Source: Pseudomonas sp. PDNC002 (lineage in GTDB: Bacteria; Pseudomonadota; Gammaproteobacteria; Pseudomonadales; Pseudomonadaceae). Taken from it: a stretch of 64,000 nt of DNA. Positions 1-64,000 of the stretch are shown here, one piece after another; the first letter of the stretch is position 1, and each line of letters starts with the position of its first letter. Made by a program: the position numbers and the translations under genes. The stretch lies in assembly GCF_016919445.1 (NCBI RefSeq), contig NZ_CP070356.1, forward strand, positions 5,893,502-5,957,501, read 5' to 3'. Under the pieces are notes generated by a model. That model searched no databases. It was given only the letters and a program-made list of their open reading frames with translations, and was not told the DNA's origin.

Positions 1-2
1 GC

Positions 3-95
3 AAAGCCGTGGTGAAAGGCGAGGCCGAAGTGATGGCGCCCGCTGAGAAACTCAACATCGAACTGCCTGTCCTGCCGCCGATCACCATCGGCTGA
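3..95 (+). CDS. phaJ1: (R)-specific enoyl-CoA hydratase PhaJ1, C-terminal fragment
   Basis: Only the last 30 codons are present; the gene begins before the window. The visible end runs GEAEVMAPAEKLNIELP and finishes LPPITIG. This matches my memory of the C-terminus of P. aeruginosa PhaJ1 (PA3302), a MaoC/hot-dog enzyme that hydrates trans-2-enoyl-CoA to (R)-3-hydroxyacyl-CoA and so links beta-oxidation to polyhydroxyalkanoate synthesis. The catalytic Asp/His region lies outside the window and cannot be checked. The identity rests on the tail alone, but the downstream order (efflux genes, alkB, rapA, stress protein, nbdA) agrees with the PA3302 neighbourhood. Confidence 0.7.
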   Translation, partial: KAVVKGEAEVMAPAEKLNIELPVLPPITIG

Positions 96-237
96 CGGAC
101 GCTCCGGGGCCGGCCATCCGGCCCCGGAAACTTGTATACAGTTTCCCGCTCGACTACCCTGCCCCCGTCACCTCATATCCATCCGGGATAACCGAAGGCT
201 TCGTGCCCGAAACCCCTCACCGGGAATCGGAGCCGCC

Positions 238-1416
238 ATGGACCTTCGACTGCTATTGCTATCGCTCTGCACCTTCGCCGCGGGCCTCGCCGAGGCCATT
301 CTTACCGGCATCCTGCCCTCGCTCGCCGCCGACCTGCACGTCTCCCTCAGCCTCGCCGGCCAGCTCACCAGCCTGTTTTCCCTGAGTTTCGCCATCGCCG
401 CGCCGCTGCTCGGCTGGCTGACCCGTGGCGCCGATTGCCGACGGCTGCTGGTGATCACCCTGCTCGTATTCGCCGCATTCAACGCTGGCGCAGCGCTGAG
501 CCCTGGCTACACCACGCTGCTGTTGATGCGCATCGGCATGGCCGCCTGCTGCGGGCTGCTGATCATGCAGGCCAGCCTGCTGGCGGTGGAGCTGGCGCCG
601 CCGGCCCAGCGCGGGCGCGCCATCGGCCTGATCTTCATGGGCATCAGCGGTTCGCTGGTGTTCGGCGTACCGGCCGGCGTGCTGGTCAACGACTGGTTCG
701 GCTGGCGCTGGATCTTCGCCGCCATCGCCCTCTACTCGCTGCCCCTGGCCGCCCTGCTGCTGATCGCCCTGCCCCGCCGCGCGCTGGACAGCCCGGCCAA
801 TGGCGCGGCCTACAAACGTCAACTGCGCAGCCCGGCGCTGAACCTGGCGCAACTGGTGTCGATCCTCCTGTTGGGCGGGCACTTCACCCTGTTCGCCTAC
901 ATCACGCCGTGGTTCCAGCAGGTCGCCGGGATCACCGACAGCCAGGGCATCGCCCTCACCCTGCTGCTGATCGGCCTCGCGGCCATCGGTGGCGGTTACC
1001 TGGGCGGCTGGCTGAGCGACCACCTCGGCCATCGCCGTGCACTGGTCGTGGTGCCGGTGTCGTTCGCCCTGGCGATGACGGCGATCCCGCTGAGCCTCGG
1101 GCATCCCTGGCTGTTGCTGGTGGCGCTGATGGTCTGGAGCACCATCAGCTGGATGATTTCGCCAGCGGTGCAGAGCTACCTGCTGGCCAGCGATCCCGCC
1201 AGCGGCAGCGCGGGCGTGGCGCTGAACACCTCGGCCATGCACCTGGGCGTGGCCCTCGGCGCGGCGCTGGGTGGCGCGGTGATCAGCCTGGCGGGCATCG
1301 CCTGGACGCCCTGGGTCGGCATCGGCCTGGTGGCGGTATCGGTGCTGTGCGCGGCGCTGTCCTGCTGGTTCGCACGCGAACCGCAGGCAGCGGGGTTCAG
1401 TGCGCCTTCACGGTGA
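238..1416 (+). CDS. MFS transporter, DHA1-like drug or metabolite exporter
   Basis: A 392-residue protein of about twelve hydrophobic segments with no cleavable signal. Motif-A-like loops stand at about residues 59-70 (GWLTRGADCRR) and 256-268 (GGWLSDHLGHRR), the usual places after TM2 and TM8 of major facilitator proteins. Length and composition fit the AraJ/YdhP-type exporters of the DHA1 family. The ATG at 238 has a GGAG-like ribosome site shortly upstream. Its 3' end overlaps the convergent HlyD-type adaptor gene by 20 bp. The substrate cannot be read from sequence; arabinose, drug or purine export are all known in relatives. Confidence 0.85.
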   Translation: MDLRLLLLSLCTFAAGLAEAILTGILPSLAADLHVSLSLAGQLTSLFSLSFAIAAPLLGWLTRGADCRRLLVITLLVFAAFNAGAALSPGYTTLLLMRIGMAACCGLLIMQASLLAVELAPPAQRGRAIGLIFMGISGSLVFGVPAGVLVNDWFGWRWIFAAIALYSLPLAALLLIALPRRALDSPANGAAYKRQLRSPALNLAQLVSILLLGGHFTLFAYITPWFQQVAGITDSQGIALTLLLIGLAAIGGGYLGGWLSDHLGHRRALVVVPVSFALAMTAIPLSLGHPWLLLVALMVWSTISWMISPAVQSYLLASDPASGSAGVALNTSAMHLGVALGAALGGAVISLAGIAWTPWVGIGLVAVSVLCAALSCWFAREPQAAGFSAPSR

Positions 1417-2254
1417 CGCTGGCGGTCATCCCGGCGCTCAGGTGTACGCCGTCGGGCAACTTGTCCAGGCGGATGCGCACCGGGATGCGTTGGGCCAGGC
1501 GCACCCAGTTGAAGGTCGGTTCGACGTTGGCCAGCAATTGGCTGTCGGGCGTCGTGTTGCGGTCGGTGATGCCGCTGCTGATGCTTTCCACGGTGCCGTC
1601 GATGGGCGTGTCGCCACTCATCAGGACTACCTGGGCATGCTGGCCGACGCGGATGCCGGGCAGCTTGGTTTCCTCGAAATAGGCGGTGACGTAGAAGGAC
1701 TTCTGGTCCACCAGCGCCATCACCGGCTGGCCGGCCTGGGCGTAGTTGCCCTGGGCCAGGCGCAGGTTGGTCACCTGGCCGTCACGCGGGGCGCGCATTT
1801 CGCTGCGGGTCAGATTCAGTTGCGCCAGGCGCACCTGGGCCTGCGCCTCGTCGTACTCGCTCTTGGCGATGGCGGCGTTGATCTGCGCGGTTTCCTTGTC
1901 CTCGGCGCTGATCGCGGCGATGCCCAGTTTGCTGCGCCGCGATGCCTCGCTCACACGCAGCAGGTACTGCTGGTGGCGGGTCTCGGCCACGGCCTTGGCC
2001 TGCTCCAGGTTGGCGGCGTAGCGCTCGTGGTCGATGCGCATGATCAGGTCGCCGGCCTTGACCTGCTGGTTGTCCTGCACGGCCAGGTCGGTCACCCAGC
2101 CGGACACGTCCGGCGAGATCACCACCACATCGGCGCGCACCCGCGCATCGCGGGTCCACGGCGACAGCATGTAGTAGCGCCAGAGCCAGGTGCCGGCCAG
2201 TATCGCGGCGGCGACCAGGATCAGGGTAATGGCTACGCGAAGGTATCCGCGCAT
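1397..2254 (-). CDS. HlyD/EmrA-type membrane fusion protein of an efflux pump (AaeA-like)
   Basis: A 285-residue periplasmic adaptor. Residues about 7-27 are a single N-terminal membrane anchor; residues about 44-75 (PDVSGWVTDLAVQDNQQVKA) are the first half of a biotinyl-lipoyl-like domain; a helical hairpin follows to about 150, then the second lipoyl half and a beta-barrel. I chose the ATG at 2254 rather than the codon nine residues upstream because GAGAGGAG stands 7 nt before it. It is the last gene of a reverse-strand operon FUSC - DUF1656 - HlyD, the same content as E. coli aaeXAB (p-hydroxybenzoic acid efflux). It would link the inner-membrane component to the periplasm or an outer-membrane channel. 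Substrate unknown. Confidence 0.88.
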   Translation of the reverse strand: MRGYLRVAITLILVAAAILAGTWLWRYYMLSPWTRDARVRADVVVISPDVSGWVTDLAVQDNQQVKAGDLIMRIDHERYAANLEQAKAVAETRHQQYLLRVSEASRRSKLGIAAISAEDKETAQINAAIAKSEYDEAQAQVRLAQLNLTRSEMRAPRDGQVTNLRLAQGNYAQAGQPVMALVDQKSFYVTAYFEETKLPGIRVGQHAQVVLMSGDTPIDGTVESISSGITDRNTTPDSQLLANVEPTFNWVRLAQRIPVRIRLDKLPDGVHLSAGMTASVTVKAH

Positions 2255-2267
2255 ACAGCGTCTCCTC

Positions 2268-2477
2268 TCAAGGTGTTCCACTCAGCGCCCAGGTGATGCC
2301 GCACAGGATCAGCACGAACAGGGCACAGTCGAACAAGGCTTCATGCCAGATCCAGCGCCCGAATGGCGTGGTCTGCAGCAGCAAGCGCAGGACCAGGGTC
2401 AGCCCCAGCGCCAGCAACGCATAGATGAACAGCGGGCCGATGTAGATGCCGCCCCAGGCGAACTCATGCAGTCCCAT
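2268..2477 (-). CDS. DUF1656 small membrane protein (AaeX-like)
   Basis: A 69-residue protein with two hydrophobic helices, starting MGLHEFAWGGIYIGPLF. It is typical of DUF1656/AaeX, the small partner that nearly always lies between the FUSC permease and the HlyD adaptor. The ATG at 2477 has GGAGGAG a few bases upstream and lies inside the last codons of the FUSC gene (14-bp overlap), so the two are probably translationally coupled. The role of the family is not established; it may assist assembly of the pump. Confidence 0.85.
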   Translation of the reverse strand: MGLHEFAWGGIYIGPLFIYALLALGLTLVLRLLLQTTPFGRWIWHEALFDCALFVLILCGITWALSGTP

Positions 2478-4452
2478 GGGGCTCCTCCAGGCGGCACCAC
2501 TGGCGCCAGGTGTGGCGCAGTTGCGCCAGCGCGGCACGGGCCAGGCGGTTGGGTTCGTTATCGCCCTGCAGATCGCGGGCGAGCGCCTCTTCCAGCGCTG
2601 GGCACAATGTCTCCAGGCGCTGCTCGCGCCCAGCCCCGGGGCCTTTCTCCAGCACGCCGGCAAGTGCGCCGAGGAACACGTCGCGGCGCTTGCGCAATTG
2701 GCCCTGGGCACCGTTGAGGCAGGCGCGCAGGTGGATCAGTTCGTTACCCAGGTCCAACGCCAGCAGGCCGTCCTGCCAGCGCCGCTGCTCCGTCCTGGGC
2801 AGCAGCGTGTAGTGCCGCGCCAGGCGAATCAGGCGGTCGGCCATACGCCCGCCGAACCAGTTTTCCGCCTCGGCCAGCGGCCGCCGCGTCAGGCGCCCGA
2901 GATCTTCGCAGGTGGCCTGGATCAGTCGGCGGTTGAGCCAGTTGGCCGGCAGCGTCAACAGGCGGAACACCAGCACCGCGAAGCCCACGCCGATGACGAT
3001 ACCCTGGGCGGAGTTGAGCAGATTGGCGAGGTCGTACTTCATCACGTTGCTGGGCGCCACCAGGGTGATGAAGTGGATCGAGAACGAGGTGGCGGTACCC
3101 GCCAGGGCCGGCGTCGCCATCCCCAGCGCGGCGAAGAACAGCGGCACGCCCAGCGCCACGCAGAGCAACGGGAAACCGTTCCATTGCGGCAGCAGCCACT
3201 GGCTGACGATGGCCGCCGCGGGAATTGCATAGAGGATGCCGCGCAGGAAGCCCAGGCCGATGGCGACGGCATTGTCGCGATTGGCGAACAGGCTGCAGAT
3301 CACCGCCGCCAGCAGCATGCCGCCGGTTGCCGCGGGCCACGCGGTGGCCATCCAGAACGCCGACATGCCCAGCAGCGCGAGGGCGCTGCGCGAACCGTAG
3401 AACAGCGCCATCAGCCAATCGCGATGCCAGGACAGGGTGCCGGTGGCGACGTCGTCGACGCGCCCATCCGATACCGCCTGCATGGTCCGCTCCGAGCCGA
3501 GCGCCTTGAGCAGCAGCAGCGCGCAACGGGTCAGGCAGTAGCGCAGGTCGTTGGAATAGCTCTCGTCCAGCCCCGCCAGTTGCAACCGCTCCTGCAGCGA
3601 GCGCATGGCCTCGACCTGCGGGTCCTCCAGCACGGCGCGCAGCTCATCGATCCAGGGTTGCAGACGTGCGCGATCCTCGGCGTCCAGTACGCTGCGCTGG
3701 CGTGCCACGCCGCGTGCGGTGCGCAGCAGGCTGAGCAGGTCGCGGGAGAGAATCCGCAACGCCCGCGAACGCATGCGCCCGCGATAGCCTTCGAACCAGG
3801 CGTGGTCGCGCTGCACGTCGACTTCCACGATCTTGCCCAGCGCCAGCAGCAGGCCCTTGATTTCCCGCGCGTCGGCGTCGATCTCGCTGCGCGCGGCGCG
3901 CATCCCGCTGAGCCAGGTGGCGCGGGCCTGCTTGTCGAGGTTGGCCTCGACCCGGCGCGGCCAGAGGATGGCACTGACCGCGGAGGCGCAGAGAATCCCC
4001 AGGCAGATTTCCGTACTGCGCGCCACCGCCTGGTCGAAGACGTCCAGCGGGTGCGAAATCGCCGGCAGCCCGATGATCGCCACGGTGTAGCCCGACAGCA
4101 CGAAAGCATACGAAACATGGTTGCGAAGGCTGGTCGAGGCCGCCGTACAGAGGCCAAGCCACAGCGAGATGACCAGCAGGAACAGCCAGGGCGTCTGGGC
4201 GAAGAGCGCGATGAACACCACCGACATGGCGGTTCCGAACAAGGTGCCGATCAGGCGGAACAGCCCCTTCGCGACGACCATGCCCGACAGTGGCTGGGAC
4301 ACGATGAACACGGTCATCAGCGCCCACTGCGGCTGTTCCAGGTCGAAACGAAAGGCGCACCAGAGCGCCAGGCCGCCGGCCAGGAGGGTCTTGATCGCGA
4401 ATTTCAGCGCCAGCGTATCCGGCGCGAGGAATGCCTGTAGCGTAGGTCGCAC
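2464..4452 (-). CDS. FUSC family (fusaric acid resistance / AaeB-like) inner-membrane efflux protein
   Basis: A 662-residue protein with two clusters of hydrophobic helices (about 15-160 and 350-480) separated by a long cytoplasmic helical region, the layout of FUSC/AaeB/YccS proteins. The N-terminal stretch (KFAIKTLLAGGLALWCAFRF, then QPQWALMTVFIVSQP) is a family hallmark. It heads the three-gene operon with DUF1656 and the HlyD adaptor and is presumably the energised permease for aromatic acids or similar weak acids. A promoter with a SlyA-type palindrome sits 75-100 bp upstream, so a MarR-family repressor probably controls the operon; no such regulator gene lies nearby in the window. Confidence 0.88.
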   Translation of the reverse strand: MRPTLQAFLAPDTLALKFAIKTLLAGGLALWCAFRFDLEQPQWALMTVFIVSQPLSGMVVAKGLFRLIGTLFGTAMSVVFIALFAQTPWLFLLVISLWLGLCTAASTSLRNHVSYAFVLSGYTVAIIGLPAISHPLDVFDQAVARSTEICLGILCASAVSAILWPRRVEANLDKQARATWLSGMRAARSEIDADAREIKGLLLALGKIVEVDVQRDHAWFEGYRGRMRSRALRILSRDLLSLLRTARGVARQRSVLDAEDRARLQPWIDELRAVLEDPQVEAMRSLQERLQLAGLDESYSNDLRYCLTRCALLLLKALGSERTMQAVSDGRVDDVATGTLSWHRDWLMALFYGSRSALALLGMSAFWMATAWPAATGGMLLAAVICSLFANRDNAVAIGLGFLRGILYAIPAAAIVSQWLLPQWNGFPLLCVALGVPLFFAALGMATPALAGTATSFSIHFITLVAPSNVMKYDLANLLNSAQGIVIGVGFAVLVFRLLTLPANWLNRRLIQATCEDLGRLTRRPLAEAENWFGGRMADRLIRLARHYTLLPRTEQRRWQDGLLALDLGNELIHLRACLNGAQGQLRKRRDVFLGALAGVLEKGPGAGREQRLETLCPALEEALARDLQGDNEPNRLARAALAQLRHTWRQWCRLEEPHGTA

Positions 4453-4525
4453 GCGGTCTCTCGAAAGGGTCCGGGTCTATCGGGTAAAGATAGCCGGCAA
4501 CGGGATGACTGGATTGTTGTCGATA

Positions 4526-4554
4526 ATATTATTAGCAAGCTAACAATATGTCAT
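4526..4554 (-). promoter_or_regulatory. Promoter of the FUSC efflux operon
   Basis: On the reverse strand ATGACA (4554-4549) and TAATAT (4531-4526) are separated by exactly 17 bp, a fair sigma-70 promoter. The predicted start is near 4519, about 67 nt before the FUSC ATG at 4452. The spacer and -10 box are covered by the palindromic operator at 4528-4547. Confidence 0.6.
4528..4547. promoter_or_regulatory. SlyA/MarR-family operator palindrome
   Basis: The 20-bp sequence ATTATTAGCAAGCTAACAAT is an inverted repeat with one mismatch per arm. Its core TTAGCAAGCTAA (4532-4543) is identical to the published SlyA consensus of enteric bacteria. It sits between the -35 and -10 of the efflux-operon promoter, where bound protein would block RNA polymerase. 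MarR-type repressors that release in response to aromatic acids commonly control AaeXAB-like pumps; that link is inference. Confidence 0.65.
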
Positions 4555-4570
4555 CCCGACTTTCGTCGAG

Positions 4571-4601
4571 GCAAAAAAAAACGGGCGACCTAAGTCGCCC
4601 G
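4571..4601 (-). terminator. Rho-independent terminator after ccoM
   Basis: Stem CGGGCGAC / GTCGCCCG (4582-4589 with 4594-4601) with a 4-nt loop. On the reverse strand it is followed by nine U residues. It ends the ccoM transcript 34 bp after the stop codon and separates it from the efflux operon. Confidence 0.88.
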
Positions 4602-4634
4602 AAGTGCCTTGCGTGCTCTGTGTATCTGTAGGAA

Positions 4635-4745
4635 TCAGCTTTTCTTGTTGCTGTCCTTCCAGATGAAAATTCCGACCCCACCGAAGAAAACAACCATCAG
4701 TCCGACGGTAAGGATGCCTGCTAGAACCACTTCGTCGATGAACAT
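4635..4745 (-). CDS. ccoM: cbb3-type cytochrome c oxidase small subunit CcoM
   Basis: A 36-residue single-pass membrane protein beginning MFIDEVVLAGILTVGLMVV and ending with FIWKDSNKKS. It has one hydrophobic helix (about 6-29) and a short basic C-terminal tail. This closely resembles CcoM, the small subunit described in the P. stutzeri cbb3 oxidase, which lies away from the ccoNOQP operon and aids stability of the complex. AGGAGG stands 9 nt before the ATG. An ANR box and -10 lie upstream and a strong terminator downstream, so it is a complete monocistronic unit. It is too short for normal ORF cut-offs and easily missed. Confidence 0.85.
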   Translation of the reverse strand: MFIDEVVLAGILTVGLMVVFFGGVGIFIWKDSNKKS

Positions 4746-4780
4746 GATGCTGGCCTCCTGTTGCCTACATCGTCTGGGGA

Positions 4781-4828
4781 TGTGTGCAGATTACCGGTGG
4801 CCGGGCGGGGCAATTTGACCTGGATCAA
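4781..4828 (-). promoter_or_regulatory. ANR/FNR-dependent promoter of ccoM
   Basis: On the reverse strand TTGATCCAGGTCAA (4828-4815) fits the ANR/FNR pattern TTGAT-N4-ATCAA with one mismatch. A -10 box TAATCT lies at 4793-4788, giving a start near 4781. The box centre is then about 41 bp upstream of the start, the standard class II activator position. This predicts induction of ccoM at low oxygen, as expected for a cbb3 subunit. A weaker second palindrome (CTGAC GCAG GTCAA) lies at 4865-4878. Confidence 0.8.
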
Positions 4829-4960
4829 TGGTCGACAAGGCGCTTTCCGGGGAGGGCCGGAGCACTGACGCAGGTCAAGTTTCGGAGGGGGTCGGGTGCG
4901 GCGGGAAGCCGCGCAGAGCGGGGTTTTGCGGGTAAAACGGGCGTCTGAATGTGAAGAAGC

Positions 4961-5122
4961 TCAGCGCTTCTTCGGCTTGTTCTTGCCCTTCTTGCGCGAC
5001 TTGGCCAGCGGCAGCGCCTGCTCGAAGGCCTTGCGCACGTCCTGCAGGCGCTTTTCGTGCACGTCGTGGATGCGCTTGTCGCGCTCGGCGGTGAAGTCGA
5101 TCAGCTTGTCGTCGTTGCTCAT
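4961..5122 (-). CDS. Conserved small hypothetical protein, lysine-rich
   Basis: A 53-residue, highly charged, helix-prone protein starting MSNDDKLIDFTAERDKRIHD and ending in a basic tail (KSRKKGKNKPKKR). There is no membrane segment or signal peptide. Its ATG overlaps the alkB stop codon (ATGA), so it is translated with alkB from one mRNA. The basic tail suggests nucleic-acid or ribosome contact, but no function is known to me. Confidence 0.7.
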   Translation of the reverse strand: MSNDDKLIDFTAERDKRIHDVHEKRLQDVRKAFEQALPLAKSRKKGKNKPKKR

Positions 5123-5718
5123 GGCAGGGCATGCACCAGGCGGAAAGTCAGATTCAGTCGGGGCGCGACCGGGCGGCGCGTCTTGGCGACCTGATGTTGC
5201 CAATAATGCTGTGTCGCGCCGGACATGACCAGCAGCGAACCGCCAGACAGCTCGATGGAATGTTCGATTGTGTTTCGTCCCTTGCGCCGCAGGTCGAAGC
5301 GCCGCGTGCCGCCCAGGTTCAGGGACGCCACCACCGGGTTGCGCCCCAGTTCGGGCTCGTCGTCGCTGTGCCAGCCCATGGAGTCCTGGCCGTCGCGGTA
5401 GTAGTTGAGCAGCACGCCGTTGAAGCGCTGTCCCGCCGTCTCTTCGACGCGGGCACGGATATCGGCCAGCAGCGGCGTCCAGGGCAGCGGCGCGTGGGTC
5501 AGGCCGGAATAGGTATAGAAGGCCTCGGGATCGCCGTACCAGTTGACCAGGCGCGGCACCGGGTAGTCGCGCCCATGCAGGTGCACGACCGGTCGTTCCC
5601 AGGGCGTCTCGGCCAGCAAGTGCTCCAGCCAACGCTCGGCCAGCCCCGGCTCGCACCAGTCGGGTATCAGGCGCAGCTGGGCATCAGGCAGCAGGATGGG
5701 GGCGTCGTCGAACAGCAT
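5119..5718 (-). CDS. alkB: Alpha-ketoglutarate-dependent DNA/RNA repair dioxygenase, AlkB family
   Basis: A 199-residue Fe(II)/2-oxoglutarate oxygenase. The iron ligands appear as H117-x-D119 (WHSDDEPEL) and H175 (HYWQHQV), and the 2-oxoglutarate-binding arginines as R187 and R193 (PRLNLTFR). The pattern is closer to the ALKBH2/3-like bacterial branch than to E. coli AlkB. It removes methyl groups from 1-methyladenine and 3-methylcytosine by oxidative demethylation. It is translationally coupled to the small basic gene that follows. No Ada box is apparent upstream. Confidence 0.92.
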   Translation of the reverse strand: MLFDDAPILLPDAQLRLIPDWCEPGLAERWLEHLLAETPWERPVVHLHGRDYPVPRLVNWYGDPEAFYTYSGLTHAPLPWTPLLADIRARVEETAGQRFNGVLLNYYRDGQDSMGWHSDDEPELGRNPVVASLNLGGTRRFDLRRKGRNTIEHSIELSGGSLLVMSGATQHYWQHQVAKTRRPVAPRLNLTFRLVHALP

Positions 5719-5772
5719 CGGAGGCTCGGGGTGATCAGCACAATGGTGAGTTTACCGCGCCGGACCAGCCCG

Positions 5773-6078
5773 TCAGACCTCGACATCGATCCACAACCCC
5801 TTGCGCGGCGCGGCCTGTAACTCGTCGCCCAGTTCCTCGACTTCCTCCAGCTCCTCCAGCGCCTCGCCCTCCGGCGTGCCATCGGCCAATTGGCGGCGTT
5901 TGCGGCGGCGCTGGTATTCCTCCTTCAACGCCTGCTCGTCGGGGCGACGCTCCAGCTCCACGCCGGCATTTCCCGCGCTGGGAGCAGGCGGGGTCACCGG
6001 GGCGACATCGGGTCGCGGCCTGGGCACGTCCTGCTGGGCAGTGACGGGTGTCAGACTGGGTGGGACAAGCGGCAGCAT
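5773..6078 (-). CDS. Hypothetical protein, proline-rich N-terminus and acidic C-terminus
   Basis: A 101-residue protein. The first 35 residues are rich in Pro, Val and Thr; a charged helical stretch with RRRKRR follows (about 57-62) and then an acidic run (EALEELEEVEELGDE). No signal peptide, membrane helix or recognised domain. AGGAG stands 8 nt before the ATG. Homologues sit beside rapA in other Pseudomonas genomes and, from memory, are sometimes labelled aspartate-semialdehyde dehydrogenase, which this sequence does not support. Confidence 0.6.
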   Translation of the reverse strand: MLPLVPPSLTPVTAQQDVPRPRPDVAPVTPPAPSAGNAGVELERRPDEQALKEEYQRRRKRRQLADGTPEGEALEELEEVEELGDELQAAPRKGLWIDVEV

Positions 6079-6310
6079 CCGGATGCTCCTACGGGAAGCA
6101 CAGTGGGAAGTCCTCTGGTCAGGCTATCGGCGGGATCGCTAGAGACTTGAGCCCGCCTCGCTACACTTTCTTCGATTCGCGATGAATCTGCCGTGAAACC
6201 CGGCACCTGCCGGCGGCCCCAGCGACATTTCGGACGACCGGAGGCGTCGATCGCCATCGCTGAACGCTGCGCGTTCCGGTACCATAGCCGGCTTTTTTTG
6301 GGAGGTGTCC

Positions 6311-9157
6311 ATGGCGCAGTATCAACCCGGTCAACGCTGGATCAGTGACAGTGAAGCGGAACTTGGGCTGGGGACCATCCTCGCTCTGGACGGCCGCATG
6401 CTCACGGTGCTCTATCCGGCTACCGGTGATACCCGCCAGTACGCCGAGCGCAATGCGCCGCTGACCCGTGTGCGCTTCGCACCGGGCGACGAAATCACCC
6501 ATTTCGAAGGCTGGAAGATGACCGTCCGCGAAGTGGACGAGGTCGACGGCCTGCTGATCTACCACGGTCTCACCGCGCAGAACGAGCAGCACACCGTCCC
6601 GGAAACCCAGCTGTCGAACTTCATCCAGTTCCGCCTGGCCAGCGACCGCCTGTTCGCCGGGCAGATCGACCCGATGTCCTGGTTCGGCCTGCGCTACCAC
6701 ACCCTGGAACACCGCACCCGCCTGCTGCAATCCCCGCTCTGGGGCCTGGGCGGCGCCCGCGCGCAACCCATTGCCCACCAGTTGCACATCGCCCGCGAAG
6801 TCGCCGACCGCATGGCGCCGCGCGTTCTGCTGGCCGACGAAGTGGGCCTGGGCAAGACCATCGAAGCGGGCCTGGTGATCCATCGCCAACTGCTCTCCGG
6901 CCGCGCCAGCCGCGTGCTGATCCTGGTACCGGAAAACCTCCAGCACCAGTGGCTGGTGGAGATGCGCCGACGCTTCAACCTGGAAGTCGCGCTGTTCGAC
7001 CGCGAGCGCTTCGTCGAGAGCGATGCCAGCAATCCCTTCGAAGACACCCAACTGGCCCTGGTGGCGCTGGAATGGCTGCGCGAGGATGAAAAGGCCCAGG
7101 ACGCCGCCTTTGCCGCCGGCTGGGACCTGCTGGTGGTGGACGAGGCGCATCACCTGGTCTGGCATCCGGAACAGGCCAGCCCGGAATACCAACTGGTCGA
7201 GCAACTCTCCCAGGTCATTCCCGGCGTGCTGCTGCTCACCGCGACCCCGGAACAGCTCGGCCTGGACAGCCACTTCGCTCGTCTGCGCCTGCTCGACCCG
7301 GACCGCTTCCACGACCTGGACGCCTTCCGCGCCGAAAGCAGCCAATACCGCCCGGTCGCCGAGGCGGTGCAGGAACTGATCGACCAGGGCACCCTCTCCC
7401 CCGCCGCGCGCCAGGCCATCCACGGCTTCCTCGGCAACGAGGGCGACGACCTGCTGGCCAGCGTCGAGAGCGGCAACGAAGAAGCCCGCGCGCGCCTGGT
7501 GCGCGAGCTGCTCGATCGCCACGGCACCGGCCGCGTGCTGTTCCGCAACACCCGCGCCGCTGTGCAGGGTTTCCCGGAGCGCCAGCTGCATCCTTACGTA
7601 CTGACCAACCCGATCGAGTACATGGAACTGCCGCTGGGCGAGCACCCGGACCTCTACCCGGAAGTCAGCTTCCAGGCCCAGGCCGACGACGGCGACGAAA
7701 ACAACCGCTGGTGGCGCTTCGACCCGCGCGTCGAGTGGCTGATCGACACCCTGAAGATGCTCAAGCAGTACAAGGTGCTGGTGATCTGCGCCCACGCCGA
7801 GACCGCCATGGACCTGGGCGACGCCCTGCGCCTGAGGTCCGGCATCCCGGCCACCGTGTTCCACGAGGGCATGAGCATCCTCGAACGTGACCGCGCCGCC
7901 GCCTACTTCGCCGATGAAGAGTTCGGCGCCCAGGTGCTGATCTGCTCGGAAATCGGTAGCGAAGGCCGCAACTTCCAGTTCGCCCATCACCTGGTGCTGT
8001 TCGACCTGCCAGCCCACCCGGACCAGCTGGAACAGCGCATCGGCCGCCTGGACCGGATCGGCCAGAAGCACACCATCCAGATTCACGTGCCGCACCTGGA
8101 GAACAGCCCGCAGGAACGTCTGTTCCAGTGGTACCACCAGGCGCTGAACGCCTTCCTCAACACCTGCCCCACCGGCAACGCCCTGCAGCATCGCTTCGGT
8201 CCGCGCCTGGTGGAGCTGCTGGACGGCGGCGACGACGATGCCTTCGCCGCCCTGCTGGCCGAAGGCACCGCCGCCCGCGAAGCCCTGGAAGCCGAGATGC
8301 ACAGCGGTCGCGACCGCCTGCTGGAGCTGAACTCCGGCGGTGCCGGCGAAGGCGAGGCGCTGGTGGCCGAGATCGAGGAACAGGACGACCAGTTCGCCCT
8401 GCCGATCTACATGGAGCGCCTGTTCGACACTTACGGCATCGACAGCGAGGACCACTCCGAGAACGCCCTGATCCTGCGTCCGAGCGAGAAGATGCTCGAC
8501 GCCAGCTTCCCGCTGGGCGACGACGAAGGCGTGACCGTCACCTACGACCGCGCCCAGGCCCTGGCCCGCGAAGACATGCAGTTCCTCACCTGGGAACACC
8601 CCATGGTGCAAGGCGGCATGGACCTGGTGCTGTCCGGCTCGCTGGGCAACACCTCGGTGGCGCTGATCAAGAACAAGGCACTCAAGCCGGGCACCGTGCT
8701 GCTGGAACTGCTGTTCGTCAGCGAGGCCGTGGCGCCGCGCAAGCTGCAACTGGGCCGCTTCCTGCCGCCGGTGGCGCTGCGCTGCCTGATGGATGCCAAC
8801 GGCAACGACCTGTCCGCCCGCGTGTCCTTCGATACCCTCAACGACCAGCTGGAAGCCGTGCCGCGCGCGAGTGCCAACAAGTTCGTGCAGGCCCAGCGCG
8901 ATGTGCTGGCCAAGCAGTTCGCCGTGGCCGAGACCAAGATCACTCCGCGCCATGCCGAGCGCGTGGAGCTGGCTCGCCAGCAGTTGAAAGCGACCCTGGA
9001 CGAAGAGCTGGCGCGCCTGACCGCACTGAAAGCCGTCAACCCCAGCGTGCGCGACAGCGAGCTGGAGGCCGTGCGCAAGCAGCGTGACGACAGCCTGGCG
9101 ATGTTGGACAAGGCTTCGCTGCGCCTGGAAGCGATCCGCGTGCTGGTCGCCGGCTGA
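6311..9157 (+). CDS. rapA: RNA polymerase-associated Swi2/Snf2 ATPase RapA (HepA)
   Basis: A 948-residue DNA translocase that recycles RNA polymerase stalled after transcription. An N-terminal Tudor-like region (about 1-110) precedes the helicase core. Walker A is DEVGLGKT (about 176-183), and motif II is DEAH (about 277-280). The helicase C domain carries the conserved [19 protein letters not shown] and IGRLDRIGQ motifs. I prefer the ATG at 6311 over the GTG two codons earlier: GGGAGG is then correctly spaced, and the length matches Pseudomonas RapA (about 950). A strong terminator follows. Confidence 0.96.
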
Positions 9158-9181
9158 CCGCGCAGCAGCAGTGTTGAAGAA

Positions 9182-9213
9182 GCCGCCACCGGGTAACCGG
9201 TGGCGGCTTTTTT
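9182..9213 (+). terminator. Rho-independent terminator of rapA
   Basis: An 11-bp perfect stem GCCGCCACCGG / CCGGTGGCGGC with loop GTAA, followed by TTTTTT, 25 bp after the rapA stop. Confidence 0.92.
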
Positions 9214-9240
9214 CATGGGCGCCTATCCATGCCGGTCCGC

Positions 9241-9332
9241 GTAGGAGCACTCCGTCCGCGATGTCGAATCGGCGGCTCCGTGGGCAAGACAGACGCGTGG
9301 ATGACACGATCGCGGACAGAGTCCGCTCCTGC
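9241..9332. repeat. REPIN (paired REP sequences) downstream of rapA
   Basis: Two REP ends in inverted orientation: GTAGGAGC...CCGCGAT at 9241-9262 and ATCGCGGA...CGCTCCTGC at 9309-9332, about 45 bp apart. This is the standard layout of Pseudomonas REPINs, which are moved by RAYT transposases; no RAYT gene is in the window. Confidence 0.75.
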
Positions 9333-9514
9333 CTGATCGGTCCGCGCTCCGGTCAGCCCTCCCCCTAACCCTCTCCCAGGGGGAGAGGGGACCGTTCGGT
9401 GCAGGATGAATCTTCGGTGTCAGCCGGCACGATCAGCTCCCTCCCCCTGGGGAGAGGGCTGGGGTGAGGGGAAAGCACCGGCACGGACTTCCCCGAAAAG
9501 ACAGTTGCTCCTAC
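9325..9514. repeat. Intergenic repeat element, copy A
   Basis: A ~190-bp segment that recurs at 19697-19898 with long identical blocks, including a run of over 40 bp from 9387 (AGGGGACCGTTCGGTGCAGG...) and a 3' block AGGGCTGGGGTGAGGGGAAA. It starts with GCTCCTGCCTGATCGGTCCG and ends with ACAGTTGCTCCTAC, so its outer ends are REP-like tetranucleotide regions. Internally it has two CCCTCTCCC / GGGAGAGGG palindromes. It encodes no protein. Together with the REPIN it fills most of the 500-bp gap between rapA and the stress-protein gene. Confidence 0.7.
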
Positions 9515-9582
9515 GCCCCGTGACACCGAAACACCTCGTTACGCCGCTCTATTCCCGGCACATTCGGGGACACCGACTACCA

Positions 9583-9624
9583 TTGACGCTGCGCAAGGGA
9601 ATCTCGCCCTCGGAGGGATAGAGT
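9583..9624 (+). promoter_or_regulatory. Probable ANR-type promoter of the universal stress protein gene
   Basis: TTGAC-GCTG-CGCAA (9583-9596) has one good ANR/FNR half-site and one weak half-site. A -10-like TAGAGT lies at 9619-9624, giving a start near 9631 and placing the box centre about 41 bp upstream, the class II spacing. The P. aeruginosa relative (PA3309, uspK) is ANR-dependent, from memory. Confidence 0.5.
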
Positions 9625-9657
9625 TTTCTTACCAAGCCACTCATTGAGGAACACATC

Positions 9658-10110
9658 ATGTACGAGCGCATTCTGGTAGCGGTGGACGGCAGCCCGGTTT
9701 CCGACCGAGCCCTGGTCGAAGCGGCCAAACTGGCCCAACTGAGCGGAGGCGAACTGCGTGTCATCACCATCGTCGACAGCCCGCTGCGGCACCTGCCCGA
9801 CTACGCTGTGTATTACAACCCGGAACCGCTGCGCGAAGCCGCACTGAAGGCCGCCGACGACATCCTGGCCAAGGCCAAGGACAAGATCGCCGAGTACACG
9901 GTGAAGACCAGCTTCGAGCGAGTCTGCCAGGAGCGTGCCAGCGAAGAGATTGCCGAGCGCATCGAGACCGAGGCGGAAGCGTCCAAGTCCGACATCATCG
10001 TCATGGGCACCCACGGCCGCCGTGGCGTGCGTCGCCTGATGCTGGGCAGCGTGGCCGAAGGTCTGCTGCGCGTCAGCAACCGCCCGGTGCTGCTGGTGCG
10101 CGACAAGTAA
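9658..10110 (+). CDS. Universal stress protein, UspA domain (UspK-like)
   Basis: A 150-residue single UspA domain. The ATP-binding signature G-x2-G-x9-G-S is intact: G117, G120, G130, S131 (MGTHGRRGVRRLMLGS), as is the N-terminal ILVAVDGSPVSDRAL strand-loop. ATP-binding Usp proteins of P. aeruginosa (UspK, PA3309; UspN) support survival under anaerobic pyruvate fermentation or energy starvation. TGAGGA precedes the ATG. An ANR-like box upstream agrees with low-oxygen induction. Synteny with rapA upstream and eptA/nbdA downstream supports the PA3309 assignment. Confidence 0.88.
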   Translation: MYERILVAVDGSPVSDRALVEAAKLAQLSGGELRVITIVDSPLRHLPDYAVYYNPEPLREAALKAADDILAKAKDKIAEYTVKTSFERVCQERASEEIAERIETEAEASKSDIIVMGTHGRRGVRRLMLGSVAEGLLRVSNRPVLLVRDK

Positions 10111-10125
10111 CAGCACTCCAGCAAC

Positions 10126-10162
10126 GAAAAAGGCCCTGCGGCGATCACCGCAGGGCCTTTTT
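10126..10162. terminator. Bidirectional terminator between the stress-protein and phosphoethanolamine transferase genes
   Basis: An 11-bp perfect stem AGGCCCTGCGG / CCGCAGGGCCT (10131-10141 with 10148-10158), flanked by A5 on the left and T5 on the right. It can stop transcription from both convergent genes. Confidence 0.92.
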
Positions 10163-10177
10163 CATGTGCCGAATCGA

Positions 10178-11836
10178 TTACTGGGCGACCGTCATGTCCC
10201 GCCGGCAGGAATGGAAGATATCCAGATCCGGCTGGTACAGGCTGGTGCGCACGTCATAGAGACCGAGCACCGAGTGGAACAGGTTGTCATGGCTCAGCTC
10301 GGTGCCGGAAGCTTTCTTCTCCAGGCAGCCACGATCGACGCCCATGCCGCCCAGCGCGCCGTCGCCGAACCACATCACCATCGGCACGTGGGTCTGCGCT
10401 TTCGGCGCAATGGCGTAGGGCGCCGCGTGCAGGTAAACGCCATTCTCGCCCAGCGATTCGCCGTGGTCGGAGACATAGAGCATCGAGGTATCGAAGCGCT
10501 CCTGGTTCTGCTTGAGCAGCTCGACGACTTTCGACAGGAAGAAGTCGGTGTAGAGGATGGTGTTGTCGTAGACGTTCACCAGCTCCTCGGTGCTGCAACT
10601 ACCCAGCTGGTTGGTGTGGCAGACCGGCGCGAAACGCTCCATGGATTTCGGGTAGCGGTCGTAGTATTCCGGGCCGTGGCTGCCGTCGGCGTGAAGAACG
10701 ATGATGGCGTTGTCCTTCAGGCCGTCGATATACGCCTGCAGGTCCTGCAGCATGGCCTCGTCGAGGCAGCGGTTGCCGTCACAGAACGGCCCCGGCTGGT
10801 TCTTCGAGATATCCCGGCTCGGCACACGCAGGCAGGTGCCCTTGCAGTCGCTGTTGTTGTCCAGCCAGAGCACCGAGACGCCGACGCGCTGGAGAATATC
10901 CAGCAGGCCCTGATTGGTCTTGCCCTTCTTGTCGCTGTAGTCCTCGCGGGGGAACTTCGAGAACATGCAGGGCACCGACACTGCGGTCGAAGTGCCGCAC
11001 GAGCTGACATCGGCGAAGTTGATGATGTCGAGCTTGGCGAGCTCCGGGTTGGTCTCGCGGGCATAGCCGTTCAGGGAGAAGTGATCGGCACGGGCGGTTT
11101 CGCCAACCACGAAGATCATCAGCGACTTCTTGCCGTCGGCGCGCACCTTGCGGGCCATCACCGCGTCCTCGCCGATGGGCTGTACCACCAGGTTTTCCTT
11201 GATGCCCAGGCGCTGCTTGGTGAACTTGCCGACCGCGTAGATGTAGTTGGTCGGGTTGATGAAGTGGGTGAGCTTGTCTTCCTGACGGAACACCGGCGCA
11301 TAGGTGGAATAGAAGGTACCCACGCAGACCGCCACCACCACCACGCAACCGGCAATCACCAGCACCTTGTTCAACAGGCCGCGGAAGAAGGGCCGGTAGC
11401 TCACCGGGGTGAGCCAGATGATCGCGGCCGGAAGCACGCCCAGCACCAGCAGATAGCCGACCATGCGCGCGCTGAACAGCGCGGCGGCCTCGCCGGGATT
11501 GGTCTCGATGACGTTCTGCACCATCACGGTGTCGATGACGACGCCGTAGGTGTTCATGAAATACGCTGCGCCCGCCGAGACCAGCGCCACCACCGTCAGC
11601 GCCGGTTTAAGCAGCGGGCGGAACGATACCAGCATGAGCAGCAGACTGAAGGCGGCCCAGAGGAAGAAGCCGAAGGACACGAAGAACGCCGCCCCCCAGA
11701 CGCCGTGCAGGGGTACCAGGTCGTTCAGGGCTTTCCAGGTGGCGAAGTTGTAGAACAACACCAGGGCCAGGGAAAACAGCAGAACCAGCCGTGTCGAACT
11801 GACCTGCGGGAACACGCGACGCTTGCCCTCGAACAT
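10178..11836 (-). CDS. Phosphoethanolamine transferase, EptA-like sulfatase-fold membrane enzyme
   Basis: A 552-residue protein with five N-terminal membrane helices (to about residue 190) and a periplasmic sulfatase-fold domain. Catalytic residues align with MCR-1/EptA: E246 (VVGET), nucleophile T284 in the SCGTSTAVSVPCMFS motif, and D457-H458 (YVSDHGES). Cysteines flank the nucleophile and recur later, consistent with the family's disulfides. It transfers phosphoethanolamine to lipid A or another surface glycan; lipid A modification confers polymyxin resistance, but the acceptor is not shown here. The ATG at 11836 has AAGGAG 8 nt upstream and beats the GTG three codons earlier. It is divergent from nbdA. 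Confidence 0.9.
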   Translation of the reverse strand: MFEGKRRVFPQVSSTRLVLLFSLALVLFYNFATWKALNDLVPLHGVWGAAFFVSFGFFLWAAFSLLLMLVSFRPLLKPALTVVALVSAGAAYFMNTYGVVIDTVMVQNVIETNPGEAAALFSARMVGYLLVLGVLPAAIIWLTPVSYRPFFRGLLNKVLVIAGCVVVVAVCVGTFYSTYAPVFRQEDKLTHFINPTNYIYAVGKFTKQRLGIKENLVVQPIGEDAVMARKVRADGKKSLMIFVVGETARADHFSLNGYARETNPELAKLDIINFADVSSCGTSTAVSVPCMFSKFPREDYSDKKGKTNQGLLDILQRVGVSVLWLDNNSDCKGTCLRVPSRDISKNQPGPFCDGNRCLDEAMLQDLQAYIDGLKDNAIIVLHADGSHGPEYYDRYPKSMERFAPVCHTNQLGSCSTEELVNVYDNTILYTDFFLSKVVELLKQNQERFDTSMLYVSDHGESLGENGVYLHAAPYAIAPKAQTHVPMVMWFGDGALGGMGVDRGCLEKKASGTELSHDNLFHSVLGLYDVRTSLYQPDLDIFHSCRRDMTVAQ

Positions 11837-12044
11837 CGAGCGCACTCCTTACTTCGGAATTCTGATGAAAGTTGCCGGGCCCACCTTGCCGGCCGGCGGC
11901 GCAACTGTAGCGGGCAGTTAGTCAAAAAAGTGTCAAGTTGGCTACAGGATGATAGGCGGGAGCACAAACTGTGCGACGGCAGCCAGTAGGCACGACCGTA
12001 CGTCGGCGGTAATCCTTCAGCTTGTCGGAAAGCGGCGGTGCGTC

Positions 12045-12072
12045 TTGCAGGGTCCTGGCAGCTTCCTAGACT
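12045..12072 (+). promoter_or_regulatory. Candidate promoter of nbdA in the 292-bp divergent gap
   Basis: TTGCAG (12045-12050), a 16-bp spacer, and TAGACT (12067-12072) preceded by CC. A C just before the -10 is common in sigma-S promoters. The leader to the ATG at 12129 would be about 50 nt. Otherwise the 11837-12128 gap holds only the eptA-like gene's own 5' region; no other gene is visible. Confidence 0.4.
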
Positions 12073-12128
12073 CACATCAAAGTGATATCAATTCGCCCAC
12101 GCATCCCCAGACCCGGAGCTTCCCGCCC

Positions 12129-14291
12129 ATGGAATGGCACAAGGACGCCTTACCCGATGCTGTGCTGCTGGAGTGTTCTCACAATCCCGGACTGGTCCTG
12201 CTGTCCATCCTGATCGCCTGCGTCGCCAGCTTCGTCGCCCTGAGCATCACCGCGCGCATGGTCCGCGCGCCACAGCACGCACACCGCTGGCAGTGGGTGG
12301 GCGGCATCTGCCTGGGCAGCGGCATCTGGTCGATGCATTTCGTCGCCATGCTGGCCTTCCACTCGACAGTCCCGCTGCATTTCTCCGGCGGGATGACGCT
12401 GCTGTCACTGCTCATCGCCATCACCATCTCGGTGGTCGCCATGCGCCTGCTCGCCCATGCCGGGCTGAGCCCCCTGCAATACCTGCTCGCCGCCTGCTGC
12501 ATCGGCACCAGTATCGCCGGCATGCACTACACCGGCATGGCCGCCATCGAATCGCCGCCCATGCAGCACTACGACCCGCTGCTGGTGACCCTGTCGGTGC
12601 TGATGGCCGTGCTGGTCGCCTTCGTCGCGCTGGTGCTGGCACCGGTCCTGAATCGGCAACCGGCCGGCCGCCAGTGGATCTACCAGATCACCGCCAGCCT
12701 GCTGCTGGGCTGCGCCATCGCCAGCATGCACTTCACCGGCATGGCCGCACTGACACTGACCCTGCCCAGTTGGGTGGCGCCGGTGGCGGATGTCGGTCGC
12801 AACAACGCCATCCAGCTCGGCCTGATGGTCGGCCTACTGTCCCTGGCGGTGGTGCTGGCCGGGCTCTGGGCGGCCTGGATCGAAGACAGCCTGGAAAGCA
12901 AGGAGAGCGAGCTCAGCCGGGTCAACACGCTGCTCACCCAGCTCGACCACGCCAATGCTTCATTGCAGCAGCTGGCCCGCTTCGACGGATTGACCGGCCT
13001 GCACAACCGCAACGCGCTCAACGAGGAGTTCGATGCTCGCCTGCAACGCAACCGGCAGAAGGGCCAGGGCATGGCGGTGATCCTGCTGGACCTGGACCAC
13101 TTCAAGCGGGTCAACGACACCCTCGGCCACGCCGCCGGCGACGAGTTGCTGTGCATCGTTTCCGAGCGCATCCGCAGCGCATTGCGCAGCACCGACCTGC
13201 TGGCGCGCTTTGGCGGCGACGAGTTCTGCATCCTCGCCGACCTGGGCGAGGACCACGAGGCGCGCATCCTCGCCCAGCGCCTGATGCAGCGCATGAAGGA
13301 GCCGATCAGCACCGCCGGGCGCAGCCTGGTGATGACCCTGAGCGTGGGCATCAGCCTGTTCCCCAACGATGGCGAACAACCCGAGGAGCTGCTCAAGCAC
13401 GCCGACCTCGCGCTGTACCAGTCCAAGGGCAACGGGCGCAACGTCACGCATTTCTTCAGCCCGCACCTGAAGACCAAGGCGACCCAGGAACTGCAGCTAG
13501 AGGAGGAGCTGCGCAAGGCGCTGTGGGACGACGAACTGGTGCTCTACTACCAGCCGATCCTGCGCATCGATCATGGGGAAGTGGAGCAGCTGGAAGCGCT
13601 GGTACGCTGGAAGCACCCGACCCACGGCCTGCTGGCGCCGGACCGATTCATCGGCCTGGCAACGGCCAACGGCCTGATCGGCGCCCTGGATTCCTGGGTG
13701 TTGCGCCGGGCCTGTCGGGACCTGCGGCACCTGCATGACCTGGGTTACAGCGACCTGCGCGTGGCGGTCAACTGCTGCGCCAGCAACCTGGGCCGCGAAG
13801 GCCTGGTGGACGAAGTGCAGCAGACGCTCGACGAGGCCGGTCTCGCGCCACGCTTCCTGGAGATGGAAGTCACCGAGAACGCCGTGATGGCCAACGTCAG
13901 CCAGGCCGTGCCGCTGCTCAACCGCCTCCGCGACCTGGGCGTGAGCCTGTCCATCGACGACTTCGGCACCGGCTATTCATCGCTGTCCTACCTGCGCCAG
14001 CTGCCGCTGGATGCACTGAAGGTGGATCGCTCGTTCATCCGCGACGTGCCGCAATCACGCCGCGACGCCGAGATCGCCCAGGCCATTATCGCGATGGCGC
14101 AGAAGCTGCACCTGAAGGTGATTGCAGAGGGCGTGGAGCACGCGCAGCAACTGACGTTCCTGCGGGACAACCATTGCGAGCTGGCCCAGGGATATCTGTT
14201 CAGCCGCCCGCTGCCACTCTCCGCGCTGGTGGAATTCCTCGACGCCTACCGCGAGGACAGCGACGCGGTGCTGCTCAGCAATCAGGCCTGA
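12129..14291 (+). CDS. nbdA: MHYT-GGDEF-EAL membrane c-di-GMP enzyme (NbdA-like)
   Basis: A 720-residue protein. An MHYT sensor of about seven helices carries M-H-[FY] motifs near residues 68 (SMHFVAM), 130 (GMHYTGM) and 199 (SMHFTGM), proposed to bind copper and sense NO or O2. The diguanylate cyclase domain has an intact GGDEF (362-366) with an RSTD inhibitory site five residues before it. The EAL domain looks active: EAL near 489-491, then EVTEN, DDFGTGYSS, DALKVDRSF, IAEGVE and QGY. P. aeruginosa NbdA, from memory, has a degenerate AGDEF, so this homologue may be bifunctional. NbdA drives NO-induced biofilm dispersal. GGAG lies about 12 nt before the chosen ATG. Confidence 0.9.
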   Translation: MEWHKDALPDAVLLECSHNPGLVLLSILIACVASFVALSITARMVRAPQHAHRWQWVGGICLGSGIWSMHFVAMLAFHSTVPLHFSGGMTLLSLLIAITISVVAMRLLAHAGLSPLQYLLAACCIGTSIAGMHYTGMAAIESPPMQHYDPLLVTLSVLMAVLVAFVALVLAPVLNRQPAGRQWIYQITASLLLGCAIASMHFTGMAALTLTLPSWVAPVADVGRNNAIQLGLMVGLLSLAVVLAGLWAAWIEDSLESKESELSRVNTLLTQLDHANASLQQLARFDGLTGLHNRNALNEEFDARLQRNRQKGQGMAVILLDLDHFKRVNDTLGHAAGDELLCIVSERIRSALRSTDLLARFGGDEFCILADLGEDHEARILAQRLMQRMKEPISTAGRSLVMTLSVGISLFPNDGEQPEELLKHADLALYQSKGNGRNVTHFFSPHLKTKATQELQLEEELRKALWDDELVLYYQPILRIDHGEVEQLEALVRWKHPTHGLLAPDRFIGLATANGLIGALDSWVLRRACRDLRHLHDLGYSDLRVAVNCCASNLGREGLVDEVQQTLDEAGLAPRFLEMEVTENAVMANVSQAVPLLNRLRDLGVSLSIDDFGTGYSSLSYLRQLPLDALKVDRSFIRDVPQSRRDAEIAQAIIAMAQKLHLKVIAEGVEHAQQLTFLRDNHCELAQGYLFSRPLPLSALVEFLDAYREDSDAVLLSNQA

Positions 14292-14310
14292 ACCCGCTCG
14301 CCAGCCCTGC

Positions 14311-15099
14311 TCACTCGAACTTGCCGGCGCGCCAACGCGGCAGCCAGCGCAGGGAGTCGGCCGTGGTTCCGGTGGGACGGTACTCGGCGCCCAACCAGCC
14401 GTCGTAGCCGACGTCGTCGAGCACCTGCAGCGGCACTTCGAAATCCATCTCGCCCGAGCCCGGTTCGCCGCGCTCGGGGTAGTCGGCGAACTGCACGTGG
14501 CCGATCTGCCCCATCAGCGCGTAGATGCAGTCCACCAGTTCCAGGCCCATGCGCGCCATGTGGTAGAGGTCCAACTGCGCACGCAGGTTCTCCCGCGCGA
14601 CACGCTCAAGCATGTCCTGCAGGTGTTCGGGGGTGTTGAGCAGGAAGTCCTTCATGTCGTGGCAGTTGATCGCCTCCATCAGCACGTCTGTGCCGCTGCC
14701 GGCGAAGGCATCGCAGGTAGCGCGCAGGCGCTCGGCCAGGGTCTGCAGGGCGACTTCGCGCTCCTGCCCCTCGACCAGCCGGCCCGCCAGCACGTTCACA
14801 TGCTGCGGCTTGACGATGCGCGCGTAGTCCAGTGCCTTGGCCAGCGCCGCCTCGAACTCCGCCGCACACTCCGGCACCGCCGCCAGGCCCGGGCCGCCCT
14901 GCATCAGGTCACCAACGGGCAGGTTGATCAGTATCAGCGGCAGCCCGGCATCATCCAGGGCCGCCTTCAGCTGCTCGGCCGGCACGTCGTAGGGGAACTG
15001 GATTTCCACGCCATCGAAGCCGGCCTTGGCGGCGGCGTCGATGCGCTGCAGCAGCGGGACTTCGGTGAACAGCAGGGACAGGTTGGCGCAGAGTTTCAT
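14311..15099 (-). CDS. hyi: Hydroxypyruvate isomerase family protein (Hyi/OtnI-like TIM barrel)
   Basis: A 262-residue xylose-isomerase-like TIM barrel starting MKLCANLSLLFTEVPLLQRI. The opening strand, the GVEIQFPYD motif and the INLPVGD motif are all characteristic of Hyi and its relative OtnI. Metal ligands are probably supplied by EAIN, LDLYH and the Glu of GAEYRP. Hyi interconverts hydroxypyruvate and tartronate semialdehyde; OtnI acts on 2-oxo-tetronate, and sequence alone does not separate them. Its ATG overlaps the stop of the upstream reductase gene (ATGA), so the pair works in sequence: isomerise, then reduce to D-glycerate. No glyoxylate carboligase gene is adjacent. Confidence 0.8.
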   Translation of the reverse strand: MKLCANLSLLFTEVPLLQRIDAAAKAGFDGVEIQFPYDVPAEQLKAALDDAGLPLILINLPVGDLMQGGPGLAAVPECAAEFEAALAKALDYARIVKPQHVNVLAGRLVEGQEREVALQTLAERLRATCDAFAGSGTDVLMEAINCHDMKDFLLNTPEHLQDMLERVARENLRAQLDLYHMARMGLELVDCIYALMGQIGHVQFADYPERGEPGSGEMDFEVPLQVLDDVGYDGWLGAEYRPTGTTADSLRWLPRWRAGKFE

Positions 15100-15995
15100 T
15101 GCGGGAATTCCTTCGAAAGACGGTATTGCTCGACCAGGGTAGCCGGGTCGTGTTCGAGATGGCCCTGGCTGCCGTGCAGGCGCATCAGTTGCGCGGCGAG
15201 GCCGCTCATGGGCGTGGCCGAGCCTTCCTCGCGGGAAAGCTTCACGGCGGTATCCAGGTCCTTGAGCAGCGTGCGCACGTGCCATTTCACCGGTTCGAAG
15301 CGGCTCTCGGCCATCTGCGGCGCAAGGATCTGCAGGGGTTTGGAGTCGGCGAAACCGCCGGCCAGCGCGGGGGCGATCAAGCTCGCGTCGACACCGGACC
15401 TCTCCGCCAGCGCCACCACTTCGGCGATCACCAGCGCATTGCAGGCGACGATCATCTGGTTGCACACCTTGGTCACCTGCCCGGCGCCGACATCGCCCAT
15501 GCGCGTCAGGCGCTGGCCGAGGTGTTCAAGGATCGGGCGGACCCGATCGATGTCCTCGATCCGCCCGCCGGCCATGATCGCCAGGGTACCCGCCTCGGCG
15601 CCCGGCGTGCCGCCGGACACCGGCGCATCGACCCAGCGCATGCCGGTGCGCGCTTCCAGCTCGGCCGCCATCTCGCGGGTGGCGGCGGGCTCCAGGCTGG
15701 AGAAGTCCACCAGCACCTGCCCGGCTCGCGCGCCCTCGACGATGCCGCCAGCACCGAATACGACTTCGCGCACGGCGGCGGTATCGGCCAGGCAGAGCAT
15801 CACCACCTCGGCGTCGGCACACAGCTGTGCGGGCGTCGCCACGGCCTTCGCGCCTTCCGCCGCGAGCAGTTCGCGCTTGCCGGCGGAGCGATTCCACACG
15901 GTCAGCGGGTAACCTGCGGCGATCAGGCGACGGGACATGGGCACGCCCATCAGGCCGAGACCGGCGAAGGCGAGGGAGGGAATGGCGGACGACAT
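15096..15995 (-). CDS. glxR: 2-hydroxy-3-oxopropionate reductase / beta-hydroxyacid dehydrogenase (GlxR-like)
   Basis: A 299-residue NAD(P)-dependent beta-hydroxyacid dehydrogenase. The Rossmann motif GLGLMGVPM is at 12-20, the substrate-binding VDAPVSGG at 122-129, and the catalytic lysine K176 with N179 in GQVTKVCNQ. Family members include tartronate semialdehyde reductase (GlxR/GarR) and 3-hydroxyisobutyrate dehydrogenase (MmsB). Its coupling to hyi favours tartronate semialdehyde reduction to D-glycerate. The ATG at 15995 follows GGAGAG with good spacing and is preferred to the GTG two codons upstream. Confidence 0.82.
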   Translation of the reverse strand: MSSAIPSLAFAGLGLMGVPMSRRLIAAGYPLTVWNRSAGKRELLAAEGAKAVATPAQLCADAEVVMLCLADTAAVREVVFGAGGIVEGARAGQVLVDFSSLEPAATREMAAELEARTGMRWVDAPVSGGTPGAEAGTLAIMAGGRIEDIDRVRPILEHLGQRLTRMGDVGAGQVTKVCNQMIVACNALVIAEVVALAERSGVDASLIAPALAGGFADSKPLQILAPQMAESRFEPVKWHVRTLLKDLDTAVKLSREEGSATPMSGLAAQLMRLHGSQGHLEHDPATLVEQYRLSKEFPQ

Positions 15996-16160
15996 GGACA
16001 CTCTCCAGTACAGGGCGGGAAAAGTACGGGGAGCGGCATTCTAGCAGGCGCGGCCAACCACCGGCCGAGTGCGCCGCGACGAACTGGCGGGCAGCGAAAC
16101 AGACGCGGCGCCACTATACTCCCGGAGTTTTTTCCGCCATTGACCCGGAGAACTCTCCCC

Positions 16161-17018
16161 ATGCTCAAACGCACCCTGGCGCTCGCCGCCGGTTTCGCTC
16201 TGTCCCTGTCCGCTGTTTTCGCCCACGCCGATACACCGAAGGAACTCAAGGTTTCCGCCATTCCCGACGAAGCCCCGACCGAGCTGCTGCGCAAGTTCAA
16301 GCCCCTGGGCGCCTATCTCGAAGAGCAACTGGGCATGCCGGTGAAGTTCATCCCGGTGTCCGACTATGCCGGCGTGGTCGAGGCCCTGGCTTCGGATCGC
16401 CTGGACATGGCCTGGCTGGGCGGTTTCACCTTCGTCCAGGCGCGCCTGAAGACCGGCAACGCCATCCCCCTGGTGCAGCGCGAGCAGGACCAGCAGTTCA
16501 CCAGCAAATTCATCACCGCCGACCCGAACGTGAAGTCACTACAGGACCTCAAGGGCAAGACCTTCGCCTTCGGTTCCGTGTCCTCCACCTCGGGTAGCCT
16601 GATGCCGCGCTACTTCATGCAGAAGGACGGCATCGTCCCCGAGCAGTTCTTCTCCCGCGTGGCTTACTCCGGCGCGCATGACGCCACCGTCGCCTGGGTC
16701 CAGGCCGGCAAGGTCGACGCTGGCGTGCTGAACGCCTCCGTGTGGCAGAAGCTGGTGGACGCGGGCAAGGTCGACACCAACAAGGTGAAGGTCTTCGCCA
16801 CCACGCCGACTTACTACGACTACAACTGGACCGTGCGCGGCAACCTCGACCCCGCACTAGCGGAGAAGATCAAGAAGGCCTTCCTCGCCCTCGACCCGAG
16901 CAAGCCGCGCGACAAGGAAATCCTCGATCTGCAGGCGGCCAGCCGCTTCATCGAAACCAAGCCTGAGAACTACAAGGGCATCGAGGACTCGGCGCGCGCC
17001 GCCGGCCTGCTGAAGTGA
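16161..17018 (+). CDS. phnD: Phosphonate/phosphite-type ABC transporter substrate-binding protein (PhnD family)
   Basis: A 285-residue periplasmic binding protein. A Sec signal of about 23 residues ends AHA before [10 protein letters not shown]. The mature chain has the PhnD-like pattern: [42 protein letters not shown], and [10 protein letters not shown] followed by [19 protein letters not shown]. PhnD proteins bind phosphonates, phosphite or phosphate esters. It begins a four-gene operon in which each gene overlaps the next. A -10-like TATACT lies at 16115-16120 and GGAG precedes the ATG. No C-P lyase or phosphite dehydrogenase gene is close, so the ligand is open. Confidence 0.85.
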
Positions 17019-17821
17019 CCCTGAAACTGACCGGCGTGGAGCACATCCACGCCAACGGCCAGCGCTCGCTCGCCGGGATCGACCTCGCGGTCGGGACCGG
17101 CGAACGGGTGGCGATCATCGGCCCGTCCGGTGCCGGCAAGACGACCCTGTTGCGCATCCTGGCCACCGCCCTGAAACCCTCGGCGGGCCACTACGAATTG
17201 CTCGACGTACAACCCTGGTCGCTGGGTGCCGCCGCGCGCCAGCGCCTGCGCGCCCGCATCGCCCTGGTTCATCAGGCACCGCCGCTGCCGCCACGCCAGC
17301 GGGTAGTCACGGCGGTGCTTGCCGGGCGCCTCGGCCAGTGGCCACTGTGGAAGAGCCTGGCCAGCCTGGTCTATCCGCTGGACAGCGCCGGAGCCCGCAG
17401 CGAGCTGCAGCGCCTCGACCTCTCCGACAAGCTCTTCGAGCGCTGCGACCAGCTTTCCGGCGGACAATTGCAGCGGGTCGGCATTGCCCGCGCGCTCTAC
17501 CAGCATGCCGAAGTGCTGCTGGCGGACGAGCCGGTCTCGGCCATGGACCCGGTGCTCGCCGGGCACACGCTCGGGGTGCTCACCCGCGAGGCGCAGAACC
17601 GTGGTGTGACCCTGCTGGCCAGCCTGCACGCGGTGGACCTGGCGCTGGAACACTTCCCGCGCATCGTCGGTGTGCGCGATGGCCGCATCGCCTTCGACAA
17701 GGCCACGCAGAACGTGACCCCCGAGGACCTGCGCGCGCTGTACGCCAATGAACAGCTGGGCCGGCAGGACGCCGCCTCGCCCGTTGGCACACCGCTGGTG
17801 GTGCAGATTCCGCGATGCTGA
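17015..17821 (+). CDS. phnC: Phosphonate-type ABC transporter ATP-binding protein (PhnC family)
   Basis: A 268-residue ABC ATPase: Walker A GPSGAGKT (36-43), signature LSGGQ (about 147-151) within [15 protein letters not shown], Walker B VLLADEP (about 167-173), and an H-loop His in SLHAVDLAL. The GTG start overlaps the phnD stop codon (GTGA). It energises uptake with the two permeases that follow. Confidence 0.87.
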
Positions 17822-18657
17822 ACCCTGCACTCCCGAAGACGTCGCCCCGCGATCCGGCGGCGCTGCCGCGCCTGTTGCTCACCCTGCTCGCACTGGCCTT
17901 GCTCTGGCCCGGGCTGCGCCTGTCCGAGATGGACATCGTCGGCCTGTTCAGCGGCGACAACGCACGGACCATGGCCAACTTCCTCGGTGGCTTCCTGCCG
18001 CCGGCCCATGACAGCGAATTCCTCGCCCTGCTCGGCCGCGCCACCCTGGAAACCCTGGCCATCGCCACGGCCGGCATGGCGCTGGCCTGGCTGATCGCCT
18101 TCCCCGCCGCGCTGCTGGCAACCCGTGCGCTGTCGATCTCCGCCCTGCCCCGCGGCGGCCTGCCGGCCTGGTGGGCGCGGGCGCTGCGCTGGCCGGTGCG
18201 CGGCTTGCTGATCGTGCTGCGCAGCGTGCCGGAGATCGTCTGGGCACTGCTGTTCGTCCGCGCCGTCGGCCTGGGGCCGACGGCCGGGGTGCTGGCCATC
18301 GCCATCACTTACGGCGGCATGCTCGGCAAGGTCTACGCGGAAATCTTCGAATCGGTGGACCCACGACCGACCCGCGCGCTATTGCTGGGCGGCGGCTCGC
18401 GGCTGCAAGCGTTCGCCTATGGCGTACTGCCTTCGGCGGCGGCGGAATTGATTTCCTACACGGTCTACCGCTGGGAGTGCGCGATCCGCGCTTCGGTGGT
18501 GATGGGCTTCGTCGGCGCGGGCGGCCTGGGTCAGCAGATCGACCTGTCGCTGCGCATGTTCGCCGGCGGCGAGGTGTCGAGCATCCTGCTGACCTTCCTG
18601 GTGCTGGTGCTGGGCGCCGATCTGCTCAGCCGCTTCCTGCGCGGGAGGCTCGAATGA
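17815..18657 (+). CDS. phnE: Phosphonate-type ABC transporter permease 1 (PhnE family)
   Basis: A 280-residue permease with six or so hydrophobic helices and the coupling-helix region [15 protein letters not shown] followed by [25 protein letters not shown], diagnostic of PhnE-type (BPD_transp_1) permeases. It overlaps phnC by 7 bp and the next permease by 4 bp. Confidence 0.86.
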
Positions 18658-19424
18658 CCGGCGTGCTGCGCAGTTTCGGCTGGCTGCTGCTGATCCTCCT
18701 CGCGGTTGGCGCATCCTTCGCCTATCTGGAAGTGGACACGGGCGGGCTGTTCGACGCCCGCGGCCTTGGCCAGATGCTGGAGTACGGTCGCGACTTCCTT
18801 TCGCCGGACCTCACCGCGCCCCATCTCGCGGCGGTGGGCCGCGGCGCCCTGGAAACCCTGGCCATGTCGGCCATCGGTACGCTGCTGGCAGCACTGCTCG
18901 GCCTGCTGCTGGCATTGCCGGCGGCGGGACGCTTCGGGCGCATCGCCCAGAGTCTGTCACGCCTGCTGCTCAATGCCCTGCGTGCGGTGCCGGAACTGGT
19001 CTGGGGCGCGCTGATGGTGCTGGCCGCCGGGCTCGGTCCGAACGCCGGCACCCTGGCGCTGGCGCTGCATACAGGCGGCGTGCTGGGTCGCCTGTTCGCC
19101 GAAGCGCTGGAAAATACCCCGACCGCTCCCGCCGAGGCCGTGCGCCTGTCCGGCGGCGGCCGGATCGCGGCATTCGCCTACGGCACCCTGCCCGGCGTCT
19201 GGCCGCAACTGGTGGCCTACATGCTCTATCGCTGGGAGAACAACATCCGCATGGCCAGCGTGCTCGGCTTTGTCGGTGCCGGCGGGCTGGGGCAGATGCT
19301 GTATTTCAGCCTCAGCCTGTTCCAGCAGGCGCAGGCGGCGACCGTGATCATCGCCATGCTGTTGCTGGTGCTGTGCGTCGACTCGCTGAGCGCCTGGGCG
19401 CGGCAGCGCTGGGTGAGCCATTGA
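18654..19424 (+). CDS. Phosphonate-type ABC transporter permease 2 (PhnE family)
   Basis: A 256-residue paralogue of the preceding permease. It has its own coupling region, LSGGGRIAAFAYGTLPGVWP, then [25 protein letters not shown]. The ATG overlaps the upstream stop (ATGA). Two distinct permease genes in one operon imply a heterodimeric membrane channel, an arrangement seen in PA3313-PA3316-type systems. Confidence 0.86.
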   Translation: MTGVLRSFGWLLLILLAVGASFAYLEVDTGGLFDARGLGQMLEYGRDFLSPDLTAPHLAAVGRGALETLAMSAIGTLLAALLGLLLALPAAGRFGRIAQSLSRLLLNALRAVPELVWGALMVLAAGLGPNAGTLALALHTGGVLGRLFAEALENTPTAPAEAVRLSGGGRIAAFAYGTLPGVWPQLVAYMLYRWENNIRMASVLGFVGAGGLGQMLYFSLSLFQQAQAATVIIAMLLLVLCVDSLSAWARQRWVSH

Positions 19425-19428
19425 ACCT

Positions 19429-19520
19429 GTAGGAGCGGAGCTTCTCCGCGAAATCCCGGCGCAGCCGGTGTGACCGCTGTCCAACAGACGGGACCAATCG
19501 CGGACAAGGTCCGCTCCTAC
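19429..19520. repeat. REPIN downstream of the phosphonate transporter operon
   Basis: GTAGGAGCGGAGCTTCTCCG at 19429-19448 pairs with an inverted REP ending CCGCTCCTAC at 19520. It is five bases after the last permease stop and may stabilise or end the operon mRNA. The 19425-19982 gap (about 560 bp) contains only this REPIN, a second REP pair, repeat copy B and a terminator. Confidence 0.75.
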
Positions 19521-19630
19521 ACGAGCCTCGCGGCCCGCGCCTGCAACGATTGCCCCTCGACTGACCTGTGAGCCGGTCTCTTTTGGCGCGTTTTCAACTG
19601 TGCAGCGGGGCGTGCGGCGGGCTGCTTTTC

Positions 19631-19704
19631 GTAGGAGCGGATCTTATCCGCGATGCCGTTTGTCCCGGCTTCGCCGGGATTTCGCGGAGAAGCTCCGCTC
19701 CTGC
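19631..19704. repeat. REP pair adjoining repeat element B
   Basis: GTAGGAGCGGATCTTATCCG (19631-19650) and the inverted partner TTCGCGGAGAAGCTCCGCTC (19681-19700). Between them is a small perfect hairpin TCCCGGC/GCCGGGA. The right REP overlaps the first bases of repeat copy B. Confidence 0.7.
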
Positions 19705-19898
19705 CTGATCGGTCCGTGCTCCAGTCATCGCCCTGAGCCTCTCCCAGGGGGGGAGAGGGGACCGTTCGGTGCAGGATGAATCTTCGGTGTCAGCCGGCAC
19801 GGACTGCTCTCTCTCCCTCAGGAGCGGGGCGCGTAGCCAGGGCTGGGGTGAGGGGAAAGCATCGGCACGGGCTTCCCGAGAAAGACAGTTGCTCCTAC
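19697..19898. repeat. Intergenic repeat element, copy B
   Basis: The second copy of the ~190-bp element at 9325-9514, in the same orientation and with the same ends (GCTCCTGCCTGATCGG... to ...ACAGTTGCTCCTAC). The main difference is in the middle, where copy B has AGGAGCGGGGCGCGTAGCC in place of a shorter stretch. The identical central block begins AGGGGACCGTTCGGTGCAGG. No coding capacity. Confidence 0.7.
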
Positions 19899-19937
19899 AA
19901 AGAAGCGCTCAACGGGTTTGAGTGGAAACAGAGCGCA

Positions 19938-19968
19938 ACAAAAAGCCCGACACATGGCCGGGCTTTTC
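19938..19968 (-). terminator. Terminator of the DUF5064-like gene
   Basis: Stem AAAGCCCG / CGGGCTTT (19942-19949 with 19959-19966). On the reverse strand it ends in a U-rich tract. It lies 15 bp past the stop codon at 19983. Confidence 0.75.
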
Positions 19969-19982
19969 TTCGAATGGGTTGC

Positions 19983-20348
19983 TTACTCGCCGCCGTGGAT
20001 CACCTTGTCCAGGTCGATCGGGTCGCCGGGATGGGTGCCGAGTTTCTGACGGATGTCCTCGAACATCGCGTCGTACTCCTTGTGATTGCGCACCACCGCA
20101 CCGAAGCGCGGGTGCAAGCCGTGTTTCTGGGCGATGCGAGTGGCGTCGCTGGCGAAGTTGAAGGCTTGCTCCTTGGGCATGTCCCACTCTTCGGTGAATG
20201 AGTTGCGATCGATCTCGCCTTTCATGGTGAAGTGCACGTAGGTGCCCTTCTCCGCATCCTTGCGGATTTCGTAATAGATATGAGCGTCGATCTCCTGCTG
20301 ATCCAGCCCCGGCATGGCCTGGAGGTGCAGATGGCCCGGTTCGAACAT
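19983..20348 (-). CDS. DUF5064-like Pseudomonas protein
   Basis: A 121-residue soluble protein starting MFEPGHLHLQAMPGLDQQEI. It has a beta-rich first half (IYYEIRKDAEKGTYVHFTMKGEI) and a helical second half. The MFEPGHLH opening is what I recall of DUF5064, a family confined to Pseudomonas with no assigned function. No signal peptide. GGAG lies near the ATG, and a terminator follows the stop, so it is probably monocistronic. Confidence 0.7.
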   Translation of the reverse strand: MFEPGHLHLQAMPGLDQQEIDAHIYYEIRKDAEKGTYVHFTMKGEIDRNSFTEEWDMPKEQAFNFASDATRIAQKHGLHPRFGAVVRNHKEYDAMFEDIRQKLGTHPGDPIDLDKVIHGGE

Positions 20349-20414
20349 GGCGAATCTCCTTCGATGGAATCCCGACAGTCTAGCCGGCCTTTGTGAATTG
20401 GAAATCGCCCTGTG

Positions 20415-20732
20415 TCAGTGCAGGACTTCCTTTCGAACTCTTTCTTGCACCAGTACCCACGGGGCGATGACCACGGCCCAAAGCTCCGGATCGCGATTGA
20501 GGAAATCCTGCGCCTGGATTTCGTCGACCTTGGCCAGCTCACCGCTGTTCAACCAGGCAGCGACCTTCGCCTTGTCGTCCTCGGCCACGCCTACCGCGAC
20601 CTCCACCAGATCGGCGCAAGCCCCGACCTTGAGCAGGTTGCCGCGAGCGAAGAAGGGCGCGAGCTCCTGCCAGGAAATCTTCGCGGTTTCGCCAAGCAAC
20701 TTGGCATAGAGGGTGCTAGCTTGTTCAGTCAT
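20415..20732 (-). CDS. DUF2288 family protein
   Basis: A 105-residue soluble protein starting MTEQASTLYAKLLGETAKIS, followed by WQELAPFFARGNLLKV. This opening is typical of DUF2288, a small proteobacterial family of unknown function. I chose the ATG at 20732, behind AGGTGAG, over the long upstream extension of the frame, which lacks family similarity. It is divergent from braC. Confidence 0.75.
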   Translation of the reverse strand: MTEQASTLYAKLLGETAKISWQELAPFFARGNLLKVGACADLVEVAVGVAEDDKAKVAAWLNSGELAKVDEIQAQDFLNRDPELWAVVIAPWVLVQERVRKEVLH

Positions 20733-20931
20733 GGATCTCACCTGGTAAACGAACGGCGCCATGATAGCGCCGAGACCGCGCCAGGCAAGGTTCCGGCGGC
20801 GCTTTCGGGTCGATTGAAACCCTGCGGACCGAACGACGGAAAACCAACGGGGAGAAGTCGGGGGAGCGCCGTTTTTCTGTACGTTTGTTTCAATCTTGCG
20901 ACATACCCGCAACCGGCCCGCCGCCCCCGTC

Positions 20932-20974
20932 TTTTCAAGCGGTCAAGCGGCACTCTACACTGTACCGGTACAGT
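20932..20974 (+). promoter_or_regulatory. Candidate braC promoter with overlapping 16-bp palindrome
   Basis: The 331-bp gap 20733-21063 contains a perfect 16-bp palindrome ACTGTACCGGTACAGT at 20959-20974. It overlaps the end of a possible -10 box TACACT (20956-20961) with a weak -35 (TTCAAG, 20933-20938). A perfect palindrome on the start site suggests a dimeric repressor; the protein is unknown. I see nothing else in the gap beyond the braC ribosome site GTGGAG. Confidence 0.5.
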
Positions 20975-21063
20975 TGCCGGTGGGTCTGTCCGGGGCAATC
21001 CCGGTCCGGAGGCCTTCGGCAACCAGGACTACAAAAACGAAAACACAAGAAGAGTGGAGCACT

Positions 21064-22185
21064 ATGAAAAAGGGTACTCAGCGTCTTTCCCAGCTGTTCA
21101 CCGCCATGGCTCTGGCCGGCGTTGCCAGCTTCTCCATGGCCGCCGACACCATCAAGATCGCTCTGGCCGGCCCGGTGACCGGCGCCGTCGCACAGTACGG
21201 GGAGATGCAGTTCATTGGCGCGAAAATGGCCATTGAGCAGATCAACAAGGCCGGCGGCGTCGACGGCAAGCAACTCGAAGGCGTGGTCTACGACGACGCT
21301 TGCGATCCCAAACAAGCCGTGGCCGTTGCCAACAAGATCGTCAACGATGGCGTCAAGTTCGTCGTTGGCCACCTGTGCTCCAGCTCCACTCAACCGGCTT
21401 CGGATATCTACGAAGACGAAGGCGTGCTGATGATCACCGCCGCCTCCACCAGCCCGGACATCACCGCCCGCGGCTACAAGCTGATCTTCCGCACCATCGG
21501 CCTGGACAGCCTGCAGGGCCCGACCGCCGGCAAGTTCATCGCCGAGCACATCAAGCCCAAGACCGTGGCCGTGATCCACGACAAGCAGCAGTACGGCGAA
21601 GGCATCGCCACTGCCGTGAAGAAGACCCTGGAAGGCGCCGGCGTCAAGGTCGCCCTGTTCGAAGGCATCAACGCCGGCGACAAGGACTTCTCCGCGATGA
21701 TCGCCAAGCTCAAGCAAGCCAAGGTCGACTTCGTCTACTACGGCGGCTACCACCCGGAGCTGGGCCTGATCCTGCGCCAGGCTGCCGAGAAAGGCCTGAA
21801 AGTCGGCTTCATGGGTCCGGAAGGCGTCGGCAACAAAGAGATTTCCGCCATCGCCGGCCCGGCCTCCGAAGGCCTGTACGTGACCCTGCCGAAATCCTTC
21901 GATCAGGATCCGAAGAACCAGGCTCTGGTTGAGGCCTTCAAGGCCAAGAACGAAGACCCGAGCGGTCCGTTCGTGTTCCCGGCGTACGCCGCCGTGGAAG
22001 TCATCGCCGAAGGCATCAAGAAAGCCGGCAGCGAGGATACCGACAAGGTAGCCGCCGCACTGCGCTCCAACACCTTCGCGACCCCGACCGGTGACCTGGC
22101 CTTCGACGAGAAGGGCGACCTGAAGAACTTCAACTTCGTGGTCTACCAGTGGCACAAGGACGGCACCAAGACCGAAGCCAAGTAA
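21064..22185 (+). CDS. braC: Branched-chain amino acid ABC transporter binding protein BraC
   Basis: A 373-residue periplasmic binding protein, the same length as P. aeruginosa BraC. A signal peptide of about 26 residues ends SMA before ADTIKIALAGPVTG. The Leu/Ile/Val-binding fold is clear: QYGEMQFIGAKMAIEQIN, the conserved pair in YDDACDPKQA and HLCSSS, and YGGYHPELGLILRQA. It captures leucine, isoleucine, valine and to a lesser degree alanine and threonine. It is the first of five genes, with a terminator-like stem before braD that would raise binding-protein dose. Confidence 0.96.
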   Translation: MKKGTQRLSQLFTAMALAGVASFSMAADTIKIALAGPVTGAVAQYGEMQFIGAKMAIEQINKAGGVDGKQLEGVVYDDACDPKQAVAVANKIVNDGVKFVVGHLCSSSTQPASDIYEDEGVLMITAASTSPDITARGYKLIFRTIGLDSLQGPTAGKFIAEHIKPKTVAVIHDKQQYGEGIATAVKKTLEGAGVKVALFEGINAGDKDFSAMIAKLKQAKVDFVYYGGYHPELGLILRQAAEKGLKVGFMGPEGVGNKEISAIAGPASEGLYVTLPKSFDQDPKNQALVEAFKAKNEDPSGPFVFPAYAAVEVIAEGIKKAGSEDTDKVAAALRSNTFATPTGDLAFDEKGDLKNFNFVVYQWHKDGTKTEAK

Positions 22186-22200
22186 GCCACCCGCCGACAC

Positions 22201-22235
22201 ACAAAGCCCACTGCAACCGCAGTGGGCTTTGTTTA
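22201..22235 (+). terminator. Intra-operon terminator/attenuator between braC and braD
   Basis: A 14-bp perfect stem ACAAAGCCCACTGC / GCAGTGGGCTTTGT with loop AACC, then TTTA. The short U-run suggests partial termination, giving more braC than braDEFG transcript, a common arrangement for binding-protein operons. Confidence 0.8.
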
Positions 22236-22301
22236 TCCGAGTATTCCGGGGGTCCGTCGCGCCACAAGCGCCGCTTCACGCGACGCCCGAGGAGTTAGGT
22301 A

Positions 22302-24474
<2,173 letters not shown>

Positions 24475-24478
<4 letters not shown>

Positions 24479-25242
24479 GCCGCCCGATTCTTGAAGTATC
24501 CGGCCTCACGATGCGCTTCGGCGGGCTGCTGGCCGTCAACAACGTCGCCCTGAAGGTCGAAGAAAAACAGGTGATCTCGATGATCGGCCCCAACGGCGCC
24601 GGCAAGACCACCGTGTTCAACTGCCTCACCGGCTTCTACGCCCCTACCGGCGGCGAGATCCTGCTACGCGGCGAGCCCATCCAGGGCCTGCCGGGCCACA
24701 AGATCGCCCACAAGGGCGTGGTGCGTACTTTCCAGAACGTGCGGCTGTTCAAGGAGATGACCGCGGTGGAGAACCTGCTGGTGGCGCAACACCGGCACAT
24801 CAACACCAACTTCCTCTCCGGCCTGCTCAAGACTCCGGCCTTCCGCCGCGCGGAAGCCGAAGCGCTGGACTACGCCTCGCACTGGCTGGAAATCGTCAAT
24901 CTCAAGGAAATCGCCAACCGCCCGGCGGGCACCCTCGCCTACGGCCAGCAGCGCCGCCTGGAGATTGCCCGCTGCATGATGACCCGTCCGCAGTTGTTGA
25001 TGCTGGACGAACCGGCGGCCGGCCTGAACCCGCGGGAAACCGAGGACCTCAAGGCCCTGATCGCCATGCTGCGCTCGGAACACGGCGTCACCGTCCTGCT
25101 CATCGAGCACGACATGAAGCTGGTGATGAGCATTTCCGACCATATCTACGTGATCAACCAGGGCACCCCCCTGGCCAACGGCACCCCGGAAGAAATCCGC
25201 GGCAACCCGGATGTGATCAAAGCCTATCTGGGGGAGGCCTGA
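24475..25242 (+). CDS. braF: Branched-chain amino acid ABC transporter ATPase BraF (LivG)
   Basis: A 255-residue ABC ATPase with Walker A GPNGAGKT (38-45), a LivG-type signature region [14 protein letters not shown] (Y in place of S in the LSGGQ core), Walker [12 protein letters not shown], and the H-loop [11 protein letters not shown]. The [13 protein letters not shown] variant is normal for LivG. Confidence 0.96.
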
Positions 25243-25245
25243 GTC

Positions 25246-25947
25246 ATGCTGAAATTCGACAAGGTTTCCACGTTCTACGGCAAGATCCAGGCGCTGCACG
25301 ACGTCAGCATGGAAGTCCAGCAGGGCGAGATCGTCACCCTGATCGGCGCCAACGGCGCCGGCAAGTCGACCCTGCTGATGACCCTGTGCGGCTCGCCGCG
25401 CGCCTCTTCGGGCAGCATCACTTACATGGGTGAGGAACTGGTCGGCAAGGAATCCGCCGTGATCATGCGCAAGAGCATCGCCGTCGTGCCGGAAGGCCGT
25501 CGCGTGTTCGCCCGCCTGACCGTGGAGGAGAACCTCGCCATGGGCGGTTTCTTCACCAGCAAGGGTGACTACCAGGAGCAGATGGACAAGGTCCTGGCAC
25601 TGTTCCCGCGCCTGAAGGAGCGCTTCAACCAGCGCGGCGGCACCATGTCCGGCGGCGAACAGCAGATGCTCGCCATCGGCCGTGCGCTGATGAGCAAACC
25701 CAGGCTGCTGCTCCTCGACGAGCCATCCCTGGGCCTGGCGCCGATCATCATCCAGCAGATCTTCGACATCGTCGAACAACTGCGCCAGGAAGGCGTGACC
25801 GTGTTCCTCGTCGAGCAGAACGCCAACCAGGCGCTCAAGATCGCGGATCGCGGCTACGTGCTGGAGAATGGTCGGATCGTCATGCAGGACACCGGCGCCA
25901 ACCTGCTGGTGAACCCCAAGGTGCGCGACGCGTACCTCGGCGGCTGA
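25246..25947 (+). CDS. braG: Branched-chain amino acid ABC transporter ATPase BraG (LivF)
   Basis: A 233-residue ABC ATPase with Walker A GANGAGKST (34-42), signature MSGGEQQMLAIGRALM, Walker B LLLLDEPSLGLAP and H-loop FLVEQNANQAL, typical of LivF. It lies 3 bp after braF and is the last gene of the operon; a UUCG-loop terminator follows. Confidence 0.96.
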   Translation: MLKFDKVSTFYGKIQALHDVSMEVQQGEIVTLIGANGAGKSTLLMTLCGSPRASSGSITYMGEELVGKESAVIMRKSIAVVPEGRRVFARLTVEENLAMGGFFTSKGDYQEQMDKVLALFPRLKERFNQRGGTMSGGEQQMLAIGRALMSKPRLLLLDEPSLGLAPIIIQQIFDIVEQLRQEGVTVFLVEQNANQALKIADRGYVLENGRIVMQDTGANLLVNPKVRDAYLGG

Positions 25948-25964
25948 TCTCAGGTGCTGCAACG

Positions 25965-25992
25965 AAAAACGGCCCTTCGGGGCCGTTTTTTC
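25965..25992 (+). terminator. Rho-independent terminator of the bra operon
   Basis: Stem ACGGCCC / GGGCCGT (25969-25975 with 25980-25986) with the very stable UUCG tetraloop, then TTTTT. A-rich sequence on the left side could make it partly bidirectional. Confidence 0.92.
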
Positions 25993-26010
25993 TATCTGGC
26001 GTGTAAACAG

Positions 26011-26035
26011 GAACGCCGCCCATTGGGCGGCGTTC
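26011..26035 (-). terminator. Strong hairpin after the DUF3509 gene, without clear U-run
   Basis: GAACGCCGCCCA and TGGGCGGCGTTC form a near-perfect palindrome around a single base. It sits 16 bp past the DUF3509 stop on the reverse strand. The following reverse-strand sequence (CTGTTTAC) has few Us, so it may be an mRNA-stabilising hairpin rather than a full terminator. Confidence 0.5.
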
Positions 26036-26050
26036 TCACATCAGGACGAC

Positions 26051-26332
26051 TCAGGTCCCGTAACTCAGCACCTGCGCTCGCTGGCGCAGTTGGGAGACGA
26101 CGTCATCCTCCATCCGGCCTTCGGAGATCAGCAGGTCGCGGCGGATGGTCTGCACCGCCTCCTCGCTCTGTGCATGGTCGGCCAGGTGCTGGCCCTCGAT
26201 GACTCGCCGCAGTACCACGTCTCCATCGTTGTTTGTAAGGGTCAGGATACGGCCGCCGTCGGGGCGTGCCGGGCCCAGGGAGGGAGCGTAGGGAGCGAAG
26301 GTCTCGGTCAGCAGGGCGCTTAGCCGGTCCAT
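26051..26332 (-). CDS. DUF3509 family protein
   Basis: A 93-residue soluble protein starting MDRLSALLTETFAPYAPSLG, then PARPDGGRILTLTNNDGDVVLRRVI. The layout (short helix, beta pair with GGRILTL, two terminal helices) fits DUF3509, a Pseudomonas family of about 90 residues without assigned function. Monocistronic, between convergent bra and co-directional thrC. Confidence 0.72.
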   Translation of the reverse strand: MDRLSALLTETFAPYAPSLGPARPDGGRILTLTNNDGDVVLRRVIEGQHLADHAQSEEAVQTIRRDLLISEGRMEDDVVSQLRQRAQVLSYGT

Positions 26333-26458
26333 GTCGTATCTCCTTGTTGCGAAATGAAAAAAACACAGGAAGAAGACAGCACGATCGGCGATAAAGTTCG
26401 TGGGTTTCAGTACCGTTGGTCATGACGGCATGTTTCATGGCCCGCCCTTGCGGGCATG

Positions 26459-26486
26459 AAAAAGCCCGCCAGGTGGCGGGCTTTTT
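26459..26486 (-). terminator. Rho-independent terminator of hom-thrC
   Basis: Stem AAAAAGCCCGCC / GGCGGGCTTTTT with a 4-nt loop, 20 bp past the thrC stop. The flanking A5 and T5 make it usable in either direction. Confidence 0.9.
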
Positions 26487-26504
26487 CGAACGGCGATCCG
26501 CGGT

Positions 26505-27914
26505 TTAGAGCGGCTTGCCACGGTTGCCGTGGGCGCTGACGAAGGCCTGGACCTTGGCCAGTTCGTTCGGCAGCACAGTGCAACGCTCGTCACGCTGGAA
26601 CAGGTCGGCCAGGTGTGCCGGCAGCGCCGGAACCGCCTGGATGCCTGCCTTCTCCACCGCTTCCGGGAACTTGACCGGATGCGCGGTACCCAGGGTGACC
26701 ATGGGCACGGCCAGGCTGCGGCGGCATTCACGGGCCGCACGCACGCCGATGGCGGTGTGCGGGTCGAGCAGTTCGCCGGACTCGGCGTAGACCTGGGCGA
26801 TGGTCTCGCAGGTTTCTTCGTCGTTCACTGCCAGCGAATCGAACAGGCGGCGCGCTTCGGTCCAGCGGTCATCCTCGACGGCCAGCTTGCCAGTGGCCTT
26901 GAAGTTGTCCATCAGCTCGGCGACAGCCTTGCCGTTGCGGCCGTGCAGGTCGAATAGCAGGCGCTCGAAGTTGGACGACACCATGATGTCCATGGACGGC
27001 GACAGCGACGCGTGCAGGGTGTCCTTGTCGTAGCGGTTGCCGGACATGAAGCGGTGCAGGATGTCGTTGCGGTTGGTCGCGACGATCAGCTGGCTGACTG
27101 GCAGGCCCATGTTGCGCGCCAGGTAGCCGGCGAAGATGTCGCCGAAGTTGCCGGTGGGCACCGAGAAGGCCACGGAACGGGCCGGCGCACCGAGCTGCAG
27201 GGCGGCGTGGAAGTAGTAGACGATCTGGGCCATGATCCGCGCCCAGTTGATCGAGTTCACCGCCACCAGGCGCGTGCCTTTCAGGAAGCCCTGGTCGGCG
27301 AAGCTGGCCTTGACCATCTCCTGGCAGTCGTCGAAGTTGCCTTCGATGGCGATGTTGTGGATGTTCTCGCCGAGGATGGTGGTCATCTGCCGGCGCTGCA
27401 CCTCGGACACACGGTTGTGCGGGTGCATGATGAAGATGTCGACGTTCTCGCAGGCCTTGCAGCCTTCGATGGCGGCCGAGCCGGTGTCGCCGGAGGTGGC
27501 GCCCATGATCACCACGCGCTCGCCGCGCTTGGTCAGCACGTGGTCGAGCAGGCGGCCGAGCAGCTGCAGGGCGAAGTCCTTGAAGGCCAGGGTCGGGCCG
27601 TGGAACAGCTCCAGCACCCACTCGTTGCCGTTGAGCTGGCGCAGCGGCGCCACGGCGTTGTGGGCGAAGACACCGTAGGTCTCTTCGAGGATCTTCTTGA
27701 AATCGGCATCGGAGATGCTGCCGGCAACGAACGGGCGCATCACACGGAAGGCCAGTTCGTGGTACGGCAGGCCGGCCCAGGAGGCGATTTCCTCGACGGT
27801 GAAGCGCGGCAGGTTTTCCGGCACGTAGAGGCCGCCGTCACTGGCCAGGCCAGCCAGCAGCACGTCTTCGAAGTTCAGCGCGGGCGCCTGGCCGCGGGTA
27901 CTGATGTAACGCAT
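26505..27914 (-). CDS. thrC: Threonine synthase
   Basis: A 469-residue PLP enzyme converting O-phospho-L-homoserine to threonine. The Schiff-base lysine is K112 in HGPTLAFKDFALQ; the phosphate-binding loop is GATSGDTGSAAIEG; and the N-terminal Thr_synth_N domain starts MRYISTRGQAPALNFEDVLL. It is the long gamma/beta-proteobacterial form. It lies 51 bp after hom in the same direction, giving the hom-thrC pathway pair. Confidence 0.97.
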   Translation of the reverse strand: MRYISTRGQAPALNFEDVLLAGLASDGGLYVPENLPRFTVEEIASWAGLPYHELAFRVMRPFVAGSISDADFKKILEETYGVFAHNAVAPLRQLNGNEWVLELFHGPTLAFKDFALQLLGRLLDHVLTKRGERVVIMGATSGDTGSAAIEGCKACENVDIFIMHPHNRVSEVQRRQMTTILGENIHNIAIEGNFDDCQEMVKASFADQGFLKGTRLVAVNSINWARIMAQIVYYFHAALQLGAPARSVAFSVPTGNFGDIFAGYLARNMGLPVSQLIVATNRNDILHRFMSGNRYDKDTLHASLSPSMDIMVSSNFERLLFDLHGRNGKAVAELMDNFKATGKLAVEDDRWTEARRLFDSLAVNDEETCETIAQVYAESGELLDPHTAIGVRAARECRRSLAVPMVTLGTAHPVKFPEAVEKAGIQAVPALPAHLADLFQRDERCTVLPNELAKVQAFVSAHGNRGKPL

Positions 27915-27965
27915 GGTGTGAAACCTTCGGGTTGGCGGCGGCGCGCAGGCGCCGCCGCGGTCGAT

Positions 27966-29270
27966 TCAGTTCAGTTGTTCGACGCGGATGCGTACGACAT
28001 TGCCGACGACGTCATCCAGCGCTTCCAGCGCGGCGATGGCTTCGATGATGCGGGACTCGAGCACGCGGTGGGTAACCAGGATCATCGGCACCAGACCGTC
28101 ATGCTCTTCGACTTCCATCTGCATGATCGATTCGATGTTGATGCCGCGCTCGGAGAGGATGGTCGCCACCTGGGCCAGTACGCCCGGATGGTCCTTGGCC
28201 TGGATGCGCAGGTAGTAGGCGCTTTCGCAGGCGTCGATCGGCAGGATCGGGTGGTCGGAGAGCGAGTCCGGCTGGAAGGCCAGGTGCGGCACGCGGTTCT
28301 CCGGGTCGGCGGTCATGGCGCGAACCACGTCCACCAGGTCGGCGACCACCGAGGAAGCGGTGGGCTCCATGCCAGCGCCAGCGCCGTAGAACAGCGTGGA
28401 ACCGGCGGCATCGCCGTTGACCATGACCGCGTTCATCACGCCGTTCACGTTGGCGATCAGGCGGTCGGCCGGGATTAGGGTCGGATGGACGCGCAGCTCG
28501 ATACCCTTGTCGGTACGGCGGGCGACGCCCAGGTGCTTGATGCGGTAACCCAGCGCTTCGGCGTAGTTCACGTCGGCGGTGGTCAGCTGGGTGATGCCTT
28601 CGGTGTAGGCCTTGTCGAACTGCAGCGGGATGCCGAAGGCGATGGATGCCAGGATGGTCAGCTTGTGCGCGGCGTCGATGCCTTCCACGTCGAAGGTCGG
28701 GTCGGCTTCGGCATAACCCAGCGCCTGGGCTTCCTTCAGCACGTCGGCGAAGGCGCGGCCTTTCTCGCGCATCTCGGTGAGGATGAAGTTGCCGGTGCCG
28801 TTGATGATGCCGGCCAGCCAGTTGATGCGGTTGGCGGCGAGGCCCTCGCGGATCGCCTTGATCACCGGGATGCCGCCGGCCACGGCGGCTTCGAAGGCGA
28901 CGATGACGCCCTTCTCGCGGGCCTTGGCGAAGATCTCGTTGCCGTGCACGGCAATCAGCGCCTTGTTGGCGGTGACCACGTGCTTGCCGTTCTCGATGGC
29001 CTTGAGCACCAGTTCATGGGCCAGGGTGTAGCCGCCGATCAATTCGATGACGACGTCGATTTCCGGGTTGTTCGCCACGTCGAAGATGTCGGCAGTAATG
29101 GGGGTACTACCGGTTTCACACTTCGGGTTGGGGCGACGGGCGGCAATCTGCGCAACCTCGATACCACGCCCGGCACGGCGGGCAATCTCCTCGGCGTTGC
29201 GTTTGAGTACATTGAAGGTACCGCCACCGACGGTCCCCAACCCGCAGATTCCCACTTTCACCGGTTTCAC
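27966..29270 (-). CDS. hom: Homoserine dehydrogenase
   Basis: A 434-residue enzyme reducing aspartate semialdehyde to homoserine. It has the NAD(P) motif GICGLGTVGGG at the N-terminus, the catalytic domain with GIINGTGNFIL, and a C-terminal ACT domain (AKDHPGVLAQVATILSERGI) expected to mediate threonine feedback. I prefer the GTG start at 29270: GGGGAG lies 7 nt upstream, and 434 residues is the P. aeruginosa length. The ATG at 29285 five codons earlier would place that ribosome site inside the gene. The leader contains several inverted repeats. Confidence 0.95.
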   Translation of the reverse strand: MKPVKVGICGLGTVGGGTFNVLKRNAEEIARRAGRGIEVAQIAARRPNPKCETGSTPITADIFDVANNPEIDVVIELIGGYTLAHELVLKAIENGKHVVTANKALIAVHGNEIFAKAREKGVIVAFEAAVAGGIPVIKAIREGLAANRINWLAGIINGTGNFILTEMREKGRAFADVLKEAQALGYAEADPTFDVEGIDAAHKLTILASIAFGIPLQFDKAYTEGITQLTTADVNYAEALGYRIKHLGVARRTDKGIELRVHPTLIPADRLIANVNGVMNAVMVNGDAAGSTLFYGAGAGMEPTASSVVADLVDVVRAMTADPENRVPHLAFQPDSLSDHPILPIDACESAYYLRIQAKDHPGVLAQVATILSERGINIESIMQMEVEEHDGLVPMILVTHRVLESRIIEAIAALEALDDVVGNVVRIRVEQLN

Positions 29271-29278
29271 GCTGAAAC

Positions 29279-29414
29279 TCCCCATGATTACAGCATCGGG
29301 GCGCCTGACGCACCGATGCCCGCAACGAAGCGGGCATGGGAGCAGGCACCAGGTCAGAACAGGCGGACTGCCTGTTCCATAGTCAAAAGGAACCGAACAT
29401 TACGAAGCGGTTCC
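29279..29414 (-). promoter_or_regulatory. Structured leader upstream of hom
   Basis: Reading 5'-3' on the reverse strand: GGAACCG/CGGTTCC (29408-29414 with 29389-29395), AACAGGC/GCCTGTT (29370-29376 with 29358-29364), ATGCCCGC/GCGGGCAT (29330-29337 with 29316-29323), and CCGATGC/GCATCGG (29313-29319 with 29293-29299). The last two stems share bases 29316-29319, so they cannot form together. The last one ends 9 nt before the GGGGAG ribosome site at 29284-29279. No function is known. Confidence 0.45.
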
Positions 29415-29444
29415 GCATTAGTCAATCAGAGCGCAACCCGCGGC

Positions 29445-30173
29445 TTACTTGGCTTCCAGGGCCAGCTTGGCGATCTGGCCGGCCGACTGGTAGCCCGGCA
29501 GCATGGTGCCGTCGGCGAGGATGATCGCCGGAGTGCCCTGCACACCGACCATCTGGCCCAGGGCGAACTGCTGGTCCACCGGGTTCTCGCACTTGGCAGC
29601 CTTCACTTCCTTCTCGTGGAACATGTCGCTCATGGCCGACTGGCGGTCCTTCGAGCACCACACCGCCTGCAGCTGCGCATCGCCCGGCGAATTCGGGCCC
29701 TGGCGCGGGAAAGCCAGGTAGCGGACTTCAATACCGCGTTTCTGCAGTTCCGGCACTTCGGCATGCAGCTTCTGGCAGTACGGGCAGGTGGTATCGGTGA
29801 AGACGGTGATGTGGGCCTTGGTCTCGCCCTTGGCCGGGAACACGACCATGTCCTTGGCGGCGATGGCGTTGATGGTCTTGGCCACGCCGGCGCTTTCGGC
29901 CTGTTCGGTCAGGTTGGTCGGCTTGCCGTCCTTCACCTGGTAGATGTTGCCCTGTACGACGAACTGGCCGTCGGCGCTGGCGTAGAGCACACGGCCGCCC
30001 TTGAGCTGCACCTGGTAGATGCCCTCCAGGGGGCCCTTGGCGATGCTCTCGATGGGCAGGTCAGGCTGCAGGGACTGAAGAGTGGTGCGGATCGCCTGGT
30101 CCGGTTCGGCGGCCAGGGCGAAGGTGCTGGCGAGGCCAAGGGCCGCGGCAGTCAGAAGTCGGGACAAACGCAT
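29445..30173 (-). CDS. dsbC: Periplasmic thiol:disulfide interchange protein DsbC
   Basis: A 242-residue disulfide isomerase. A Sec signal of about 21 residues ends ALA before AEPDQAIRTTL. An N-terminal dimerisation domain (to about 85) precedes a thioredoxin fold with the active site C130-P-Y-C133 (TDTTCPYCQKLH) and the cis-Pro loop GTPAIILADG. A second Cys pair (VWCSKD and AAKCENP) matches the structural disulfide of E. coli DsbC. CAGGAG precedes the ATG. It lies upstream of hom in the same direction. Confidence 0.95.
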   Translation of the reverse strand: MRLSRLLTAAALGLASTFALAAEPDQAIRTTLQSLQPDLPIESIAKGPLEGIYQVQLKGGRVLYASADGQFVVQGNIYQVKDGKPTNLTEQAESAGVAKTINAIAAKDMVVFPAKGETKAHITVFTDTTCPYCQKLHAEVPELQKRGIEVRYLAFPRQGPNSPGDAQLQAVWCSKDRQSAMSDMFHEKEVKAAKCENPVDQQFALGQMVGVQGTPAIILADGTMLPGYQSAGQIAKLALEAK

Positions 30174-30276
30174 GGAAAGCTCCTGATGTCAGTCGGCGAA
30201 GACTATCACACCAGGCCGGTCAGGCCGAGCCGCAGGCTGTAGCGGGAAGCTTCGGCGTCAGACGCCAGAATCTCAC

Positions 30277-30349
30277 GTAGGAACGCGCTTGCACGCGAAC
30301 CGACCGGCAACGATGGCAGCCAGCGGTCCGCGCGCAGGTTCGCTCCTGC
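30277..30349. repeat. Divergent REPIN between xerD and dsbC
   Basis: GTAGGAACGCGCTTGCACGC at 30277-30296 and an inverted partner ending GGTTCGCTCCTGC at 30349. The ends match other REPs here but with base changes (GGAACG for GGAGCG), suggesting an older copy. It occupies most of the 30174-30414 gap; no gene is visible there. Confidence 0.6.
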
Positions 30350-30414
30350 AAGGCGGGCACCACAGGGCAGAGCAGGACCGCGAATTTCGGACGATATCCA
30401 GGCATCCGCCCCGC

Positions 30415-31311
30415 TCACCCACGCGGGTGATGCTGCGCATGCAGGTCCTGCAGGCGCGCCCGGGCGATATGGGTATAGATCTGCGTGGTAGACAGGTCAC
30501 TGTGCCCCAGCAGCATCTGCACCACGCGCAAATCGGCGCCGTGATTGAGCAGATGGGTAGCGAAGGCGTGCCGCAGCGTGTGCGGTGACAGACTCTTGCC
30601 GATGCCCGCCACCCTGGCGTGCAGCTTGATGCGGTGCCAGAAGGTCTGCCGGGTCATCTGCTCTCCCCGCAGGCTGGGGAACACCACGTCGCTCGGCCGG
30701 CCGGCGAGCAGGTCGCCACGCGCCTCGCGCAAGTAGCGCTCGATCCACAGGATGGCTTCTTCACCCAACGGCACCAGGCGCTCCTTGCTGCCCTTGCCGA
30801 GTACACGCACCACACCCTGGCGCAAGTTGATCTGCTCCAGAGTCAACCCGACCAGCTCGCTGACCCGCAGGCCACAGGCGTAGAGCACCTCGAGCATCGT
30901 GCGATCGCGCAGGCCGAGGGGATCGTCGGTTTCGGGCGCCGCCAGCAAGGCTTCCACGTCAGACTCGGACAGCGACTTGGGCAGCGGCTTGCCCAGCTGC
31001 GGCAGCTCCACCAGCAATGTCGGGTCTTCGGCGATCAGGCCTTCGCGCAGGCAATAGCGGTAGAAGCCGCGCAGACCGGAAAGGAACCGCGCCGTGGAGC
31101 GTGCCTTGTAGCCCTCGCCCAGGCGCCAGGCCAGGTGATCGAGAATCACGTCGCGCCCGGCGGATTCCAGCGCCACGCCACGCTCACCCAGCCAGCCGTT
31201 GAATAGCGCGAGGTCGCTGCCGTAGGCGCTGCGGGTGTTGTCGGACAACCCTTTTTCCAGCCAGAGGGAATCGAGGAAGCGGTCGATCAATAAGTGTGAA
31301 ACCGGGGTCAT
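30415..31311 (-). CDS. xerD: Site-specific tyrosine recombinase XerD
   Basis: A 298-residue recombinase that, with XerC and FtsK, resolves chromosome dimers at dif. The N-terminal SAM-like DNA-binding domain covers about 1-105. Catalytic residues are R149, K173, H244-x-x-R247 (HTLRHAFATHL), H270 (LLGHSDLST) and Y279 (TQIYTHI). The ATG at 31311 gives the standard 298-residue length. It is divergent from the antiporter gene; dsbC follows after a REPIN. Confidence 0.96.
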   Translation of the reverse strand: MTPVSHLLIDRFLDSLWLEKGLSDNTRSAYGSDLALFNGWLGERGVALESAGRDVILDHLAWRLGEGYKARSTARFLSGLRGFYRYCLREGLIAEDPTLLVELPQLGKPLPKSLSESDVEALLAAPETDDPLGLRDRTMLEVLYACGLRVSELVGLTLEQINLRQGVVRVLGKGSKERLVPLGEEAILWIERYLREARGDLLAGRPSDVVFPSLRGEQMTRQTFWHRIKLHARVAGIGKSLSPHTLRHAFATHLLNHGADLRVVQMLLGHSDLSTTQIYTHIARARLQDLHAQHHPRG

Positions 31312-31399
31312 CTCAGGCCGTGGCAAAGGAAAAGGTGGCGCGGGTAGTCTTTCATATCCCCATACCCCTCACCACTCCTGCAAAGGATGCTGTCGCTCC

Positions 31400-33244
31400 A
31401 TGGATGAACAAAGCACTTACTACGCCCTCGCCGGCATCGGCGCCGCCTCCCTTGCCAGCCAATGGCTGGCCTGGCGCCTGCGCCTGCCAGCCATCCTGTT
31501 CCTGTTGCTGACCGGCATACTGGTCGGCCCCGTCCTGCACCTGCTATCGCCGGAAGTATTGTTCGGGCCGCTGCTCTTCCCGCTGGTGTCGCTGGCGGTC
31601 GCCCTGGTGCTGTTCGAGGGCAGCCTGACGCTGCACCTGGACGAGTGGAAGGAAATCGGCAGCGTGGTGCGCCGCATGGTCACCATCGGAGCCCTGGTCA
31701 CCTGGGGCGTGATCGCCCTGGCAACCCACTACCTGCTGGACTTCACCTGGGAAATGGCGCTGCTGTTCGGCACCCTGACGCTGGTCACCGGCCCTACGGT
31801 GATCGTGCCGATGCTGCGCGTGGTACGCCCCAATGCCACCATCGCCAACATTTTGCGCTGGGAAGGCATCGTCATTGACCCAATCGGCGCCATCCTCGCG
31901 GTGGTGGTCTACACCTTCATCGCCGCGAGCGATGCCGGTTCGGGCTGGACGGACAGCCTGCTGACCTTCTTCAGCGTGATCGGCTGCGGCATCCTCTTCG
32001 GCCTGCTCGGCGGCCAGGCGCTGGGCGTCGCACTACGGCGCCACTGGCTGCCGGACTACCTGCACAACCTGGCATCGCTGTCCGTCGTCCTGGGCGTGTT
32101 CGTCCTGTCCAACACCGTGATGTCCGAGTCGGGCCTGCTGGCGGTCACAGTGATGGGCCTGCGCCTGGCCAACATGAAAGGCGTGGACGTGCGGCACATC
32201 CTGCACTTCAAGGAGAACCTCAGCGTCCTGCTGATCTCCGGCCTCTTCGTGCTGCTCGCTGCGCGGCTGGACCTGCCGGCGCTGCTGGGCCTGGGGCCGA
32301 TCGCCCTGCTGGTGCTGGTGCTGATCCAGTTCGTCGCGCGCCCGCTGAACGTGCTGATCTCCACCGCGGGCTCCTCCGTCAACTGGCGCGAACGAGCGCT
32401 ACTGAGCTGGATCGCACCGCGCGGGATCGTTGCCGCGGCTGTCTCGGCGATCTTCGCCATCCGCCTGCAGGAGGCCGGCCACGCGCAGGCCGGCGTACTG
32501 GTGCCGCTCACCTTCCTGGTCATCATCGGCACCGTGATCCTGCAGAGCGCCACCGCGCGGCCGCTGGCCCGCCTGCTGAAGGTTGCCGAACCGGTACCCA
32601 CCGGCTTCCTGATCATCGGCGCCAACCCGGTCGCCCGCACCATCGGCAGCGGCCTGCAGAATGCCGGCGTACAGGTGCTGCTCACCGACTCAAGCTGGGA
32701 GAACACGCGCGCCGCGCGTATGGACAACCTCCCCACCTACTTCGGCAATCCGGCGTCGCAGCATGCGGAAGCGCACCTTGACCTTATTGGCCTGGGCCAC
32801 CTGCTGGCCCTGTCCCCCAATGCCGAACTGAATGCCCTGATGTGCATGAGCTTCCGCCACGAGTTCAACCCACGCCAGCGCTTCATCCTGCCCAGCAGCC
32901 AGGACAGTCGACGCAGCGAGAAGCACCGGGTCAGCGACCGCCATCGCGGCCGCCCCCTGGGACAGCCGGCGATCACCTACCCGCAGATGGCTGGCCTGAT
33001 CGCACGTGGCGCGGAGATTCGTTCCACGCTACTCAGCGACAACTTCGGCTGGGAGGCCTACCAGTGCCGGCACGGCAATCGAGCACTGCTGCTGTTCGCC
33101 AAGGACCCGAGCGGACGCCTGCGCGTGGCCAGCTCTGAACGCCCGCTGCAACCCGACACCGGATGGACAGTGATTTCATTGATCGAGGAGGCACCCGGAA
33201 ACACGGCGAGCGCGAGCGAAACGGGGCGTACCGAAACAACCTGA
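31400..33244 (+). CDS. Cation:proton antiporter, CPA1 family, with C-terminal RCK-like domain (NhaP type)
   Basis: A 614-residue protein. Twelve or so membrane helices fill about 5-400, with the antiporter motifs LVTGPTVIVPMLR and the acidic pair region EGIVIDPIGAIL. A cytoplasmic TrkA-N/RCK-like nucleotide-binding domain follows (TGFLIIGANPVARTIGSGL, then VLLTDSSWENTRAARMDNLP). It exchanges Na+ or K+ for H+ and probably responds to NAD(H) or a nucleotide through the RCK part. The homologue in PAO1 is PA3739, from memory. The ATG at 31400 begins the conserved MDEQSTYYALAGIG. Confidence 0.88.
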   Translation: MDEQSTYYALAGIGAASLASQWLAWRLRLPAILFLLLTGILVGPVLHLLSPEVLFGPLLFPLVSLAVALVLFEGSLTLHLDEWKEIGSVVRRMVTIGALVTWGVIALATHYLLDFTWEMALLFGTLTLVTGPTVIVPMLRVVRPNATIANILRWEGIVIDPIGAILAVVVYTFIAASDAGSGWTDSLLTFFSVIGCGILFGLLGGQALGVALRRHWLPDYLHNLASLSVVLGVFVLSNTVMSESGLLAVTVMGLRLANMKGVDVRHILHFKENLSVLLISGLFVLLAARLDLPALLGLGPIALLVLVLIQFVARPLNVLISTAGSSVNWRERALLSWIAPRGIVAAAVSAIFAIRLQEAGHAQAGVLVPLTFLVIIGTVILQSATARPLARLLKVAEPVPTGFLIIGANPVARTIGSGLQNAGVQVLLTDSSWENTRAARMDNLPTYFGNPASQHAEAHLDLIGLGHLLALSPNAELNALMCMSFRHEFNPRQRFILPSSQDSRRSEKHRVSDRHRGRPLGQPAITYPQMAGLIARGAEIRSTLLSDNFGWEAYQCRHGNRALLLFAKDPSGRLRVASSERPLQPDTGWTVISLIEEAPGNTASASETGRTETT

Positions 33245-33286
33245 CGACTGGCCGTGTCTGCCTATCTTAAGACTGGTGACAGAATG

Positions 33287-33299
33287 TGTCTGACAGACA
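33287..33299. promoter_or_regulatory. Palindrome upstream of the MshEN-domain gene
   Basis: TGTCTG-A-CAGACA is a perfect odd-centred 13-bp palindrome, 43 bp before the ATG of the MshEN-domain gene. It lies just downstream of a possible -10 (TATCTT, 33263-33268). It may be an operator; no regulator is recognised. Confidence 0.3.
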
Positions 33300-33342
33300 A
33301 TGATTGCACCACGCCATCATTGCGCCCCACGAAGCCAACTCC

Positions 33343-34020
33343 ATGCCCAGCCAACAGAACTCCCGTCTCGGTCAGATCCTTGTCAGCAAAGGCCTGATCA
33401 CCTCGCAACAGCTGGACAAGGCCATCCAGCTCCAACTCACCAACGGCCTGCGCCTGGGTGAAACGCTGATCCAGCAGGGCTGGATCAGCGAACGCCAGCT
33501 CGGCCGAGCGCTGAAGAAGCAGAACAACCTGCGCCTGACGGCCACACTGGTCGCCGCGCTACTCAGCCCGTTCCAACTGGCCAGCGCCGACGTGCAGCGC
33601 CAGGCGCCGATCAGCATCACCCGCCACGAGGCGCCCAAGGGCCTGAAGCCGCTCAGCGACCGCGAGATGAGCGATGTCAGCGCCCAGGGCTTCGACGATA
33701 CGTTGCAGGGCCTGCTGGTCAGCGCCGAAAGCGGTGACGGAGTCGGTACGGTCAAACAACTGGCCCGTCTGGTCATGCCGGTGGTGGACAGCCTGGACGC
33801 CGAAACGTCACTGCAGGACGTGCAGTACGACACCCTGCACGCCTCTTCCACGCTGAACGCCGATGGCTCGATCAACGTGCGTCTGCCCAGCTCCATCGGC
33901 GAGGTGCGCTTCGACAATATCCGCGTCGCCGGCGCGCCCAAGACCCAGAGCATGGGCAGCCTGAGCCTGCAGAACATCGACCTGTCCCAGGCCTCGCTGA
34001 AAATCAGCCTGCGCCACTGA
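33343..34020 (+). CDS. Membrane protein with N-terminal MshEN (GspE/PilB N-like) c-di-GMP-binding-type domain
   Basis: A 225-residue protein. Residues 8-31 and 37-60 are two 24-residue copies of the MshEN motif (RLGxxLxxxGxIxxxxLxxAxxxQ), separated by exactly five residues (LTNGL), the spacing known for c-di-GMP-binding MshEN domains. There is no ATPase domain. A hydrophobic segment follows (about 64-82, LTATLVAALLSPFQLASA) that looks like a membrane anchor or internal signal. The remainder (about 83-225) has LSDREMSDVSAQG, reminiscent of a motif in exported DUF6160-like proteins, and beta-rich repeats (INVRLPSSIGEVRFDNIRV). Inferred topology: cytoplasmic sensor, one crossing, periplasmic domain. 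Probably PA3740-like; function unknown. Confidence 0.75.
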   Translation: MPSQQNSRLGQILVSKGLITSQQLDKAIQLQLTNGLRLGETLIQQGWISERQLGRALKKQNNLRLTATLVAALLSPFQLASADVQRQAPISITRHEAPKGLKPLSDREMSDVSAQGFDDTLQGLLVSAESGDGVGTVKQLARLVMPVVDSLDAETSLQDVQYDTLHASSTLNADGSINVRLPSSIGEVRFDNIRVAGAPKTQSMGSLSLQNIDLSQASLKISLRH

Positions 34021-34036
34021 GGCCGACCTGCCATGA

Positions 34037-34062
34037 AAGAAGGCGCCCACGGGCGCCTTCTT
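34037..34062. terminator. Bidirectional terminator between MshEN-domain and thioesterase genes
   Basis: AAGAAGGCGCCC / GGGCGCCTTCTT palindrome between two convergent genes, with U-rich exits of modest length on both strands. Confidence 0.75.
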
Positions 34063-34067
34063 GCGTT

Positions 34068-34481
34068 TCAGGCCTCGAAGCCGGGCAGGACCGGCACGGG
34101 GCGCTTCTCGTCATCGATGGCGACGAAGCTGAACAGCCCATGGATGGCCTTCTCGCGGCCGTCGGCGGACATGCTCTCGACGAACACCTCCACCTCAACC
34201 TTGAGACTGGTGTTGCCGACCTTCACCACCCGGCCGATCAGCTCGACGATGGAGCCAGCGGGAATCGGGTGCTTGAAGTCGATGCGGTCGGTGGAAACGG
34301 TCACCAGTGGCAAGCGGCAGAAACGGGTGGCGGCGATGAACGACACTTCGTCCATCCAGGCCAGCGCGGTACCGCCGAACAGAGTGTTGTGATGGTTGGT
34401 GGTGGGCGGGAATACCGCCTTGGTCACGCGGGTTTCCGCCAGCGCGGTGCGACGGAGGATTTCTTGCTCTCGGGGGCTCAT
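34068..34481 (-). CDS. Acyl-CoA thioesterase, hot-dog fold (YciA/BACH-like)
   Basis: A 137-residue hexameric-type thioesterase starting MSPREQEILRRTALAETRVT. The family signature NHHNTLFGG is at 29-37 and the catalytic Asp is D44 in AWMDEVSF. The second hot-dog region (HPIPAGSIVELIGRV, NTSLKVEVEVF) is complete. It hydrolyses acyl-CoA thioesters; chain-length preference is not readable. The upstream extension of the frame lacks homology, so I start at 34481. Confidence 0.87.
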   Translation of the reverse strand: MSPREQEILRRTALAETRVTKAVFPPTTNHHNTLFGGTALAWMDEVSFIAATRFCRLPLVTVSTDRIDFKHPIPAGSIVELIGRVVKVGNTSLKVEVEVFVESMSADGREKAIHGLFSFVAIDDEKRPVPVLPGFEA

Positions 34482-34596
34482 GCCACTGCTACCTGATGCA
34501 ATGAGGGTGGCTGCCGGTGCTGCGGGTCTTGTACTTCTAATGCGCTGCCGGGGGCAGATGGGACGCCGGATTGAACGACGAAAAACTACGGGCAAG

Positions 34597-34624
34597 AAAA
34601 AAGCAGCCCGTGGGCTGCTTTTTT
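34597..34624 (-). terminator. Rho-independent terminator of the rpsP-rimM-trmD-rplS operon
   Basis: AAAAAAGCAGCCC / GGGCTGCTTTTTT inverted repeat around GT, 18 bp past the rplS stop; both exits are U-rich. Confidence 0.9.
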
Positions 34625-34641
34625 CGGGAACCACCGGCGAC

Positions 34642-34992
34642 TTAGGCCAGTTTTTCCTTGATGCGCGCTGCCTTGCCGGACAGTTCGCGGAGGTAGTACA
34701 GCTTGGCCTTGCGCACGTCGCCGCGACGCTTGACGGAGATGCTGTCTACCAGCGGGCTGTAGGTCTGGAAGGTACGCTCAACGCCTACGCCGTTGGAGAT
34801 CTTGCGAACGGTGAAAGCACTGTTCAGGCCGCGGTTACGCTTGCCGATGACAACGCCTTCGAAGGCCTGCAGACGCTGACGGTCGCCTTCCTTCACTTTA
34901 ACCTGGACGATTACGGTGTCGCCGGGGGCGAACGCCGGAATCTCTTTGCTCATCTGTTCAGCTTCGATCTGCTGAATGATCTTGTTGGTCAT
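34642..34992 (-). CDS. rplS: 50S ribosomal protein L19
   Basis: A 116-residue ribosomal protein beginning [20 protein letters not shown]. The bL19 core is clear: [23 protein letters not shown], the GVGVERTF element, and the basic [16 protein letters not shown] end. It sits at the 30S-50S interface. Last gene of the conserved rpsP-rimM-trmD-rplS operon. Confidence 0.98.
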
Positions 34993-35035
34993 TTCGTGCT
35001 CCTAAGACAAGCGCGCGGCGCCTGCCATCGATACG

Positions 35036-35800
35036 TTAACTATCGTCCCGCTGGCGGATGTATTCCTCCAGCAGCTTCTTCTCTTCTCCAGAAAGCGAGC
35101 GGCAATCCAGAAGATCGGCACGTCGTTCCCAGGTCCTACCAAGGGACTGCTGCAAACGCCAGCGCCGGATGTGTTCGTGGTTGCCGCTGAGCAGCACCTC
35201 CGGAACACGTTTATCTGCATACACCTCAGGTCGGGTGTAGTGCGGACAGTCAAGCAGGCCATCCGTGAAGGAGTCCTCCTCGGCGGAGTCCACGTGGCCC
35301 AATGCACCGGGCAACAACCGCGTGACCGCGTCAATCAGCACCATGGCCGGAAGCTCACCCCCGGACAGGACATAATCGCCGACTGACCATTCCTCATCGA
35401 CATGCTCTTCAATGAAGCGCTCGTCGATGCCTTCGTAACGCCCGGCGATCAGGATCAAACGCTCCTCGTTCGCCAGTTCTTTCACGGCCGCTTGCGTGAG
35501 CTTGCGACCTTGCGGCGAGAGGTAGATCACCTTCGCCGGTCCGCCTGCGGCTTGCCGGGCATCGCCCAGTGCGCCTTCGAGCGGCTTGATTTTCATCACC
35601 ATGCCGGGACCACCGCCAAAAGGCCGGTCGTCCACCGTCTGGTGACGGTCCTCAGTGTTGCTCCGCGGGTTGAAGCATTGAAGCTGAATCAGCTCCTGCT
35701 TGACCGCGCGACTCGTGATGCCGTAGTCGCTGATGGCGCGAAACATCTCCGGAAAGATGCTGATTACTCCTATCCACATCGGCTGAGGGCTCTCATCCAC
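35036..35800 (-). CDS. trmD: tRNA (guanine37-N1)-methyltransferase
   Basis: A 254-residue SPOUT methyltransferase. The trefoil-knot SAM site is formed by [22 protein letters not shown] and [12 protein letters not shown]; the C-terminal domain has [20 protein letters not shown]. It methylates G37 and prevents +1 frameshifting. The first codon of the long frame is GTG (35800); an internal ATG seven codons in is an alternative start, but the longer form matches relatives in length. Confidence 0.97.
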
Positions 35801-35805
35801 ATGGG

Positions 35806-36342
35806 TTAGAAGTCCGCGTCCCAGTCCACCCGAATCTCACCGGCTTCCAGGTCCACCGCTTGTACGCACTGATCCGTATACGGGAGCAGGCGTTCACGGT
35901 CGTCCAGGCTGCCTGCGCAGGGCTTGACTACCATCACATCGTTGGCGCCGGTCTCCAGCATGTGGTCGAGAATCCCGAACAGTTGCCCGTTCTGGTCGAT
36001 CACCTTGAGACCTTCCAACTGGCTCCAGTAGAACTCGCCATCGTCCAGCACCGGCAGCTCGCTGCGCGGGACCAGGATTTCGAACTCTGCGAAGGTGCGG
36101 GCGATCTCGCGATCATCCAGTCCCTTCAGCTTCGCGACCAGGACATTGCCCTGCACGCGACCTTGAACCAGCTCAGCCTGTCGAACCTCGTTGCCACGCT
36201 TGAGCGTCCAGCGTCGATAGTCCAGCAGGTTGTCCAACGGATCGGTAAAGGAATACACCTTCACCTCACCACGAATACCGTGCACCGATACGATCTTGCC
36301 GAGAACAACCATCTCCTCGGCGGGAGCAGGATTCGTGTTCAT
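35806..36342 (-). CDS. rimM: Ribosome maturation factor RimM
   Basis: A 178-residue protein. The N-terminal RimM domain starts near [21 protein letters not shown], and the C-terminal PRC barrel includes [21 protein letters not shown] and [15 protein letters not shown]. It binds S19 in the 30S head during 16S maturation. It lies 5 bp after rpsP and 5 bp before trmD. Confidence 0.97.
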
Positions 36343-36347
36343 CGATC

Positions 36348-36596
36348 TCAGGCAGCCTTGGCGGCGTCCTTGATCAGCTGAGCAACACGCTCAGACGGTT
36401 GAGCGCCTTGGCTCAGCCAGTAGTTCAGACGCTCCTGGTTGACCGAGAACTTGACTTCGGCACCAGTGGCGACAGGGTTGAAGAAACCGACGCGCTCGAC
36501 GAAACGGCCGTCGCGAGCGTTGCGGCTGTTGGTCACGGTCAGGTGATAGAACGGGCGCTTCTTGGAGCCGCCACGAGCCAGACGAATGGTTACCAT
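36348..36596 (-). CDS. rpsP: 30S ribosomal protein S16
   Basis: An 82-residue ribosomal protein beginning [20 protein letters not shown], with the [20 protein letters not shown] signature. The ATG at 36596 is the canonical start; the longer upstream frame is not S16. First gene of the rpsP-rimM-trmD-rplS operon. Confidence 0.98.
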
Positions 36597-36624
36597 GCGT
36601 ACGTTGTTCCTATGGTTTGCTTGC

Positions 36625-36663
36625 AAAAAAGAAATGCAGCCCTCGGGCACATAGCCCGAAAGG
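36625..36663 (-). terminator. Probable terminator between ffh and rpsP
   Basis: TCGGGC / GCCCGA stem (36643-36648 with 36654-36659). On the reverse strand the U-rich run TTTCTTTTTT follows after a few bases. It lies about 80 bp past the ffh stop and just before rpsP, so it separates ffh from the ribosomal operon. Confidence 0.6.
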
Positions 36664-36740
36664 CCGCATATTCTATGAGCTAAAGCCCCGCGCCGCAAGC
36701 CGCAGCGCGTCCGGCCCGCTGGGCGGCGAGCCGTCTGGGG

Positions 36741-38114
<1,374 letters not shown>

Positions 38115-38170
38115 GCGCGATCCTAATCGGGCCCGGTCGGGCCAAGGTTTGGCTTGTCAGCAAGCCGGCG

Positions 38171-38199
38171 ATTATAGCGAAGTGCGGCCAGCGCCAACA
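38171..38199 (-). promoter_or_regulatory. Promoter of ffh
   Basis: On the reverse strand TGTTGG (38199-38194), a 17-bp spacer and a perfect TATAAT (38176-38171). The predicted start near 38164 gives a 50-nt leader. Confidence 0.65.
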
Positions 38200-38335
38200 C
38201 CGCCGATGATCCTGATGTGACGGACCGCTTCGCAGCCCAGAAGCGAACTGTTCTCAGCCGCTTTCTAGGCGCGGGCGATCTGTGCCACACTCACGACCTT
38301 TCGGGTCCCCTTTCGAAGGACTGTTCCAAGGACTT

Positions 38336-39136
38336 ATGCAACCTCTGCTGCCCAGCCTGATCGCCGCCGTCCTTTATATCGGCACCACCGTCTACCAGGG
38401 CGCAAGCCTGGCCCGCCGCACCTCGCCGCAGAAACCGCTGCTCCTCCTGCTGGGCCTCATCGCCCTGCTCTGCCAGGCCTACAGCCTGAGCCAGGAGCTG
38501 CTGACGCCCGCGGGCCTGGCGCTGGACTTCTTCAACGCCGCCAGCCTGATCTCCGCCGCGGTCACCGCCCTGACGCTGCTGGCGTGTCTGCGCATCCCGG
38601 TGCACAACCTGCTGCTCTTCCTTTATCCGCTCGGCGCGCTGACCACCCTGCTGGCCTTGCTGATGCCCCACGGCACCATCGAGCCGATCAACGAGCAGCC
38701 CGGCATCCTCGCCCACATCCTGCTGTCGATCCTGGCCTACGGCCTGCTGACCATCGCCGTGGTCCAGGCGCTGCTCCTGCTGGTGCAGGACCATCAGCTC
38801 AAGCACAAGCACCCGTCGGGACTGATCCGCAACTTCCCGCCCCTGCAGACCATGGAAAGCCTGCTGTTCGGCTTCCTCTGGGGCGGCTGGTCGCTGCTCT
38901 CGCTGTCGCTGATCTCCGGCTGGCTGTTCGTCGACAACCTGTTCGCCCAGCATCTGGCGCACAAGACCATCCTGTCCTGCTTCGCCTGGGTGGTATTCGG
39001 CGTACTGCTGTGGGGTCGCCACCAGCTCGGCTGGCGCGGCCACAAGGCGATCCGCTGGACCCTTGCGGGTTTCTGCCTGCTGATGCTGGCCTACTTCGGC
39101 AGCAAGCTGGTCAAGGAATTCATCCTGCACATCTGA
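38336..39136 (+). CDS. ypjD: Inner-membrane protein YpjD, cytochrome c assembly (CcsA/CcmF-like) family
   Basis: A 266-residue protein with about eight membrane helices starting MQPLLPSLIAAVLYIGTTVY. The C-terminal half has the haem-handling CcsA-type region with WGGWSLLSLSLISGWLF and conserved His residues in helices. It is divergent from ffh, as in many gammaproteobacteria where ypjD-ffh-corC lie together. AAGGA precedes the chosen ATG. Exact function not established in this family. Confidence 0.85.
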   Translation: MQPLLPSLIAAVLYIGTTVYQGASLARRTSPQKPLLLLLGLIALLCQAYSLSQELLTPAGLALDFFNAASLISAAVTALTLLACLRIPVHNLLLFLYPLGALTTLLALLMPHGTIEPINEQPGILAHILLSILAYGLLTIAVVQALLLLVQDHQLKHKHPSGLIRNFPPLQTMESLLFGFLWGGWSLLSLSLISGWLFVDNLFAQHLAHKTILSCFAWVVFGVLLWGRHQLGWRGHKAIRWTLAGFCLLMLAYFGSKLVKEFILHI

Positions 39137-39178
39137 GGCTAACGGTGGCGCCTGAGCGCCGCTGAAGGACATGCGCGC

Positions 39179-40463
<1,285 letters not shown>

Positions 40464-40471
<8 letters not shown>

Positions 40472-40494
40472 GCCGCCCCGCCCGCCCCTATAAT
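40464..40494 (+). promoter_or_regulatory. Candidate promoter and long leader of the MHS transporter gene
   Basis: A perfect TATAAT at 40489-40494 with TTGCCT 19 bp upstream, spanning the corC-like stop. If used, the transcript would start near 40501 and carry a leader of about 257 nt before the ATG at 40758. The leader (40501-40757) is C-rich, has no convincing ORF with a ribosome site, and no terminator is visible in it. Confidence 0.45.
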
Positions 40495-40757
40495 CCGGAC
40501 GGCTTACCCAGCCTCCCGCCGGCGCCCACCGCTACCCGCGACGTCCCGCCGGCCAGTCAATCGCACGCCCCGCCGAGCCTCGACCCTGCGTCGTTGCCTT
40601 GCGAAGCAGCCGGCCTCGCCCCGACCCGTCGCGAGCCGCGCCCACCCTGCCCCGATCCCGGGCCGCGCTCGCACTCGCGCCATGGCGATGCCTCAAGAAA
40701 CGCCGGACACGACCGCCAGAGTCGTCGCCGCGCCTGACTGCCAGGGATATCCCCCGT

Positions 40758-42071
40758 ATGACCAGCGCCACCCTCGAAGCCGCACAACCGGCCGAACAGA
40801 CCAACTCCACCACCCGCGTCGCGGTGGCCAGCTTCATCGGCACCGCCATCGAGTTCTACGACTTCTACGTCTACGCCACCGCCGCCGCGCTGGTGATCGG
40901 CCCGGTGTTCTTTCCGCAGACCTCCGGCACCGCCCAGGCGCTCAGCGCCTTCCTCACCTTCGGCATCGCCTTCCTCGCCCGCCCGCTGGGCTCGGCGCTG
41001 TTCGGCCACTTCGGCGACCGCATCGGACGCAAATCGACCCTGGTGGCCTCGCTGCTGCTGATGGGCATCTCTACCACCCTGATCGGCCTGCTGCCGGGCT
41101 ATGACAGCATTGGCGCCTGGGCGCCGATCCTGCTCTGCGTGCTGCGCTTCGGCCAAGGCCTGGGCCTGGGCGGTGAATGGGGCGGCGCTGCGCTTTTGGC
41201 CACGGAGAACGCGCCCAAGGGCCGTCGCGCCTGGTTCGGCATGTTCCCGCAGATGGGCCCGTCGATCGGCTTCCTCGCCGCCAACGGGCTGTTCCTCTGC
41301 CTGGCCATGCTGCTCAGCGAAGAGCAGTTCCGTGCCTGGGGCTGGCGCATCCCGTTCGTGCTCAGCGCCGTGCTGGTCATCGTCGGCCTCTATGTACGCC
41401 TGAAGCTGGTGGAAACCCCGGTGTTCGCCAAGGCCATGGAGCGTCATGAACGCGCCAGCCTGCCGATTGCCGAGCTTTTCTCGAAACACTGGCGGCCGAC
41501 CCTGCTCGGCGCCCTGGCGATGGTGGTGTGCTACGCCCTCTTCTATATCTCCACGGTGTTCTCGCTGAGCTACGGTGTCAGCAGCCTGGGCTACAGCCGT
41601 GAAGACTTCCTCGGCCTGCTGTGCATCGCCGTGCTCTTCATGGCAGCGGCCACGCCGGTCTCCGCCTGGCTGAGCGACCGTTTCGGGCGCAAGCCGGTAC
41701 TGATCGTCGGCTGCATTGCGGCCATCGCCTCCGGCTTTGCCATGGAGCCGTTGCTGAGCCAGGGCTCGTCGGTGGAAGTGGCGGTCTTCCTGTCGCTGGA
41801 GCTGTTCCTCATGGGCGTGACCTTCGCCCCCATGGGCGCGCTGCTGCCGGAACTGTTCCCCACCCACGTGCGCTACACCGGCGCCTCGGCGGCCTACAAC
41901 CTGGGCGGCATTCTTGGCGCCTCGGTGGCGCCGTATATCGCGCAGAAGCTGGTGGGCATGGGCGGTCTGAGCTGGGTCGGCGGTTACGTGTCGGTCGCGG
42001 CAGCGCTCAGCCTGCTGGCCGTGCTGTGCCTGCGCGAGACGCGTGGGGATGATCTGAACGATATCCGCTGA
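40758..42071 (+). CDS. MFS transporter, metabolite:H+ symporter (MHS) family
   Basis: A 437-residue twelve-helix permease. The MHS hallmark GTAIEFYDFYVYATAAALVI is in TM1, followed by ARPLGSALFGHFGDRIGRKS (motif A, TM2-3) and GLGLGGEWGGAALLATENAP in TM4. Relatives transport shikimate (ShiA), alpha-ketoglutarate (KgtP) or proline/betaine (ProP). Without the long ProP coiled coil, an organic acid substrate is more likely. The ATG at 40758 begins the conserved region; the longer upstream frame lacks homology. Confidence 0.87.
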   Translation: MTSATLEAAQPAEQTNSTTRVAVASFIGTAIEFYDFYVYATAAALVIGPVFFPQTSGTAQALSAFLTFGIAFLARPLGSALFGHFGDRIGRKSTLVASLLLMGISTTLIGLLPGYDSIGAWAPILLCVLRFGQGLGLGGEWGGAALLATENAPKGRRAWFGMFPQMGPSIGFLAANGLFLCLAMLLSEEQFRAWGWRIPFVLSAVLVIVGLYVRLKLVETPVFAKAMERHERASLPIAELFSKHWRPTLLGALAMVVCYALFYISTVFSLSYGVSSLGYSREDFLGLLCIAVLFMAAATPVSAWLSDRFGRKPVLIVGCIAAIASGFAMEPLLSQGSSVEVAVFLSLELFLMGVTFAPMGALLPELFPTHVRYTGASAAYNLGGILGASVAPYIAQKLVGMGGLSWVGGYVSVAAALSLLAVLCLRETRGDDLNDIR

Positions 42072-42079
42072 GACTTACC

Positions 42080-42160
42080 TGTAGGAGCGAGCTTGCTCGC
42101 GAACGCATTGCACCGTCAGCCCCGGCGTGACGCGGGTTCGCGAGCAAGCTCGCTCCTACA
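42080..42160. repeat. Perfect-armed REPIN between MHS transporter and SGNH hydrolase genes
   Basis: GTAGGAGCGAGCTTGCTCGC (42081-42100, continuing GAA) and its exact inverted copy ending at 42159, separated by about 32 bp. It lies 10 bp past the transporter stop. The right arm supplies the TAG stop codon (42158-42156) of the convergent hydrolase gene. Confidence 0.85.
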
Positions 42161-42896
42161 GAAGGGTTCGATCCCGGGAAACCAGCCACTGGGCCAGGTG
42201 TTCACCCCAGACCTGATAACCCAGCGCCGACGGGTGATAGCCATCGATGGCGAGGAACTGTGGCTGCATCTCCAGGCTGACGCCGCAATACCCCGCCCCC
42301 TGCGCCAGCGCCAATCCGCTGAGCTGACGATCCAGCAGCGCCGCGCGCCAGCCGAGCAGCCGGCGCAACAACCAGGGTAGCGCCGTGAAATGCTGCAATG
42401 GCGGCACGGCCGTGCAGACGACCCGTGCGCCGCGACCACGAAAGTGCGCGATCAGCTGCTCAAGAGACCCCAGCCAACGCTGACTGGAGCTGAAATGCGT
42501 GGTGTCGTTGACGCCGAAGACCAGCGCCACCAGCTCGTAATCCTGATCAGTCGCCACCGGCAGCAGGCGCTCGCAGGCCTCTGCGGCGGTAATGCCGTTC
42601 TCCCCGACCGCGCGCCAGGCAACGGGGCGCTCCAGGCGGCTCGATAGCGCCAACGCCAGCCGCCCGGCCAGCGCAAAGTCCAGACAGGACGCACCAACGC
42701 CGGCGACCGTGGATTCACCCAGCAGGAGAAGACGAAAGGGTTCGCCAGGAAACTCTGCGCCCGCAACACCTTCACAGACGCCCGCGGCGGGAGCCAGGCG
42801 CAAGGCCGTGCGCTTGGTACGCACAGCCATGGGCAGGGCGAGCGGCAGCAGCGGCAACGCCGCCGCCCACCACATCAGCCCCGCCCAGCGTCTCAC
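42156..42896 (-). CDS. SGNH/GDSL-family hydrolase
   Basis: A 246-residue esterase-like protein. A hydrophobic N-terminus (about 5-26) is a probable signal anchor. Block I is [13 protein letters not shown] (nucleophile Ser of GES), block III is [10 protein letters not shown] (GxND), and block V is [10 protein letters not shown] (DxxH), so the catalytic set is complete. It probably deacylates lipids or deacetylates glycans. The GTG start overlaps the purT stop (GTGA). The stop codon lies within a REPIN, so the last codons are set by a mobile repeat insertion. Confidence 0.82.
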
Positions 42897-44074
42897 AGCT
42901 CGACGTTGACCGCCTGAGCCGAGCGGGTAGCCTTGGCGCGGGCGGCATCGATGGATTCATCACGCGCCAGAGCAACGCCCATGCGCCGCTGGCCGTCCAC
43001 TGCCGGCTTGCCGAACAGGCGCAACGCGGTATCCGGCTCGCTGAGGGCGGCGCCCAGGTTGCCGAAAGCGACCTGCTCGGACTTGCCCTCGACCAGGATC
43101 ACCGCCGAGGCTGAATCACCCAGCTGGCGGATCACCGGAATCGGCAGGCCGAGAATGGCGCGAGCGTGCAGGGCGAACTCGGAGAGGTCCTGGGAAATCA
43201 GCGTGACCAAGCCGGTGTCGTGCGGGCGCGGCGAAACTTCGCTGAACCACACCTCGTCACCTTTGACGAACAGCTCCACGCCGAACAGGCCACGGCCGCC
43301 CAGCGCCTCGGTGACGGCCTTGGCGACGCGTTCTGACTCGGCCAGCGCCTTCGGGCTCATGACCTGGGGCTGCCAGGATTCGTGGTAGTCGCCCTTCACC
43401 TGACGGTGACCGATGGGCGCGCAGAAGGTGGTGCCGCCGACATGGCGCACGGTGAGCAGGGTGATCTCGTAGTCGAAGTCGATGAAGCCTTCCACGATTA
43501 CCCGACCCTTGCCGGCGCGGCCGCCTTCCTGGGCGTAGTCCCAGGCGGCCTTGAGGTCGGCGTCGGACTTGAGCACGCTCTGGCCCTTGCCCGAGGAGCT
43601 CATGATCGGCTTCACCACGCACGGATAGCCCACGGCGGCAACGCCCGCGGCGTAGTCCTCGTAGGTGTCGGCAAAGTGGTAGGGCGAGGTCGGCAGGCCC
43701 AGCTCTTCGGCGGCCAGGCGGCGGATGCCCTCGCGGTTCATGGTCAGTTGCGCGGCACGGGCGGTGGGGATGACGGTGTAGCCTTCGCTTTCCAGCTCGA
43801 CCAGGGTCGCGGTGGCGATGGCCTCGATTTCCGGCACGATGTAGTGCGGCTTCTCCTGCTCGATCACGGCGCGCAGGGCGACGCCATCGAGCATGCTGAT
43901 CACGTGGCTGCGGTGCGCCACCTGCATGGCCGGCGCGTTCGCGTAACGGTCCACGGCGATCACTTCGCAACCCAGGCGCTGCAGTTCGATCACCACTTCC
44001 TTGCCCAGCTCGCCAGAGCCGCAGAGCAGGACACGGGTCGCGGTCGGCGACAGAGGAGTTCCAATACGGGGCAT
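42893..44074 (-). CDS. purT: Formate-dependent phosphoribosylglycinamide formyltransferase PurT
   Basis: A 393-residue ATP-grasp enzyme converting GAR to formyl-GAR with formate and ATP. The N-terminal preATP-grasp motif is [18 protein letters not shown]; the ATP-grasp region has [19 protein letters not shown] and the metal site [14 protein letters not shown]. It is the folate-independent route parallel to PurN. Translationally coupled to the SGNH hydrolase. Confidence 0.97.
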
Positions 44075-44124
44075 TGCGTGAAACCTCGGAAAGGCAAGTT
44101 TTTAGAAAAGAGTTAAGCGGCGCG

Positions 44125-44313
44125 CTAGCTCAGCACGCCCTGTTCGCGGGCGCGCTCTTCGCAACGCACCAGCACTTCACGGCGCTCGGCGTTGTCCATG
44201 AGCCCCCAGCGGGTGATTTCGGCAGCAGTGCGCTGGCAACCCAGGCAGATGTCGGCCTCGTCCAGCGCGCAGACATGCACGCAGGGCGAAGCCACGGGAC
44301 GCTCCTGGCTCAT
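44125..44313 (-). CDS. DUF1289 family small cysteine-rich protein
   Basis: A 62-residue protein with the DUF1289 pattern [20 protein letters not shown] followed by T-x-x-EI-x-x-W. Four Cys (CVHVC...CLGC) suggest a metal or Fe-S site. The ATG overlaps the stop of the carbonic-anhydrase-like gene (ATGA). Function unknown; commonly next to gamma-carbonic anhydrase genes in Pseudomonas. Confidence 0.85.
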
Positions 44314-44834
44314 TCTTCCTGCTCGGCCAGGTCGCGGGCGTAACGCTGGGCGTTATGCACATAGTGGGCGGCGCTGGCTTCGAGCATTTTCTTCTGCGGC
44401 TCGGTGAGCTCGCGCACCACCTTGCCGGGCGAACCCATGACCAGGGAGCCGTCGGGAATCTCCTTGCCTTCGGGGATCAGCGCGTTGGCGCCGATGATGC
44501 AGTACTTGCCGATCTTCGCGCCGTTAAGGATCACCGCGTTGATTCCGATGAGGCTGTAGTCGCCTACCTGGCAGCCGTGCAGCATGGCGTTGTGGCCGAT
44601 GGTGACGCCCTTGCCCAGGGTCAGCGGGAAGCCCATGTCGGTGTGCATGACGGTGCCGTCCTGCACGTTGCTGTGCTCACCGATGTGGATCAGTTCGTTG
44701 TCGCCGCGCAGCACGGCGTTGAACCATACGCTGGCGCCGGCATCGAGGCGGACCTTGCCAACCACCGTGGCGTTGGGGGCGATCCAGCTTTCCGGATGGG
44801 TTTCGACTCGGGACGAGCCCAGGCGGTATTTCAT
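44310..44834 (-). CDS. Gamma-carbonic anhydrase-like hexapeptide-repeat protein
   Basis: A 174-residue left-handed beta-helix protein with repeats such as [20 protein letters not shown] and [19 protein letters not shown]. The zinc His ligands fall in [13 protein letters not shown] and related turns. E. coli YrdA/PaaY-like members often lack strong anhydrase activity; PaaY is a CoA thioesterase. GAGGAG precedes the ATG. It is co-transcribed with DUF1289. Confidence 0.85.
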
Positions 44835-44882
44835 CAGTGTCTCCTCAGGCGGGGCCGCTCGTTCTTATGTGACGTGGAAGCA

Positions 44883-45479
44883 TCAGCTCAACTTGATGAA
44901 CTTCGGGGGCGGCTGGTGCAGGTCGATACCGCTGTCGTACAGCAGGTTCAGCAGCTCGACCAGCATGATCGCGGACAGGCCCCAGATCTTGTAGCCCTCG
45001 AACAGGTAGCTCGGGACATACCAGCTGCGGCCGAAATAATCGATGCGGTGGGTAGTTTCGCGCGGGTCACCGCGGAAGAACTCCAGCGGCACCTTGAACA
45101 CGGCGTCGATCTCACCGTCGTTGGGGCGGTACTCCACGAAATCCGGGACGAAAGCGACGAACGGCTTGACCAGGATGCCGTGGCGCGAGACCAAAGTGCT
45201 CAATGGCCCGACCACTTCCACCAGTCCGGGAGGCAGGGCGATCTCCTCGTGAGCTTCGCGCAGGGCGGTGTGGATCAGGTCCACATCCTCCGGGTCGCGC
45301 CGACCGCCAGGGAAGGCCACTTCGCCGCTATGGGTCGAAAGCCCGGTCGCACGGAGGGTGAGCACCAGCTCTTCCTGGGGAGTGATGGGGAGCAGGACCG
45401 CCGCTTCCGGGAAGCTGTGGTCCGTTTCGAGGTCGCGTGGCGTGTGCGCCTGTATGCGTTGGCGCAGCTGGTCCAGCAT
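44883..45479 (-). CDS. CoA pyrophosphatase, Nudix family (NudL/YeaB-like)
   Basis: A 198-residue Nudix hydrolase. The UPF0035/CoA-pyrophosphatase signature LRATGLSTHSGEVAFPGG precedes the Nudix box GGRRDPEDVDLIHTALREAH with REAHEE catalytic residues. It cleaves CoA to 4'-phosphopantetheine and 3',5'-ADP. I start at the ATG at 45479 because AGGA lies 8 nt upstream; the ATG three codons earlier has no space for a ribosome site. Confidence 0.85.
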   Translation of the reverse strand: MLDQLRQRIQAHTPRDLETDHSFPEAAVLLPITPQEELVLTLRATGLSTHSGEVAFPGGRRDPEDVDLIHTALREAHEEIALPPGLVEVVGPLSTLVSRHGILVKPFVAFVPDFVEYRPNDGEIDAVFKVPLEFFRGDPRETTHRIDYFGRSWYVPSYLFEGYKIWGLSAIMLVELLNLLYDSGIDLHQPPPKFIKLS

Positions 45480-45641
45480 GCCGAACATCCTAGCGAGGGG
45501 CCGATTCTTCTAATTGAAGGATCATGGCACGAAAGACGGCCCTGCCCAACCCCCGCCCCTTGCTGGGCGCCCCGCGCAACGCGCAAGATTGGCGCACTTT
45601 CCAGCAACGAATCCAACAATGAATCGCAACAAGGACCGGGC

Positions 45642-46193
45642 ATGAAATTCTGCAGCCAGTGCGGCGCCAGCGTAAGCCTGCGCATCCCCAGCGGCGACAA
45701 CCGCCCGCGCTTCGTCTGCGACCAGTGCCAGACTGTGCATTACCAGAACCCGCGGATTGTCGCCGGCTGCCTGCCAGTCTGGGACGGGCGCATCCTGCTG
45801 TGTCGCCGTGCCATCCAGCCGCGCCAGGGATTCTGGACCCTGCCCGCCGGCTTCATGGAGAACGGCGAGACGCTCGAACAGGCCGCCGCGCGCGAGACAC
45901 TCGAAGAAGCCAATGCGCGCGTCCACGGCCTGGAGCTTTATACGGTCTTTGATCTGCCCCATATCAGCCAGGTTTATATCTTCTTCCGCGCCGAACTGGC
46001 CGACCTGGACTTCTGCGCTGGTGAGGAAAGCCTGGAGGTGCAGCTCTTCGAAGAATCCGATATTCCGTGGGGCGAGCTGGCTTTCCCCACTGTAGGCCGT
46101 ACCTTAGAATGCTTCTTTGCGGACCGGGTGGTTCAGAGTTTCCCGATACGCAACGAAGGGATTCTCCCAATGCTTGCACAGAAAAAGAACTAA
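45642..46193 (+). CDS. Nudix hydrolase with N-terminal zinc ribbon
   Basis: A 183-residue protein. A zinc ribbon is formed by C4-x2-C7 (CSQC) and C26-x2-C29 (CDQC). The Nudix box G-x5-E-x7-RE-x2-EE is present (GFMENGETLEQAAARETLEE, about 72-91). It lacks the SQPWPFPxS motif of NudC, so NADH pyrophosphatase or decapping activity is not indicated; ADP-ribose or FAD hydrolysis is possible. The start begins the zinc ribbon and is clear. Divergent from the CoA pyrophosphatase gene. Confidence 0.85.
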   Translation: MKFCSQCGASVSLRIPSGDNRPRFVCDQCQTVHYQNPRIVAGCLPVWDGRILLCRRAIQPRQGFWTLPAGFMENGETLEQAAARETLEEANARVHGLELYTVFDLPHISQVYIFFRAELADLDFCAGEESLEVQLFEESDIPWGELAFPTVGRTLECFFADRVVQSFPIRNEGILPMLAQKKN

Positions 46194-46246
46194 TAGACTC
46201 GTTTACCGCCTCTAAGGCTTTAGGAACTACCGGGGAATACCACCTG

Positions 46247-46747
46247 ATGCGCTGGTTGATTGCCGTACTTTGTCTGACCTTCGCAGCGTTCTCGCATGCC
46301 AACGCGACGCCCACGCTCGACGGTCATATCGACAAGATTCTTGTGCTCAAGTCCGAGCGTAAACTGCACCTCATGAGCAACGGCAAGGTTCTCAAGAGCT
46401 ACCGCGTGTCCCTGGGCAAGCGCCCGCAGGGGCCGAAACTCGCCGAGGGCGACAACCGCACACCGGAAGGCTTCTATTGGGTCGACTGGCGCAAGACCAG
46501 CGACAAGTACAACCTTTCCATGCATATCTCCTACCCCAACGCCCGCGACGTGGCGAAAGCGCGGGAGAAGAACCTGGCGCCGGGCGGGATGATCATGATC
46601 CATGGCACCCCCATGGACGACGACTACCCCGAGTGGTATTTCTCGACCCTGGACTGGACCAACGGTTGCATTGCCATGACCAACGCCGACATGCGCGAGG
46701 TCTGGAGCCTGGTCAAGGACGGCACGCTGATCGAGATCCGCCCCTGA
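46247..46747 (+). CDS. L,D-transpeptidase family protein (YkuD domain)
   Basis: A 166-residue periplasmic protein. A Sec signal of about 20 residues ends SHANA before TPTLDG. The YkuD domain runs from IDKILVLKSERKLHLMSNGK to the C-terminus; the catalytic site is MIMIHGTPMDDD...TNGCIAM with Cys near residue 141. The S/T-H-G-C consensus is T-N-G-C here, as in a common subclass. It may form or edit 3-3 crosslinks or lipoprotein links. A bidirectional terminator follows. Confidence 0.86.
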   Translation: MRWLIAVLCLTFAAFSHANATPTLDGHIDKILVLKSERKLHLMSNGKVLKSYRVSLGKRPQGPKLAEGDNRTPEGFYWVDWRKTSDKYNLSMHISYPNARDVAKAREKNLAPGGMIMIHGTPMDDDYPEWYFSTLDWTNGCIAMTNADMREVWSLVKDGTLIEIRP

Positions 46748-46761
46748 GCGGAGCGGCAAGG

Positions 46762-46787
46762 AAAAAGGCGCCTGAGGGCGCCTTTTT
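46762..46787. terminator. Bidirectional terminator between L,D-transpeptidase and YqfO-like genes
   Basis: AAAAAGGCGCC / GGCGCCTTTTT with loop TGAG, between convergent genes. Confidence 0.92.
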
Positions 46788-46795
46788 CACGTCTG

Positions 46796-47113
46796 TCAGA
46801 ACACCATGTCCGATAGCCGCCAGACTTCGAAAGCCGGCGTCTCGTAGGGGTGCGCCGCTTTCAGTGCCTTCACCGAGTCATGGATCAGCTCGTCGGCAAC
46901 CACCATTTCCACCTTCCACTCCGAGACCTGCTCGACGCTGCCGGCCTGGCCAATGAAGGGATTGCTGCCCTGCAACGGGCGGAACTGTCCCTGTCCGAGC
47001 GCCTGCCAGCAACAGCTGTCATAGGCACCGATGCGTCCTGCACCGGCGGCGAACACCGCTTTCTTGACCGGTTCCAGATGGCTTTCCGGAACGTAGAAAC
47101 ACAGTTTGTACAT
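46796..47113 (-). CDS. YqfO/NIF3-associated domain protein (CutA-like fold)
   Basis: A 105-residue protein starting MYKLCFYVPESHLEPVKKAV, with AGRIGAYDSCCWQALGQGQF and the ending HPYETPAFEVWRL. This is the insert domain of YqfO/NIF3 proteins found alone, similar in fold to CutA/PII. Function unknown; metal binding is suggested. In PAO1 the corresponding place holds the nag sugar-phosphotransferase cluster, from memory; that cluster is absent here. Confidence 0.8.
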   Translation of the reverse strand: MYKLCFYVPESHLEPVKKAVFAAGAGRIGAYDSCCWQALGQGQFRPLQGSNPFIGQAGSVEQVSEWKVEMVVADELIHDSVKALKAAHPYETPAFEVWRLSDMVF

Positions 47114-47296
47114 CGGAGACTCCGATCGAAACAGGGACACGACCGTGGCTTTATGCGCCACGGGTGACAAATGCTGCCACAAATAGTGGCACTTTGCCTC
47201 TTGTGACTCGCGGGTCATCGTCCCAGTTCGACCGTCCGGTTCCAGGCTTGTTCGCCACGACGGCACTTTGTATGAATTCTGTGACCGACTTCGAGA

Positions 47297-47557
47297 TCAC
47301 CGTCCCCTGAAGTGCCGCCAGCAGTCTTTCAGGCTCGTGGCAGCGGGTGCGTGGGAACCGTCGCAGAACGGCAGCCTCTCCGAGCGGCCGCAGCGACACA
47401 GCAACAGGTGGCGCTCCCGTCCGACCTGCAGCTCCAGAGCAGCGACGCAATCGTCAGCGGCATCCGGCAAGCTTGGACAGCGGCCGCAGCGGCACAGGCG
47501 CAGCGTTTGGCCCGGCTCGACGGCGCGTACTTCGGGAATAACGACGTCTTCAGGCAC
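47297..47557 (-). CDS. CDGSH-type iron-sulfur protein with one degenerate site
   Basis: An 86-residue protein. Residues 54-69 are a perfect CDGSH motif, C54-x-C56...C65-D-G-x-H69 (CRCGRSERLPFCDGSH), expected to bind a [2Fe-2S] cluster. An earlier copy at 22-37 (CRCGRCPSLPDAADDC) keeps C-x-C but lacks CDGxH, so the second cluster of typical tandem bacterial proteins is lost. The GTG start at 47557 has GGGAG upstream; the larger reverse frame through it runs antisense-like into purL and is not coding. Upstream of it lies purL, with a terminator between. Confidence 0.75.
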   Translation of the reverse strand: MPEDVVIPEVRAVEPGQTLRLCRCGRCPSLPDAADDCVAALELQVGRERHLLLCRCGRSERLPFCDGSHAPAATSLKDCWRHFRGR

Positions 47558-47587
47558 GATTCGCTCCCATGACCGCGGGGCAAAGAA

Positions 47588-47615
47588 AAAGGGGAAAGCC
47601 GAAGCTTTCCCCTTT
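47588..47615 (-). terminator. Rho-independent terminator of purL
   Basis: AAAGGGGAAAGC / GCTTTCCCCTTT with loop CGAA, 22 bp past the purL stop; the reverse-strand exit is TTTTTC. Confidence 0.9.
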
Positions 47616-47637
47616 GTCGTATCGCACGGAGCCGAAC

Positions 47638-53303
<5,666 letters not shown>

Positions 53304-53344
53304 GGCTTCAACCCCACTGCCCCGCCCACGTGCCACATCGAATC

Positions 53345-53475
53345 GATCGCGGACGGAGTCCGCTACTACGCGGATATCGAGCATTGGGTAGGAGCGGATT
53401 TATCCGCGATAGACCAAGCACCGCGCAAGGCTGAGCAGGTTCGCGAGCAAGGACTGGGCGTCCCCTCGATCCTAC
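53345..53475. repeat. Cluster of three REP sequences between mltF and tadA
   Basis: ATCGCGGACGGAGTCCGCTA (53345-53364), GTAGGAGCGGATTTATCCGC (53388-53407) and GTTCGCGAGCAAGGACTGGG (53439-53458, ending CGATCCTAC at 53474). The first two point away from each other, so the middle and last form a REPIN and the first is a solitary REP. They fill the 53304-53488 gap; no terminator with a U-run was found. Confidence 0.65.
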
Positions 53476-53488
53476 AGAGTCAAAAAGC

Positions 53489-54007
53489 TCAGCCCTTGCG
53501 CCGCGCCTTGAAGAAGGCCGAGAGCATCGCACTGCACTCCTCCCCCAGCACCCCGCCTTCCACCAGCACCCGGTGGTTGAGGAAGTCCTGTTCGAAGAAG
53601 TTGCCCCGGCTGACCACCACACCCGACTTGGGCTCGGTGGCACCGAACACCACGCGCTGGATGCGCGAGTGCACCAGCAGGCCGGCGCACATACTGCAGG
53701 GCTCGAGGGTGACGTAGAGGGTGCTGCCGGGCAGGCGATAATTCTGCGCAGCGGCGGCGGCCTCGCGGATGGCGACCATTTCCGCATGGGCGCTGGGGTC
53801 GTGCGAGGTGATCGGGCGGTTGAAGCCACGGCCGATGACCTGGCCGTCCAGCACCAGCACGGCGCCCACGGGCACTTCGCCCAGCGCCGCGCCCTGCTCG
53901 GCCAGGGCCATGGCTTCACGCATGAAGGGGATGTCCTGGCTGCGGTCGATGACCGGCGCCAACCCCTTCACCGTCGGATGTCCCTTGCTGTTGGTCAGCC
54001 GCACCAT
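53489..54007 (-). CDS. tadA: tRNA-specific adenosine deaminase TadA
   Basis: A 172-residue deaminase making inosine at the wobble position of tRNA-Arg(ACG). Zinc ligands are H74 (HAEMVAI, with proton-shuttle E76), C104 and C107 (PCSMC). It is about 13 residues longer at the N-terminus than usual; a start nearer DRSQDIPFM is possible, but no start codon with a better ribosome site is visible. Its first codons overlap the 3' end of the upstream multicopper oxidase gene by 13 bp. Confidence 0.94.
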   Translation of the reverse strand: MVRLTNSKGHPTVKGLAPVIDRSQDIPFMREAMALAEQGAALGEVPVGAVLVLDGQVIGRGFNRPITSHDPSAHAEMVAIREAAAAAQNYRLPGSTLYVTLEPCSMCAGLLVHSRIQRVVFGATEPKSGVVVSRGNFFEQDFLNHRVLVEGGVLGEECSAMLSAFFKARRKG

Positions 54008-55398
54008 GCCTCGCCTACCGCGATGGTTCCCATCAGCCCGGTCTCCATGTGATCGATCACGTGGCAGTGGAACATCCACAGGCCGGGGTTATCCGCCACC
54101 AGCGCCACGCGTGCCGTCTCATTCTTGCCCAGCAGGTAGGTGTCGGTGAAGTACGGGATGATGTCCCTGCGATCGGAGTCCAGCACCTTGAAGGCCATGC
54201 CGTGCAGGTGGATCGGATGCTGGTACTGGGTCATGTTGCGCAGCACGAAGATATAGCTGTTGCCTTCCTTGAGCTTGGCCAGCGGCGGCGCGTTGTGCTT
54301 GTGCTCCTCGCCGCCCTGCCAGGCCACGCCGTTGATCTGCCACAGCGACGGCGCCGACTGGCCCTTGGAGTAGTCCGACATGGCGCCGACCCACTCGAAC
54401 TTGAAGTTGATGGTCTCGGCGTTCTTCAGGTCCGGCTCGGCCACCGGGTTGCGCGGCAGCGGCGCCGGCCACTTGGCGGTGGGCGCTTTCGGGTTGGCGA
54501 CGCCACGGATGGTTGCCAGGCGTACCGGACCGTTACGCAGCGACAGCTCGGTGCCTTCGGCCGGGCCGCGGATGCCCAGCTCCAGGCGCATGCCCGGGCC
54601 GATCCAGTATTGGTCGTTCGGCCCCTTGCCGAAATCGCGCGGCTCCACCGGATGGCCGTCGATGGCGTAGATCTTCGCCTCGGCGTCCGGCAGGTTGAGG
54701 CGGTAGGTCACGGTGTTGTCGACGTTGAGGATGCGCACGCGGACGATCTCGCCGGCCGGCAGCTCGATCACCGGCGTACGTTCGCCGTTGATGGTCGACA
54801 GGCGCCCGCGAGTACCTTCGCGTGCAGCCTCGCGCGGCACGCTGAAGGCGGTGAAGTTACCTTCTTCGTCCACATGCCAGGTCTTCAGGTTGAGGATTTT
54901 CTCGCTGGTGAACTCGGTCGGCTCGCGCTCGTCGATGATCAGCGGCCCGACCAGACCACGGCCCAGTTGCTCGCTGCTCATCAGGTGCGGGTGGTACCAG
55001 TAGCTGCCGGCGTCCGGCGTCTTGAACTGGTAGATGAAGCTTTCGCCCGGCTGCACCGGCGGCTGAGAGATGTAGGGCACGCCGTCCATCTCGATGGGCA
55101 GGCGGATGCCGTGCCAGTGGATGGTGGTCGGCTCGTCCAGCTTGTTGGTGAAGCGCACACGCAGCCAGTCACCCTGGCGCGCGCGGATTTCCACGCCGGG
55201 AGCCTGGCCGCCATAGCCCAGGCCGGGGGTCTTGTGGCCGGGCACCAGCTCCAGGTCGAGCGGGGCGGCAATCAGTTCGTAATCGTGCTCGGCGGCGACT
55301 TCCGGGCGCGCCAGCCAGATGCGCGCGCCGCCAGCGCCCAGGCCGACGACGGCCAAGCCAGCGAGGCCACCGAGTACTTGTCTACGGGTAAACGACAT
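53995..55398 (-). CDS. Tat-exported multicopper oxidase
   Basis: A 467-residue periplasmic oxidase. The twin-arginine signal is FTRRQVLGGLAGLAVVG at the N-terminus. All copper sites are present: HWHG and WYHPH in the first cupredoxin domain, HPIHLHG and HCHVIDHMETGLM in the third. The axial ligand of type 1 copper is Met. There is no Met-rich insert as in CueO, so it may act on manganese, phenols or another reductant. GAGGAG precedes the ATG. It overlaps tadA downstream. Corresponds to PA3768, from memory. Confidence 0.9.
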   Translation of the reverse strand: MSFTRRQVLGGLAGLAVVGLGAGGARIWLARPEVAAEHDYELIAAPLDLELVPGHKTPGLGYGGQAPGVEIRARQGDWLRVRFTNKLDEPTTIHWHGIRLPIEMDGVPYISQPPVQPGESFIYQFKTPDAGSYWYHPHLMSSEQLGRGLVGPLIIDEREPTEFTSEKILNLKTWHVDEEGNFTAFSVPREAAREGTRGRLSTINGERTPVIELPAGEIVRVRILNVDNTVTYRLNLPDAEAKIYAIDGHPVEPRDFGKGPNDQYWIGPGMRLELGIRGPAEGTELSLRNGPVRLATIRGVANPKAPTAKWPAPLPRNPVAEPDLKNAETINFKFEWVGAMSDYSKGQSAPSLWQINGVAWQGGEEHKHNAPPLAKLKEGNSYIFVLRNMTQYQHPIHLHGMAFKVLDSDRRDIIPYFTDTYLLGKNETARVALVADNPGLWMFHCHVIDHMETGLMGTIAVGEAWCG

Positions 55399-55621
55399 GG
55401 GTCCAGACTCCTCAAACAAGGGACTTGCGACCCCATCGGCTTTCACGGAGGTTGGCGCGTTCGCGCCCGGCGCCAGGCTCTTGCGGCCGGCTGCACTGCA
55501 AACAGGAGAACTGTGCATGAAGGCGCGAATGCCTCTCATGCGCCAGGTCAAGGACGGGTATCCCGCCCTCGCCTGTCGAAGAAAGCGGCGAGATTGCCGC
55601 CTTCCTCGTTAAGGAAACGTT

Positions 55622-55762
55622 AAAACCTGACTTCGATCTCGCGAGCTAGAGCCGTAGTAGGCGGAAAGTGCCCGAACAGCGGAGTTTACAGCTGTAAATG
55701 AGCATCTGAGGACGCTTTCCAACGCCCTACGGCCGACGCGCAGCAGATCGAAGCAGGTTTTT
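55622..55762. repeat. ~140-bp cruciform-forming intergenic element beside guaA
   Basis: Outer arms AAAACCTGACTTCGATCT (55623-55640) and AGATCGAAGCAGGTTTT (55745-55761) pair with one bulge. Inner arms GCCGTAG...GGCGGAAAG and CTTTCC...CTACGGC pair next. The centre is a perfect 14-bp palindrome TTTACAGCTGTAAA (55685-55698). Large GC arms and an AT centre give one long imperfect hairpin. It ends 13 bp before the guaA stop and lies in the 376-bp gap 55399-55774 upstream of the multicopper oxidase. It carries no ORF. It does not have REP ends. It is a candidate MITE-like element or structured RNA. Confidence 0.6.
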
Positions 55763-55774
55763 AGACGTCTCCGA

Positions 55775-57352
55775 TCATTCCCACTCGATGGTTGCCGGCG
55801 GCTTGCTCGACACGTCGTAGGTGACGCGGGAAATGCCTTCGATCTCGTTGATGATGCGGTTCGAGACCTTCTCCAGCAGCTCGTACGGCAGGTGCGCCCA
55901 GCGAGCGGTCATGAAGTCGATGGTTTCCACGGCACGCAGGGCAACGACCCAGGCGTAGCGACGGCCATCACCGACCACGCCGACGGATTTCACCGGCTGG
56001 AACACCACGAAGGCCTGGCTGGTCTTGTGGTACCAGTCAAAGTTGCGCAGCTCTTCGATGAAGATGTGGTCCGCGCGACGCAGCAGGTCGGCGTATTCCT
56101 TCTTCACTTCGCCGAGGATGCGCACACCCAGGCCCGGGCCCGGGAACGGGTGGCGGTAGACCATGTCGTAGGGCAGGCCGAGCTCCAGGCCGATCTTGCG
56201 GACTTCGTCCTTGAACAGCTCGCGCAGCGGTTCGACCAATTCGAACTGCATGTCTTCGGGCAGGCCGCCGACGTTGTGGTGCGACTTGATCACGTGGGCC
56301 TTGCCGGTCTTGGCGCCGGCCGACTCGATCACGTCGGGGTAAATGGTGCCCTGGGCGAGGAACTTCACGTCCTTCAGCTTAGTGGCTTCCTCATCGAAGA
56401 CTTCGATGAAGCTGCCGCCAATGATCTTGCGCTTCTGCTCCGGGTCACTGACGCCGGCCAGACGGCCAAGGAACTTCTCTTCGGCGTTGGCGCGGATCAC
56501 CTTGACGCCCATGTTCTCGGCGAACATGGCCATCACTTGGTCTCCCTCGTGCAGGCGCAGCAGGCCGTTGTCGACGAACACGCAGGTCAGCTGGTCGCCG
56601 ATGGCCTTGTGCAGCAGGGCTGCGACCACCGAGGAATCCACGCCGCCGGACAGGCCCAGCAGCACTTTGGAGTTGCCGACCTGGGCACGCACGGTGGCGA
56701 TGGCGTCGTTGACGATGTTGGACGGAGTCCACAGAGCTTCGCAGCCGCAGATGTCCAGCACGAAGCGCGAGAGAATGCGACCGCCCTGCTTGGTGTGGGT
56801 CACTTCCGGGTGGAACTGCACGCCGTAGTAGCCGCGGGCATCGTCCGCCATGGCGGCGATCGGGCAGCTCGGGGTGCTGGCCAGGATGTGGAAACCTTCG
56901 GGAATCTCGGTGACCTTGTCGCCGTGGCTCATCCATACGTCGAGGCCGAACACACCGTCTTCATCCACGTGGTCTTCGATGCCATCGAGCAGGCGGGCCT
57001 TGCCGACCACATCGACGCGGGCGTAGCCGAACTCGCGCAGGTCCGAACCCAGCACCTTGCCGCCCATCTGCTCGGCCATGGTCTGCATGCCGTAGCAGAT
57101 GCCGAACAGCGGCACCTTGAGGTCGAACACGGCCTTGGGCGCGCGCGGGCTGTTGGCTTCGTGCACCGACTCCGGGCCGCCGGCCAGGATGACGCCGCGC
57201 GGGGCGAAGGCGCGAACCTCGTCGTCGCTCATGTCGAACGGATGGATCTCGCAATACACGCCGATCTCGCGAACGCGGCGGGCGATCAGCTGGGTGTACT
57301 GGGAGCCGAAGTCGAGGATCAGGATCCGGTGAGCGTGAATGTCTTGGGACAT
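55775..57352 (-). CDS. guaA: GMP synthase (glutamine-hydrolysing)
   Basis: A 525-residue enzyme converting XMP to GMP. The class I glutaminase has nucleophile Cys in [11 protein letters not shown] and His/Glu in QFHPEVTHT; the ATP pyrophosphatase has the PP-loop LSGGVDSSV; the dimerisation domain ends in the usual IEWE. The ATG at 57352 follows GAGAG with 6-nt spacing and gives the standard 525 residues, better than the ATG two codons earlier. It lies 81 bp after guaB. Confidence 0.97.
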
Positions 57353-57381
57353 GGCCATCTCTCGTAGCGAAATTCTTAAAC

Positions 57382-57412
57382 GACACGGGGCTGTATCAAG
57401 CAGCCCCGTGTC
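57382..57412 (-). terminator. Hairpin between guaB and guaA
   Basis: A 12-bp perfect stem GACACGGGGCTG / CAGCCCCGTGTC with a 7-nt loop. The exit is only CGTTTAAG, so it probably attenuates or stabilises mRNA within the guaBA operon rather than fully terminating it. Confidence 0.55.
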
Positions 57413-57433
57413 CGACTCATTAACCTGAAACCC

Positions 57434-58970
<1,537 letters not shown>

Positions 58971-59051
58971 CGTAACCAGACGATCTGAATAAAGCCTTTC
59001 TCCACCTTACGCGCTGGCCCCTGTCCACGGGCCCGCTTATCATCCTTCGCC

Positions 59052-60431
59052 ATGCAGAAAGATCCCTTCCAACGGCTGGGCCTCGACCGCGAGGTTCTGA
59101 CCGTCAGCCAGCTCAACCAGCGCGCCCGCCACCTGCTGGAGGACGTGTTCCCGCAGGTCTGGGTCGAGGGCGAGATTTCCAACCTCGCCAAACCCGCGTC
59201 TGGCCACATGTATTTCACCCTGAAGGACAGCAACGCCCAGGTGCGTTGCGCGCTGTTCCGCCAGAACGCCCTGCGCGTGCGCCAGGCCCTGCGTGATGGC
59301 CTGGCCGTGCGGGTGCGCGGCAAGGTCTCGCTGTTCGAAGGGCGCGGCGACTACCAACTGATCGCCGACACCGTCGAACCCGCCGGCGATGGCGCTCTAC
59401 GCCTGGCTTTCGAGGCGCTGAAAGAGAAACTCGCCGCCGAAGGCCTGTTCGCCACCGAGCGCAAGCGCGAGCTGCCGGCTCATCCCCGGCGCATCGGCAT
59501 CGTCAGCTCGCCCACCGGCGCGGTGATCCGCGACATCATCAGCGTGTTCCGCCGCCGCGCGCCGCAGGTCGAGCTGACCCTGATCCCCACCGCCGTGCAG
59601 GGCCGCGAAGCCATCGGGCAGATCGTCCGCGCGCTCAAGCTGGCCGATGCGCAGGGCTTCGACGCGCTGATCCTGGCCCGTGGCGGCGGCTCGCTGGAAG
59701 ACCTCTGGTGCTTCAACGAGGAACCGGTGGCCCGCGCCATCGCCGCCTGCGTGACGCCCATCGTCAGCGCCGTGGGCCATGAGACCGACGTGTCCATCAG
59801 CGATTTCGTCGCCGACGTGCGCGCCCCCACACCATCGGCCGCCGCCGAGCTGCTGGCTCCCCACAGCGGCGACCTGCAGCAGCGCCTGGACAGCCTGCGC
59901 CGCCGACTGATCCTGCGTATCCAGGACCGTCTGACCCGCGAACGTCTGCGCCTGGAAGGCACCGCCCGACGCCTGCGCCATCCCGGCGAGCGCCTGCGCC
60001 AGCAGTCCCAGCGCCTGGACGACCTGGACATGCGCCTGCGCCGCGCCTTCGAGCGCCAGCTGCAGATCCGCCAGGAGCGTGTGGCGCGCCTGGATACTCG
60101 CCTTGCCGCCCAGCACCCCGGCCGCAACCTGGCCCTGCTGCGCCAGCGCCTGGACAACCTCAGCGCCCGCCTGCCACGCGCTACCAACGCGATCCTGCGT
60201 GAACAGCGCCAGCGCCTGGACGGCCTGATGCAGACGCTGCACATCGTCAGCCCGCTGGCGACCCTCGGCCGGGGCTACAGCATCCTGCTGGACGACAAGG
60301 GGCAGGCGATCCGCAGCGCCGCGCAGACGAAGAACGGCCAACGCCTCAAGGCCAAGCTGGGCGATGGCGAGCTGGAAGTGCGGGTGGAAGACAACCACCA
60401 GGCGCCCGTCACCCTGTCGCTGCTGGACTGA
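59052..60431 (+). CDS. xseA: Exodeoxyribonuclease VII large subunit
   Basis: A 459-residue nuclease subunit. The N-terminal OB fold (VFPQVWVEGEISNLAKPASG) precedes the catalytic domain (AVGHETDVSISDFVADVRAP) and long coiled coils rich in Arg, Leu and Gln. It degrades single-stranded DNA with XseB. Divergent from guaBA. Confidence 0.96.
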   Translation: MQKDPFQRLGLDREVLTVSQLNQRARHLLEDVFPQVWVEGEISNLAKPASGHMYFTLKDSNAQVRCALFRQNALRVRQALRDGLAVRVRGKVSLFEGRGDYQLIADTVEPAGDGALRLAFEALKEKLAAEGLFATERKRELPAHPRRIGIVSSPTGAVIRDIISVFRRRAPQVELTLIPTAVQGREAIGQIVRALKLADAQGFDALILARGGGSLEDLWCFNEEPVARAIAACVTPIVSAVGHETDVSISDFVADVRAPTPSAAAELLAPHSGDLQQRLDSLRRRLILRIQDRLTRERLRLEGTARRLRHPGERLRQQSQRLDDLDMRLRRAFERQLQIRQERVARLDTRLAAQHPGRNLALLRQRLDNLSARLPRATNAILREQRQRLDGLMQTLHIVSPLATLGRGYSILLDDKGQAIRSAAQTKNGQRLKAKLGDGELEVRVEDNHQAPVTLSLLD

Positions 60432-60437
60432 GAACCG

Positions 60438-61193
60438 ATGACCGACCTGCTCGCACCGATCCTGCCGCAAACCGATCCGGACTGGGCCGAGGCCTTCCGC
60501 GTGCCCATCGTCGAGTGCAACCAGCCGCTGCAGGCCATGGGCATCGCCACGGGTTTCGCGGTGTGGCCGGCCTATCACCGCCTCGGCGTGCCCAACGCGC
60601 AACCGGAGTGCTATGCGCGCACCGAAGTCTTCGAGCGCCTGTTGCAGGCCGCCAGCCTGCTGCCCGACAGCCTGCGTCTGGTCATCCTCGATGCCTGGCG
60701 GCCCTTTGCGGTGCAGCAGCACCTGTATGACACCCTCTATGACATCCTTCGCCAGCACAAACCGGACGCCGATCCGGTCGAGCTGACCCGGCGCACCCGC
60801 GAGTTCGTCGCCCCGCCCAGTACCCGCGCCGAATCGCCCAGCCCGCACCTCACCGGCGGCGCGATCGACCTGACCCTGTGCGACAGCGAAGGCCGCTGGC
60901 TGGACATGGGCAGCCTGTTCGACGAGGCCACGCCGCGTTCCTATACCCGCCATTACGAAGACATCTCCGCGCCGGACGAACAACAGCGGCGCATCCGCGA
61001 CAATCGTCGGATTCTGTTCAACGCCATGAGCGCGGCGGGGTTCAGCAACCTGTCCAGCGAATGGTGGCACTACGACTACGGCGACCAGCTGTGGGCCGCG
61101 CACCTGGGCAAGCCACACGCTATCTATGGCCCAGCGCAGGTGCTGCCGTTGGAACAGCTGTGGCGCCAGCAGTTGGAAAACCTACGCCGCTAG
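60438..61193 (+). CDS. D-alanyl-D-alanine dipeptidase, M15D family (VanX/DdpX-like)
   Basis: A 251-residue zinc peptidase. The metal motif S-x-H-x6-D is SPHLTGGAIDLTL (H136, D143), and the catalytic Glu/zinc His are E208 and H211 in EWWHYDYG. No signal peptide, so it is cytoplasmic as in DdpX, where it recycles D-Ala-D-Ala. It lies 6 bp after xseA and is probably co-transcribed. There is no vancomycin-resistance cluster, so resistance is not implied. Confidence 0.88.
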   Translation: MTDLLAPILPQTDPDWAEAFRVPIVECNQPLQAMGIATGFAVWPAYHRLGVPNAQPECYARTEVFERLLQAASLLPDSLRLVILDAWRPFAVQQHLYDTLYDILRQHKPDADPVELTRRTREFVAPPSTRAESPSPHLTGGAIDLTLCDSEGRWLDMGSLFDEATPRSYTRHYEDISAPDEQQRRIRDNRRILFNAMSAAGFSNLSSEWWHYDYGDQLWAAHLGKPHAIYGPAQVLPLEQLWRQQLENLRR

Positions 61194-61206
61194 CGCTTGG
61201 GCCTTC

Positions 61207-61298
61207 GTAGGAGCGGACCTTGTCCGCGAAGTCCATCCGGCGCGCCCTGAACTGCCCAGTGCGAGTTGAGTCCCTTCGCGGACAAGGTCCGCTCCTAC
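61207..61298. repeat. Perfect REPIN, Rep type GGACCTTGTCC
   Basis: GTAGGAGCGGACCTTGTCCG at 61207 and an exact 24-bp inverted copy ending at 61298, about 44 bp apart. It lies 13 bp after the dipeptidase stop in the 394-bp gap 61194-61587. Confidence 0.85.
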
Positions 61299-61398
61299 AG
61301 GTCGAACTGGGTGCCGTCAGGAAGCGGGCCGAATCGCACCGCCTCCATCGCGAGCAAGCTCCCCCTAAAGGAGCCACGCACAGAAACATCAGGGGGCT

Positions 61399-61478
61399 GT
61401 AGGAGCGAGCTGGCTCGCGAACGGCTTCGCTGCGGGGTGAGTTCGCGAGCAAGGGCTGGGCGCCCCCCTCGCTCCTAC
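61399..61478. repeat. REPIN with extended right arm
   Basis: GTAGGAGCGAGCTGGCTCGC (61399) and an inverted partner starting GTTCGCGAGCAAGGGCTGGG and ending CGCTCCTAC (61478). The right arm carries an insertion (AAGGGCTGGGCGCCCCCC) also seen in the REP at 53439-53474. Two REPIN types therefore sit 100 bp apart in one gap. Confidence 0.75.
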
Positions 61479-61587
61479 AAAAAAGCGCCGTGCCACGACG
61501 TTCCGCTTTCGACGAAATCGCCCCGCTCGCCGAATCGCCCCGTGTAGACTGCCCGCTTCATCCGCCGACACGTCCACGGATTGCGAT

Positions 61588-62424
61588 ATGTTCCGACTCT
61601 TCTGCCTGCTCGCCGCCACCCTCCTCGCCCTGCCCGCCCATGCCGAAGGTTTCATCAGCCGCACGCTGAACAAGCCGGTGCCCGGCGGTGTCGCCGTGGT
61701 GCAACTGGGCCGGGATGCCGCCGTGCCCACTGCCACCTATCAGGGAAAACCGGTACTGGTGGTGCGCGAAGAAGGCCGCGACTGGATCGCCATCGTCGGC
61801 ATCCCGCTGACCACCAAGGCCGGCAACCAGCAGATCGCCGTGAAGCAGGCCGGCGCCAGCCGCAGCTTCGGCTTCACCGTCGGCGCCAAGCACTATAAAG
61901 AGCAGCGCATCACCCTGAAGAACACCCGCCAGGTGAACCCGCTGCCCGAGGACCTCAAGCGCATCAACCGCGAGTTGGCCGAGCAGACCGCCGCCTACCG
62001 CAGCTTCAGCCCCGGCACGCCAAGCAATCTGGTGCTGGACAAACCGGTCAACGGTCCGCTCTCCAGCCCCTTCGGCCTGCGCCGCTTCTTCAACGGCGAG
62101 GAACGCAACCCGCACTCGGGTCTCGACTTCGCCGTGCCCGCCGGCACGCCAATCAAGACACCGGCCGCCGGCAAGGTGATCCTGATCGGCAACTACTTCT
62201 TCAACGGCAACACGGTGTTCGTCGACCACGGCCAGGGCTTCATCAGCATGTTCTGCCACATGTCGAAGATCGACGTGAAGCTCGGCGACCAGCTCCCGCG
62301 CGGCGGCGTAGTTGGCCGCGTCGGTGCCACCGGCCGCGCCACCGGGCCGCATATGCACTGGAACGTCAGCCTGAACGACGCCCGCGTCGATCCGGCGATC
62401 TTCATCGGCGCGTTCAAGCCCTGA
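61588..62424 (+). CDS. M23 family metallopeptidase (LytM domain)
   Basis: A 278-residue secreted or periplasmic protein. A signal of about 19 residues ends AHA before EGFISRTLNK. A beta-rich N-domain (about 20-120) precedes the LytM domain with zinc ligands H175-x3-D179 (HSGLD) and the catalytic H255-x-H257 (PHMHW). All are present, so it is probably an active peptidoglycan endopeptidase rather than an EnvC/NlpD activator. The homologue is PA3787, from memory. It overlaps the DUF2809 gene (TGATG). Confidence 0.88.
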   Translation: MFRLFCLLAATLLALPAHAEGFISRTLNKPVPGGVAVVQLGRDAAVPTATYQGKPVLVVREEGRDWIAIVGIPLTTKAGNQQIAVKQAGASRSFGFTVGAKHYKEQRITLKNTRQVNPLPEDLKRINRELAEQTAAYRSFSPGTPSNLVLDKPVNGPLSSPFGLRRFFNGEERNPHSGLDFAVPAGTPIKTPAAGKVILIGNYFFNGNTVFVDHGQGFISMFCHMSKIDVKLGDQLPRGGVVGRVGATGRATGPHMHWNVSLNDARVDPAIFIGAFKP

Positions 62425-62813
62425 TGCGACTTCGTTTCGATGGACGCAGTGCGCTGTTCGCGCTGCTCTGGTTCGCCGTGCTGGTCTGGCTGGCTACGGC
62501 CGGCGCGAATCTCGGCTGGCTGCGCGGTTTCGGCGGCGACGTGCTGGCGGTGATCTGGCTGTACTGCCTGCTGCGCGCGGCGCTGGATGCACCCGCGCGA
62601 TGGCTGGCCGGAGCCGCGCTGGCCTGCGGGCTGCTGATCGAGTTCGGCCAGTTCCTCGCCGCGACCTTCCACTGGCAGATCGGCAACCGCGCACTGCGCA
62701 TCGTGCTGGGCGCCACACCGGACTGGCTGGATGTGCTGGCCTACTGCATCGGCTTCGCGCTGATTCTCGCGGTGCGGCAGACGCGCCTGGCCCTCAGGCC
62801 AGCGGGTAACTGA
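62424..62813 (+). CDS. DUF2809 family membrane protein
   Basis: A 129-residue protein with four hydrophobic helices starting MRLRFDGRSALFALLWFAVL and the DUF2809 motif LIEFGQFL followed by GNRALRIVLGATPDWLDVLAY. Its start overlaps the M23 stop. Function unknown; its 3' end overlaps the GNAT gene by 20 bp. Confidence 0.8.
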   Translation: MRLRFDGRSALFALLWFAVLVWLATAGANLGWLRGFGGDVLAVIWLYCLLRAALDAPARWLAGAALACGLLIEFGQFLAATFHWQIGNRALRIVLGATPDWLDVLAYCIGFALILAVRQTRLALRPAGN

Positions 62814-63336
62814 AGAACAGCGCCATCTCCCCGGGCAGTACCTGCGCCGGGTCGTAGAGGTCGGTGGAAAGTCCGCTGAGGGAGAAGCCGCGGGAGCGGT
62901 AGAAGCCTACCGCCGGCAGGTTGAGGTTCTGGGTTTCCAGCCACAGGTGACGTGCTTCGGTGCCGCGAGCCCAGTCCAGGCAGCCTTCCAGCAGTTGCTT
63001 GCCTACGCCCAACCCGCGCGCTTCGGGAAGGACGAACAGGTCGTCCAACACGGCGCGACGATTCCAGATTTCGTAGCGGGCGATGGCAAAGCCCAGGCGC
63101 TCACCCTCTTCGTCAACGACCACGGCGGTCCAGTCGGCCGCCGTCACGTCGTCCTTCAGGTCGGCGAACGGATAGCGCTTGGTCTGCGCCTCGGGCAGGC
63201 GCTCCTCGCGCAGGATGAAACCATCGGCGGCGCTCTCGATGCGCAGGATCGAGTCGCTCGAGTAGCTGCCGTCGAAACCCAGCAGCCACTCGCCGTCTTG
63301 CGCCCACACCAGTGGGCGCAGGAGCCGGTCGCTCAT
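62794..63336 (-). CDS. GNAT family N-acetyltransferase
   Basis: A 180-residue protein starting MSDRLLRPLVWAQDGEWLLG. The GNAT acetyl-CoA motif is FVLPEARGLGVGKQLLEG near residues 112-129 (R-x-x-G-x-G variant RGLGVGK). The N-terminal 60 residues are not part of the usual fold. The acceptor is unknown. It is coupled to the copper chaperone gene (TGATG overlap). Confidence 0.82.
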   Translation of the reverse strand: MSDRLLRPLVWAQDGEWLLGFDGSYSSDSILRIESAADGFILREERLPEAQTKRYPFADLKDDVTAADWTAVVVDEEGERLGFAIARYEIWNRRAVLDDLFVLPEARGLGVGKQLLEGCLDWARGTEARHLWLETQNLNLPAVGFYRSRGFSLSGLSTDLYDPAQVLPGEMALFFSYPLA

Positions 63337-63824
63337 CAGTTCATCTTCATGCCGTGCATGTCATGGCCCATGTCGGTGCCCTTCGGCGCTTCCTTCTGCA
63401 CCGCGACCTCGACCTTCACATCACCGGCCTTCTGGAAATGCAGGGTCAACGGGAAGCGCTCGCCATCGGTGAGCGGCTTCTTCAGGCCGAACAGCATCAG
63501 GTGGTACTGGCCGGGCGCGAAGACGACCTTGCCGCCGGCAGGAATATCCACGCCCTCGACCTTCTGCATCTTCATCATGCCGTCCTTCTCCACGTGCTGG
63601 TGGATTTCGGCGCTGGCGGCGCGGTCGGTGTCGGCGCCGAGCAGGCGGTCCGCGTCCTTGCCGTGGTTCTGCACGATGAAGTAGGCCGCGCCGTTCACCG
63701 AGTTGGCCGGCAGCAGCAGCGACCAGGGGTGGTCGATGTGCAGGTTGCCGGCCTCGTATTCGTGGGCCATGGCGGCGCCGGAGAAGCCCAGCAGGACAGC
63801 GAAAGCGAGCAGGGTTTTACGCAT
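63336..63824 (-). CDS. Periplasmic copper chaperone PCu(A)C
   Basis: A 162-residue exported protein. A Sec signal of about 20 residues ends AMA before HEYEAGNLHI. The copper motif H-x10-M-x21-H-x-M is exact: H75, M86, H108, M110. The C-terminus adds a Met/His-rich tail (MGHDMHGMKMN). Such proteins deliver Cu(I) to the CuA or CuB site of cytochrome oxidases. GGAG precedes the ATG. The extra tail could raise copper affinity. Confidence 0.92.
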   Translation of the reverse strand: MRKTLLAFAVLLGFSGAAMAHEYEAGNLHIDHPWSLLLPANSVNGAAYFIVQNHGKDADRLLGADTDRAASAEIHQHVEKDGMMKMQKVEGVDIPAGGKVVFAPGQYHLMLFGLKKPLTDGERFPLTLHFQKAGDVKVEVAVQKEAPKGTDMGHDMHGMKMN

Positions 63825-63953
63825 GTTCGAGACTCCAGTTGGCTTGTGATCAGATCCGCCGTGAGGGCGGAAAAACATCGGGTCGCGGGCGCAATGATCG
63901 CGCCGCAGCATAGCCTGCCTCGCGGCAGGCGTCAGGGTGAAACAGCGCACGCA

Positions 63954-64000
63954 TCAACCCAGCGCAGGGCTGCGCGACTTGAGGCGCGACAACACCGCCC
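63954..64000 (-). other. Right-edge sequence, possible 3' end of an upstream gene
   Basis: On the reverse strand one frame reads AVLSRLKSRSPALG then stops at 63956-63954. It could be the tail of a gene lying beyond the window and upstream of the copper chaperone, but a 14-residue tail cannot be identified. A TonB-dependent copper receptor or DUF2946 protein would be expected from context only. Confidence 0.25.

Follow-up and report, generated by a model that had tools for sequence, protein, structure and literature searches.

The 225-aa protein encoded at 33343..34020 of the window (the whole stretch of DNA that was analysed, 64,000 nucleotides from Pseudomonas sp. PDNC002) is best read, with a probability of roughly 0.5, as a FilA-like protein that responds to c-di-GMP and serves a Fil-type pilus as a minor subunit or as a regulator of its assembly. 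In its sequence the ligand contacts of an MshEN domain are intact and are followed by a signal-like segment, a leader in the register of C39 peptidases and a tail with remote similarity to FilA, and the gene co-occurs with that of FilB; export, cleavage by FilB, joining of the pilus and gating by c-di-GMP are what we infer. The features are located as follows:

33261..33280, + strand: conserved upstream element CCTATC-N8-GGTGAC, from an alignment of 13 upstream regions
33276..33304, + strand: promoter-like pair GTGACA-17-AATGAT (1 found, 0.0 expected in shuffles)
33343..34020, + strand: whole open reading frame, 225 aa, orthologue of P. aeruginosa PA3740
33364..33435, + strand: MshEN motif 1, residues 8-31, from NF053729, with contacts R8, L9, L24, I28 and Q31
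33451..33522, + strand: MshEN motif 2, residues 37-60, from NF053729, with Q60 in 46/46 homologues
33523..33588, + strand: signal-peptide-like segment, residues 61-82 (R64, core 65-75, P76, A80-S81-A82 site)
33643..33687, + strand: double-glycine-like leader, residues 101-115, cut predicted after Q115 from the register and the FilA-leader alignment
33688..34017, + strand: putative exported domain, residues 116-225, FilA/DUF6160-like, with the C-terminal ~45 residues most similar
34037..34062, no strand assigned: 11-bp inverted repeat after the stop codon, possible two-way terminator, read by eye

Gene context and the MshEN domain

The open reading frame described in the earlier note was confirmed at 33343..34020, and its ATG start is kept in the Pseudomonas orthologues compared. 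The whole protein is single-copy in its own genome, the P. aeruginosa PA7 orthologue (L078) shows 70% identity, and the uncorrected pN/pS against four orthologues was below 1 in every region except the linker. The gene is preceded by xerD and followed by rplS in 59 of 62 Pseudomonadaceae loci, and the PAO1 gene at the xerD-rplS place is PA3740. At six loci outside Pseudomonadaceae the neighbours (named by eye, e.g. thioredoxin-reductase-like and SecF-like) gave no functional clue, and a PADLOC search returned no match.

Upstream of the gene, CCTATC-N7/8-GGTGAC followed by ATGAT was conserved in the 13 aligned regions, both promoter-like hexamers lie largely within conserved columns, and an exact match to the element was found at 53 of the 62 Pseudomonadaceae loci. 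The element goes with this gene, since an NhaP gene stands between xerD and the gene in only 28 of the 62 loci; a search of the fil locus of the same genome (L114) did not find it there. In L061, L065, L078 and L085 the element was seen by eye to form part of an inverted repeat, GTCACCC/GGGTGAC, which is possibly an operator over the -35. The program's site search listed no terminator-like site after the gene.

The NCBIfam MshEN profile NF053729 matched residues 8-60 with 67.5 bits (cut-off 38) over 53 of 53 profile positions, in agreement with the near-ideal motifs at residues 8-31 and 37-60, separated by the spacer LTNGL, that had been noted earlier. Pfam gave no match above its cut-offs for the protein, and sub-threshold Pfam matches to DUF4388, fumarase and nitrile hydratase, which fall on the MshEN helices, were set aside. 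By phmmer, V. cholerae MshEN (5htl, E 3.5e-8) and the N-domains of PilF/PilB were matched. NF053729 matched at E up to 0.1 in 45 of the 46 aligned homologues, the set including L097, which is without an MshEN domain. Using the contact residues named in PMC5013675, numbered via the offset from the 5htl alignment, the VcMshE-contact equivalents were kept in 44 (R8), 44 (Q31), 44 (R37), 42 (L53), 44 (L57) and 46 (Q60) of the 46; R8, L9, G10, L24, Q31, R37, L38, G39 and Q60 were each kept in 44-46, and the turn glycines G17 and G46 in 39 and 43, respectively. As had been claimed, no ATPase domain follows in Pfam and NCBIfam searches. By its sequence, residues 8-60 are therefore a complete MshEN c-di-GMP-type domain without an ATPase.

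The MshEN finding itself is not new, since c-di-GMP binding and an MshEN domain have already been published for the orthologue PA3740. In the parts of these papers that were available, PA3740 is listed as MshEN-bearing, with LxxxLxxQ as the binding motif, and is called a swarming motility protein, part of which is an uncharacterised domain (PMC5013675); c-di-GMP-binding peptides are reported for it (PMC8789108), of which LKKALKKQTNLR matches LRKALKKQTSLR of the PA7 protein; its MshEN is called 'probably functional' in a figure legend (PMC12943098); and it is aligned as characterised (PMC9765702). It is further reported that PA3740 deletion did not lower biofilm in c-di-GMP-overproducing fleS and fleR mutants, in a paper that labels it a PilZ protein (PMC8335546), that it was upregulated in a relA spoT mutant (PMC7122816) and that it was lowered in a motABmotCD mutant (PMC3174259). 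No PilZ match was found by Pfam in the window's PA3740 orthologue. The protein is thus like PA3740 in sequence and gene order, but the signal, the C39 leader and the Fil link are not in the published descriptions of PA3740 as far as these were available; among the literature matches listed, a partial collection, there was no link of PA3740 to Fil or to a C39 leader, and export, leader and Fil coupling are unreported in that collection.

The protein's own genome holds two further MshEN places above the cut-off. Further proteins that combine MshEN with a signal but end in different short tails were observed in L196, L197, L198, L204 (family f38), L202 (f28), L222 and L224 (G069, G067); nine f38 genomes carry a second MshEN match beside the homologue of the 225-aa protein, and the MshEN protein encoded in G063 lacks a signal-like segment. 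The c-di-GMP enzyme that had been noted at 12129-14291 of the window is indeed an MHYT-GGDEF-EAL protein, and no link between it and the 225-aa protein was seen.

Signal-like segment, C39-type leader and FilA-like tail

A membrane segment had been proposed at residues 64-82. A hydrophobic stretch is present there, but its core is only 11 residues long (65-75), and it resembles a signal peptide. The 11-residue core, in which D, E, K, R, N, Q, H and P do not occur, is shared by all 46 homologues, R64 and P76 are invariant (46/46) and A82 is kept in 44. The peak 19-residue hydropathy of the 46 homologues averaged 1.34 (1.09-1.82), compared with 1.44 (1.32-1.78) for 13 FilA/DUF6160 signal peptides and 1.63-2.56 for 11 NhaP windows, which had been preselected at >=1.6. 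In L097 and L203, homologues without MshEN, a signal-like N-terminus was seen by eye at the same place, and these proteins keep signal and leader in genomes where FilB is present. The short core, the FilA-like hydropathy and the MshEN-less homologues that start with such a segment favour an internal Sec signal peptide, with cleavage predicted. Signal peptides are usually less conserved than residues 61-82, and because its conservation is high for a disposable signal peptide, a role of the segment as an anchor or in signalling is possible.

The exported-type tail with LSDREMSDVSAQG (residues 104-116) described earlier is present and probably exported, but its C39-type leader and its likeness to FilA had been missed. 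Compared with the double-glycine leader consensus, LSDREMSDVSAQ followed by G fits the register cut by C39 peptidases, L104-S105-x-x-E108-M109-x-x-V112-x-A114-Q115/G116, where the slash marks the predicted cut (L-12, S-11, E-8, M-7, V-4, A-2, Q-1). The leader was also paired with the FilA leader by hhalign, and the pilus-like PDB chain 9xfv begins at the residue directly after the GQ of the FilA profile, which is consistent with a cut there, the deposited sequence possibly not being the mature form. The pN/pS of the leader was 0.25-0.30; for the preceding linker, three of the comparisons gave 0.50-1.04 and the remaining one 0.17.

The leader was recognised by its pattern in 39 of 42 homologues from FilB-positive genomes (all loci read, some nearly identical and the window's own included), the other three (L178, L186 and L205) deviating only at -8, and in 0 of 5 homologues from FilB-less genomes; the numbers expected in shuffles were 0.33 for the first 35 FilB-positive homologues and 0.05 for the first 4 FilB-less ones. 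In the order sample it was read in all 39 homologues, 36 by pattern and three differing only at -8. The five leaderless homologues (L098, L199, L200, L201 and L220, one from Endozoicomonas) have MshEN, the signal-like segment and the C-terminal domain in genomes without FilB. With such relatives in at least five FilB-less genomes, MshEN and tail can function as a unit in the absence of FilB. They may represent an earlier or a reduced version that functions uncleaved.

On profile comparison, the tail shows a distant relationship to FilA, the subunit of the Fil pilus. Against a profile of 13 FilA/DUF6160 proteins, hhalign gave 95.0% probability (E 3.8e-8, 113 columns) and a score of 52.8, with <=19.9 among 100 column-shuffle decoys; without the signal the probability was 89.4%, and with the mature parts alone it was 90.3% over 45 C-terminal columns. 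The mature-part score was 39.5 and its decoys reached <=25.7, except one in 100 and one in 150 that scored 131-135. In the outlier of the 150-decoy run only 15 columns were aligned, and it was taken as an artefact. The tail is called FilA-like and is not filed as DUF6160 because its Pfam score, 14.9 bits, missed the gathering cut-off of 27; a DUF6160 match at E up to 0.1 was obtained in 13 of the 46 homologues. For Acinetobacter Tol 5, PMC11784438 gives FilA as the subunit of the Fil pilus, and two A. baumannii studies found FilF, or FilC and FilF, raised in pellicle or biofilm. The FilA profile matched the whole chain of 9xfv, 'bacteria pilus (like)', at E 1.7e-13, and the tail profile searched directly against PDB gave two weak matches only, to 9xfv at E 0.088 and 1.1. 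The 9xfv entry, with 25 chains, is related to FilA/DUF6160, and a solved relative therefore exists for FilA-type subunits.

A LapD-like inside-out receptor had been suggested for this protein, and this is one option, which we consider unlikely. LapD combines cytoplasmic c-di-GMP sensing with HAMP and degenerate GGDEF-EAL domains, and its output is linked to a cysteine peptidase (LapG). Here the segment would remain an uncleaved anchor, and c-di-GMP on MshEN would alter the periplasmic domain, which would act on a component of Fil, for example FilB or FilC. The segment is conserved beyond the needs of a throw-away signal, the link to a C39 cysteine peptidase recalls LapD-LapG by analogy, and some weight is added by the leaderless relatives in FilB-less genomes. 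However, the core of 11 residues, the invariant Pro and the AxA site speak against an anchor, cleavage at the segment would cut the sensor from its output, the likely cleavable segment is followed by a domain that resembles a substrate (leader, FilA-like), and no HAMP, EAL or GGDEF match was found by Pfam in the protein. Signalling through an intact anchor is possible but not favoured.

A further alternative, which we regard as improbable, is that what is exported serves simply as a regular Fil subunit and that the MshEN half left at the membrane acts alone as a c-di-GMP receptor on the motility machinery. This would fit the AxA site and the description of PA3740 as a swarming motility protein in the available part of PMC5013675; the leaderless relatives lend it some weight, and the MshEN-signal proteins with quite different tails in related genomes suggest that the MshEN half may have a role of its own. 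What speaks against it is that MshEN and tail are joined in 45 of the 46 aligned homologues, although the patterns used to collect this set came from both halves.

Co-occurrence with FilB

In the genome of the 225-aa protein, FilA-, FilB-, FilC- and FilD-like genes stand in a row (L114), with the gene of the 225-aa protein not beside them. All four are under the curated NCBIfam cut-offs (FilB 292 of 475), and the FilB-like gene at G000:C1:3370059 is a Peptidase_C39 by Pfam, its FapD similarity being below cut-off. The locus (L114:3900-9200, G000:C1:3369531-3374700) comprises FilA, the FilB C39 peptidase, FilC and FilD-like genes together with a weakly MalM-like protein and is preceded by a gene for a MalT-like LuxR-type regulator; its FilB- and FilC-like proteins show sub-threshold similarity to FapD and FapF as well.

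FilB was counted at E 1e-40 or better in the order and family samples and at >=170 bits in the relatives sample, and weaker C39 matches (~80-118 bits), the sole kind in G006, G014 and G022, were left out as likely FapD or other C39. Among the 391 genomes of the order sample, 39 had a profile match past residue 130 and 58 had FilB, with 39 shared, and no match past residue 130 was found among the 333 FilB-less genomes. Six genomes with an N-terminal match only were left out of the 39: in G065, G158, G319 and G429 the tail is akin to the C-terminal domain but without a leader, and FilB is absent; G325 has a different tail, and the G342 match is truncated at the edge of its contig; counting the leaderless tails, the figure becomes 39 of 43. 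Among the 398 genomes of the family sample, 64 had the gene and 66 had FilB, with 63 shared and FilB alone in G054, G546 and G667. The exception, G484 (P. boanensis, L096), carries a decayed remnant in which residues 131-224 are in two frames without MshEN or signal. The L096 remnant keeps the upstream element, and its genome is without FilB at E 1e-40. In the relatives sample of 95 genomes, 30 shared both, and FilB alone was found in G054, G074 and G082.

Fisher tests, which ignore ancestry, gave P 1.1e-39 (order) and 1.7e-68 (family); counted by genus, the agreement was 16/16 among 137 (P 8e-16, order) and 6/6 among 19 (P 4e-5, family). In the own genus, 22 of 25 genomes had both gene and FilB and 3 had neither, the latter also being without DUF6160. 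As a control, MshEN matches located in ORFs 577-893 aa long showed no association with FilB (5/13, P 0.49). The near-exclusive pairing with the FilB-like peptidase suggests that the c-di-GMP signal controls part of the Fil pilus. The gene was missing from 19 of the 58 FilB-positive genomes of the order sample, including both above the FilB cut-off (G373 and G449), indicating that Fil does not need it and that the gene is accessory. The least probable of the alternatives is that gene and fil are kept in the same lineages by shared ancestry only, with no functional link and another periplasmic role for the tail: it would accord with the tests' disregard of phylogeny, the separate chromosomal positions, these 19 genomes and the leaderless relatives that live without FilB, but against it stand the joint absence in the own genus (3/25), the presence of gene and FilB in the same 6 of 19 genera of the family sample, the state of the sole FilB-less case of that sample, a remnant, and the absence of the leader only in FilB-less members.

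Proposed mechanism and related systems

In the preferred reading, a c-di-GMP-responsive subunit or regulator of the Fil pilus, the MshEN domain would stay in the cytoplasm and bind c-di-GMP, and the internal Sec signal would carry the rest of the protein across the inner membrane into the periplasm, where cleavage after the leader (AQ/G) by the FilB-like C39 peptidase would release the pilin-like domain to join or prime the Fil fibre. Binding of c-di-GMP to MshEN would decide between anchoring of the segment and its release and processing, and c-di-GMP would thereby set Fil assembly directly. An immediate signal peptidase cut would count against this reading, since c-di-GMP could then not act on the output. 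A more specific version, offered tentatively and somewhat doubtful, is a pre-pro-pilin with a c-di-GMP switch ahead of the Sec signal, in which the ligand would decide export, signal cleavage and FilB maturation of a Fil-starting or Fil-capping subunit. MshEN as a pre-signal 'gate' may be general, as MshEN-signal proteins with unrelated tails occur in related genomes.

The closest systems differ from the protein in arrangement. The FilA family (DUF6160, PF19657; NF050077) shares the signal, a leader ending in (G/A)Q and the C-terminal stretch, but the FilA-like proteins aligned have no MshEN, whereas the 225-aa protein has one and is encoded away from fil. The V. cholerae MshE N-domain (5htl) shares the two 24-residue motifs, the 5-residue spacer and the contacts, but belongs to an ATPase, while here MshEN precedes an export signal. 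With LapD, the protein would share cytoplasmic c-di-GMP sensing and, possibly, a periplasmic output tied to a cysteine peptidase. FapD and the C39 double-glycine systems resemble the FilB-like protein, likewise a Peptidase_C39, but here a cytoplasmic sensor domain and then a Sec-type signal precede the leader.

The position of MshEN ahead of a Sec-type signal is unlike its settings in ATPases and glycosyltransferases. If the Fil coupling is true, a c-di-GMP control point would be added to a poorly known pilus class, and a cytoplasmic signal would be passed outward via export or maturation of a single subunit. The Fil link would also give the PA3740 family, whose output part is so far uncharacterised in the partial literature collection, a testable output.

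Two further places in the same genome were recorded. L116:4075-7261 (G000:C1:6380.6-6383.8 kb) encodes, side by side, three DUF6160-like proteins that look exported, two of them above the Pfam cut-off and one below it, with leaders ending in GQD, GAG and GQG and no NCBIfam match. At L117 (G000:C1:2945439-2945567), a short ORF whose MshEN match is partial and above cut-off adjoins a gene that by eye is ABC-type export permease-like.
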